Below, piece after piece: positions 1-45,360 of a stretch of DNA of 45,360 nt. A program made the translations under genes and the position numbers. A model generated the notes under the pieces. It saw nothing but the letters and a program-made list of their open reading frames with translations. It made no database searches and was not told the DNA's origin. The stretch is from ANME-2 cluster archaeon (GTDB lineage: Archaea > Halobacteriota > Methanosarcinia > Methanosarcinales > Methanocomedenaceae), in the NCBI GenBank assembly GCA_019429385.1, contig JAHYIS010000018.1, positions 1 through 45,360 of the forward strand, given 5' to 3'. How positions within the stretch are numbered: position 1 is the stretch's first letter; each line of letters begins with the position of its first letter.

Positions 1-3000
1 CCGCATGACAGGAAGGATTTGCACATGCTCCACTCGTACCATCAGCTTTGGTCAATACATGTTCACCTGCACCCGGTGCATTGAATGGTGCATCATCGAG
101 GTTACTTGCATAGTGGCAGTCAGCACAGTTAGTGACAGTAGAGCTACCTGCATTGTATCGATTCACATAGGTCGAATTGGCAACAGAACCACGGGGATTA
201 TCCTGGTGATAAATTCCATCTGCAACATGACAATCTACACAACTTGCTTTTCCATGTTGCTTATCGGTAAATTGAATTGTTGAATTGTATGGATTAATAA
301 TACCTACATGGCAATCAGTACAGTAGTACGTGTTGGAAACATTTGTACCGGAATGGGCATTATTGAAATGGCATGTCATACAGTCTTCAGACGTTAAATT
401 ATTATCTCCACCAACAGAAGTATTAAGGTTCAGATGTCCACCAATATCTGTAATATCTACAACAGGCCCTGACCCTCCATAGTTGTGACATTCAACACAT
501 GCTCCTCCGCCTCCACCTAATAATGAAGCATCATGAATTTTTCCATCTGTATTCCCCTGTTCTCTATGACAGGTATAGCAATTTTTATCACCGTCATGTG
601 TAATATCAGTCAGGGATAGATCGTCAAACACTTGATCGAATTCGCTCGTGTTTTGGTGGCAGTAGGAACAATTTGTCTCGTTTGTCAGTCTCATATCAAC
701 TCTTATCTTACCATAATGATACGGATTGGTTGGACCACCAGATATACCATTTCCATCAGTGTCAAATGTACCGTTTTCAGCATCATTGTTGGATAAAATC
801 ATTTCTGAAATATTCTGGTGACATGCAAGGCATGATGATATATTATTCGCAGCTTCCGTCACTACCCGGATATCCTGGCCATTCTTAAAATGTTCGGCAA
901 CAATTGGTGCACTATATATCCCGGCATCCGTTGAGTTTTCCAAGTGACAATCTATGCAAATATAGGGTGTATTGTAACGATCACCCATACCAGATGGTTC
1001 GGTCCCGTTGGTCTGGTGGCAACCCCAGCAGGCTTCATTTGGATTACTCGTTCTATTATTTACTATACCATGAATGCCTGAATTAATTACTGTAACATCA
1101 ACCAGGTGTATCGCACCTTTTCCTATATCATGACAGGCGATACAATCTGGTCCTCCACCACCTGTTACGTTATGAGGATCACCATGGCAAGATAAGCACT
1201 CACTTGCAGGATAATATGTGAACTCAGGATCAAGTGCAGGATGATTGGAGGGGGTCACTGTATGACAGCTCTGACAATCTCTTACTATAATATCATGCAT
1301 TGCATTATGACACATCCTGCATTGAACATCCAAAGTACCATCATTGTTGGTATCAGTATGTGCAAAGCCCGGGTTCCAATCAGGGATTTGATATTCGGTA
1401 TATGCATCATTTGTACTTTCTGAATTATGACAAACATTGCATTCCGGTATTTTGATTATTGGCTTTTTTTCAATGGGATAAGTACTTGATAAAGAATAAT
1501 CTATAACTCCTTCCTGCAGATGGAATAACTTTATTATCCATGTTCCATTGGCTGGATCAATAATATTCACATTGATTGGAGATGTGAGGTTTTGGATTAT
1601 ATCGCATGGATTGCTGCCACAAGGCCCTTGCAGTCCTGATGTCATATTATCTACCGGACCGATAATATATACTTCAACTACTTTTGTGCTCGCATACCCA
1701 GTGACCGTTAGGGTCAAATTTTCAGTCCCGGCCACATCTACAATATACGTATCAGTAAAAGACTCGCTTGATGTAAAAGTAGGATTATAATCACCAAGAG
1801 TCCCATCTAATTGATATTGGCCCGGAGGTATTTCAGGATAATTCAGATCACCATGGCAGAATTCGCAGGTCAGGTTCTTGTGTGTCCCCGATGAGAAACT
1901 GATATTAATACCATAAAGGGTATAGCTAGCGATCTGTGCTGTATCAGTCCCGTCATTATCATGAATGAATGGTGTATGGCATTGTATACATGTTGTCGTG
2001 GTTACATGGGACGATATGCTATATGGTGGTTGTACATACCAGGCCCCATCAAGGAATCCCCCACTATGCCCATATTGCATTTCGTGAACGTGTAAGGGAT
2101 TTGCAGCAAGTGGGGGACCAAAGAATGGTGAACTTCCAGGGTAAAGGAATCCACGCGAACCGCTATGGCAGGTATACATACAGGATTGCATGCCACCACC
2201 TTCGCTGTGGATAAAACTGGTCTCACTACCACTTAATTTCTTATTATGGCAGTTCTGGCACCCAAATATCGTGGTCTGGAATTGAGTGGTAGCCATTACA
2301 GGAGTATTATTTATTGAAGTGTCAAGGATAATTGTGTAATTGCCCGAATATTGCTCAGCAAAAGGGTCATAGAAAAAGTATCCTGAATAGAGTCCGGGAT
2401 GACCTATATCTTCCTGAAGTATTACCTGTCTTGTATGCTGGTCATATTGCAAAGTTGTAACTTCTGTGATTGGGTCAGTGCGATTTATTAATGTAAGATG
2501 AGGATACGTTACATTAACACTCAGGATTTTTATCTCAGCAGAAGTCTCTGCATCATCACTGAAAAGAAGTATCGTGCCTGATGTGACCTGGATGTCGTCA
2601 ATATACCAGCCTTCATCGTTGACAGCAGTATCAGACTTGAATCTAAACCCAAGAAGTATTGTATTTCCCGTGTATAGTGTAAGGTCCATGTTCTCAAGTG
2701 ACCAATTATTGTTACTGTTACCGGTGATTCCATTACCAAGATTATTTCCATTGGGATTTGTATTAGTTGTTAAGGTTCCTGGGAGATATGTCCAGGTATT
2801 TCCTCCATCAGTCGATACACCAACATATCCATAGTCCCAATCTGTTTCCATGGAATACCATGTCCAAAAGGTTAGATTTGCAGAAGTAACGTCTGAAAGG
2901 TCAACTTCCTTTATCATCCAGAGGTCAATCTGGTCTGGATAATTATTCAATGTGGTTATGGGAGTGGTGTCTGTATCAGCCTTATAGCTTAAGTCCTGAC

Positions 3001-3625
3001 TATGATTTCTGTACGTTGCCTGAGGCCATGTGGGTAGTGTTGTAAGCCCAGTGACGGGTTTAATTGTTCCAGTGGAATTATCAAGAACCATTAAATATAT
3101 CATATTTTTTTGTTTTTCTGAACCAAAATCAAAAGCATCCCACCATGACCAACCAGTATATCCACCATTGAAAAAAGGGCCTAACTGGTAGGTTGTTTGC
3201 CCAACCCGGAGAATAGCGGATAAATTATTATTAACAGATAGAATACCATCAAGAGATGTAATTGGATAAGTTTCAACAGTTTGTATTAAATTGTGCGAAA
3301 TAGGAATAGTATGTTGTAACACCCATTCATTATTACTCGCTGTAATTTCAGAATAATTTATTAAATAATGACATTCCATGCAAACTTCATTCGATAAAAT
3401 ATCTGATTCGGTAGTATTTAAAATGTCAATACTCAAATGGTCATTTTCAATAGTATTTATTGGTGACAGAGCATTTACAATGAATACCCAATTTCCAAAA
3501 ACGATAATCATCAATACAGTGAAAATCCCAAATAAAGTTGATAGACTAATTATTATATTATTTTTTACTTTCCCTGACTGTATTCGATCAATAATACTTT
3601 CATGTGTCCCACTCTTCCATGTCAT
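1..3625 (-). CDS. Large multiheme c-type cytochrome, C-terminus cut by window start
   Basis: The frame is open from an ATG at 3625 to base 1, about 1208 residues, with the stop outside the window. It has 21 haem c motifs: 19 CxxCH, one CX3CH (near 2180) and one CX4CH at the very end. I checked that motifs at 3382, 2260, 1441, 1030 and 25 are all in the same frame as the ATG. A single hydrophobic segment (about residues 23-44) should anchor or export the protein. Haem 1 is near residue 82. A haem-free region follows, with a MAM/concanavalin-like stretch (about 237-346, 'DGGNTW' and 'WYIDDIQV'). Haems run from residue 456 on, interrupted by a haem-free beta-rich insert at about 604-708. A GGAG ribosome site lies at 3634-3637, 8 nt before ATG. 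The likely role is extracytoplasmic electron transfer, as in ANME-type archaea. Exact partners are unknown. Confidence 0.9.
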   Translation of the reverse strand, partial: MTWKSGTHESIIDRIQSGKVKNNIIISLSTLFGIFTVLMIIVFGNWVFIVNALSPINTIENDHLSIDILNTTESDILSNEVCMECHYLINYSEITASNNEWVLQHTIPISHNLIQTVETYPITSLDGILSVNNNLSAILRVGQTTYQLGPFFNGGYTGWSWWDAFDFGSEKQKNMIYLMVLDNSTGTIKPVTGLTTLPTWPQATYRNHSQDLSYKADTDTTPITTLNNYPDQIDLWMIKEVDLSDVTSANLTFWTWYSMETDWDYGYVGVSTDGGNTWTYLPGTLTTNTNPNGNNLGNGITGNSNNNWSLENMDLTLYTGNTILLGFRFKSDTAVNDEGWYIDDIQVTSGTILLFSDDAETSAEIKILSVNVTYPHLTLINRTDPITEVTTLQYDQHTRQVILQEDIGHPGLYSGYFFYDPFAEQYSGNYTIILDTSINNTPVMATTQFQTTIFGCQNCHNKKLSGSETSFIHSEGGGMQSCMYTCHSGSRGFLYPGSSPFFGPPLAANPLHVHEMQYGHSGGFLDGAWYVQPPYSISSHVTTTTCIQCHTPFIHDNDGTDTAQIASYTLYGINISFSSGTHKNLTCEFCHGDLNYPEIPPGQYQLDGTLGDYNPTFTSSESFTDTYIVDVAGTENLTLTVTGYASTKVVEVYIIGPVDNMTSGLQGPCGSNPCDIIQNLTSPINVNIIDPANGTWIIKLFHLQEGVIDYSLSSTYPIEKKPIIKIPECNVCHNSESTNDAYTEYQIPDWNPGFAHTDTNNDGTLDVQCRMCHNAMHDIIVRDCQSCHTVTPSNHPALDPEFTYYPASECLSCHGDPHNVTGGGGPDCIACHDIGKGAIHLVDVTVINSGIHGIVNNRTSNPNEACWGCHQTNGTEPSGMGDRYNTPYICIDCHLENSTDAGIYSAPIVAEHFKNGQDIRVVTEAANNISSCLACHQNISEMILSNNDAENGTFDTDGNGISGGPTNPYHYGKIRVDMRLTNETNCSYCHQNTSEFDQVFDDLSLTDITHDGDKNCYTCHREQGNTDGKIHDASLLGGGGGACVECHNYGGSGPVVDITDIGGHLNLNTSVGGDNNLTSEDCMTCHFNNAHSGTNVSNTYYCTDCHVGIINPYNSTIQFTDKQHGKASCVDCHVADGIYHQDNPRGSVANSTYVNRYNAGSSTVTNCADCHYASNLDDAPFNAPGAGEHVLTKADGTSGACANPSCHA

Positions 3626-3729
3626 AAATTTAACTCCAATTAAATTTTATTCAGAAGAAAGAGATTTAACTAGGTGCTCTTCTCCTAAAATTGACTATTA
3701 CTTCCGTATGATACTATCATATGTAGGTA

Positions 3730-3741
3730 TAAATATAATTA
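3730..3741 (-). promoter_or_regulatory. Possible TATA element for the first cytochrome
   Basis: On the minus strand an AT-rich TTATATTTATA-like element lies about 105 bases upstream of the cytochrome ATG. This would give a leader of roughly 80 nt that contains the GGAG site. The 248-bp gap 3626-3873 otherwise holds no gene I can support. The left end of the insertion sequence starts at its far side, so the IS sits directly upstream of this promoter. Assignment is by motif only. Confidence 0.35.
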
Positions 3742-3864
3742 ATCCAACATGAATAATCATTATTGAATCCGTGTTTTGCAATTCAATATTTTGGTCCGAC
3801 TGTAGAAATAATAGAGATATATTTAAAAATATTTAATTATCGTAGAACTCATATAACCTAAGTT

Positions 3865-3882
3865 CCCATTCAGTTAGGCACA
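3865..3882 (+). repeat. Left terminal inverted repeat of the IS
   Basis: This 18-base sequence pairs with 5498-5515 in inverted orientation at 14 of 18 positions. The core TTAGGCACA (3874-3882) is identical in both ends and includes the transposase stop codon (TAA on the minus strand). Confidence 0.6.
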
Positions 3883-5421
3883 TAGTGCCTCTAATATTTC
3901 CCTTTGTCTCTTTGTTTGTTCAGTCACAATCTGAGTCCCATCTGGCAATATCATCACTTTGTTCTTCTCAATCTCAGTAATCAATGCCCCTACTGAATAT
4001 CTTTTTGACAACTCTGCATCCCTCATCATTTTCATCAATCTCATTCTCAAAATCAACGACAGGAAGCATATAAACAGATATCCCTTCATTGTAGTATCCT
4101 TTCTCACATTAGCAGGCATCACTTCAAGGTCATTTTTCATAATATCAAATCCCTTCTCAACAATATCCTTACTTCTGTACAGGGATAGACATTCTTCCCA
4201 TCCAAAATCGCCCTGGTAAAGAAGTATAAAACGCCCCATCCTGTTAACTCTTTGTGAGACTGAGTTCTTCTTTAATTCCACTTCAAACCGGTCCCCATTC
4301 ACTTTCCAGGTTATATATCGTGCATCTTTCTTTGCGACCTCTTTGAGAACATTAACAGGGTTCATCCAAGACCTGAGCCGCACATCTTTTAGACGCTCAG
4401 CTAGCTCGTACAATCTCTTGTAGAATGAATGTCGCTCGCTTTGCTCACGTTTTTGATCATAATATGCATAACCTTTCACACTGAATTCACCAACATTAAT
4501 GGTCACATGCATGACAAACAGAGGCTCATCCTGGTACATCACAAGATTATTTGGATTTAAAATCAATGAATGAACCTCAGACATCGTTTTTTTGACACTT
4601 TTTAACGTGGTCGAAGGTGGCATTATGAATGAGAGTCCACTGTTTATCATTGCCTCAAGATTCGGAGTCGAGAAAAAACCTCTGTTTATTATCATGGTGT
4701 AATCCTGAATTCCACAGGATTGGAGTTTCTTGATAGTGTTTTTTAAAGTTGTGACAACAACAATGCTTCCGGGATACAAGTCGTACATGATCGGTATTTC
4801 TTGTTCCTTATCGACTACCAGTGACATATTTATTTGTGGCAGATCAAGACCATCCCGATTATAACCCCATTCGAGATGCTTCATCATTTGCGAGTATGAT
4901 GATATTGATGTGATATCATAAACAAGTGTGCTGGCTGTGGATATCTTCTGAGCAAGGTGATTTGAGAAATCGATATGGGCGGTGCTATTGCCAATCAGGT
5001 CAAAGAGATTTGATATTGATTGCGAAGACAGGGGAAGGTCTGGATGTGTTTCGGATAGAAGCGTACCTTCATACCAGCTTTTGATGTGTGATGAAGCAAG
5101 TGGTTTGATCAGATAGTTCATGGCAATTGTTAAAGTGGTCCAGACGTGCTGCTGGGGCAGTATTTTTTGAAGTATGTTTTCAAGGTCAAGGTCATTGATA
5201 ATCTTGAGGAGGGGAAGGAATTCACCATATGAAAGGACTTTTTTTGGTGTGGAGATTAAAGGGGTTGTCTGTGATCTGATTTTGAGGGGGGTACCGTTAA
5301 CGTTTTTGCCTAGATATTTGCTTTTTTGCTTTACGGTTTTTGTTTCTGGGTCGTAGTATGGGGTGATCTCGTAGAGATATTCCTGGCCTTTTATTTTCTT
5401 GATGCGTGTAAATGATTTCAT
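3874..5421 (-). CDS. IS1634-family DDE transposase, probable second-Asp substitution
   Basis: This 515-residue, full-length-looking protein has the IS1634/IS4-type layout. An N-terminal beta-rich region ('YLGKNVNG') comes first. The first catalytic Asp is expected in 'LVYDITSISSYS'. The second Asp is expected in a DRGF-type motif, and the acidic residue lies in 'YRSKDIVEKGFDIMK' (Y-(2)-R-(3)-E-like). At the second position the sequence reads 'IINRGFFS', so Asn replaces the expected Asp, a single-base change (GAC to AAC). If correct, the enzyme is catalytically impaired even though the reading frame is intact. A TATA-like element at 5444-5452 lies about 27 nt from the ATG, so transcription may be leaderless. 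It would move the element by cut-and-paste if active. Confidence 0.88.
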   Translation of the reverse strand: MKSFTRIKKIKGQEYLYEITPYYDPETKTVKQKSKYLGKNVNGTPLKIRSQTTPLISTPKKVLSYGEFLPLLKIINDLDLENILQKILPQQHVWTTLTIAMNYLIKPLASSHIKSWYEGTLLSETHPDLPLSSQSISNLFDLIGNSTAHIDFSNHLAQKISTASTLVYDITSISSYSQMMKHLEWGYNRDGLDLPQINMSLVVDKEQEIPIMYDLYPGSIVVVTTLKNTIKKLQSCGIQDYTMIINRGFFSTPNLEAMINSGLSFIMPPSTTLKSVKKTMSEVHSLILNPNNLVMYQDEPLFVMHVTINVGEFSVKGYAYYDQKREQSERHSFYKRLYELAERLKDVRLRSWMNPVNVLKEVAKKDARYITWKVNGDRFEVELKKNSVSQRVNRMGRFILLYQGDFGWEECLSLYRSKDIVEKGFDIMKNDLEVMPANVRKDTTMKGYLFICFLSLILRMRLMKMMRDAELSKRYSVGALITEIEKNKVMILPDGTQIVTEQTKRQREILEALCA

Positions 5422-5443
5422 ATGCCTAATAATTAGGCACAGT

Positions 5444-5452
5444 AATATAAAT
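5444..5452 (-). promoter_or_regulatory. TATA box of the transposase gene
   Basis: The minus strand carries a TTTATATTA element centred about 27 nt upstream of the transposase ATG at 5421. That spacing puts the start of transcription at or next to the start codon. Confidence 0.45.
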
Positions 5453-5497
5453 ACTTTTCGATATGGGGCAAGAGAAATTGGAGGGAATGTGGACGAT

Positions 5498-5515
5498 TGT
5501 GCCTAATTTAGTAGG
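5498..5515 (-). repeat. Right terminal inverted repeat of the IS
   Basis: This is the inverted partner of 3865-3882. Two further GTGCCTAA/TTAGGCAC-like palindromic copies lie nearby, at 5424-5439 just upstream of the transposase start and at 5523-5535 just outside. Transposase binding sites or an older nested end are possible explanations. Confidence 0.55.
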
Positions 5516-5638
5516 AGCTCAGGTGCTAAAGGCACTATTTTTCATTAACTGTCAAAGTTGGGGCATAAAGGATAATTTTCTGTACTAGAATAAATCCGAC
5601 CACAAGGGATGATTTTTTTTAAAAAAAAAGAAACACAC
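5516..5638. other. Short intergenic gap between IS and coiled-coil gene
   Basis: No gene is supported here. Its far end holds the poly-T signal described separately. Confidence 0.4.
5611..5630 (-). terminator. Poly-T terminator after the coiled-coil gene
   Basis: Immediately after the coiled-coil stop codon the minus strand reads a run of nine T followed by a run of A, so a T-rich tract with dyad symmetry. Archaeal polymerase terminates at such U-rich tracts. It would end the actin/coiled-coil transcript. Confidence 0.5.
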
Positions 5639-8600
5639 TCACTTGATTTTAACATTTTGGTAAAACAATTTACTGTGCACGTCTGCCAGTTTATTTTTCT
5701 GAGATTCCTCTTTAAGCGTTTTCTCAATCCGGTCTTTTTCCAGTTCCAGGGTCTTGACCTGTTTATCTCTCTTTTCAAGTTCCCTGTTCAGATTAACTAT
5801 TGTCACCTGCAACCTGTGAATGCTTTCAAGTTCACCCTTTTCATTCAGTGCTTTTTTCTTCAGGTCAGCAATTTCTTCCTGTTGTAGTTTGAGTTTACGG
5901 GCATGTGCTTCCATTTCCTTCTTGAACGTATTGATCTGCTGTTGCTTTTGAGTTACTTCCAGCACATCTTTTTCAACTTTATCCCGCAGTTTATTCTGTT
6001 CAGGAACGATGAGGTTGAGTTCTTTTCGCTCGTTCTCAAGCTTTGTCTTGACCTCTTGCAGTTTATTTCGCTGCTGTTCCATTTCGCTGAGTTCGGTTTC
6101 ATATTTTGATTTGACCTCATCGAGGGAAAGACACGTGAGTTCCATTTCCCTGGCACCCAGTCTTTCTTCCAAATCTTCAAGTTCTTTGCGTTTTTGCTCC
6201 AGGTCTTTAAAGTTGGAATTATATTTTTGCCTGAGTTCTTTTAATTCTTTTTCTTTTTTAAGCAACTGGTTGTATTCATTATCTTTTTCATAGATGACTT
6301 TGGAAATGTCCTGTTGTTTTTTGACAAGGTCGTTATATCTTGAATCTATCTGTTCAGCGTGAGATTCTATGTATCGTTGCTTTTCCAGAACATCAGAATA
6401 TTCCAGGTCAATATTCTCTTTTAGATTCTGGACATATTCATGCTTTGATTTCATGTCCCCATAGTCAGATTCAATCTTTGACTTTATACCAGAAATGCCG
6501 GTTTCTTTATCGGTAATCTCTGCTTTAGCGATCTTAATCTCTTCCTCAGAAGATGCAACCTCACTTTTAAGCGATTCGAGTTCCAGACGTTTTGCCTCAA
6601 GTTCCTTAAGCTGTTCATCAAGTGTTATTTGTTCTTCCAATGCCAGTTTTGACTGTTCCTGAATCTTCAGACGTCGAACTTCGATCTCGGCCAGGGATTT
6701 TGACTGTTCATCATTATCTGCTTCGATCTTAGCTTTTAAAGATTCAAATTCCTGCTTCTTTTCAGTAAGTTGGGCAAATTCGTCCTCTTTTTCTGACATT
6801 TCAGACTTGAGAGCTTTAACTTCGGTAATTCTGGAATTTATTTTTTCTTTCAAAGATGCAATTTCGGAGCGTTTGTTCTTTAAGGAAAAGATTTGTTCAT
6901 CCAGTTTGTCCTGCATTTCCTGTGCTTGTGTTGTCCGTTCCTGAAGTTCAGATTGCCGTGCTTCAAATTCAGCCATTGATTTTTGGAGGGCAGCATTTTC
7001 AGATTCAAAACGAGCTTTTGCACTCTCAAGTTCCTGCTGCTTCGTAGTAATCTCGGCAGACTCTTCTTCTACCCGTTCCTTTTCGGATTCAAGGGTTTTG
7101 ACCTCGGCAATCCTGGATTCAATCTCTTCTTTTAAGGTTGCAAGTTCGGCGCGTTTGGATTGAAGTAAATCAAATTCTATATCCAGTTCACTTTTGTCTT
7201 CCTCTGCCAGCTTTCTTCTTTCCTGAAGTTCCAGGTGTTGTGCTTCAAATTCCGCAGTTGATTTTTTAAGGTCAGCATTTTCAGATTCAAACGTAGCTTT
7301 GGCAGTTTCAAGTTCCTGTTGCTTTTTCGTTATTTCGGTGGACTCTTCCTCTACCCGTTCCTTTTCGGATTCAAGGGTTTTGACCTCGGCAATCCTGGAT
7401 TCAATCTCTTCTTTTAAGGTTGCAAGTTCGGCGCGCTTGGATTGAAGTAAATCAAATTCTATATCCAGTTCACTTTTGTCTTCCTCTGCCAGCTTTCTTC
7501 TTTCCTGAAGTTCCAGGTGCTGTGCTTCAAATTCCGCAGTTGATTTTTGAAGGTCAGCATTTTCAGATTCAAACGTAGCTTTGGCAGTTTCAAGTTCCTG
7601 TTGCTTTTTCGTTATTTCGGCAGACTCTTCCTCTCCCCGTTCCTTTTCGGATTCAAGGGTCTTGACCTCGGCAATCCTGGATTCAATCTCTTCTTTTAAA
7701 GTTGCAAGTTCGGCGCGTTTGGATTGAAAACTCTCAAGTTCTTTATCCAGTTTCACTTGCATCTCATGTGCTTGTTTTGTTCTTTCCTGGAGTTCAGACT
7801 GCTTTGCTTCAATATTTACCGTTGATTTTTTAAGGTCAGCATTTTCAGATTCAAACCGAGCTTTCGCAGTTTCAAGTTCCTGTTGCTTTTTAGTTATTTC
7901 GGCAGACTCTCCCTCTACCCTTTCCTTTTCGGACTCAAGGGTCTTGACCTCGGTAATTCTGGATTCAACTTCTTCTTTCAAAGCTGATAGTTCAGTGCGT
8001 TTGGATTCAAGGATCTGAAGTTCTGCATCCAGTTTTTCCTTCTCATCCTCTGCCAGCCTTGTTTTTTCCTGCAGTTCCTGACGTTGTGCTGTTATTTCTG
8101 TCCAGGAATTTTGAATTTCACTACTGTTTGCAACAATTTTCTCGTTTTCAATCTCAAGTTCCTGTTTTTTATTATTGACCCGGATATATTCCTCTTCTAA
8201 TATGGTTTTCTCAGATTCAAGGACCGAAATTTCTGCTATTCGAGATTCGATTTCAGCTTTAAGGTCAGCAAGTTCAGTGCGTTTTGATTGAAGTGAATCA
8301 AGTTCTTTGTCCAGTTTTTTCTTTTTTTCTTTTGCTTGTTCAGTCTTTTCCTGAAGATCAATATGCTGTCTTTCCATCTCAGCCCATGATTTTTGTATTT
8401 CGCTACTATCGGAAATGATTTTTTCTTTTTCAGCGTCAAGCTCCTGTTTTTTCCTGAAAATCTCGGCAGATTCTGTCTCGATTTTTAACGTTTGTGATTC
8501 AAGCGACCTGTTAACTTCAGATTCAGTAGCTTTAACTTCTTCTCTCAGGGATGCCAGTTCATTGCGTCTAACTTCAAGTGATATAAGGTCTTCATCCAGT

Positions 8601-11461
8601 TTTTCCTTCTCTTCCTTTACCAATCCTGCTTTTTCCTGGAGTTCAGACAGTTGTGCCTCAATATCTGCCCTGGATTTATTTAATTCATCACTTTCTCTCT
8701 TAATTTCGCCCTTCGCAGCTTCCAGTTCCGTCTGTTTTTTATCAATTTCGGCAGATTCTGTATTCACCTTTTCCTTCCTGGATTTCAGGGATTCAAATTC
8801 TGCCTCATTTACTATTACTTCTTCTTTTAGAGCTGCCAGGTCAGAGCGTCTTTCTTCTAATATGCTAAGTTCTTTATCCAGTTTGTCGGTCTCTTCTTTT
8901 GCTAGTCTTGTCTTTTCCTCGAGTTCCGACTGTTGTGCTTCATTCTCAATCTTCGATTTCTCTATTTGGTCCCTATCGGCCTCTAATTTTACCTTTGCAG
9001 CATCCAGTTCCTTTTGCATTTCACTGATCTTATCAGATTCAGCCTCGATCCTCTTTTTCTCAGCTTCCAGGGATTTAACTTCTGTTTCAGAAATTTTCAA
9101 TTCTTCTTTCAGTGATACAAGCTTAGCACGTTTATCCTCAAGGTTCTTGAAGTGTTCATCCAGTTTATCTTCTTCTTCTTTTCCCTGTTTTGCATTTTCC
9201 TGGAGTTTTTTTCTCAGTGTTTCAATCTGGACCCTTGAATTTTCCAATTCTCCACTTTCGATTTCAATCCTGGCTTTAGCAGCATCCAGTTCTTGTTGTT
9301 TTTGCTTCAGTTCAGCTAATTCTGATTCGATATTCAGTTCAGTTTCATGTGTTTTTTTCTCACGTTCCTGGAACTTGAGCGCTCTTGCATTGATATCACC
9401 TTCAAGCACTTCCAGTTCGGAGCGTTTCTGATACGCTTCATTGATCAGATTATCCAATCGGGACTTTTCTTTTTCAACATATGCAGACTGTTCTGACATC
9501 TGCGATTTTTTCTTTTCAAGTTCGGTTTTGACATTTTCAATCTGTACCTGCTGGGATTCTATACTGGATTTCAGTTTATCCAGTTCTTCTTTCTTAGTAC
9601 TGAGGTCACGATTGTCTGCATCAACCTGGTTTTTCAGGTTTCGCAGTTCCTGCTGCTTATCCTTGATTTTGCCAATTTCACTTTCAAGTTCGAATCCATT
9701 TTTCCTGACTTCTTCCTGCCGATTTTGCAATTCAGTCAGTCTTGTTTTATTCTCAATGGTTAAACGGTCAATTTCTTCTTTAGCAAGATTCAGTTTATCA
9801 AGTTCCCCGTCTAACTTCGCCTTCTTTTTTTCAAAATTCTTTGTATCGGAATCCAGTTTCGATTCAGTTTTATTAAGCGCCTTCAATTCTTTTTCATATT
9901 TTTCCTTCTTTTCCCTGGCTTCTTTTCCTTCTTTTTCGAACCTGTCTTTTTCCTTTTCAACCTGTCTTCGTTCTTTTTCAAGTTCGAGCTTTTCCCTTTG
10001 TATTTCATCGAACTCGCGCTGTTTTTTTGCTTTAAGTGTCTCAATTTCATGTTGTTTTTCTGACAGATATTTAGTCTCTTTATCAAGGTTATGTTTCGAT
10101 TCTGTGAGTATTTTTTTTTGAGTATCAATTTCAGTATACTCTATTGCCAATTTTGACTTTTCTTCATCCAGTTTCTCTTTGTTAACCTCAATATCATTGA
10201 ACTCAGATTCCAGTTCTGACTTTATTCGCTCCAGTTCACGAACATCAGCAGTTTTAGACTTAATCGCAGCTTTAGTATTTTCCAGTTCAGAGATCTTGTT
10301 TGAATTTTCAGATTGCAGTTCATCCAGTTTCTGGCGTTCCGTTTCAGCTACCTTTGACCTTTCCAGAATTTCCAATCGCCTGGCTTCTATTTCTTCCTGT
10401 GCCTTTTTATTTTCACGTTTCCAGGTTTCAAGTTCAGACTTTAGTTTTTCAGCGTCCTGTTTTTTTACCTGCAATTCCTGATAGTCATCATCCAAATCCT
10501 GCTTTGGCGGTTGTGGAATTTTCTTCTGTGCCGGACTATCTGCCGGTGTTATCTTCTGTGTCGTATCTTCTTTCTTAGATGCAATTTCAGCTTTAACATC
10601 CTGCTTTTTATCACGGGGCTTTTTCTTTAAAGAACCGAAAAAAGAATCTAATTCATCAAAATTTTCATATCCTTCACGGACCGGGACCAGGTCATCATCT
10701 AAATTATCTGGCTGAACCGGGCCTGTTTTCTTGTCAGCTACTGAAAAATTGAGTTCATCTTCACCAGCATTTGTAGGAGTAGTAACCTCTAACTTTGTTT
10801 CAGGGCTGGATTTAGATACCGTTGACGGAGCTTTCTTGGAACCTGCAGGGGATTTCTTTAACGTATTGAAAAAAGAACCCAATTCATCAAAATTTTCATA
10901 TCCTTCTGGAACAGGAACCAGGTCTTCACTAACATCAGTTGATTTTTTTTGGACACTGGAATCCGGTTTTTTATCTGGTTTAGATTCTTTATTCTCAGAG
11001 ATAACATCCTTGGAACCAGGAGGCGTTTTTTTTAGTGACGTAAAAAATGAATGAAGTTCTTCTGTAGCATCGTCTTCAGGTTTTACAACCGTATGTTCGA
11101 TTGTTTGCTTCACCTTCCCGGATACCCGGGGAGTTTTTTTGACGGCAACTTCCTGTTCCCATTCCCCATCATAAGGTGGAAACATGTCATCGTTGACATA
11201 TTTCCCCTTTAATTTCTGAATAAAAAGATACGAGATACCAAGATGGTCATTATATTGAGGGTCTTTTGATGACTGTACCTGAACAGTTTCAGAAATCTTA
11301 AGAACTGAAGCTTTTATAGATTCATCAATCCATTTCATTCGTACATATCTATCCAACAGTCCTTCAAGTTCAGTTTTGCTGAACTGTTGTATCAGATAAT
11401 GTACCCAGCGAGTCAGTACCCTCTTCGACCCTACATCTTGTACCTCATTGTCACTGTTCAT
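5639..11461 (-). CDS. Giant repetitive coiled-coil protein with FlaD/E-like N-terminal domain
   Basis: This protein has 1940 residues. Residues about 15-90 ('RWVHYLIQQFSKTELEGLLD', then 'KWIDESIKASVL' and 'NDHLGISYLFIQKLKGKY') match the pattern I know from archaellar accessory proteins FlaD/FlaE; this is recognition by eye. Residues about 130-285 are a charged linker with three copies of a short motif, SFFxxLKK (at about 138, 196 and 273), the last two preceded by GYENFDEL. From about 330 to 1930 it is almost uninterrupted Glu/Lys/Leu-rich coiled coil. No Walker A or ABC signature is present, so it is not SMC or Rad50. Ten units of 94 residues lie at about 767-1707. The gene follows the MamK-like actin on the same strand with a 25-nt gap, so the two are probably co-transcribed. 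A scaffold or cytoskeletal linker role is inferred. No signal peptide was seen, so it should be cytoplasmic. Confidence 0.9.
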   Translation of the reverse strand: MNSDNEVQDVGSKRVLTRWVHYLIQQFSKTELEGLLDRYVRMKWIDESIKASVLKISETVQVQSSKDPQYNDHLGISYLFIQKLKGKYVNDDMFPPYDGEWEQEVAVKKTPRVSGKVKQTIEHTVVKPEDDATEELHSFFTSLKKTPPGSKDVISENKESKPDKKPDSSVQKKSTDVSEDLVPVPEGYENFDELGSFFNTLKKSPAGSKKAPSTVSKSSPETKLEVTTPTNAGEDELNFSVADKKTGPVQPDNLDDDLVPVREGYENFDELDSFFGSLKKKPRDKKQDVKAEIASKKEDTTQKITPADSPAQKKIPQPPKQDLDDDYQELQVKKQDAEKLKSELETWKRENKKAQEEIEARRLEILERSKVAETERQKLDELQSENSNKISELENTKAAIKSKTADVRELERIKSELESEFNDIEVNKEKLDEEKSKLAIEYTEIDTQKKILTESKHNLDKETKYLSEKQHEIETLKAKKQREFDEIQREKLELEKERRQVEKEKDRFEKEGKEAREKKEKYEKELKALNKTESKLDSDTKNFEKKKAKLDGELDKLNLAKEEIDRLTIENKTRLTELQNRQEEVRKNGFELESEIGKIKDKQQELRNLKNQVDADNRDLSTKKEELDKLKSSIESQQVQIENVKTELEKKKSQMSEQSAYVEKEKSRLDNLINEAYQKRSELEVLEGDINARALKFQEREKKTHETELNIESELAELKQKQQELDAAKARIEIESGELENSRVQIETLRKKLQENAKQGKEEEDKLDEHFKNLEDKRAKLVSLKEELKISETEVKSLEAEKKRIEAESDKISEMQKELDAAKVKLEADRDQIEKSKIENEAQQSELEEKTRLAKEETDKLDKELSILEERRSDLAALKEEVIVNEAEFESLKSRKEKVNTESAEIDKKQTELEAAKGEIKRESDELNKSRADIEAQLSELQEKAGLVKEEKEKLDEDLISLEVRRNELASLREEVKATESEVNRSLESQTLKIETESAEIFRKKQELDAEKEKIISDSSEIQKSWAEMERQHIDLQEKTEQAKEKKKKLDKELDSLQSKRTELADLKAEIESRIAEISVLESEKTILEEEYIRVNNKKQELEIENEKIVANSSEIQNSWTEITAQRQELQEKTRLAEDEKEKLDAELQILESKRTELSALKEEVESRITEVKTLESEKERVEGESAEITKKQQELETAKARFESENADLKKSTVNIEAKQSELQERTKQAHEMQVKLDKELESFQSKRAELATLKEEIESRIAEVKTLESEKERGEEESAEITKKQQELETAKATFESENADLQKSTAEFEAQHLELQERRKLAEEDKSELDIEFDLLQSKRAELATLKEEIESRIAEVKTLESEKERVEEESTEITKKQQELETAKATFESENADLKKSTAEFEAQHLELQERRKLAEEDKSELDIEFDLLQSKRAELATLKEEIESRIAEVKTLESEKERVEEESAEITTKQQELESAKARFESENAALQKSMAEFEARQSELQERTTQAQEMQDKLDEQIFSLKNKRSEIASLKEKINSRITEVKALKSEMSEKEDEFAQLTEKKQEFESLKAKIEADNDEQSKSLAEIEVRRLKIQEQSKLALEEQITLDEQLKELEAKRLELESLKSEVASSEEEIKIAKAEITDKETGISGIKSKIESDYGDMKSKHEYVQNLKENIDLEYSDVLEKQRYIESHAEQIDSRYNDLVKKQQDISKVIYEKDNEYNQLLKKEKELKELRQKYNSNFKDLEQKRKELEDLEERLGAREMELTCLSLDEVKSKYETELSEMEQQRNKLQEVKTKLENERKELNLIVPEQNKLRDKVEKDVLEVTQKQQQINTFKKEMEAHARKLKLQQEEIADLKKKALNEKGELESIHRLQVTIVNLNRELEKRDKQVKTLELEKDRIEKTLKEESQKNKLADVHSKLFYQNVKIK
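6341..9163 (-). repeat. Ten tandem 282-bp (94-residue) repeats inside the coiled-coil gene
   Basis: Units begin with an LDxxLxxLxxKRxEL-type sequence. The first starts near residue 767 and the tenth near 1614. That is nine periods in 847 residues, with one unit of 95. At DNA level the copies starting at 7089, 7371, 7653 and 7935 are exactly 282 bp apart and nearly identical over long stretches. Outer units are more diverged. This indicates recent expansion or homogenisation of the centre of the array. 94 is a multiple of neither 7 nor 11. Confidence 0.9.
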
Positions 11462-11486
11462 GCCTAAAGATTAATATTAGTGACAT

Positions 11487-12563
11487 TTATATTAGTTTTT
11501 TCCAGTAATCTTCTGGCATATCCATGGCAAGTTTCAGGGCACCTTTTGACCCTGCAGCAAATGGATCTTCCTTTATGACGCTTACTTTTCCTCCACCAAC
11601 GATGGATAGTTCATTTTCGATATATTCATCTATGTTCTTTATGTTACTTCCACCACCGGAAATAATGATATTGTTCCTCAGTTCATCCCTGAAATCCGGG
11701 TCATATGTGGCAATAAGACTGGTTATACCCTCAATAATTGGAGGAATAATTGATTCACATGCATCTTTCATTTCCTGCACAATTGACAGTCTGATCGTGG
11801 ATGAATCTACAGGCACATCTACTTCACAGTCCTTTTCGGGCTCACCTACAAAACCGAACTCTTCTTTCCATCTTTTTGCCATCTCTTTTGTTACCATAGC
11901 ATTGGTATAGTCAGATGTTATCGATTTTATCAAAGCATCATCAATGTAATCCCCGGCTTTACCAAAACTGGTCATATCCTCGGGTTCAGGAAGGGTGCCC
12001 CGCACTCTGCAAAGGTCAGTAGTTCCGGCACCTATATCAACGATCATCACATTTTCAAGTAATCCCAATTCATACGCTACACAGAACGGGTCACTTGCAA
12101 CCATAACTCCTGTGAAGAAATCTTTTGTGATCTCTGTTAATATCTTTTTACTTAGTACACTTGCTTTTGCCGGGACTCCCAAAATTGCATAGGTTTCTGC
12201 TTTTTCAGGTAAGTTCAGGTTTTCAAGACAATACTCAAGCAAACCTTTTGCCGCTGCAATATCTTCCTTATTTGTCTTCAGGACACCACATTCAATTGGC
12301 CTGTGCATATTGAGGGCAACCCGGTGCTTTAAGGCCTCGCTTCCATAGAGTACTTCCTTTTTTAAGAATTTTGAAGATATGGCGTCTTTAGGGTATCCGA
12401 CGACATTCTGTTCCGAAATGCTTTTACCATTGCTGGTCGTTATTGCAATCTTGGATGTACCGAAATCCACACCGATATATATTTTGTCAACAGTCTTTTC
12501 AACTGTCTTCTCTTCAGTCTTTTCTTTACTCTCGGCTTTATTACTTTTTTTGTCACTTGCCAA
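11487..12563 (-). CDS. MamK-like bacterial-type actin, filament-forming ATPase
   Basis: This 358-residue protein belongs to the actin/HSP70 fold. Phosphate loop 1 is 'GVDFGTSKIAI' (31-41), phosphate loop 2 'IVDIGAGTTDLC' (174-185), and the adenosine motif 'IIISGGGSNIK' (299-309). It resembles MamK from magnetotactic bacteria along its length rather than MreB, ParM or crenactin. Shared blocks are 'VVGYPKDAI', 'LGVPAKAS', 'ASDPFCVAYELGLLENVMIV', 'GTLPEPED..FGKAGDYID', 'FGFVGEPEK', 'ACESIIPPIIEGI' and a C-terminal 'GALKLAMDMPEDYWKKL'. A Lys/Glu-rich tail of about 27 residues precedes the fold. MamK filaments align magnetosome vesicles. No other magnetosome gene is visible here, so the archaeal role is unknown. 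It is the first gene of an operon with the giant coiled-coil protein. Confidence 0.88.
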   Translation of the reverse strand: MASDKKSNKAESKEKTEEKTVEKTVDKIYIGVDFGTSKIAITTSNGKSISEQNVVGYPKDAISSKFLKKEVLYGSEALKHRVALNMHRPIECGVLKTNKEDIAAAKGLLEYCLENLNLPEKAETYAILGVPAKASVLSKKILTEITKDFFTGVMVASDPFCVAYELGLLENVMIVDIGAGTTDLCRVRGTLPEPEDMTSFGKAGDYIDDALIKSITSDYTNAMVTKEMAKRWKEEFGFVGEPEKDCEVDVPVDSSTIRLSIVQEMKDACESIIPPIIEGITSLIATYDPDFRDELRNNIIISGGGSNIKNIDEYIENELSIVGGGKVSVIKEDPFAAGSKGALKLAMDMPEDYWKKLI

Positions 12564-13155
12564 AATATCACAACCTTTTTTCGATTTGACGACTTAAGAA
12601 TTAAATATCTTCAATTAGTTAACCTTTTAATAATTGATGATATATTAATATATCTGTTCACATCATTATTGTTATTATTAAGATGGAGAATTATTGTATT
12701 ATGATGCCTGATATTATCACTATTGTTATACAAAATTAGAACATCCTCCCATTTTGAAGTTTTTTATTGCATTATCCGCAGCCACATTTTGATATTTGTT
12801 CCCGTTCATTAAATTGGATAATGAATTATTAGATAGGAATAAGAGTTAATTTTATATATTATTAAATAGGAATACAGCTATTTGATTCCTTAAAGATTAT
12901 TGAATACGATGATGAGATATGGAGAAATCGAATAAATGCACGAATATTATTTGAGACGATGAATCTGGAAAATATTCGAATTACTATTAATACAAGGAAA
13001 CCGTTCCATTCCCTGTTGGTATTATCAAATTGACCGCAGATGCACGCTGATAAACGCGGATAATCGGCCTGAAAATCTGTGTTCATCCGGGATTGTAATA
13101 TAGTCACCAACACGAATTGAAACGGTCTCGTTCTTCAGCAAAAATTACAAGCAAA
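12564..13155. other. AT-rich intergenic region with a degenerate dispersed element
   Basis: About 590 bases without a convincing gene. Bases 12600-12960 are very AT-rich. Bases 13031-13095 read like the 'ACCGCAGATGCACGCTGA...GTGTTCATCC' sequence often found scattered in prokaryotic genomes, commonly beside GxxExxY-type genes. Here no GxxExxY gene is present. A short open frame on the minus strand (12862-13113) covers this element and I do not regard it as a gene. Confidence 0.5.
12640..12653 (-). promoter_or_regulatory. Possible TATA element of the actin/coiled-coil operon
   Basis: An ATATATTAATATAT-like sequence lies about 80-90 nt upstream of the actin ATG on the minus strand. It is itself palindromic, so it is not strand-specific. 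No strong Shine-Dalgarno is seen; GGTTGTGATA precedes the ATG. Confidence 0.3.
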
Positions 13156-14580
13156 ATGATTACATCTATCCTGTTAAGGCTGATACATTTGGTTGAACTG
13201 CACAATTTCCTGGTCACGCTCGATGAAGTGGTATGGGGCCCTGCCATGATGTTCCTGCTCATCGGGACCGGCATCTATCTCACCCTGCGGCTGAGAGGGC
13301 TCCAGGTCCGCAAATTTGTGTACACGTTGCGGCTCTTCAAGGGGCCGGGAGAGGATGGAAAAGGAGACATCTCACCCTTCAAGGCTTTAATGACCACGCT
13401 GTCCGGCACGATAGGTACAGGAAATATCGCCGGCGTTGCAACTGCCATATCACTGGGCGGGCCCGGGGCGCTGTTCTGGATGTGGATAACTGCCCTGGTG
13501 GGGATGGCCACAAAGTTCGTGGAATGCACGCTGTCCCTGCATTTCAGGGAAGAACTGCCTGACGGTACCATGATAGGCGGGCCGTTCTATTATCTTGAGA
13601 AAGGATTGCGCCGCCGCAAGGTCGGTATTTTTCTGGGTATGCTCTTTGCTTTTTTTGGTATCCTGTCCTCGTTCGGGATAGGGACTATGACCCAGGCCAA
13701 TTCCATGTCCATTGCGCTGAACGACACGTTCCATGTGCCCGGAATGGTCACGGGGCTGGTGCTGGCTGCTGTGGTGGGCGTGGTGGTCATCGGCGGCATC
13801 AAGCGGCTGGGCGATGTGGCAGGTAGCCTGGTACCTTTCATGGCGACCATGTACATCCTGGTCGCTCTCATAGTCCTGGTATTGAATATCAGGGAAGTAC
13901 CCGATGCATTGGTATTGATAGTCAGGAGCGCGTTCACGGGGACCGCTGCAGCAGGCGGGTTCACCGGAGCCGCTGTGGCCAGTGCCATGCGTTTCGGTAT
14001 CGCCAGGGGGATATTCTCGAACGAGGCCGGACTGGGCAGCGCTCCAATGGCACACGCCACGGCCAGGACATCCCACAGCGTGCGCCAGGGGCTCATAGCA
14101 ATGCTGGGTCCTTTCATTGATACTATAGTGGTGTGTACCATGACAGGACTGGTCATCGTATCCACGGGGGCATGGCAGACGGGCAAGACCAGTACCTCGC
14201 TGAGCATCCATGCGTTCAATTCGCAGATAGGGTTCGCCGGTGATGTCATCATCACGCTGGGTATGGTGCTGTTCGCCTTTACTACGATTTTGACCTGGTC
14301 GTTCTATGGCAAGCAGTGTCTTTCCTACTTTGTAGAAAAGGTGTCGAAGGATGTCGGATTTTACCGTTCTTTTTTGAAGGTGTATTATTCGGTGTTCTTG
14401 GTGGGTATTGTAGTGGGTGCGGGTGTGGTCGACCTTCCCCTGGCAGTAAAATACCTTGAGGGTATCTGGCTGTTCTCAGACATTACCAATGCGCTGATGG
14501 CAATACCCAACCTTGTAGGGCTGATCTTTCTGAATAAGATCGTGTTGGGGTTGTTGAAGGACTATTTCGGGAAGGGGTGA
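13156..14580 (+). CDS. AGCS-family sodium:alanine/glycine symporter
   Basis: This is an amino-acid:cation symporter of the alanine/glycine family (AlsT/DagA/AgcS type), about 474 residues from the chosen start, with about ten or eleven hydrophobic segments. Recognisable blocks are the N-terminal 'VVWGPAMMFLLIGTGIYLTL', the conserved 'LSGTIGTGNIAGVATAISLGGPGA', 'FREELPDGTMIGGPFYYLEKG', 'GIARGIFSNEAGLGSAPMAHA' and 'GAWQTGKTS'. The frame is open from a TTG at 13117, but family N-termini begin close to the ATG at 13156, which I prefer. No clear ribosome site precedes either. It imports small neutral amino acids with Na+ at the cytoplasmic membrane. The gene is visibly more GC-rich than the coiled-coil region to its left. 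Confidence 0.92.
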   Translation: MITSILLRLIHLVELHNFLVTLDEVVWGPAMMFLLIGTGIYLTLRLRGLQVRKFVYTLRLFKGPGEDGKGDISPFKALMTTLSGTIGTGNIAGVATAISLGGPGALFWMWITALVGMATKFVECTLSLHFREELPDGTMIGGPFYYLEKGLRRRKVGIFLGMLFAFFGILSSFGIGTMTQANSMSIALNDTFHVPGMVTGLVLAAVVGVVVIGGIKRLGDVAGSLVPFMATMYILVALIVLVLNIREVPDALVLIVRSAFTGTAAAGGFTGAAVASAMRFGIARGIFSNEAGLGSAPMAHATARTSHSVRQGLIAMLGPFIDTIVVCTMTGLVIVSTGAWQTGKTSTSLSIHAFNSQIGFAGDVIITLGMVLFAFTTILTWSFYGKQCLSYFVEKVSKDVGFYRSFLKVYYSVFLVGIVVGAGVVDLPLAVKYLEGIWLFSDITNALMAIPNLVGLIFLNKIVLGLLKDYFGKG

Positions 14581-14748
14581 AAATGGTATATGGGCAAGTA
14601 ATCGGGAAGTAGCCTGAGGCTCTATTGCTCGTTATATTCCTGCGCATACCAGGTAAATTCGGTCCAGCCCTAAACGCTCCTTTTCAGTATCACAATTCAT
14701 GCATCCATTAAATATCCAAACTCAGGGTAATGCCTGTATTGATATAAG

Positions 14749-14758
14749 GTTATATATT
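14749..14758 (+). promoter_or_regulatory. TATA box of the rRNA methyltransferase gene, leaderless
   Basis: TTATATATTA is centred about 25 nt upstream of the GTG start at 14779, and there is no Shine-Dalgarno between them. At normal archaeal spacing transcription begins at the start codon itself. This supports both the GTG start and a leaderless message. Confidence 0.6.
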
Positions 14759-14778
14759 AGCACGCACAAAAAGCGGGT

Positions 14779-16152
14779 GTGGAACCACAAAAAAGCATCA
14801 TAAGCACAACCGGACCGGTACGGCAAAAGACCTATTCTTCTATCCTGCAGATCCTTAATTCCGTGATTTTCAGCAAGAAATACGCGGATATTCTTATCAC
14901 CAGGCAGTTTAAAAGTGAATATTTCTCATCCAGTGAAAAAGCAGCTGTCGTTGAACATGTCTATGGGATATTGCGCCACAGGGCACGCATCGACCATATT
15001 ATTGAGCACGGGTCAACCGCCGTGATATCCAGTCTTGAATTGAATATACTCAACGTACTTCGGATATGCACTTATCAGGCGGTCTTCAAGGAATTAAAAG
15101 CAGCTGCCGTTATCACCAATTCTGTTGCGCTCTCGGCAAAAGATACAAAACACAGTGGTTTTGTAAAAAGGACCGTTGAGGCGATAATAAGAAATAAAGA
15201 TACTGTCATGTTCCCTGACAGGGGACAGGCTCCTCTGGACTATATCGCAACCTATCACTCGCATCCTCTCTGGATTGTTGAAAAATGGGCACGGGAGTTA
15301 CCCGGGGCAGAAGACGTTGAAGCGCTTTGCCAGGCTAACGATCTTAAACCTCCATTGACCATACGAGTAAATCCCCTGAAAACTGACCTCGACTCCCTGA
15401 AAGCCTCTCTTGAAAAAAATGGTTATGCCACATCAGAGTCACCGTTTTCACCTTTTGGCCTGATTGTTCATAAGAAGGAGGATATTTTCAAAACCGAAGC
15501 ATTCGGGAATGGGGATTTTGAGGTACAGGATGAAGGCAGCCAGCTCATAACACTGCTCACAGCCGCAAAGCCGGGAGAATGCGTGATCGATGCCTGCGCG
15601 GGAAATGGGGGAAAAACCCTTTTCCTCTCAGGATTAATGAAAAATAAGGGTGTTATTGTTGCCTGCGATACAATCCCTGCCAAACTGGTAGATCTCAAAA
15701 GGCGTGCAAACAGAGCCGGCGCTTCGAACATAAAGACCCTGAATATAACGGAACTGGCAGATTACAGAAGCAAAGCAGACTGTGTACTCATTGATGCGCC
15801 ATGCTCCGGAATGGGGGTATTCAGAAGGAACCCCGACTCGAAGTGGCGGCTGGGAAAGGGGGATATTCTTGAGCTTTCTATCAAGCAAAAGGAGATACTC
15901 AGGCAATACAGTATTCTTGTTAAACCTGGCGGCAGGTTGGTATATGCCACATGCACCATAAGTCTTGAAGAAAACGAAAACGTAGTGCGTGGTTTTCTTG
16001 ATGAGAACAAGGATTTTTACCTGGTCTCACCCCGGGAGACGGACCCTGGTGTATTTGCACAATTTGTGGCAGATGATGGTTTTTTCAGGTCGATGCCGCA
16101 TGTCCATAATACAGACGGGTTTTTTAGTGCGGTGATGATGCGCAAGAAGTGA
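14779..16152 (+). CDS. rsmB: RsmB/NOL1/NOP2-family RNA cytosine-C5 methyltransferase with NusB domain
   Basis: This 457-residue protein has an N-terminal NusB-like helical RNA-binding domain (about 15-145) followed by an RsmB-type SAM methyltransferase. The catalytic half shows 'EVQDEGSQL' (248-256), the SAM loop 'DACAGNGGKT' (271-280), motif IV 'DAPCSGMG' with Cys342, and motif VI 'VYATCTIS' with nucleophile Cys392. It would methylate C5 of a cytosine in rRNA using S-adenosylmethionine. The NusB fusion is typical of bacterial RsmB; many archaeal relatives lack it, so the gene may have a bacterial origin. The exact target base cannot be told from sequence. It starts with GTG directly behind a TATA box, with no leader. 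Confidence 0.9.
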   Translation: MEPQKSIISTTGPVRQKTYSSILQILNSVIFSKKYADILITRQFKSEYFSSSEKAAVVEHVYGILRHRARIDHIIEHGSTAVISSLELNILNVLRICTYQAVFKELKAAAVITNSVALSAKDTKHSGFVKRTVEAIIRNKDTVMFPDRGQAPLDYIATYHSHPLWIVEKWARELPGAEDVEALCQANDLKPPLTIRVNPLKTDLDSLKASLEKNGYATSESPFSPFGLIVHKKEDIFKTEAFGNGDFEVQDEGSQLITLLTAAKPGECVIDACAGNGGKTLFLSGLMKNKGVIVACDTIPAKLVDLKRRANRAGASNIKTLNITELADYRSKADCVLIDAPCSGMGVFRRNPDSKWRLGKGDILELSIKQKEILRQYSILVKPGGRLVYATCTISLEENENVVRGFLDENKDFYLVSPRETDPGVFAQFVADDGFFRSMPHVHNTDGFFSAVMMRKK

Positions 16153-16253
16153 AGGTTTGAAAATTCCCACCAAAAATTGAAGTATTCACCGTCATTATAC
16201 GGCGATTGTCCTCTGCCATACAGTATTTTTCATACAATACAACATATTCCCGG

Positions 16254-17165
16254 TCAATGTGCATAAAATATTTTCAATTTCTTATCACTAAGGGATATCT
16301 TTACCGGTGGTGCCGGATATAATTCGCCATCTATCGTGAGCATACGACTCTCCTGACTGCATGGTATCAACTCTAATGAGCGAAAAGGATAATACATTAC
16401 AAGAGGGTCATTATACTGTTTTTTCCGGATGATTTTAAATAACAATCCTAATCCCTTGAATCTTGAAAAACCCTCTGCGATCATTACGAACGGGCTATTC
16501 CTATTGGGACCCTCGCATTCATCAGGGAACAAAATATGTCCTCCTCCCAGGCTACTTGATCCAAATCCTACCACTACTGAGGATAGGTTATCAAATTCCA
16601 TGTCTTTTCCATCTAAACGGATAGTCGCTTTCCAGGAATTGAAGGTAAACAGGCTCTTTATGGCGAGATAGAAATATTTCAGCATTCCATTTAAAAATGT
16701 TCCTTCACCATTCTCTCTCCTGGCGGCAACCATGGCACCGATCCCCCATTCTAGAAAGTCGATTGCATATCTTTGTGTGGCATTATCAGTATATTCAACA
16801 GACAATACTGCATGATCCGTAAAACCATGAGGACCAATGTGCTCATCCTGATGTATCAACCTTTTAAAAAAATCATTGCCTCCACCTCCCGGAATGACCC
16901 CTACCGGAATATCCATTCCACCAAGGAGAATTGCATTTGCGACCGAATGGACCGTTCCATCTCCCCCCATAACAACAAGTCTTTCTGGTAAGCGTGCTTT
17001 CAACCAATCCTCTGATACCTTTTGAACAGGAAAATGAATTGAACTCGAAAACCAGTGTTTATACTTTTTCCTTGCTTTTTTCCATGAAGCAGCTTTTTTA
17101 TTATACAATAAGACGCAACCGGGAAGATTTCCATTATCAGAAGTTTCATCGAACACCACACTCAT
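16254..17165 (-). CDS. Diacylglycerol kinase-like lipid kinase (DAGK catalytic family)
   Basis: This 303-residue protein has the DAGK/YegS/NAD-kinase-fold signature 'VVMGGDGTVHSVANAIL' (GGDGT at 67-71) and 'VIPGGGGNDFFKRLI', where family members usually have GTxNDFAR. A C-terminal beta-sandwich half follows, including 'GFGSSSLGGGHILFPDECEG' and 'MLTIDGELYPAPPVKI'. Such enzymes phosphorylate a lipid hydroxyl with ATP at the membrane face. In archaea the lipid substrate is unassigned, so function is by family only. It is convergent with the rRNA methyltransferase gene. A TATA-like TATATAAA lies on the minus strand at 17273-17280. Confidence 0.82.
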   Translation of the reverse strand: MSVVFDETSDNGNLPGCVLLYNKKAASWKKARKKYKHWFSSSIHFPVQKVSEDWLKARLPERLVVMGGDGTVHSVANAILLGGMDIPVGVIPGGGGNDFFKRLIHQDEHIGPHGFTDHAVLSVEYTDNATQRYAIDFLEWGIGAMVAARRENGEGTFLNGMLKYFYLAIKSLFTFNSWKATIRLDGKDMEFDNLSSVVVGFGSSSLGGGHILFPDECEGPNRNSPFVMIAEGFSRFKGLGLLFKIIRKKQYNDPLVMYYPFRSLELIPCSQESRMLTIDGELYPAPPVKISLSDKKLKIFYAH

Positions 17166-17469
17166 AATAAGTCCGTCCAGTTACATTTCTTCATTGATAG
17201 GAGTATCCAGGGCATACACTCCGGAAGTATGAAGCACGTACCAGTCAAATTGATTGAACGGGTAAATAAGTGTTTATATACATGAAATCCATTATCCATC
17301 AAAACATTGATAAAACACACATGAGAAAACATTCGTGTATACATTGTGGATTTTATAACAGGTCCCGGGGTATAATGAACGAATCTATCTGGTTAACCTG
17401 CAAATAGTGAAATGATAACGAAAATAAAAATAAACATTTTTTTTAAAATAATTTTTGAGGAGCGCTTCA
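17166..17469. other. Divergent promoter region between lipid kinase and MATE genes
   Basis: About 300 bases with no gene I can support. A TATATAAA on the minus strand at 17273-17280 could serve the lipid kinase. For the MATE gene the clear signal is GAGGAG at 17457-17462, 7 nt before GTG 17470. Confidence 0.4.
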
Positions 17470-18825
17470 GTGAATGAACGAAATAGATTGATGGCAGACC
17501 AGAGCATCGGCAGACTTCTGTTAAACCTGTCTGCTCCCGCAACGGTGGGTATGCTGGTCCATGCGCTGTACAACCTGACCGACACTATTTTCGTCGGCAG
17601 GGGCCTGGGTGAACACAGCGTCCAGGGGATTGCGGGCATTGCCATTGTTTTTCCCATCCAGATGATACTAATGGCAGTGGCAATGACCATAGGACTGGGC
17701 GGTGCATCCATAATCTCCCGCAGCCTGGGTGTCAGGGATGTTCAAAAAGCTGAGAGGACCCTGGGTAATATGGTCACACTGGTCCTGGTTCTCAGTGCCT
17801 TTTTCACCCTGTTGGGAAGTATTTTCATCTTTCCTCTGCTGAAGATATTTGGAGCAACCACCACCATTATGCCTTATTCCTTTGACTACCTCAGTATCAT
17901 CCTGTACGGCACGGTATTTTTTTCATTTTCAATGGCCATAAACAACGTACTGAGGGCAGAAGGTAATGCAAAAGATGCCATGCTCGTCATGGTCATCTCC
18001 GGCATCATTAACATCATCCTGGACCCCATATTCATATTCGGTTTTCATATGGGTGTGAAAGGGGCCGCACTGGCAACCGTCATAGCTCAGATAATTGGTG
18101 CCATCTACATCATGCAGTATTTTATCTCAGGCAGGAGCATCATGTCACTGAAATTCCAAAATCTGAGATTGCATTACGACATAGTCACCGAGACCTTCGC
18201 CATCGGGATATCGGGTTTTGTCAGGCAGGCATCAAGCAGCTTCATGGTAGTCATTCTTAACCACAACCTCGGAATATTCGGCGGGGACATTGCAATCGCT
18301 GTTTTCGGGATCATCAACCGTCTTTTCATGATACTCTTCATGCCCATGTTCGGAACCATACAGGGCATGCAACCTATTGTCGGATTCAACTATGGGGCCA
18401 GGAACTTTTCAAGAGTAAGGGATTCGGTCATATTATCCATCAAGGTCACGACCACCATTGCGGTCCTGGGCTTCCTGGTCCTTTTCCTGTTCCCTGGACA
18501 GCTGTTCAGTATATTTACCACCGACCAGCAGCTCATAGATGCAGGTATATCCCCAATGCGCATCATTGTGCTCGCAATTCCCCTTATAGGTTACCAGATC
18601 GTTGGTTCGGCTTTCTACCAGTCAATTGGCAAAGCAAGACCTTCGTTGATCCTGTCCATGGCCCGGCAGGTGATTTTCCTGATCCCTCTGGTAATAATCC
18701 TGCCAAGGTTCTTTGAGTTAACCGGGGTCTGGGTGGCGTTCCCTGTGGCAGATACTCTGGCTTTCGGCCTGACCTATCTCATGCTCTCGAAAGAACTGAA
18801 ATTGTTAAGCCATCCACCCATTTAA
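17470..18825 (+). CDS. MATE-family multidrug/cation antiporter
   Basis: This membrane exporter of about 451 residues has two homologous halves of about six helices each, the MATE layout. Typical sequence is 'LSAPATVGMLVHALYNLTDT', 'FVGRGLGEHSVQGIAGIAIV', 'GLGGASIISRSLG' and, in the second half, 'MFGTIQGMQPIVGFNYGARN'. It expels organic cations or drugs in exchange for H+ or Na+; the substrate cannot be told. The frame is open upstream to a TTG at 17455, but that TTG overlaps a strong GAGGAG ribosome site that sits 7 nt before GTG 17470, so GTG is taken as the start. It runs towards sppA on the opposite strand. Confidence 0.92.
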   Translation: MNERNRLMADQSIGRLLLNLSAPATVGMLVHALYNLTDTIFVGRGLGEHSVQGIAGIAIVFPIQMILMAVAMTIGLGGASIISRSLGVRDVQKAERTLGNMVTLVLVLSAFFTLLGSIFIFPLLKIFGATTTIMPYSFDYLSIILYGTVFFSFSMAINNVLRAEGNAKDAMLVMVISGIINIILDPIFIFGFHMGVKGAALATVIAQIIGAIYIMQYFISGRSIMSLKFQNLRLHYDIVTETFAIGISGFVRQASSSFMVVILNHNLGIFGGDIAIAVFGIINRLFMILFMPMFGTIQGMQPIVGFNYGARNFSRVRDSVILSIKVTTTIAVLGFLVLFLFPGQLFSIFTTDQQLIDAGISPMRIIVLAIPLIGYQIVGSAFYQSIGKARPSLILSMARQVIFLIPLVIILPRFFELTGVWVAFPVADTLAFGLTYLMLSKELKLLSHPPI

Positions 18826-18845
18826 GGTGAATGTTTCAATGAATG

Positions 18846-19985
18846 CTATGCTATGATCTTACCAAAGGGGCTTTTATAAAAATAACTGAGATACTCCTCT
18901 GCGCCCACACCATTGTTACTTTCTCCACCGAACAGTATCCGTGACCACGATGGCTTATTCGCATAACTTATCACAGGTTCGCCATCGATACCACCCAGTT
19001 TTGCAGCAACATCAATAGCATCATACAGGTTCCCGGTCTCATCAACCAGTCCCAGTTCTACGGCCTTGCTGCCTGTATACACCCTGCCATCGGCCAGGTC
19101 CTTAACATCGCTCTTGCTCATGTTCCTTCCCTGGGCAACTTCATCTACAAACCGCTGGAACGCTTCAAGTACAACCTCTTCTGAGTACTGTTTCTCATCA
19201 TCGCTCAGTCCCCTCCAGCTGCCGCCCATATCCTTGAACTCACCGCTCTTGGCAACATAGAACTCCATACCTTCTTCTTTATAATATCCCGACATGTCCT
19301 CAAATACCCAGATGACCCCGATACTTCCCGTTATACTGTCAGGGTTTGCAATAATATATTCTGTCGGTGCCGAAATATAATACGCCGCACTTGCAGCCAC
19401 ATCACCCATTGAGACCACTACAGGCTTCTTTTCCTGTGCTTTCTTTATCTCAGTAACGATCTCCTGCGCCGCAGCCGGTGAGCCCCCGGGGCTATTTATG
19501 CGCAGCACTATTGCTTTCACATTACTGTCATCAGCAGCGTCCTGTATACTTTTACTTATCTCTTCGGATGTTGCATAACCCAAACCACCAGGTAAATTTC
19601 CGGTGATCATAACTCCCTGAACATAAATCACTGCCACCTTGTTCGAATCCTTAGGGAGAGTATCGAACCCTCCAAAAATTGCAATAATACTACCGCCAAT
19701 AACAACCAGTAACCCCAACACGAGAATCAGGTAGATCAGTCCTCGGCCCATCGAACCATCTTTCCGGGAAGAGCGCTGCACAGGTTCATGTACTGCATGA
19801 GAATTATGCACACCTGCATCCTGGTCTTTAATTGCCAAGGGAACAGTATACATTGCATCCTTTTCCACATCTGGAGCAGGTCCAAAAGAGCCTGCAGGAA
19901 GATCAAAGCTATTTCCAGGCATGTTCTCATTCATTCCATCCATGTCAGGCTGCACAGGATATGGTGTATCTTCGTTTGGGAGCAT
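18846..19985 (-). CDS. sppA: Signal peptide peptidase SppA, membrane-anchored serine protease
   Basis: From ATG 19985 the protein has about 379 residues; an upstream ATG at 20048 would add 21 residues with no family support. A polar Pro-rich N-terminal region of about 80 residues is followed by one transmembrane helix ('LIYLILVLGLLVVIGGSIIA') and then the short-form SppA protease domain. 'VLRINSPGGSPAAAQEI' and 'VVSMGDVAASAAYYIS' carry the expected nucleophile serine in 'AAS', and 'DSITGSIGVIW' follows. The lysine partner is expected near 'DGRVYTGSKAVELGLVDETG' but needs an alignment. SppA degrades leftover signal peptides in the membrane. It lies downstream of atwA on the same strand (gap about 110 nt), and a TATA-like element near 20011-20022 suggests its own promoter. 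Confidence 0.9.
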   Translation of the reverse strand: MLPNEDTPYPVQPDMDGMNENMPGNSFDLPAGSFGPAPDVEKDAMYTVPLAIKDQDAGVHNSHAVHEPVQRSSRKDGSMGRGLIYLILVLGLLVVIGGSIIAIFGGFDTLPKDSNKVAVIYVQGVMITGNLPGGLGYATSEEISKSIQDAADDSNVKAIVLRINSPGGSPAAAQEIVTEIKKAQEKKPVVVSMGDVAASAAYYISAPTEYIIANPDSITGSIGVIWVFEDMSGYYKEEGMEFYVAKSGEFKDMGGSWRGLSDDEKQYSEEVVLEAFQRFVDEVAQGRNMSKSDVKDLADGRVYTGSKAVELGLVDETGNLYDAIDVAAKLGGIDGEPVISYANKPSWSRILFGGESNNGVGAEEYLSYFYKSPFGKIIA

Positions 19986-20095
19986 AATGTCTCTATAATA
20001 TATTTTGTTGGTACTATAAAGTACTATGTGAAACCAGCAAATGACCATAGGCCAGCTTTTCCAACCGGCCCTGTATATCTTTCAGGCGCAATTAT

Positions 20096-21823
20096 TTAAT
20101 TGGCATTGATCACATAATCGGTCATAGCGTGTTCCATGTAAGTAGCGTGCCCCATCTCTATTAATTTACTGGTCACAGCAAGCGGGGCACCATCCATGAT
20201 AATATCACCATTGTCGATGAGTATGGCTCTGTGCGCTACTTCGGTAACGAAGTCCATATGGTGGCTTATTAAAATGATTGTAGTCCCGAAATGCTTACTG
20301 ATATTCTTCAGGGAATTAGCCACTTCCCGCAGGGTAATGGGGTCAAGGTCACCGAATGGTTCATCCAGCAACAGGTACTCGGGATGGGTTATCGTGGCCA
20401 GTGCAAGGGCAGCCCTCACATTCTCACCACCGCTCAACTGGTACGGCTTGGCATTCAGGACAGACAGGGGCAGCCTCATTGCATGGAATATTGGTTCAGC
20501 ATGCTTTATGACCTCATCTATAGAACTGCTGGGGAACAATGTGCCGATAATATCGATATTGTATCCCATCTTCTCCAGTTCTTGCTGTGCTTTTTCACCG
20601 CCGACATCGGTCAGTCTGTATATGGCATCAAGGTTTTTTTCAGATATACTGAGTTCCTTTGCCTTTTTGCGGGCTGCTTCCAGGACATGCATGCCCTTGA
20701 CACCCAGCTTGTAGGCAAGCTGGTGCTTGATAGGTGAATTCGGATACAGCGCGAATTCCTGGTACATGATACTTGTTCTTCTGCGAAGTTCCATCCTTTT
20801 CTGATTGTAATGGGCTACGTCAACCCACTCATCATCCAGTAAAAACTTGATATCGCCATCGTCTGGATAGATCAGTCCGTCCATGGCATGAAGCAGCGTG
20901 GTCTTGCCGGCACCGCTGGGCCCGGTAAGAGCCACAATCTCGCCTTTCTTGAATTCAATATTCATATTCTCGATATCCAGTACTTCTCCCTGGCGCACCA
21001 GGTAGTACCGCTGGCACAAATCCCTTACCTTGATAACAACCTTATCCTCTTTCAGTTCAGGTAATGCCACGTCTGGCTTCATATTTGTCAGGAATTCTTT
21101 GATGAGAGGTCCGGGTTTACCATCTCTCACCACTTTGCCTTTTTCTATCCAGACCACCCTGTCAGCAAGGTAACTGTGTATCTCTGGCAGGTGAGAAACT
21201 ATGATTATCTTGACACCTGTATGTTGCTGCACTTTTTTAATCGTGTCCAGTACTTCTTGTTTGGTAGCAGGACAGGTCATAGTGGCAGGTTCGTCCAGGA
21301 GCAGAAGTTTAGGATTGGCTGCAAGCTGTCTTGCAATAAGGAGTCTTTGTTTTTCTCCACCGCTGAGTACCATGGAAAAATGTTCGGCTTTATGGTCCAG
21401 ACCAACCAGTTTGAGATACTTCATGCTTTCTTCATACAGGTCATCATAATCCGGATGATCCTTTGCAGGTAAGGCTTCCTGGCCAACACGCAGGGAATAT
21501 AATCTCCGGATAATGTTCTCTATTGCAGCCCCTGGCCAAAGTCCAAAGTTCCTTTGGAGATGGATAGCACTCATGCTCTTCAATTTCCTGAAATCATCAT
21601 CTGAGGAATCTGGAGTGATGGACAATCCGTCCAGTTCGATCTCACCTCCGTTGAAACTTTCTACACCTCTGAGCACCTTCAGCAATGTCGTTTTACCGCT
21701 ACCGCTTTGTCCCATAATGCCGAGAATTTCTCCGTCTTTCACTTCAAAACTGACACCGTCCAGTGCCCTTACACTGGCGTCATCCAGTTCGTAATCTTTG
21801 ATCAGATTCTTGACTTTTAACAT
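20096..21823 (-). CDS. atwA: Methyl-coenzyme M reductase activation component A2 (AtwA), twin ABC ATPase
   Basis: This soluble protein of 575 residues has two ABC ATPase domains and no membrane segments. Domain 1 has Walker A 'GQSGSGKTT' (38-46), signature 'LSGGEKQR' (153-160) and Walker B 'LLLLDEPATMTCPATKQEV', a form I associate with component A2. Domain 2 has Walker A 'GPSGAGKTT' (301-309), signature 'LSGGENVR' (463-470) and Walker B 'YLLLDEPFGDLDP'. In methanogens A2 supplies ATP-driven energy for reductive activation of the nickel cofactor F430 in MCR. It occurs in MCR-containing archaea, so this gene is strong evidence for methane or alkane metabolism. A GAGG ribosome site precedes ATG 21823. 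Confidence 0.9.
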   Translation of the reverse strand: MLKVKNLIKDYELDDASVRALDGVSFEVKDGEILGIMGQSGSGKTTLLKVLRGVESFNGGEIELDGLSITPDSSDDDFRKLKSMSAIHLQRNFGLWPGAAIENIIRRLYSLRVGQEALPAKDHPDYDDLYEESMKYLKLVGLDHKAEHFSMVLSGGEKQRLLIARQLAANPKLLLLDEPATMTCPATKQEVLDTIKKVQQHTGVKIIIVSHLPEIHSYLADRVVWIEKGKVVRDGKPGPLIKEFLTNMKPDVALPELKEDKVVIKVRDLCQRYYLVRQGEVLDIENMNIEFKKGEIVALTGPSGAGKTTLLHAMDGLIYPDDGDIKFLLDDEWVDVAHYNQKRMELRRRTSIMYQEFALYPNSPIKHQLAYKLGVKGMHVLEAARKKAKELSISEKNLDAIYRLTDVGGEKAQQELEKMGYNIDIIGTLFPSSSIDEVIKHAEPIFHAMRLPLSVLNAKPYQLSGGENVRAALALATITHPEYLLLDEPFGDLDPITLREVANSLKNISKHFGTTIILISHHMDFVTEVAHRAILIDNGDIIMDGAPLAVTSKLIEMGHATYMEHAMTDYVINAN

Positions 21824-22094
21824 GATATGTCCTCAATGATTTAAATAAAAAATATAGTATTAATTTATTACGTTCAAATGATGATAATTTATAAGGTTAT
21901 ATCCTGATGTTTTGGTAGGTTATATTTATTACGGTGAACACTTCTAATAAGATGTAATAAATAGATACAAACTTATAAGTCATCTAAAGGAAAAAACTAC
22001 ATAGAGATTATAAGTAGATACAAACTTATAAGTTATTTAAACTGAAAAACAATTATAGATTCTATATGAACGTAGAATTAAGAAGGTAATGGAT
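21824..22094. other. Divergent regulatory region with direct repeats
   Basis: About 270 AT-rich bases separate atwA (leftward) from the propeller lipoprotein (rightward). It contains a pair of 19-base direct repeats and two AGGTTATAT copies (near 21894 and 21917). No gene is supported. Both neighbours probably draw promoters from here. Confidence 0.5.
21962..22038 (+). repeat. Direct repeat pair, operator-like
   Basis: TAGATACAAACTTATAAGT occurs exactly twice, starting at 21962 and 22015 (53 bp apart), and the similarity extends a few bases further. Each copy contains the perfect ten-base palindrome ACTTATAAGT. Spacing of about five helical turns, just upstream of the lipoprotein gene, fits a tandem binding site for a dimeric regulator. 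Overlap with TATA elements is possible. Confidence 0.6.
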
Positions 22095-23258
22095 ATGAGG
22101 AAAATATTGATTATATTGTTGACATTGCTTGCAATTTCAATCGTTATATCTGGATGTGTGGATCCTTATGTTGTGTCAACGCCAGCCGGTACTGCCACTT
22201 CGACATCCACCCCCCAGGCAACTGCAACACAACAGGTGACAAAGAATGTTGATCCGGTAAAGCTATTAAGTGCTCCCACCTGGACCTGGAGCAGCAGGAT
22301 ACGAATAAAAGAAGTGGACATCTCAGATGATGGTAACTACATTGCTGGTCTATCCACCCAGAAGGTCATAATAAAAACGCCGACAAAAAATGTGCTTTCA
22401 AACCTGGCGTGGAACAATGCCAATCATATTTCAGTATCAAATGATGGGAACTATATAGCTATTGCTGATAAGTATTTCTTCAATATTTATGACAATAATG
22501 GGGTGGAACTCACAACCTATACCATTGGAGGTCTTATTAATACAATTGAGGTATTGGACTCCGGCGTTGTTATACAGGGTGGCGAAAGATCACCACAATT
22601 GAATAGTGTGAATACATATGGAGTTGAGTTGTGGTCATGGAAACCAAGCATAAACACAATAAAAGTGCTGGATTTCGATAGTTCAGTAAACGGTGATAAC
22701 ATAATAATGGGAACTTCAGATAGCAAAATTTACTATTTGACAAATTATGGCGATCAAATCTGGTATAAGAGTGTTTCTGGACATGTTCGAGACGTAAAAT
22801 TATCAGATGATGGTAAAAATATCTTTGTTCTGACTGATACTAACAAGGTATATTCTTTTGACAGTTATGGTAACAAGAACTGGGAGCGAGTACTGGACAT
22901 AAATACTGTTGAGATTGAAATTTCAAAGTACGGTGATTACATACTGACAAAACCATTTAACGAAGCCGATTCTTATTCATTCAAAAATAAAGTATACCTG
23001 CTTGAGAATAATAATGGCAATGTAAAATGGATGAAACAGATGGCCAGTAATGTAGGTGTCATCGGTATTTCGAAGGATGCAAAATATGTGATTATTGGTG
23101 AGGAACGGGTTCTTAGAATGTATGATCTGGCAGGAGATGAACAATCCAGTTATTCTCTGGAAAGTCAGTACGGAACAAAAATTGTATCTTTAAGTATGAC
23201 TCCCGATGCCAGTAAACTGGCTGTAGGTACAATAAACTCGTTACTCGTATTCGGCTAA
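22095..23258 (+). CDS. Beta-propeller lipoprotein (PQQ/WD40-like repeats)
   Basis: A signal peptide 'MRKILIILLTLLAISIVISG' ends in a lipobox-like 'VISGC', so the mature protein should be lipid-anchored on the outside. A Thr/Ser/Pro-rich stalk of about 30 residues follows. About seven propeller-like repeats then carry the motif DDGNYIAxxS, for example 'DISDDGNYIAGLS', 'SVSNDGNYIAIAD', 'KLSDDGKNIFVLT', 'GISKDAKYVIIGE' and 'TPDASKLAVGT'. The frame also has an ATG at 22089, but AAGGT at 22082-22086 is better spaced for ATG 22095. No enzymatic motif is visible, so binding or structural roles at the envelope are possible. Similar propeller lipoproteins are common in Methanosarcinales. Confidence 0.82.
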   Translation: MRKILIILLTLLAISIVISGCVDPYVVSTPAGTATSTSTPQATATQQVTKNVDPVKLLSAPTWTWSSRIRIKEVDISDDGNYIAGLSTQKVIIKTPTKNVLSNLAWNNANHISVSNDGNYIAIADKYFFNIYDNNGVELTTYTIGGLINTIEVLDSGVVIQGGERSPQLNSVNTYGVELWSWKPSINTIKVLDFDSSVNGDNIIMGTSDSKIYYLTNYGDQIWYKSVSGHVRDVKLSDDGKNIFVLTDTNKVYSFDSYGNKNWERVLDINTVEIEISKYGDYILTKPFNEADSYSFKNKVYLLENNNGNVKWMKQMASNVGVIGISKDAKYVIIGEERVLRMYDLAGDEQSSYSLESQYGTKIVSLSMTPDASKLAVGTINSLLVFG

Positions 23259-23270
23259 TCCCGAATACTT

Positions 23271-23290
23271 GTTTTCCTTTTTTTTATTTC
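23271..23290 (+). terminator. T-rich terminator after the propeller gene
   Basis: GTTTTCC followed by a run of eight T and ATTTC lies just after the stop of the plus-strand lipoprotein gene. It overlaps the end of the convergent cyclase-family gene. This is a typical archaeal U-rich terminator. Confidence 0.5.
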
Positions 23291-23871
23291 TTAATAAGTA
23301 TAGCCCTGGCCGGGCCACCGTCTCCATGTTCAACCTTTAGCGGCAAGCATACAAAGAGATATTGTCCGGCCTCCACAGCAGACAGCACCAGGCCTTCGAT
23401 TACAGCAATATCTGCACTCAATAACATGGTATGTACTTCATATTCTTCCCCGGTCGTACCAATGGATAGCGCATCTGTCCCTACAGTTTTGACACTACTA
23501 TCTACCAGATATTGAGCAGCCGCTGTTGTTAACCTTATTCCACTATTTTTTCCCTTTAACAATACTATCTCGCCAGGTTCCACATAGCCAATATCAGCAG
23601 GTCCGATATCATTTCTGATGTGGGAGAGGTCAATCACTCTGGCAGACCCAACAAGCATGTCCATTGGCATATCATCGATACCTGCACCCCCCTCAATAAA
23701 GTGAAGAGGCGGGTCAACATGGGTGCCGGTATGGGTACCAAGTGTCAACTGTGAAACATTGTACGGGTCCCCACTCTCAAGCTTTGATATCCGGGTTATC
23801 ACAGGCCCCGGTTCACCGGGATACATTTCCATATCAGGACGAATCGTCATTGAGATATCAATGACCTTCAT
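23284..23871 (-). CDS. Cyclase-family metal-dependent hydrolase (KynB-like)
   Basis: This 195-residue protein is of the cyclase / kynurenine formamidase family. The N-terminus '[20 protein letters not shown]' and metal-binding motif '[19 protein letters not shown]' (HxGTHxDxPxH) are diagnostic. Later '[18 protein letters not shown]' carries the expected second-shell His. Members hydrolyse amides or lactones with Zn or Mn; the substrate here is not known and tryptophan breakdown is not implied by neighbours. Its ATG overlaps the pheT stop by four bases, so it is translationally coupled to phenylalanyl-tRNA synthetase. Confidence 0.88.
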
Positions 23872-25478
23872 ACCACCATCTCAAACCCTATGGTCGGCTG
23901 TTGGAGCCCGAAATGAGAGATGACCTCTGGGTGTATCTCACCCAGTACGCCTATCTCCCTGCCGTCAACAAGTATGGCTGCCCGCCTGCCATCAAGGAAA
24001 GCGGGATCATCGGTGCTGTCAATGGTATGCTCTATCCCCCTCTCCCGCATAACAGCATCTACGACTGCCCTTATCTCAGTGAAATTAGCTGCATGATAAA
24101 TGCTCACAGCCGCTAACTTCTGTGTCGTGATGCCATCCACAACAACATCGCCCACTTCAAAGATACGCTGGGGAAGTTCACGGTGCTGGTTCAGTGAAAG
24201 AATCTCCATCAGGTTTGGCAGGATAGTGGTCCTTAGCATGGTCTGGTCCTCGCTGATAGGATGTTTGACAGGTGTAGCTTTACCGTCCGGAGCGCGCAGC
24301 ATATTGTAATAATGTACCTTTTCGCTGGTAAGTGTGAAAGGCATCACCTGGTTAAATCCAAGCCCCACCAGTATCTGCATAATGTCATGTTTCTTAATGG
24401 AAATGGGATGCTGTTGACCCACAGTTAATGTTTCAGGTATGGAAGGTGAGATATTGTCATAGCCATATCCTATGATGATGTCTTCTATCAGGTCCCAGGT
24501 ATGCAGGATATCAGCCCTGTATGCAGGTGATTTGACCTTAATGCGTTCATTATGAACTGATGCCCCGAACCGCATTTTCTGAAGGTTTTCCACGATCTGC
24601 TCAGGTGTGAGGGTAAAACCTGCAAGAGAACGTACTTCATCCATATCCAGTTCCCACTCGCCGGGCCTCAGGTCTGGCATGGTAGCCGTCCCTTCTATAC
24701 TATTATTGACGGTTACGCTCTCGATGGTCCCACCCCGCTCGGCCAGTGAGGTGACCACGATGTTAAGGGCAGTATATACATTCCTATCCAATCCAGTAAC
24801 GTCAATGAACACGTCATGAGTTTCATGTTCGACCCTGGTCAGATTTCCGTTGATTATGGGGGGGAAGGAGAGTACCTGGTCCTTACTGTCCAGGATAAGG
24901 GGATAATTTTCAAATCCATCCATGAGATGAGCATATTTCATGCCTTTTGGATGCTTCTCCAGAATTTCCTGCATGGTCATTGGCACATCGAAATCCAGGG
25001 GAACGAAACTAAAACCCGGGTCAGCAGCCACGTATCTGAAAGGGGGTGCTACCTTGCTGATATCATGGATGCCGATAGATACTTTCTTGCGGTCCCGTCC
25101 AAGGCCCCAGTGCAGGTCTTCCTGCAGTCCCATCAGGCTCTCAATACTATAATCATTGAATTTCAGCCCTCGTACTACGGCACAACCCAGAAATGGCCGT
25201 ATGCGCTTTATTTCATCATCCAGCGTAATCGCGATATCAGAAGGGTTCACTTCATATTCAGGTAGTCCGGTTTCAATACCCAGAAAACCTCTCATACCCC
25301 TGGCAACGCCTTCCGGACTGTACAGGTCAGGCCTGTCAGGAAAGAACTCGATGTCAATATGGTCATCTTCAATGCGTTCGATGTCGGCCCCGATCATGGG
25401 TATTCTTTTAATAAATGTGTCCCTGTCTGTTCCTGTTAGTGCCTCAATATCTTCGTAATATAATGTGATTACTGGCAT
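23868..25478 (-). CDS. pheT: Phenylalanine--tRNA ligase beta subunit, archaeal type
   Basis: This 536-residue protein is in the size range of archaeal/eukaryal PheRS beta, without the bacterial EMAP or anticodon-binding ends. The N-terminal '[16 protein letters not shown]' and '[20 protein letters not shown]' are typical. B3/B4 editing sequence ('[19 protein letters not shown]') and the B5-plus-core region ('[20 protein letters not shown]', '[20 protein letters not shown]', 'IFEVGDVV') follow. It pairs with PheS to charge tRNA-Phe; pheS is not in the window. A GGAG-type ribosome site precedes ATG 25478. It overlaps the downstream cyclase-family gene. Confidence 0.95.
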
Positions 25479-25891
25479 GTACTGACTCCTGTATCGACCT
25501 GGGTATGAAATATAATGCTTAGGTTAAAGATTTTTTGATAATCTGTATTAGCGGGTCGTATGTGAATTATGACAGTAAATAAATATAAGCTATACAAGGA
25601 TAGAATTACTATTGTATGGAGATAACATTCAGGGAATAATTTCTTTTATGGACATATAATTCATACAATATTCATTTTATGGACATTTCATTGAATCTCT
25701 AACTCCTTTTATGTACCTCTTTTTGTATATACCACTTGTTTTTTACCTTTTATTCAACATATCGAGTTCATCCAAATAATCATTTCATTAAACTGTGAAA
25801 TTGAAAACAATTTGTGTCTTTTGAAAAAAATATTACTGAAAACTATATATAGAGTGTTTGCTTAAAAACCTTTTATACAAAAAACGTGATT
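25479..25891. other. AT-rich intergenic region with TTTTATGGACAT repeats
   Basis: About 400 bases with no supported gene. The 12-mer TTTTATGGACAT occurs at 25644 and 25675, and a third copy is at 30568 elsewhere in the window. A variant TTTTATGTAC is near 25708. A TATA-like ACTATATATAG at 25842-25852 probably serves the small membrane protein gene with a leader of about 15-20 nt. Confidence 0.45.
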
Positions 25892-26311
25892 ATGATGATT
25901 TTCTCTGAATATCTATTTTTTGTTTTGTCTTTGCTATTAATTGTCTTGTTAATTTTATTATTATATTCAAATTGGAGATTATGGAATCAGACTGACGTCA
26001 CGGTACTTAAGGCAAAAATATTCCTTGATGAAAAGTTCATGAAAAATAATTTCCTGATGTTTTCGCTTATGGGAATTATTGTTGGATTATCTATAGGCTT
26101 CCACATTATCATTGAAATGATAGAGTTAATTGCTATTGAAATACCTGCTGTAATACATCCAGTAGTCAATTTATTTTACTATGTTGGATTGATTATTTCA
26201 TTTGTCTGCCTTTTGGCAATGGGAGTATTCTGGCGGAATATACTGAGAAAAGAAAACAAGATTAGGACAATTTACAGACAATTCGTATCATCAGAAGCAA
26301 ATTGTTCATGA
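25892..26311 (+). CDS. Small membrane protein of unknown function
   Basis: About 139 residues with three predicted transmembrane helices: near residues 6-26 ('YLFFVLSLLLIVLLILLLYS'), about 53-80 and about 88-110. Charged loops and a basic C-terminal tail ('RNILRKENKIRTIYRQF') follow. I do not recognise a family. The start could be GTG 25886, ATG 25892 or ATG 25895; a TATA element at 25842-25852 is compatible with all. The last about 40 bases overlap the convergent fibrillarin gene, which is unusual. The gene is AT-rich, unlike its right neighbour. Confidence 0.6.
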   Translation: MMIFSEYLFFVLSLLLIVLLILLLYSNWRLWNQTDVTVLKAKIFLDEKFMKNNFLMFSLMGIIVGLSIGFHIIIEMIELIAIEIPAVIHPVVNLFYYVGLIISFVCLLAMGVFWRNILRKENKIRTIYRQFVSSEANCS

Positions 26312-27048
26312 TTCCTCTTTCGTGCCACCAGAGCCAGGTGGTCCCGGTGGAAAGGCTCCAATCCTTTTTTGTCAACTACTTCAAATTCTTCATCTAATTT
26401 TTCCAGTTCCTGATAAAATACCTGTTTAGGATTGGCAGTGCTATCAACACTGCGAGCCTTTATGACCATGATGAGATACCCGCCGGGTTTTAAACACTCC
26501 CTGGCATTGACATTGGCTATTCCCGCCTGGTCCCTCTGGGCAACATCCTGGTATATCAGGTCCACTTGCCCTGTAATGGCTTTGTACAATACAGGTCTTG
26601 TAGCATCGGCAAGGATGGGGACCATGTTCTGGCGCCGGCTGCACACACCGATAAGGTCGCGCATTACACGCGGGGCGAACTCTACTGCAAATACCATCCC
26701 ACATGACACGATATCCGAAAGATGGCTGGCAGTAGTGCCAGAGGCCGCACCCAGGTACAATATCCTGGAATGAGGAGTAACAGGAATAGTCATTCCTTTT
26801 TCAATCATGGCAGCCAGTTTACTGCGGCGGGGAGACCACAGCCGGTATTCAATGCCGTTTCGGTTCACTACTTTTTCACCATATACCCGGGTACCGGGTA
26901 CCATATTCACCGTGGCCAGTCTGGTGCTCCCTGCATCCTGTATCGAATATACATTTGGTGGAAGCAATGGCAGCTTGTATTGACTATCAGGCATCTGGAT
27001 AGAATAATGACTGAATATCAATAAGATTTTCCCATGAATACCTGCCAT
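26272..27048 (-). CDS. flpA: Fibrillarin-like rRNA/tRNA 2'-O-methyltransferase
   Basis: This is the archaeal fibrillarin FlpA, the catalytic subunit of C/D-box sRNPs, which 2'-O-methylates rRNA and tRNA with SAM. Diagnostic stretches are 'WSPRRSKLAAMI', the SAM motif 'ILYLGAASGTTASHLSDIV', 'VFAVEFAPRVMRDLI', 'ILADATRP' and 'VDLIYQDVAQRDQA'. From 27048 it is 258 residues against a usual 225-235. An internal ATG at residue 19 (26994, 'MPDSQYKLPLLPPNV') would restore a typical length, so the first 18 residues may be untranslated. The last residues overlap the convergent membrane protein gene. Nop5, often adjacent in archaea, is not next to it here. Confidence 0.93.
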   Translation of the reverse strand: MAGIHGKILLIFSHYSIQMPDSQYKLPLLPPNVYSIQDAGSTRLATVNMVPGTRVYGEKVVNRNGIEYRLWSPRRSKLAAMIEKGMTIPVTPHSRILYLGAASGTTASHLSDIVSCGMVFAVEFAPRVMRDLIGVCSRRQNMVPILADATRPVLYKAITGQVDLIYQDVAQRDQAGIANVNARECLKPGGYLIMVIKARSVDSTANPKQVFYQELEKLDEEFEVVDKKGLEPFHRDHLALVARKRNHEQFASDDTNCL

Positions 27049-27241
27049 AATCTATTATTCAGGTAAGAACATATGGGACGACGAAAGAATGAATACATAT
27101 CTAGCGTAAAAGCGGCATATGAGTACAAGAAAATCCTCCCTGCGGTCGGATTAACTTGAGTACACAAAGTTATACTTTATGTCTACAAGAAGAGCAACGT
27201 AAGAGCGATAATGAACACCAATAATACCATATTGAATCCAG

Positions 27242-29077
27242 ATGACGAGATATTTTGAAGTTACAAGACATGATGGTGCAGCCCGCACGGGCAAGTTGCT
27301 GTTAAAGGAGTCCCATTCCACTCCGATGATACTGGAAGTGGTATCAGGGTACCCTATAGTGTATGCCGGTAGTCCCTGGGGGCATAATACCCTCGCACCT
27401 GGTGATGTTGAAGATGGCACTTTGGTAATATTACCTGATAAGTCCATGCCATTGCATGCAGGGGGAGAAAGAGTAAAAAGAATGGTGGGATCTGCCAGGG
27501 AATCCATGCGGGTATGGGACAGCTGGCAGGGGGCAGTAGGCCGGATTATACACCCTGCATACCCTGACATATCACCCGCCGACCTGTATGTGTTGGGCGC
27601 TGCAAAACAGATGGAGCATAATCCCAGAGTACTTATGGAGAGTATCATTTACATCAGGAATCATACCCCGCCTGATACTGCCCTGTACGCTCCTGCTATG
27701 GCCACGCCCGAAAATATAGGGATGCTGGTGTACATGGGCGTTGATGTAGTTGATGATACCCTTGCTGTAGTAAAGGGATTTAATGACATCTACATGATGC
27801 CTGGCGGCGAATACAGGCTCAAAGACCTGGTGGAACTGCCATGCAGGTGCAATGTATGCAGCAATACCAGTGTCGATGAATTAAATGAAATGGATGCAGC
27901 CCAACGTGGTGAACTGGTCGCACGGCATAACAAAACCAGGCTTGAAGAAGAGAAACGTATCATAGTTCAACACATAAGGGACGGACATCTGCGGGAATAT
28001 GTAGAAGGGAAATGCCGCAGTGACCCGTGGCTTACTGCACTGCTGCGCCTCACAGACCAGGAATATTCATATCTTGAACAGCGCACGCACACCTATCACC
28101 GCAGTACCATGTACACCAATTCTGCAGAATCCCTGAATAGAGTAGAGGTCAAAAGATTTGCCCGCCGTGTTCAGGAACGCTTCCAGTCGCCCGATAATAA
28201 CATCCTTTTGCTCCTGCCCTGTTCAGCACGTAAACCATACTCAATATCGAACAGCCACCAGTATTTCAGCCGTGCTTTGGGCAAGTACAGGCGGGCAATA
28301 AATGAAGTGATCATCACATCACCGTTAGGTATTGTACCGCGTGAACTGGAACTGGTATATCCGGCCGCCCATTACGACACGCCTGTTACAGGGCATTGGG
28401 ACCTTGAAGAGCGCTCATGGGTCGGCGGTTGCCTGCTCGACTACCTGGGAAAAAATCGATATTCCCATATGATCGCCCACGTGGACGGGGCCTACAGGGA
28501 TATCTGCGAGTCGATGGCTCATGAACTGGGAATTGACATACTCTATACGGCAAACGGTGAGGGGAGCATTACATCAAACCAGTCATTAAAGAAACTGGGC
28601 GAAACAGTGAGAGATATAGTGAATGAAGAAGGATACTCCCTGCGCAAGCAGCAGGATATTACTGCAAACATGCTTCGCTCTATTGCAGATTATCAATTTG
28701 GCACGGGTGCAGGGAAGCTACTGGTGCCTGATAATGCCACCATTAAGGCACCGTTTCCCAAACACCAGGTATTTGACGGACGCACCCAGCTTGCAACGTT
28801 GAATCCCAGTACAGGTACCCTTATACCTACTCTTGAAGGGGGACGCAGGCTCGTTGAACTGGGAACCTACCAGGTCCATATCGATGATTTCGTGCCGGGA
28901 GGGACGCTCCTGGCACCGGGTGTTGTAGATGCAGACCCTGAAATTCGGCCTTCCGACCAGGTTCTTGTCATGGGCAATCGTGCAATAGGTGTGGGCAGGG
29001 CATTGATGGGAGGGGACGAAATGGTTCGCTCCAGCAGGGGCGTAGCTGTTGACCTGAGGCAGGTAAAGGAGATATAA
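27242..29077 (+). CDS. arcS: Archaeosine synthase ArcS (TGT-like, PUA domain)
   Basis: This 611-residue protein is the archaeosine synthase alpha subunit, which modifies preQ0 at position 15 of archaeal tRNA. The N-terminal half is a TGT-like barrel that keeps a zinc site (C201, C203, C206 in 'CRCNVC', with H229). The centre contains the ArcS-specific motif 'PCSARKPYSISNSHQYF' near residue 325. The C-terminus is a PUA domain ('HIDDFVPGGTLLAPGVVDAD', 'ALMGGDEM'). ArcS acts with lysine and, in many archaea, a radical SAM partner (RaSEA), which is not adjacent here. Its TAA is followed immediately by the ATG of the TIM-barrel gene, so the two form an operon. Confidence 0.93.
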   Translation: MTRYFEVTRHDGAARTGKLLLKESHSTPMILEVVSGYPIVYAGSPWGHNTLAPGDVEDGTLVILPDKSMPLHAGGERVKRMVGSARESMRVWDSWQGAVGRIIHPAYPDISPADLYVLGAAKQMEHNPRVLMESIIYIRNHTPPDTALYAPAMATPENIGMLVYMGVDVVDDTLAVVKGFNDIYMMPGGEYRLKDLVELPCRCNVCSNTSVDELNEMDAAQRGELVARHNKTRLEEEKRIIVQHIRDGHLREYVEGKCRSDPWLTALLRLTDQEYSYLEQRTHTYHRSTMYTNSAESLNRVEVKRFARRVQERFQSPDNNILLLLPCSARKPYSISNSHQYFSRALGKYRRAINEVIITSPLGIVPRELELVYPAAHYDTPVTGHWDLEERSWVGGCLLDYLGKNRYSHMIAHVDGAYRDICESMAHELGIDILYTANGEGSITSNQSLKKLGETVRDIVNEEGYSLRKQQDITANMLRSIADYQFGTGAGKLLVPDNATIKAPFPKHQVFDGRTQLATLNPSTGTLIPTLEGGRRLVELGTYQVHIDDFVPGGTLLAPGVVDADPEIRPSDQVLVMGNRAIGVGRALMGGDEMVRSSRGVAVDLRQVKEI

Positions 29078-29908
29078 ATGCGAATTTCATGTTCGTCGCT
29101 TTTCCTGTGGGATTATAGGATTGAAAATAGTATCGGAATACTGATCGAAGCAGGGATCGAGAATGTCGAGTTCTGGGCAGAGACGCCGGATTTCTGGCGA
29201 CAGCGCCATGAAGACAGGGCAGTAAAAAATCTCAGGGATGCAATATCTGTTCTGACCGAGCGTTGTACTGTGCATGCCCCGATACTTGACCTGAACGCAT
29301 CATCCTATAATGAACATGTATGTGAGGTTACCATTAAGGAGACCCTATGGGCAATTGACCTTGCAAGGAAACTGGATGTATCTGTGCTGACCGTACATCC
29401 TGGCAGCAGGACAGTACACCGGCCGCCCACCCCTGAAGATTGGGACCGTTTTTATCACTATCTTACCGTTACTACCAGGTATGCAGTTGATGCAGGTATC
29501 ACCATGGCTTTGGAGAATCTTACACCCAGGGTGCAGAGTATGTGCCACGAACCTGTGCAGATGGCGAAGGTGCTGGAAAAGTACCCTGACCTGATGATGA
29601 CCCTGGACATCCCTCATGCACTGCAGGTAGATGTTGAAAATGCCATTGGGTTCATTGGACAACTGGGTGAGCGGATCGTTAATGTCCATATTGGTGATGT
29701 GCAAAACGGCACCCCTCATTTACCTGGTCATATTGTGAGGAATCCACAAACATCAGCTGTTCTGGATACATTAAAACGAAGTGGTTATGATGGTGACCTG
29801 ACCATTGAAATCGATGATAAACTGCTTGTGAAACAACAATCAAGAGAAGATAAGGTAACATTGCTGGTAAATGAGAAGAAATATCTTTTAAGGAACCTGC
29901 AACAATAA
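29078..29908 (+). CDS. Xylose isomerase-like TIM-barrel protein (sugar phosphate isomerase/epimerase family)
   Basis: This 276-residue protein is of the AP-endonuclease-2 / sugar isomerase superfamily. Expected metal ligands are seen at 'VLTVHPGSR', 'MALENLTPR' (Glu), 'MMTLDIPHA' (Asp), 'VNVHIGD' (His) and 'LTIEIDD' (Glu). The fold is clear, but substrates in this family range from sugars to damaged DNA. The start codon abuts the arcS stop codon with no gap, implying translational coupling. That context could suggest a role in tRNA or nucleotide metabolism, but this is only a guess. Confidence 0.85.
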   Translation: MRISCSSLFLWDYRIENSIGILIEAGIENVEFWAETPDFWRQRHEDRAVKNLRDAISVLTERCTVHAPILDLNASSYNEHVCEVTIKETLWAIDLARKLDVSVLTVHPGSRTVHRPPTPEDWDRFYHYLTVTTRYAVDAGITMALENLTPRVQSMCHEPVQMAKVLEKYPDLMMTLDIPHALQVDVENAIGFIGQLGERIVNVHIGDVQNGTPHLPGHIVRNPQTSAVLDTLKRSGYDGDLTIEIDDKLLVKQQSREDKVTLLVNEKKYLLRNLQQ

Positions 29909-30057
29909 GGGAATATTCGTTGGTGAATCAAAATGAACATCTTTTCCTGTAAATGTATATTGATCGAATATCTGTTCACAGAGTTAAAAACATGCCTGCG
30001 CAGAATAGAAACATTTATTTTATATTATTTTAATGTGATATAAGGAGGAATTGATTT
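29909..30057 (+). promoter_or_regulatory. Promoter region of the first winged-helix regulator
   Basis: CATTTATTTTATATTATTTTAATGT at about 30011-30035 contains the TATA element. AAGGAGG (30042-30048) lies 9 nt before ATG 30058. The block around TTTAATGTxATAT is repeated upstream of the second copy of the regulator (30695-30725), so the promoter was duplicated together with the gene. Confidence 0.5.
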
Positions 30058-30441
30058 ATGAAAAATCAATCGGTTAGTGTTTTTGATGTAAGCGATGAAG
30101 AATTTGCTGAAACTTTGATGGGATTAGGATTGAAGCGAAATGTTGCCAAAGCCCTTACGTATCTGAAAAATGGTGATGAGGTAACGTCCCGGGAGATAGA
30201 GATTGGCTCTGATATGAGACAACCTGAGGTTAGTGTGGCTGTGCGTGAACTGAAAGGGCTTAAATGGATAGTGGTAAGGGAAGAAAAAAAGCCGGGAAAG
30301 GGAAGGCCATTTAAGCTATACCGCCTGGAAAAGGACATGAATTCCATAATCAACCAGCTTGAGTACGAAAAAGTAGATGAGTCAAAGCAAATGTTCGAAA
30401 ACATCCAGCGGCTTAAACATATCAATATGAATAAAAGTTGA
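30058..30441 (+). CDS. Winged-helix transcriptional regulator, copy 1
   Basis: This 127-residue predicted winged-helix DNA-binding protein resembles those annotated as ArsR/MarR- or TrmB-like in Methanosarcinales. The helix-turn-helix lies in 'GLKRNVAKALTYLKNGDEVT' and 'IEIGSDMRQPEVSVAVREL', and the wing in 'REEKKPGKGRPFKLYRL'. The C-terminal about 35 residues form a helix, likely for dimerisation ('YEKVDESKQMFENIQRLKHI'). No metal-binding cysteines are seen. A strong AAGGAGG lies 9 nt before ATG. It is about 83% identical to the next gene by my count (22 differences in 127). Its targets are unknown; neighbours give no clear hint. Confidence 0.85.
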   Translation: MKNQSVSVFDVSDEEFAETLMGLGLKRNVAKALTYLKNGDEVTSREIEIGSDMRQPEVSVAVRELKGLKWIVVREEKKPGKGRPFKLYRLEKDMNSIINQLEYEKVDESKQMFENIQRLKHINMNKS

Positions 30442-30738
30442 TCACGAGCATCCTTCAACGATACCAAGTACCTAATTAGGCAAAACCGGGTCTTCTTTAC
30501 TCAATATATTACTGATGGTTCCCCTGTTTTTTCCTTTAAACTCTGTTCTCGTTGACACGAAGATAAATTTTATGGACATATGGTCACATTAAACAGGAAT
30601 TCAAAAGATAGGATGAATAATATTTTCCATAATTCTATTTTTATCGAATTTCTACCATCAACTGTATAAACATAATACAACCGTCCAGATACTGTTATAT
30701 ATATATTTATTTAATGTTATATTCAGGTGAAAAAATAT
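30442..30738. other. Intergenic region between the duplicated regulators
   Basis: About 300 bases with no gene. It contains a third copy of TTTTATGGACAT (30568-30579) and, at 30695-30710, a TTATATATATATTTAT element for copy 2. AGGTGA at 30725-30730 is 8 nt before ATG 30739. Confidence 0.45.
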
Positions 30739-31122
30739 ATGAGAAATCAATCAGTTAGCGTATTTGATGGGAGCGATGAAGAGTTTGCAGATACTCTGGT
30801 AGGATTGGGGTTGAAGCGAAATGTTGCCAAAACCCTTACTTTTCTGAAAAATATGGATGAAGTAACGTCCCGTGAGATAGAGATTGCGTCTGACATGAGA
30901 CAACCGGAGGTAAGTATGGCGGTACGTGAACTTAGAGGGCTTAAATGGATAATGGTAAGGGAAGAGAAAAAACCTGGAAAAGGAAGGCCATTCAAAGTAT
31001 ACCGATTGAACAAGAAAATGGATTCTATAATCAGCCAGCTTGAGCTTGAAAAAGTAGATGAAACAAAGCAAATGCTCGAAAACATCCAGCGGCTTAAAAG
31101 AATCAACTTTAAAAAGAGTTGA
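30739..31122 (+). CDS. Winged-helix transcriptional regulator, copy 2
   Basis: Tandem paralogue of the gene at 30058, again exactly 127 residues and colinear without gaps. Differences are scattered and mostly conservative. The helix-turn-helix and the basic wing ('REEKKPGKGRPFKVYRL') are conserved, so DNA specificity is probably similar. An upstream GTG at 30727 lies inside the AGGTGA ribosome site, so ATG 30739 is the start. Possible outcomes are heterodimers or diverged effector response; neither is shown by sequence. Confidence 0.85.
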   Translation: MRNQSVSVFDGSDEEFADTLVGLGLKRNVAKTLTFLKNMDEVTSREIEIASDMRQPEVSMAVRELRGLKWIMVREEKKPGKGRPFKVYRLNKKMDSIISQLELEKVDETKQMLENIQRLKRINFKKS

Positions 31123-31167
31123 TTCCTGTATTTTAAATTGAAACAACGTAATAATTATACGATATAA

Positions 31168-31890
31168 TTAGTCATCCAGGTTCAATGGATTGTTGTATGC
31201 CTGGATGACATCTCTGCCTTCCACGAATACAAGTCCGTGTCCTTCAGCATATTTTTGTGCATCAGCTTTGGATAGTGCCAGACCCGTTGCCCCATCAAGC
31301 ATCTCACATATGGCCATGGCGGGAGTTATACCGGCCAGCTGTGCAATGACCACCGAAAGTTCGGTCTGTCCTATTCGATCATGTACCAGACCACTGGCAG
31401 CCCTTAGTAAGGAAACATGGCCCGGAGACCTGAACTCATTTGAGATGTCCACCTCTTTTCCGTCCATGGCATCCTGCACAAGGTTACCCATTCGGCTAAT
31501 GGTCAGTGCCCTGTCCCGGTCCGGTATGCCGGTAAACGTGTCCCTGTGATTTACCCATAGTGAAAATGAAGATTTTGAGTCGTAAGGGATATCACCCTGT
31601 TTTTCCACCAGTTTACGCAGTATTTTACCATTGCCGCTAATGCTTGAATGGCGCAGAATGTCAGCATAGAATGGAAGACCCAGCATCTGGGCTGCAATGG
31701 GGTGAATTGCGACACAGATGAGCCCTCCGCCATCCTTTCGCATCTGGTAGATATGTTGAGGTGTAGTGCTGTCGGCCGGAATTACAAAATCAGTCTCACC
31801 TTCCCTGTCTTCAGAATCAAAAAGAAGTATCATCCTGCCATTTTTCAATGACTCGACCGCTTGTTGCATTATATTATTTCGAGTTTCCAT
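31168..31890 (-). CDS. ribB: 3,4-dihydroxy-2-butanone-4-phosphate synthase
   Basis: This is RibB, which converts ribulose 5-phosphate to 3,4-dihydroxy-2-butanone 4-phosphate and formate for riboflavin and F420/FAD precursor synthesis. The active-site acidic loop 'LLFDSEDREGETDFVIPA' and 'RKDGGGLICVAI', 'RHSSISG' and the C-terminal 'TPAMAICEMLDGATGLALSK' are typical. About 240 residues from ATG 31890, which has AGGTGA five bases upstream. A longer frame from ATG 31935 would overlap ribK and lacks family support. It follows ribK by 34 nt, so the two form a riboflavin operon. Confidence 0.93.
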   Translation of the reverse strand: METRNNIMQQAVESLKNGRMILLFDSEDREGETDFVIPADSTTPQHIYQMRKDGGGLICVAIHPIAAQMLGLPFYADILRHSSISGNGKILRKLVEKQGDIPYDSKSSFSLWVNHRDTFTGIPDRDRALTISRMGNLVQDAMDGKEVDISNEFRSPGHVSLLRAASGLVHDRIGQTELSVVIAQLAGITPAMAICEMLDGATGLALSKADAQKYAEGHGLVFVEGRDVIQAYNNPLNLDD

Positions 31891-31924
31891 TCTATTCACC
31901 TGTGATGTAGGAGTTATGTATTTT

Positions 31925-32581
31925 TCATTCGACAATTACTGTTATCTTGCTGCCGTCTTTCAATTTCAAATGTTCCCGCAGGTTATCCGGGGATATTATT
32001 TCAATGATGTCTTCAGGATAATGTGTCCTGTCGGGAATCATTATGGCACCTTTTGTCCCATTCCCCAACGTAACCGGGTAACAACGCCCACCGCCGAAGG
32101 TCCGGTTCTTGCTGTTAAATCCATCAATAACTATGCCGTCCTTCAGGTTCAGCATGGTCCGGCATCCAACACTTTCGCCTTCAAGTTTTATGTTCAATGT
32201 ACCGGGATAGGGCTCAAATTCCAATAATCTGACAAACTGGTCATGGTAACCTTTCAGGGTGGTGTAATACTGCCCTTCACCCAGACCGGTAATGACCTTA
32301 CCGGTAAGTTCTATGTGTGTGGGCGGTTGGGTGAATATCCGGCGGTATTCCATGTACTCAGCCTCCAGTACCTTACGCCCCTGTTTCGTGATAATTACCT
32401 TCTGACCTGATGGTTCTATCTTGCGGGTGATATAACCTGCCTGTTCAAGGGCCTGCAGTCGCCTTGAAGCTGTCTGTGGGCTTGATGATATGTATTGGGC
32501 AAATTCGGGGGAAGATAATAATACAATTTCATCAATTCCACCTAATTGCGCCAGTTTCTTTAAAGCTGATATGTTTTCCAT
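31925..32581 (-). CDS. ribK: CTP-dependent riboflavin kinase with N-terminal HTH domain
   Basis: This 218-residue protein is an archaeal RibK, which makes FMN from riboflavin using CTP. Residues about 1-90 are a winged helix ('SSPQTASRRLQALEQAGYIT'), and residues about 92-218 the kinase ('TGLGEGQYYTTLKGYHDQF', 'FEPYPGTLNIKL', 'FGGGRCYPV', 'HYPEDIIEIISPDNLRE'). The fused DNA-binding domain suggests autoregulation of the operon, as proposed for RibR-type fusions. It is upstream of ribB, giving two steps of one pathway. Confidence 0.93.
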   Translation of the reverse strand: MENISALKKLAQLGGIDEIVLLSSPEFAQYISSSPQTASRRLQALEQAGYITRKIEPSGQKVIITKQGRKVLEAEYMEYRRIFTQPPTHIELTGKVITGLGEGQYYTTLKGYHDQFVRLLEFEPYPGTLNIKLEGESVGCRTMLNLKDGIVIDGFNSKNRTFGGGRCYPVTLGNGTKGAIMIPDRTHYPEDIIEIISPDNLREHLKLKDGSKITVIVE

Positions 32582-32647
32582 AATGCCCTCTCAATTTTGA
32601 GATGCATTACAAATATGGCGTGTTATTAATTAAAGGTTGCGGATTGA

Positions 32648-33271
32648 TTAATCAAAAGTCCCTGGGATGGCTAAAAGTCCTTCGCAGATTTCTTTGCATA
32701 GATTGAAGGGAACAGCGACTATCAATTCATTTTCCCCATACTTGCTATGCTTGCGCGAACCCTTGCAACCAAGGGAAACACCTATTCGGCCGGTATTGGT
32801 AGGCGCAGCTGTACAGTCCCCGCAGATAGAAGCCGTGCCACCAGTGATAAATGTCAGGGGCTGTCCATCATGGTAGGAGAATGCCTGCACCAGTCGCATA
32901 GCCTTCTCAGGTGAGAGGAATAGCAGCAGTATATCAAAATCGGGTATTTTTTCTATAAGGGGAAAGAGCTGGACCGACCTATATCGCGCCTCGAGCCTGG
33001 GTAATGCTTCTGCTGCCCGGACAGCGGATTCTTTGTTCCTGTACCTGCCTGAATTGAAGTAGTATTCATCGGGCCTGGGGGCATCCCTACCCAGCACATA
33101 GGCGCCCACGGGACAGCCCTGTTCTGAAAATGTGATGGTTTCGCCTTTCCGGGCCTGCTGGATAAGTTCGCAGAAAAGTTTTTCAGTAGGATGTGCCATC
33201 CCCTCTGCAAGAAATATAACTCCTACAGGAAAACCACAATCCATAAAAGCTTTGAACTTTGCTATTGACAT
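32648..33271 (-). CDS. DUF169-family protein
   Basis: This 207-residue protein matches the DUF169 pattern: 'FPVGVIFLAEG', 'ITFSEQGCPVGAYVLG', 'RYRNKESAVRAAEALPRLE', 'DILLLFLSPEKAMRLVQA', then the Gly/Cys-rich 'GTASICGDCTAAP' and 'GVSLGCKGSR', ending in 'ELIVAVPF'. The conserved cysteines may bind a cofactor or a metal. Function is not established. The gene is separated from ribK by 66 nt on the same strand; no functional link is evident. Confidence 0.82.
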   Translation of the reverse strand: MSIAKFKAFMDCGFPVGVIFLAEGMAHPTEKLFCELIQQARKGETITFSEQGCPVGAYVLGRDAPRPDEYYFNSGRYRNKESAVRAAEALPRLEARYRSVQLFPLIEKIPDFDILLLFLSPEKAMRLVQAFSYHDGQPLTFITGGTASICGDCTAAPTNTGRIGVSLGCKGSRKHSKYGENELIVAVPFNLCKEICEGLLAIPGTFD

Positions 33272-33353
33272 TAACCTTTAATAATGTCTTATGAGCCATA
33301 AAACGACTACTTTATCAAAGCTTGTATGATAAACAGTTCATTGGAGATTCTAT

Positions 33354-33392
33354 TATTACTAACAGTATTTTATTACTAACAGTATTGTTAGT
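33354..33392 (+). promoter_or_regulatory. Operator-like direct and inverted repeats upstream of solenoid gene
   Basis: TATTACTAACAGTATT occurs at 33354-33369 and again at 33371-33386, a 17-bp period. The second copy extends into the dyad ACTAACA-GTAT-TGTTAGT (33375-33392), a perfect seven-base inverted repeat with a four-base spacer. It lies 75-110 bases before the solenoid gene and 83 bases beyond the start of the DUF169 gene, in the divergent region. Confidence 0.55.
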
Positions 33393-33466
33393 CTGGTACA
33401 GCTGACCCTGTGAATACCTACTTTGCTAAAAAATGAGACTGGATAATCATTTGTAGGATTAACGGT

Positions 33467-34159
33467 ATGTATAAAATCATGAGTGACGAAAAACTTATCG
33501 CATATATAAAAGAGCGTCTTGAGAAGGGACGGATGGCTGAAGCTATTGAAGCTGCTGAACTCGGAGGTAGACCACTATCAGAAGATGAACTGAAAGGATA
33601 TATTTTCCAGTACCTTGAAAACGGCTGGATAGCAAGGGCCATTGAGGGTGCAAAGGTTGTAGGAATTGAGCTGCCTGAAGAATTGCTTATCGGCTGGCTA
33701 GCAAAGTATCTTGAAGACGGCCAGATATATTCTGCCATAGATGGTTCAAAAGCAATGGGAATACCCCTCCCACATGATAAACTCATTGCCACTGGCAGGA
33801 AGTGTCTCCTGGAAGGAAAACTTGCCCATGGTTTAAAGGCATATGAAATTGCAAACGTATCTCCTCCTGAAGAAGAACTCGTTAATTGTGCCATTAAGTG
33901 TTTTGAAGGGGGTAAGTTACAGGACGGTCTTGAGGCATATGATAAAGTGTGTAAAACACCGACAGCACAAGAACTTGCGATATGCGGGGACTCCTGTTTC
34001 GAGTGGGGTCTGGTGTCCAGTGGTTTAGAGGCATACAGGATGGCCGGCAAGACACCTCCTAAAGAGAAACTTATCGAATGCGCCAATATATGCATGGTTG
34101 AAAAACGCAAGGCAGATGCACGAAAAGCAATGGTGGAAGCAAATAAGATACAGGATTGA
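33467..34159 (+). CDS. Helical solenoid protein of seven 32-residue repeats
   Basis: 230 residues, of which 224 are exactly seven units of 32 with no insertions: each fits (D/E)xxLxxxxxxxLExGxxxxAIxxxxxxGxxLP. Units 1-3 have Trp/Tyr-rich helices ('YLENGWIARAIEGAKVVGIE'). Units 4-7 are Cys-containing and end in PP or PT ('CFEGGKLQDGLEAYDKVCKT'). The pattern is TPR/SEL1-like but the repeat length and Pro boundary are unusual. The start may be ATG 33467 or ATG 33479; neither has a strong ribosome site. It has no signal peptide. It is probably a cytoplasmic protein-binding scaffold; the partner is unknown. Confidence 0.8.
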   Translation: MYKIMSDEKLIAYIKERLEKGRMAEAIEAAELGGRPLSEDELKGYIFQYLENGWIARAIEGAKVVGIELPEELLIGWLAKYLEDGQIYSAIDGSKAMGIPLPHDKLIATGRKCLLEGKLAHGLKAYEIANVSPPEEELVNCAIKCFEGGKLQDGLEAYDKVCKTPTAQELAICGDSCFEWGLVSSGLEAYRMAGKTPPKEKLIECANICMVEKRKADARKAMVEANKIQD

Positions 34160-34255
34160 AAAGTATTTCTGACAGATTTGAAAACGTATCAGGCAATGAA
34201 AAAACGAAATAGAATTAACGACGCAACACTAAAAGAAAATTATAGAATGCCGGGC

Positions 34256-34927
34256 TCAGGTTACCTCGGCATTCACTTCAGAATCGGTATTTACTACAGG
34301 TTCAGCACTGACCTCAGGTTTGAGTATAACAGGCTTTTCAATCCCTGCAGGTTCGCTCAGTACACGGGTCTTCAGTATCTCTACCCGTCTTAATGGATAC
34401 ACACCCTTTACATCCCTGTATATCTGTGCAGAAAGTTTGCCCAGGACAGCATCCTGGATAAATGTATTGAAATCCAGCTGCTGTGCTCTTCTCCGGACTA
34501 TCATGGTCATGATATGGCGGATTGCTTGTATCTGGCTGGACTTTGCTCTCTTGATTGTGAAACAGGTCGGTTTTATCCTTATCGTGTAACCGTCCTTTGT
34601 CATTACATCCATATATGAAGTTATCATTGATGTCTGGCGTTTTATCAGTGACCTGAGATAATCCCTGGTTAGCTCATGGCCCATGAACTTGGTATAGGCA
34701 GAATCTCCGCCCACCTGGTCTATCATCAAAGACATTTTCACATTCTGTTTGGACATATCATTTGTGACATCTCCAAGGGTAATCTCAATAACCCGACCCA
34801 TTAATAGTTTCGGGTCACTGGCAGGTGTTTCGCCGATTTCCTGCTGCCCCATCATTTCAGGCGTGACAATACTGTACCATTGCTTGGATTTCCAGCCGTC
34901 TACCTTTCTTGGACTTCTCTTTGCCAA
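34256..34927 (-). CDS. rps3ae: 30S ribosomal protein eS1 (S3Ae)
   Basis: This 223-residue protein is the archaeal/eukaryal small-subunit protein eS1. Typical stretches are the N-terminal 'WKSKQWYSIVTPEMMGQQEI', 'GRVIEITLGDVTND', 'HELTRDYLRSLIKRQTSMI', 'IRIKPTCFTIKRAKSSQIQA' and 'GVYPLRRVEILKTRVL'. The C-terminal about 30 residues are an acidic Val/Glu/Pro-rich tail ('SAEPVVNTDSEVNAEVT'). The start codon is TTG, supported by GGAGG eight bases upstream. It sits downstream of the UPF0201 gene on the same strand with a 119-bp gap. Confidence 0.95.
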   Translation of the reverse strand: MAKRSPRKVDGWKSKQWYSIVTPEMMGQQEIGETPASDPKLLMGRVIEITLGDVTNDMSKQNVKMSLMIDQVGGDSAYTKFMGHELTRDYLRSLIKRQTSMITSYMDVMTKDGYTIRIKPTCFTIKRAKSSQIQAIRHIMTMIVRRRAQQLDFNTFIQDAVLGKLSAQIYRDVKGVYPLRRVEILKTRVLSEPAGIEKPVILKPEVSAEPVVNTDSEVNAEVT

Positions 34928-35046
34928 ACTTGTTCCTCCGATTATAATATTAATTTGATATATTTGTGATATTCACCAAACTTTGATGAAATTATCTCTA
35001 TCGTGATGAGTACCTAAGTGGGTTTATCATTATATAAATGTGATGT

Positions 35047-35469
35047 CTACAATTCAATCTCGAACAATGGATGCCCCTCTTCGGTAGGGGGGGCCAGCCA
35101 GTCCACGACCTTTTCCACAATCCTGCCATTATCCGCTTTTATTTCCACCCATATGCTCCCCAATGTTTCATCATCTGCCGGAAAGCTCACCTTACCGGTA
35201 GTAGCTGCCTGTTTATTCAACCTGAATGTCACAATCCCGTCTTCAATCCGCAAATTCGTGCGTGCCGTATCCAGTATCTTGCGGCTTCGTAACAGTTCAT
35301 GCAACAGGGTCAGGCAATCCTTGTCTCCTCTGCCTACAAGCCGCGAAGTCATCCCGTCCCTTTCTTCAAATTGATATTCCAGTCCCGGGAAGATGTTCTC
35401 AATGGCCGCACGAACCCTGTCCTCATCCTCTGTGGGATGAACCTGCGCCCAAACCTCCACTTCTATCAT
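35047..35469 (-). CDS. UPF0201-family archaeal protein
   Basis: This 140-residue archaeal protein has 'EVWAQVHPTEDEDRVRAAIE' followed by 'FPGLEYQFEER', the N-terminal pattern of UPF0201. 'LHELLRSRKILDTAR' and the C-terminal 'DWLAPPTEEGHPLFEIEL' also fit. Its function is not established, although the family has been listed as RNA-binding. Its start overlaps the UPF0200 stop by four bases. UPF0200/UPF0201 fusion proteins are known in other archaea, which supports a joint role. Confidence 0.88.
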   Translation of the reverse strand: MIEVEVWAQVHPTEDEDRVRAAIENIFPGLEYQFEERDGMTSRLVGRGDKDCLTLLHELLRSRKILDTARTNLRIEDGIVTFRLNKQAATTGKVSFPADDETLGSIWVEIKADNGRIVEKVVDWLAPPTEEGHPLFEIEL

Positions 35470-36011
35470 CGACTCTCACCAATGACCTTGCGTACCTTGT
35501 CCCTGAACTCTTCAAGTGAACCATTGTTATCAATTGTCATATCAGCATTCTTGATGGATTCACCCATGCCCCATCCCAGTTCACGCTCATCCCTGATGTG
35601 AAGTGCTGCTGCATCCATCAGTCTGTCGTCTGACCTGCCACGCATCTGTATCCGTAAAAGTCTGCTCTTCGTGGATGAGTCGATATTTATCAGCAAAAAG
35701 TCATCCCCAAACTCTTCCTTGAACAGGTGCACCTCTTCGATATTCCTCACCCCGTCCACTACGGCAGTATCTGTGGCAAACGCCCGCAGTTTAGGAAGGC
35801 ACCGCCTGGCAATGGCCGATAAACCTTCTTCCTGTCGCAGCCTGGTGCCGGTGCCGCCCAGATTCCCGTCCGTAGGTTCCAAACCAAGGCGCTCCACTTC
35901 TTCCCTGATAACATTACCCATGTTCACCACAGGATACCCCATGTTCTTTGCCACTTCAGCGGCCTCACCCTTTCCGGAAGCCGGCATGCCCACAAAGGCA
36001 ATGATCTTCAT
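35466..36011 (-). CDS. UPF0200-family P-loop nucleotide kinase-like protein
   Basis: This 181-residue P-loop protein is related to adenylate and dephospho-CoA kinases. The Walker A is 'VGMPASGKGEAAEVA' (residues 7-21), followed by 'VVNMGNVIREEVERLGL', 'AVVDGVRNIEEVHLF' and a C-terminal 'NADMTIDNNGSLEEF', a layout typical of UPF0200. The substrate is unknown. It sits in the middle of a three-gene operon with four-base overlaps on both sides (radical SAM upstream, UPF0201 downstream). Confidence 0.9.
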   Translation of the reverse strand: MKIIAFVGMPASGKGEAAEVAKNMGYPVVNMGNVIREEVERLGLEPTDGNLGGTGTRLRQEEGLSAIARRCLPKLRAFATDTAVVDGVRNIEEVHLFKEEFGDDFLLINIDSSTKSRLLRIQMRGRSDDRLMDAAALHIRDERELGWGMGESIKNADMTIDNNGSLEEFRDKVRKVIGESR

Positions 36012-36766
36012 AGTATCAACTCATCTCCCTGTTCTCGTGTACGAATCCTGATATGTTTTATTTTTTCTGGCTTCATTGTCCTGGCCATCTCCACCAACTC
36101 ATCCCTGCTAAAGATCTTAGCATCCTTCAGGTTGCGTGTATTCTCCGGTATGCCCTGCTGGATAGCATATGTCAGGTTACCTGAAGTATTGTTGTCAAGG
36201 TAACTCATTATCTGTAAAACCTGCTCTGCACCGACCAACCCCTTAAACACCGTGGTCCTCACCTCAACCTCGACCTTTTCATCCAGGCACATCTTCAATG
36301 TCTCTGCCGCACTGCTGACTGCCCGTGCACCCATGTTTTCATCGGTTCCCGTGACCTTTGCATAGTGTGCCGGGTCATCCAATGGCGCCTTGATGTCAAG
36401 GAATACCTTATCAAGTAAACCTTCATTGACCATTGTGCGAATTACATCAAAAGCAAACCCGTTGGTCTCAATACCAATTTCCAGCGACTTTGATTTTGCA
36501 TATCGCGCAAGGTCTGCCAGCGCATCTGGCTGCATGGTTGGCTCACCACCACTGAACACAAGCGCACTTATATAGGGTACTGCTTTGGATATTTGAGAGC
36601 TCAGTTCTTCAACTGTCCTGTCATCCCTGCCTGTCAGGTATGCATGGTTCTGGCAGTATGGACAATCGAACTGGCAGCCTCTTGAGAAGAGCACCGAGGC
36701 GCTCCTGCCATGCCAGTCCACCGTAGAGATGGAAATGAAGCGTCCGAAATTGAATGTATGTTCCAT
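36008..36766 (-). CDS. Radical SAM protein, anaerobic NTP reductase activase-like (NrdG-like)
   Basis: This 252-residue radical SAM enzyme has the cluster motif 'RGCQFDCPYCQN' (CxxxCxxC), the SAM-binding 'FSGGEPTMQ', 'IGIETNGF' and 'FLDIKAPLDDP'. The N-terminus 'FGRFISISTVDWHGRSASVL' and size resemble proteins annotated as anaerobic ribonucleotide reductase activating protein. Similar archaeal proteins act on other targets, so the substrate is open. It is the first gene of the operon with UPF0200/UPF0201. It is divergent, with a 63-bp gap, from ycaO. Confidence 0.88.
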   Translation of the reverse strand: MEHTFNFGRFISISTVDWHGRSASVLFSRGCQFDCPYCQNHAYLTGRDDRTVEELSSQISKAVPYISALVFSGGEPTMQPDALADLARYAKSKSLEIGIETNGFAFDVIRTMVNEGLLDKVFLDIKAPLDDPAHYAKVTGTDENMGARAVSSAAETLKMCLDEKVEVEVRTTVFKGLVGAEQVLQIMSYLDNNTSGNLTYAIQQGIPENTRNLKDAKIFSRDELVEMARTMKPEKIKHIRIRTREQGDELIL

Positions 36767-36789
36767 TTATGACCGACCTTATTCATCGC

Positions 36790-36802
36790 AAGATATATAA
36801 CC
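36790..36802 (+). promoter_or_regulatory. TATA box of the ycaO-tfuA operon
   Basis: AGATATATAACC lies about 25-30 nt upstream of ycaO start codons (TTG 36824, ATG 36830). Transcription would begin at or just before translation, giving an almost leaderless message. AGGA at 36820-36823 also precedes ATG 36830. The same short gap must hold the promoter for the divergent radical SAM operon. Confidence 0.5.
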
Positions 36803-36829
36803 GTTACAAACGAAAGCGCAGGATTGAAC

Positions 36830-38095
36830 ATGAAGATTATACTTGATCCTGAAGTACAATATGCCAGCGGCACCCAGAGAGTATTTAGTGCTGAAGAGAC
36901 CCTGAAGAATGTCACCGGTATACTGGATAAGGTGGGAGTTACCCGTATAGCCGATATTACAGACCTTGACCGTGTGGGCATTCCTGTGTTCTCTGCTATC
37001 AGGCCAAGTGCTGCCGATGGTGCAATTTCAATTTACAGCGGTAAAGGTGCTGACCAGACCCAGGCCAGGATATCTGCTATCATGGAAAGCGTGGAGAGGT
37101 GCTATGCCGAACAACCTCACACAAGTGCAAACATTGATGCTGAGGAAGCCAGGCCCACCATCACTGACACCTATGAAAATCTGTCCCAAAAAGTGAACTC
37201 TATCTATCCTCCAGACCTGTTGCTGGCCGAGCGCATGATGAAGAACACCCGGCTGGAATGGGTGGCAGGATATGACCTGTTGAGTGAACAGAGTATCCTT
37301 GTCCCCTCCAATGCCGTGTACCATCCTTATAATCCATCAAATGGTGCCACCCAGGTGTTCCGCAGCAACACCAACGGGCTGGCCTCAGGCAATACCATGG
37401 AAGAGGCAGTGCTGCACGGGCTGATGGAAGTGATTGAACGCGATGCACTGAGCATTGCCGAGTTCAACAAGAATCCGGGGCGGGAAATCATACTTACACC
37501 CGAAGACGGGCTGGTCTATGAACTCAAGCAGAAGTTCGATACAGCCGGCATCATAGCTAAAGTGTGGTTGCTTAACCATGATATCGGACTGCCTACGGTC
37601 GTATGCGCCCTGGATGATCCGGTGCTGAAAGACCCGGCCCTTCTTGTTATGGGCGCAGGCTCGCACCTTAAACCCGATATCGCAGTATCCAGAGCATTGA
37701 CAGAGGCCGCACAGAGCAGAGTGGTGCAGATACACGGCGCCCGTGAGGATACTGACAGGGAATCTGTGGTCAGGACGTTTGGCTACGATGCTATGAAACG
37801 GCTCAACCGCTACTGGTATCAGGATTCCGGGGATACCGTATCACTTTCTGACATTGAAGACATCTCAACTGACACACCCGCCGGGAACATCAATTCCATC
37901 CTTGAAATGCTAAGGGGCATAGTACCCCATGCTGTTATAGCCAACCTGTCCAGTGCTTCAGTTAATATTCCTGTTATAAGGGCCGTGTTGCCCACTTTTG
38001 AACAATATACCCTTGACAGGGAACGCAAAGGAAAACGGATGCGACTGGGTCGCAAGCCCGGGGAGAAACGCACTTTCAGGCGGCCCGGGGCATGA
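36830..38095 (+). CDS. ycaO: YcaO-domain protein, methanogenesis marker 1 (McrA thioamidation)
   Basis: About 421 residues. The YcaO ATP-binding core appears as 'QARISAIMESVERCYAEQPH' (ExxER), 'TNGLASGNTMEEAVLHGLME', 'ERDALSIAEFNKNPG' and 'GAGSHLKPDIAVSRALTEAA', with a C-terminal Pro/Arg-rich end ('KGKRMRLGRKPGEKRTF'). This subfamily is methanogenesis marker protein 1, which with TfuA converts a glycine of McrA to thioglycine using ATP and a sulfur source. It overlaps tfuA by four bases, which confirms the pairing. With atwA in the same window, it indicates that the organism has MCR. The mcr operon itself is outside this window. Confidence 0.92.
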   Translation: MKIILDPEVQYASGTQRVFSAEETLKNVTGILDKVGVTRIADITDLDRVGIPVFSAIRPSAADGAISIYSGKGADQTQARISAIMESVERCYAEQPHTSANIDAEEARPTITDTYENLSQKVNSIYPPDLLLAERMMKNTRLEWVAGYDLLSEQSILVPSNAVYHPYNPSNGATQVFRSNTNGLASGNTMEEAVLHGLMEVIERDALSIAEFNKNPGREIILTPEDGLVYELKQKFDTAGIIAKVWLLNHDIGLPTVVCALDDPVLKDPALLVMGAGSHLKPDIAVSRALTEAAQSRVVQIHGAREDTDRESVVRTFGYDAMKRLNRYWYQDSGDTVSLSDIEDISTDTPAGNINSILEMLRGIVPHAVIANLSSASVNIPVIRAVLPTFEQYTLDRERKGKRMRLGRKPGEKRTFRRPGA

Positions 38096-38751
38096 CGCAT
38101 ATCGTTGTATTCACGGGTACCAGTCTTTCCTGGGAAGATGCAGGACTGGTGCTGGATGCAGATTACCGGCCGCCTGTCAAGAGGAACGATATTAACATCC
38201 TGCTGGATAAAAGCACTCCGGATATCATCGGAATAATAGATGGTATCTTTTTTGACAGGGCGGCAGTGGCCCACAGGGAGATTCTCCGTGCCCTGAGGGC
38301 AGGTGTGACCGTGGTGGGTGGCTGCAGTATGGGGGCACTGAGAGCATCTGAACTCGATACATACAACATGATTGGGGTAGGCCGTATCTATGAATGGTAC
38401 CGTGACGGTGTTATTGAATCTGATGATGAAGTGGCTGTCACGTTCCATCCCGAAACTCTTGAGGCGCTGTCAATCCCCCTGGTCAATATCAGGGTAACCC
38501 TTGAGCGTGCAGTGGAACAGGGTGCGATTGCCCACGACCTCAGTAATGTGCTCCTGGAAACAGCACGCTCCATGTACTATCCTGACCGGACCTTCGCAGC
38601 TATTGTTAAAAGATGTGTGGAAAACGGCCACATTCCAAAATCTGATAAAGATACTTTAATTGACTACTTTATCCACAATGAAGTGGATGTGAAACGTGAA
38701 GATGCGTTGCTTGTTATTGAAATGATAAAAGAATTGGTTGAGTCATTCTAG
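38092..38751 (+). CDS. tfuA: TfuA-family protein, YcaO partner
   Basis: This 219-residue TfuA-like protein has 'IVVFTGTSLSWEDAG', 'GIIDGIFFDRAAVAHREIL', 'VTVVGGCSMGALRASELDTY' and 'GVGRIYEWYRDGVIESDDEV', the TfuA signature. It is the accessory protein that supplies sulfur or promotes the YcaO thioamidation of McrA. The four-base overlap with ycaO (ATGA-type) indicates translational coupling. It is convergent with the giant cytochrome gene, 85 bases away. A T-rich stretch near 38795 may end the transcript. Confidence 0.92.
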   Translation: MTHIVVFTGTSLSWEDAGLVLDADYRPPVKRNDINILLDKSTPDIIGIIDGIFFDRAAVAHREILRALRAGVTVVGGCSMGALRASELDTYNMIGVGRIYEWYRDGVIESDDEVAVTFHPETLEALSIPLVNIRVTLERAVEQGAIAHDLSNVLLETARSMYYPDRTFAAIVKRCVENGHIPKSDKDTLIDYFIHNEVDVKREDALLVIEMIKELVESF

Positions 38752-38836
38752 ACGGCCAATAGAATAAGTATGGGTTTTGGAATAGTCTTGGCAACTTTTT
38801 CGATATACAATAATTCCGGTAATTTACTATTTGGAA

Positions 38837-41800
38837 TCATTCTTCTACTTCAAAGGTAACAGTCTGCAGACTACCCCATTTTCCACTGTTTTCCATAGCC
38901 CTTACATGCAAAGTATGAATCCCGGGTGCTATGTTTGTGGTGTTTATATTACCGAATAAATACACATGTTTTTCTCCAAAATGACCCCTATCAGGGTATA
39001 TAGCAATTCCGGTACCGGGTTCACCGTCTCTATCCAGGAATATTTCAGCATCAGCAATATTGCGGAAGGGACTTGCTACTGCTGTAGCATGTATACGGAC
39101 GCTTTGCCCACGTCTAACCTTTGGTGGTAATACCGTTATATCGCCCTTGATAAAGGGTGCTTCCAGTATTCCACTCCATAGCAGCAATATCACGAAACCT
39201 GTGAAAGCAAGAACTGTATACACTATCCACCACGGGATCATATGCTGTTCGGGTTCAATTGAGAACATGACCGCCTGCACTGGTCCCCAGTCATTATCAC
39301 GTTCCATGGCGTGTACATATATCACATATGTTCCGCGCTCCCAGCCTGTGGTATCAATGGTAAAGGTACCCTCTTCCACCTGTTCATCGAAAACGTCATC
39401 ATTTGGTCTTACCCGTATGCCGGTTCCTGATTGTCCCACTTCACCAATGAAGTATTCCATATTCCTTATGTACATTTTCCATCCGGATATGGCACTGAAA
39501 TTAACCACAATACGGTCACCGCTGCGTGCAATCTGGGGAGTGACCTTAATAGAACTTATCTGTGGAGTGGCCTCGAATACATTGATTACATGGAATTCGG
39601 TCCTGGATGAATGGCACTGACTGCAATCTTCCACTTCCCCGTGGGGTACGTCTGCAATACTGACAGCATCAAAGTCTGGCTTTACCAGTTGCACATGGCA
39701 TGATTTACATTCTCTCGGGAACAGGTAGTCTGCGGGATGGGTTTCGGGCTCGGTCCCATCTCCGTGACATGCCCAGCAGGCTTTGTCGATCTCATCAGTG
39801 AGTCTGGTCTTGTTGTTGGCATTCTCATTGAGGAGTGCATGACCTCCCAGCTGAGTGGATATAGCATCCACCGTGGCAATACCGAAATTCGCGCTCACAT
39901 CATGGCACAGGACGCAATCCGGTCCGCCGTCAACACCATCGTTAAGGGGCGGAACATGCAGGTTCTCAGGAGCGCCGCCTGTAAAGAATGTATGATTAAT
40001 CTGCAGCCAACTAACATTGTAACCGCCAATCTTCTCGTCGTTATCAATAAAATCTGCAAGGTTAGACAGTATTCTTACATTGGTCAGCATTACTGCATCA
40101 GCTTCAAATCCATGGAACACCTGCTCCACGTCTGCCCTGAATAATACTACATCTTCAACGGTATGCTGGTTGACAATAAGGTCTTCGTTATATTCTATCC
40201 TGTCACCTGCATCATACGTATCTTCTTCAATCTGTTGGCCATTGACTTCAAAGTTGATGAACGCGGTTTCGTCATGAATTTCCACATCTTTGGCAGTGAA
40301 ATTATAACCGTTAAATATCCACGATTTACTATGACCTTTTGAAATTACAATATTGCTCTCCTGTCTTGGGGTCAGGACTCTCTGGTTGATATCATCCTCT
40401 TCAAAGTCCAGGAGCAATTCTGTATAATATGTGTAGTCATCATCCTTATCGATTACAAGATACCTGTGGTGTTCACTGGTATAGTTGTCAACATGGCAGG
40501 CATAACATGATTCATCGACCCATTCTGAATGTATGCGCTTCAGTGTCCTGCCTTTTACCATTATCAGGTTTGTTCCTTCGTTGCCCCTGAATACTGCAGT
40601 GACATTGACCGATACGATGATGGATTTGATCTCATGGCCGTCTATATCCGTAAGTTCGTCGTGGAACACATAACTTTCGCCATTATGTATGAAACTTTCA
40701 TTGATCAGTTCTTCATCATGGAATAACTGGACATAAGCGGTTTCGCCATCGATTGAGATATCATTAAAGAATATCATGTACTTGTTGCCAATATTCCATT
40801 TCTCACCCATGAAAAGTGTGGCTTCCCGCTCGGTCTCTGACAGTGTGGTAACATTGTCGGTCGGGTCAGGTGCATTACCCCATTTTTCTCCGTTATCCTC
40901 ATCCAGGTGGCAGTAGATACAGCTGGACGAATTGATCAGCTCTTGCGTTGAACCGTAATGTGATACCAGTGCAACATCTGATTTCACGTCGTTGTCATTA
41001 TGGCTCTGTAAGCTGTTCTTGTGGCACACGTCACATCCGGCTGTGGTCTCTATATCCTCATCAATAGTCTCCACGTATCTGAAATGCTCATACACCATGG
41101 GTTCGCCGAAGATAGACTGGCTCACCGCATGGCAGCTGTTATTGTTGCAGTTCTTGGGTGCATTGTAATTTGCAGGATGTCCGGTGGGTTGGGCAGCATC
41201 TGTACCATCGCCATCCCCGTGACAGGCCCAGCACCTCACATTGTTGGGATTGAGGGTAGTGGTGGCAATAGCTACCCGGTTGAGGTCGTAGTGTATATCA
41301 TTACGACTGTTCATGGCCGAGACATCCAGCCACTTTGGTGTGGGGGCTGCACCGCCTATATCGTGACAGGATACACAGTCCTTGCCTGCACCTCCGGTTA
41401 CTGCCTCGTCATGGAAATTTACTGGTGTCTGGTTGCCTGCATGGCAGTAGTAACAATCGGTATTATTAGTGTAGACTGAATGGTTGAAGTTGATGATAGT
41501 GACACGCGGGTCCATTGGGCTGCCCCATGTTGTATTATTGGCAATGGTGTAATGGCAGTAGGTGCAGTTCTGCGTCTTATTCAGCACTCCGGATAGCAGG
41601 TTCTGGGTTGTGCCGTAATGTGATACCCTGTCTGAAATATTGGCATAGCTACTTACGGTCGTATTCACGCTGTTGTTATGGCATACGATACATGATGCAT
41701 TGGTAGAATTGGTCTCGACATCCAGGGCTCCCGGTCTGTGCTCTGCGACCGGGGGTGCTGAGAAGAAGGATATTGTGGTGCCGTGACAGTCCTCGCAAAT

Positions 41801-44800
41801 CTTTGGTGTATATACATCTTTCTTTGGATGGGCCGGTGGCGCTGTTCCTGTCCAGTGGCAGGCATAGCATGCCAGGTTGGTATCATTGGAGGTATTGGCG
41901 CTGTTCAGGTTCTCATGGATTCCTGCTTCCAGTGCAGATACATTTACGGGAGGTGTTTTTCCCGTGGGGTCATTGCCTTCATTATGACACCCTATACAAT
42001 TGGTAGGGTCCCCACCTGAGACATTATGAAGCTCCACCGGATATGCGGGGTCGGTAGAGTTGTTCGCCTGGGTATGGCACTGGATACAGCCATCAAGGGT
42101 ATATCCAGGGCTGTGGGTGGGTGGCGGGGCATAGAATGGGGCTGAGTTGTTATATGCGACGTGGCAGTCCGTACAGTTTACCTTGCTGCCGTTGGTCCAT
42201 CCTGCCCATGAAGGTTGCTGTACTTCACCCATCGGCCACTGGGCATAGTGGAAAATACCGGTACCTGTAACGTTGTGGCATGAGGTACAGTTGACCACCA
42301 GTGCGCTGGACAGGTTATCATGGATGAGTATATCGATATGGTTCACATGTGCTGCTTTATAGGTAAATGACCCTGCAGGGGAATGGCATTCATAACACGT
42401 GCCATTGACACCGTTGATATTATTTCGCTGGAACGTGGAATTATGCAGTGCACCTGTGGGTGCTGTACTTACATTATGGCATAATTCGCAGGTATTTGCG
42501 CTGATATTGGTAGTATTTGCTTTGTTGGCGGGTGCATCCGGATAATGGGTCTGGACAAGTCCGGGCAGATTATATTTTGTAACATTCGTCTGGTTCGTAT
42601 GACACTTAACACAGGTGTTTGCCAGTGGTTTTTCAAGGGAAATATTATGGAAATCAGTTACTTGCAGCCCGGTGGATGAGTGACAACTTGTACAGTTCCC
42701 GGTCCTGTTATGGGCTGACACGGGAGGAGCATTGCCCCAGGTGATGTTAATACCGGTGAGCATGTGACAGTTCACACAATTACTGGTGTTGATAAGACTG
42801 GTATTGGTCCCATAATGAGAAATGTTACTTGCATCACTGTCTGTGGTCGACAGAGGGCTGTATGCATTAAGGCTGTTCCTGTGACATGCTTCACAGTCCA
42901 CGGTTGTGGATATATTTGCCGCTGGTCTGTGATTGGATACAATGCGGTTGCCAGGCATGTTTAGGGTTACATTATCCACATGACATTCCGTACAGTTGCG
43001 TGCCGGTACCTGTCCCGGTAACATGGTAGCAGTGTCATTGTGACATTCCTGGCAATCAAGGTTCGATATTACATTAATACCATCACTGCTGTTCGCATTC
43101 CTGTGCATACTAAGGTTACTGATATCAATATGCGTGGTTGCCCCCGGACTACCGATATCATGACAAAGAGTGCAGTTTGTCAGGTCACCACTGTAGACAT
43201 CATGTGCCATTTCTGGTGTGTCTGTGGGTACTGAAGATGTGTTCTGATGACAGTATTTACAGGATGCATCAGTATAATCGGAAAGGGAATGATTGAAATA
43301 GTCGGTACTGGTACCGTTCCAGCTGGTACCGTTCAAGATCTCTGGGGGCATTGGAACCAGATATTTGGTGACATTATTATAATAAACAGAGCTTGAATCA
43401 TTATAGTGGCAAGCTGAACATATCATACCTGTGAAGTCCACAGGTTCAATTCTCAGAACTTCCAGATTACCTAGAGCATCTGGAGTGTGTTTGGTATCGT
43501 TATGGCAGTAAATACAGCCGGTTAGATTGTCTATCCAGTAATTATCCCATCTCTGGCCGCTGTTGACATTGCTGTGGGATAGGGGACCAAGGGTGGGTGC
43601 ACCAAACAACCCGGCTCCCTGGTGGCAGGTGGTACAATTCACTGCACTGACATTGGATGTGGTGAAATTTGTGCCATCTTGCTGCAGGTATTTGACGCCG
43701 TGAATGTCCTGCTTAACGGCCAAATGGCATTCGGTACAGTTGACCGAACCGTTGTGTGGTTCTTTTGCCCCTGTTACCACAGGATATCCAAGGTTGTCAT
43801 GACAACCGGTACACAGAGTCGTATTCTCAAGCACAAGCACGGGTTTGGTGAGACTATCATTATGCATCCAGCCACCGTTATGGCACGATGCATTGGTACA
43901 GTTCGGTGATGTAGTACCCCAGGCACCGGCATTCAGACTATGTTCGGGAACACTTGCATTGAATGTAGGATTCACCATTATGCCGGTACTGTTGAACGCT
44001 GACCCTGCCTGGTGGCAGTAACTGCAATTCACGCCACCCGACCAGGTACGAAGGTCTGTTCTCTTTTTGCCATAGTGGGCGATAAGGTAACTATCATTGG
44101 TCCGGTCGGCCGGATCTGCTCCTGCTGGCCCGATGCTCAGTAATTTCATCTCGGTGAGGTTATGGCATACCATACAGGACGACATGTTATCGGTGCTGTT
44201 CCCTGCTTTGAGCTCGGCACCGCTATAGAAATGCTCAACTACTGCAGGAATGATACCTGCTCCAGAAAGGTTAGCAGGTATGTTAGTACCTACGTGGCAT
44301 TCTTCACAGGTATAGGGTTCAATGCCGTTAAAGTCACCGAGTCGGTCAGCGTGGGACGTTAGCGTGGAAGGATAGGTGCCGTTGTCGATGTGACAGGCCC
44401 AGCAGATCTTGTTGGTGTCATTGACCGTACCATACGGATTATTGATTTCACTTGAATTCTGGATATTCTGGTGAATTGATAGTGAATCGTTCATTACCGT
44501 GAAATTGATCTTGGGGGCTGAACCACCCAGGTCGTGGCAGCTGATGCAGTCTGCACCGTAACTGCCAACTGCTACTCTATGCACGAATTCTTTCGTAGTG
44601 GGTGAACCAGATAACAGGCTGCCGTGACAGGGCTGGCAGGTGGTGTCATTGAAGGTACTACCCATGAACGAGTGGTCGTACCATGACAGGCCAGACCCAT
44701 CCCAGGCGGTGGTGTTCCCGATGTTGTTATTTGTGATCGTTGGTGGTACCGGAGTCCACTGGGTGCCGTTATAGTTACCGGCACCCTGTTCGTGACAGCC

Positions 44801-45360
44801 ACCGCACCAGATATCATCGCTGGTAAGTGTTGTGTTCAGTGCCTGGCCATTACGGATACTCTCGATAGTCCCGATAGCAGTAATACTGTGCTTGGTATCG
44901 TTGTGACAGTATTCGCAGGCTTCGTTGGTGGTGTTCCAGTAAACAGTGCTATTCCACCGGCTGCCGTTATTGAGGTTATCGCTATGTGCGAACATGCTGC
45001 TGGTATTGGCAACGAGCGGCCGGGTGGGAGTGAAGTTGGAAAGGGTGGCGTTGTTGCTATGACAGCGGACACAGTTAACTGCGCTGATATTGGATGTGCT
45101 GTATGTATCATCCGTTTGCAGGTATTTTACACCATGAATGTCCTGCTTGACCGATAAGTGGCATTCGGTACAGTTGACCGAACCGTTGTGTTGTTCTTTT
45201 GCACCAGTAGTGACAGGATAGCTCACCCCATCGTGACAACCGGTACACAGAGTCGTATTCTCAAGCACAAGCACGGGTTTGGTGAGACTATCATTATGCA
45301 TCCAGCCACCGTTATGGCACGATGCATTGGTACAGTTCGGTGATGTAGTACCCCAGGCAC
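38837..45360 (-). CDS. Giant S-layer multiheme c-type cytochrome, N-terminus cut by window end
   Basis: At least 2174 residues are visible. An ATG at 45301 is internal: the frame continues to 45360 with another haem motif. I count 47 haem motifs, 44 CxxCH and three CX4CH ('CTNASCH' twice, 'CNNNSCH'). Numbering from Met45301, two S-layer-like domains of the Methanosarcina type lie at about 1493-1590 and 1650-1748 ('SVNVTAVFRGNEGTN', 'RADVEQVFHGFEADA'), with haem CYACH between them. Beta-sandwich domains occur at about 1911-2014 and 2053-2154, either side of a transmembrane helix near 2022-2042. Many Asn-x-Thr/Ser sites suggest N-glycosylation. It probably carries electrons through or along the S-layer, as proposed for ANME-2. 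Partners are not visible. Confidence 0.93.
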   Translation of the reverse strand, partial: AWGTTSPNCTNASCHNGGWMHNDSLTKPVLVLENTTLCTGCHDGVSYPVTTGAKEQHNGSVNCTECHLSVKQDIHGVKYLQTDDTYSTSNISAVNCVRCHSNNATLSNFTPTRPLVANTSSMFAHSDNLNNGSRWNSTVYWNTTNEACEYCHNDTKHSITAIGTIESIRNGQALNTTLTSDDIWCGGCHEQGAGNYNGTQWTPVPPTITNNNIGNTTAWDGSGLSWYDHSFMGSTFNDTTCQPCHGSLLSGSPTTKEFVHRVAVGSYGADCISCHDLGGSAPKINFTVMNDSLSIHQNIQNSSEINNPYGTVNDTNKICWACHIDNGTYPSTLTSHADRLGDFNGIEPYTCEECHVGTNIPANLSGAGIIPAVVEHFYSGAELKAGNSTDNMSSCMVCHNLTEMKLLSIGPAGADPADRTNDSYLIAHYGKKRTDLRTWSGGVNCSYCHQAGSAFNSTGIMVNPTFNASVPEHSLNAGAWGTTSPNCTNASCHNGGWMHNDSLTKPVLVLENTTLCTGCHDNLGYPVVTGAKEPHNGSVNCTECHLAVKQDIHGVKYLQQDGTNFTTSNVSAVNCTTCHQGAGLFGAPTLGPLSHSNVNSGQRWDNYWIDNLTGCIYCHNDTKHTPDALGNLEVLRIEPVDFTGMICSACHYNDSSSVYYNNVTKYLVPMPPEILNGTSWNGTSTDYFNHSLSDYTDASCKYCHQNTSSVPTDTPEMAHDVYSGDLTNCTLCHDIGSPGATTHIDISNLSMHRNANSSDGINVISNLDCQECHNDTATMLPGQVPARNCTECHVDNVTLNMPGNRIVSNHRPAANISTTVDCEACHRNSLNAYSPLSTTDSDASNISHYGTNTSLINTSNCVNCHMLTGINITWGNAPPVSAHNRTGNCTSCHSSTGLQVTDFHNISLEKPLANTCVKCHTNQTNVTKYNLPGLVQTHYPDAPANKANTTNISANTCELCHNVSTAPTGALHNSTFQRNNINGVNGTCYECHSPAGSFTYKAAHVNHIDILIHDNLSSALVVNCTSCHNVTGTGIFHYAQWPMGEVQQPSWAGWTNGSKVNCTDCHVAYNNSAPFYAPPPTHSPGYTLDGCIQCHTQANNSTDPAYPVELHNVSGGDPTNCIGCHNEGNDPTGKTPPVNVSALEAGIHENLNSANTSNDTNLACYACHWTGTAPPAHPKKDVYTPKICEDCHGTTISFFSAPPVAEHRPGALDVETNSTNASCIVCHNNSVNTTVSSYANISDRVSHYGTTQNLLSGVLNKTQNCTYCHYTIANNTTWGSPMDPRVTIINFNHSVYTNNTDCYYCHAGNQTPVNFHDEAVTGGAGKDCVSCHDIGGAAPTPKWLDVSAMNSRNDIHYDLNRVAIATTTLNPNNVRCWACHGDGDGTDAAQPTGHPANYNAPKNCNNNSCHAVSQSIFGEPMVYEHFRYVETIDEDIETTAGCDVCHKNSLQSHNDNDVKSDVALVSHYGSTQELINSSSCIYCHLDEDNGEKWGNAPDPTDNVTTLSETEREATLFMGEKWNIGNKYMIFFNDISIDGETAYVQLFHDEELINESFIHNGESYVFHDELTDIDGHEIKSIIVSVNVTAVFRGNEGTNLIMVKGRTLKRIHSEWVDESCYACHVDNYTSEHHRYLVIDKDDDYTYYTELLLDFEEDDINQRVLTPRQESNIVISKGHSKSWIFNGYNFTAKDVEIHDETAFINFEVNGQQIEEDTYDAGDRIEYNEDLIVNQHTVEDVVLFRADVEQVFHGFEADAVMLTNVRILSNLADFIDNDEKIGGYNVSWLQINHTFFTGGAPENLHVPPLNDGVDGGPDCVLCHDVSANFGIATVDAISTQLGGHALLNENANNKTRLTDEIDKACWACHGDGTEPETHPADYLFPRECKSCHVQLVKPDFDAVSIADVPHGEVEDCSQCHSSRTEFHVINVFEATPQISSIKVTPQIARSGDRIVVNFSAISGWKMYIRNMEYFIGEVGQSGTGIRVRPNDDVFDEQVEEGTFTIDTTGWERGTYVIYVHAMERDNDWGPVQAVMFSIEPEQHMIPWWIVYTVLAFTGFVILLLWSGILEAPFIKGDITVLPPKVRRGQSVRIHATAVASPFRNIADAEIFLDRDGEPGTGIAIYPDRGHFGEKHVYLFGNINTTNIAPGIHTLHVRAMENSGKWGSLQTVTFEVEE
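43800..45360 (-). repeat. 1434-bp internal repeat in the giant cytochrome gene
   Basis: Bases 43800-43926 and 45234-45360 are identical over 127 bp, and the match is cut off by the window end. The offset is 1434 bp, which is 478 codons. The 478-residue unit starting at Met45301 carries 12 haem motifs, and the next unit begins with the same 'MHNDSLTKPVLVLENTTLCT' at 43867. Similarity continues more loosely into the next about 100 residues. This is an in-frame duplication with recent homogenisation. Confidence 0.85.

Follow-up and report, generated by a model that had tools for sequence, protein, structure and literature searches.

The window, by which we mean the whole stretch of 45,360 nucleotides that was analysed, carries two adjacent genes on its minus strand, a MamK-type actin (11487..12563, 358 aa, TTG start) and a giant coiled-coil partner (5639..11461, 1940 aa, ATG start). 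Both open reading frames, their common strand and the gap of 25 nt between them (11462..11486, minus strand) were confirmed as the original prediction had given them. The TTG start of the actin frame has a GGTTGTGAT stretch just 5' of it. The pair is flanked downstream by an IS1634-family transposase (3874-5421) and upstream by a divergent amino-acid symporter, so that the unit apparently consists of just two genes. The genome from which the window comes is a 2.4-Mb bin with a completeness of 100. At the far end of the window (38837-45301) lies a gene for a multihaem cytochrome of 2154 aa with S-layer and MtrC/MtrF-like domains, a combination of multihaem cytochrome and S-layer protein that is typical of ANME archaea.

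Sequence and predicted structure of the actin

The actin was predicted to resemble MamK along its length, and both profile and structure comparisons bore this out. Among the curated models, NCBIfam MamK (NF040964) gave the best score, 370.8 bits over residues 28-357, compared with 198 bits for BeeR, 68 bits for MreB and 40 bits (39.8) for salactin. The score is below NF040964's own cut-off of 400, which was exceeded in only 4 of the 238 genomes of the class Methanosarcinia, all of them from a Methanoperedens-like genus. The nearest solved chains were those of MamK (E 4e-72), followed by BeeR. An AlphaFold2 model, proposed as a check in the original prediction and built from 18 sequences, had a pLDDT of 88; its top match in the PDB was the MamK filament 5ljv, with a TM score of 0.97 on the target and a deviation of 1.3 Å over 325 columns.

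The ATP-site motifs are kept in the alignment, and the protein contains GVDFGTS, VASDPF, VDIGAGTTD and SGGGS. Two residues corresponding to D161 and E143 of MamK, the loss of which abolishes ATPase activity in actins (PMC5059902), deserve attention: the former is retained as D176, and the latter is replaced by Asp (D158, within VASDPF). All six of the actins from the same family carry Asp at this position, and Glu is found there in the actins of Methanoperedens, of an ANME-3-like lineage and of marine Group II. The substitution may slow hydrolysis in the actins of this family.

Architecture of the coiled-coil partner

The partner begins with an N-terminal FlaD/E (ArlD/E) head (11204..11437, minus strand, residues 9-86), a predicted small all-helical domain that matches Pfam Arch_fla_DE (PF04659) over the same residues with 38.8 bits against a cut-off of 21 and shares seven invariant columns with the aligned FlaD/E domains of the archaellum. 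The AlphaFold2 model of the head, made from two sequences, had a pLDDT of 73.5; a structure search of the PDB with this model returned no match at E < 5, and a profile search gave two weak matches only, both to tryptophanyl-tRNA synthetases at E 0.04. The head is followed by a low-complexity linker (10622..11071, minus strand) with three copies of the moderately amphipathic motif (F)DELxSFFxxLKKxP, at residues 131-145, 189-203 and 266-280. Three congeners have three to four copies and a fourth has variants of the motif, which was found in this genus only and in no other lineage; it is a candidate multivalent binding motif.

Beyond the linker extends a heptad rod (5882..10471, minus strand, residues 331-1860), and from residue 320 to the C-terminus of the protein there is a single proline (P1819). 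Simple arithmetic, at 0.1485 nm per residue, gives the rod of about 1500 residues a length of about 220 nm if it forms one continuous helix, which may not be the case. The Pfam scan of the partner returned Arch_fla_DE alone, with no SMC or Rad50 ATPase part, and the matches of SMC-type models were limited to the coiled-coil regions and lay far under their cut-offs, in agreement with the earlier description of a protein that has a FlaD/E-like head and lacks SMC ATPase parts.

Within the rod are exactly ten tandem 94-residue units, as had been counted originally (6530..9352, minus strand, residues 704-1644), each of about 14 nm as a coiled coil and starting at residues 704, 798, 892, 987, 1081, 1175, 1269, 1363, 1457 and 1551. 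Identity at lag 94 was 0.335; when whole heptads were shuffled 500 times, no lag between 60 and 149 exceeded 0.138. By the unit model, a congener's complete partner (L038, 1657 aa) has 7 units versus 10 in the window protein, and the alignment of the two, 77% identical, is interrupted by hardly anything but three gaps of exactly 94 residues. These three whole-unit gaps indicate that the length has changed between the two proteins by whole units, in steps of about 14 nm, and since the same protein is found complete with 7 units in another genome, the array is not the artefact of a single assembly.

Conservation of the gene pair in Methanosarcinia

The MamK model had matches in 71 of the 238 class genomes, 54 of them strong (E below 1e-40), in four lineages: the family of the window genome (f1), Methanoperedens (f4), an ANME-3-like lineage (g27) and a Methanolobus-like genus (g23), the last two being named here from their kinship. 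The original prediction had proposed to look for the pair in ANME-2 and Methanosarcinales genomes and had named an actin that never adjoins a coiled-coil gene as a refuting result; the reverse was observed, the two genes occurring together in ANME-like and other Methanosarcinales genomes. All 31 curated loci have a charged coiled-coil gene directly 3' of the actin and on the same strand, the gap being -4 to 46 nt; this count comes from mechanical gene calls at related and in many cases contig-limited loci and does not represent independent trials.

The partner varies in length from 190-214 aa in Methanoperedens up to 1940 aa in the window. Its FlaD/E head was detected at all 28 loci outside the Methanolobus-like genus (E 1e-31 or better). 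The Methanoperedens partners, of about 200 aa, have the head joined directly to the C-terminal end without a long rod, which identifies the two ends as the constant parts of the protein and the rod as a variable spacer. The partners of the Methanolobus-like genus lack the head and open with a conserved FTPNIYRKPV motif, and the actins of this genus have altered phosphate loops; a head and an intact ATPase are therefore not universal requirements. As for Methanoperedens genomes with two FlaD/E domains and no strong MamK-type actin, their frames of 186-535 aa appear to score like archaellum-type genes and are thus probably not orphan partners.

What all complete partners have in common is a C-terminal segment of about 80 residues surrounding an IHR motif (in the window, 5642..5881, minus strand, the last 80 residues), which is kept in all four lineages, also in partners without the head or without the rod. 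Models built with one lineage left out recovered it with E values between 1e-6 and 1e-14, and g27 with stronger ones, and the best unrelated or decoy matches had E 2e-4 or weaker with the bias filter off. A profile of the IHR end found only generic helical or coiled-coil chains in the PDB, at E 0.002 and weaker, so that the strength of this module comes from the left-out-lineage test. Over the 238 genomes, actin and IHR module were both present in 52 and both absent from 182, with two genomes having the actin only and two the IHR module only (Fisher 2e-47, a value uncorrected for kinship between genomes that share ancestry and are not independent). In the two actin-only genomes (G014 and G022), the partner is cut by the contig end; in the two IHR-only genomes (G024, with a protein of 239 aa, and G122), no actin was found.

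IHR modules also occur at a distance from the actin. Genomes of the Methanolobus-like genus encode a second IHR-ending coiled-coil protein of about 285 aa (L269-L272, L276 and L278), and ANME-3-like genomes have a frame of 82-83 aa that consists almost only of the module (L274:5168-5419 and L275:6675-6923).

Actin phylogeny and MamK-type actins outside the class

In a tree of 96 actins from Methanosarcinia, bacterial MamK, marine Group II archaea (Poseidoniales), salactin and MreB, the Methanosarcinia actins formed one clade with a support of 100/100, and the marine Group II actins formed another at 92/83. These two and bacterial MamK joined at 92/96, with salactin and MreB outside. The proposed placement of the actin in the MamK clade holds in part: it lies within the wider MamK-type group and outside the clade of bacterial MamK, which contains no archaea (97/81). 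By this tree, the archaeal clade is sister to bacterial (magnetosome) MamK and stands beside it, not within it. In a quick tree, the inner order of the archaeal clade followed family and genus, which fits a mainly vertical descent.

Marine Group II archaea often have two MamK-type paralogs per genome (L196-L208 and L087-L104). One has a coiled-coil gene of about 390-455 aa after it at 12 of 12 loci in the tree set (one of them contig-cut); the other lacks such a follower, and before it lies the gene for a protein that contains a CPRCGG zinc-ribbon-like motif. The partners of marine Group II are without a FlaD/E head, and their match to the IHR end is not convincing (E 2e-4 and weaker); the pairs are thus alike in layout, and homology of the partners is only putative. 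Locus L101, on a contig with the title Deltaproteobacteria AH-558-G13, has an actin and coiled-coil pair of the marine Group II kind and is probably mislabelled or contaminant DNA.

The bacterial MamK genes examined have neighbours that differ from the archaeal pair. A group of MamK-type actins from Nitrospirota (L239 and L241-L247), which forms a clade apart from the L230-L237 type, has conserved neighbours of its own, namely, an upstream protein of about 350 aa with a GVYEDNLRI-like motif and a downstream protein of about 370-460 aa with a response-regulator-like start.

Discussion

The occurrence of the same gene pair in three other related archaeal lineages leads us to read it as very probably an internal cytoskeleton that has not been described before. 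We propose that the pair is a two-gene archaeal cytoskeletal module, in which an actin filament is combined with a two-ended, length-quantised tether, and we put the probability of this reading at about one half. The partner is best read as a tether on account of its two conserved ends and the variable, quantised spacer between them. The module could work as follows: (i) the actin, judging by its motifs and its modelled fold, would form MamK-like double-stranded filaments and hydrolyse ATP; (ii) the IHR module would bind the actin filament, as its distribution suggests; (iii) the FlaD/E head, a member of the archaellum switch-complex family, would attach to a cargo or else to an assembly at the membrane or the pole; and (iv) the rod would set the spacing between the two, which ranges from nearly zero in Methanoperedens up to about 220 nm in the window protein, and would evolve by the gain or loss of whole 94-residue units. 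The likely job of the pair would then be to fix or transport some object at a defined distance from an actin cable, as MamK does together with its adaptors, though apparently not within a magnetosome gene cluster. The assignment of the two ends follows from their distribution: only the IHR end accompanies the actin throughout, which makes it the likelier actin-binding end, and the head is replaced in the Methanolobus-like genus, which makes it the likelier cargo or anchor end. The IHR end could instead be an oligomerisation module. Points that weigh against the proposed module are the headless partners, the altered actin phosphate loops and the second IHR protein of the Methanolobus-like genus, together with the Asp at the E143 position in the window's own family. 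That the pair organises an internal compartment, the cell pole or a membrane system, as the original prediction inferred, is likewise a hypothesis.

Several other functions can be considered for the pair. Since the head is homologous to FlaD/E of the archaellum, it might dock on the motor ring or the polar cap, with actin and rod placing the machinery for motility and chemosensing at the cell pole. The view that ArlCDE surrounds the motor as a ring and perhaps touches the polar cap, a sheet seen in Euryarchaeota (PMC8978795), counts toward such a polar scaffold, as does the presence of an archaellum-type FlaD/E gene in many Methanoperedens genomes as well. We nevertheless regard this explanation as doubtful, since the genome of the window, with its completeness of 100, has neither a match to archaellin (PF01917) nor any other FlaD/E domain, so that docking on an archaellum is not supported in this organism, and since the Methanolobus-like genus possesses archaellum-type FlaD/E genes and yet has a partner without the head. 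Equally hard to favor is a rod that assembles by itself into an intermediate-filament-like scaffold for shape or stiffness, with the actin only guiding its deposition. In favor of such a scaffold are the length of the heptad rod, the regularity of its 94-residue repeat and the scarcity of prolines in it, but the Methanoperedens partners, at about 200 aa, lack the long rod and the pair is still kept, so that self-assembly of the rod is not the common function.

The gene neighborhood in the Methanolobus-like genus points to yet another role, the holding or segregation of polyphosphate bodies by actin and tether. There the pair follows genes for a ferredoxin-like protein, a CHAD protein, polyphosphate kinase and exopolyphosphatase (e.g., L060:7395-15731), and by coordinates about 3 kb separate ppk from the actin in 21 of the 26 actin-bearing genomes of the genus. 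Nevertheless, PPK1 is absent from the window genome and from every listed genome of its genus, the occurrence of PPK1 in Methanoperedens does not match that of the actin, and four genomes of the Methanolobus-like genus itself have the actin without PPK1. This distribution speaks against polyphosphate as a general cargo and makes it an unlikely explanation of the pair; given a genus without PPK1, polyphosphate is at most a cargo of the Methanolobus-like genus, as a specialisation of which it stands. Least probable, in our estimation, is a ParM- or SMC-like mover of chromosome or plasmid: the actin does adjoin a long coiled coil that resembles SMC arms, but the Pfam scan of the partner revealed no SMC ATPase heads or DNA-binding domain, the actin is of MamK and not of ParM type, and no plasmid genes were found among the scanned genes of the window.

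The reading of the pair as a filament with a tether would, if true, show MamK-type actins to have no obligatory link to magnetosomes, and would inform the origin of the magnetosome skeleton. A broader and more tentative proposition, which we consider possible but less probable than the module itself, is that MamK-type actins are an old family, the archaeal branch of which works without magnetosomes, its filament being paired with a molecular ruler of 14-nm steps that keeps some membrane, polar or storage structure a fixed distance away in methane-cycling archaea. ANME archaea and Methanoperedens consume methane on a global scale, but very little is known of how their cells are organised; with a conserved actin and its own tether, a defined cytoskeletal system would become available for study in them. 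As the pair also occurs in the Methanolobus-like genus, and Methanolobus is cultivated, the idea is directly testable. The pair is not described in the full-text literature that was searched, a body that leaves out most subscription papers and preprints, and its novelty is therefore provisional.

In bacteria, MamK filaments position magnetosomes, and MamK works with dedicated partner or adaptor proteins. The window actin resembles MamK (NF040964; PDB 5ljv, 5ljw, and 5jyg) in its fold, in an alignment over the full length, in the ATP-site motifs, in being matched best by it among both curated models and structures, and in being a partnered actin. It differs in its score (371 bits, compared with 403-530 for those bacterial MamK genes that pass the cut-off), in belonging to a separate archaeal clade, in having Asp for Glu143 and in its other partner; no magnetosome genes were recognised by name among the scanned genes of the window. 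Salactin, an archaeal actin of Haloarchaea, has been reported to have its closest relationship with MamK (PMC10746226). The window actin reaches 39.8 bits of the cut-off of 400 of the salactin model (NF053533) and falls outside the salactin clade, and salactin was not found in the window genome. BeeR (NF053558; PDB 8r2n) is the second-best relative among both curated models and solved structures, at 198 bits against a cut-off of 530. ArlD and ArlE (PF04659) share the head domain, but the window protein carries it at the N-terminus of a tether encoded next to an actin gene, and the genome has no archaellin. The Mad coiled-coil proteins of Desulfovibrio magneticus RS-1, together with MamK and Mad28, are likewise a case of actins and extended coiled coils that organise an organelle chain (PMC12748827). 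They differ in that there are several partners instead of one and in that a FlaD/E head or IHR end was not seen in the passages considered here, and they are likened here by description and not by homology. By analogy, MamK with its adaptors and the actin and coiled-coil network of RS-1 are the closest to the archaeal pair in their way of working.
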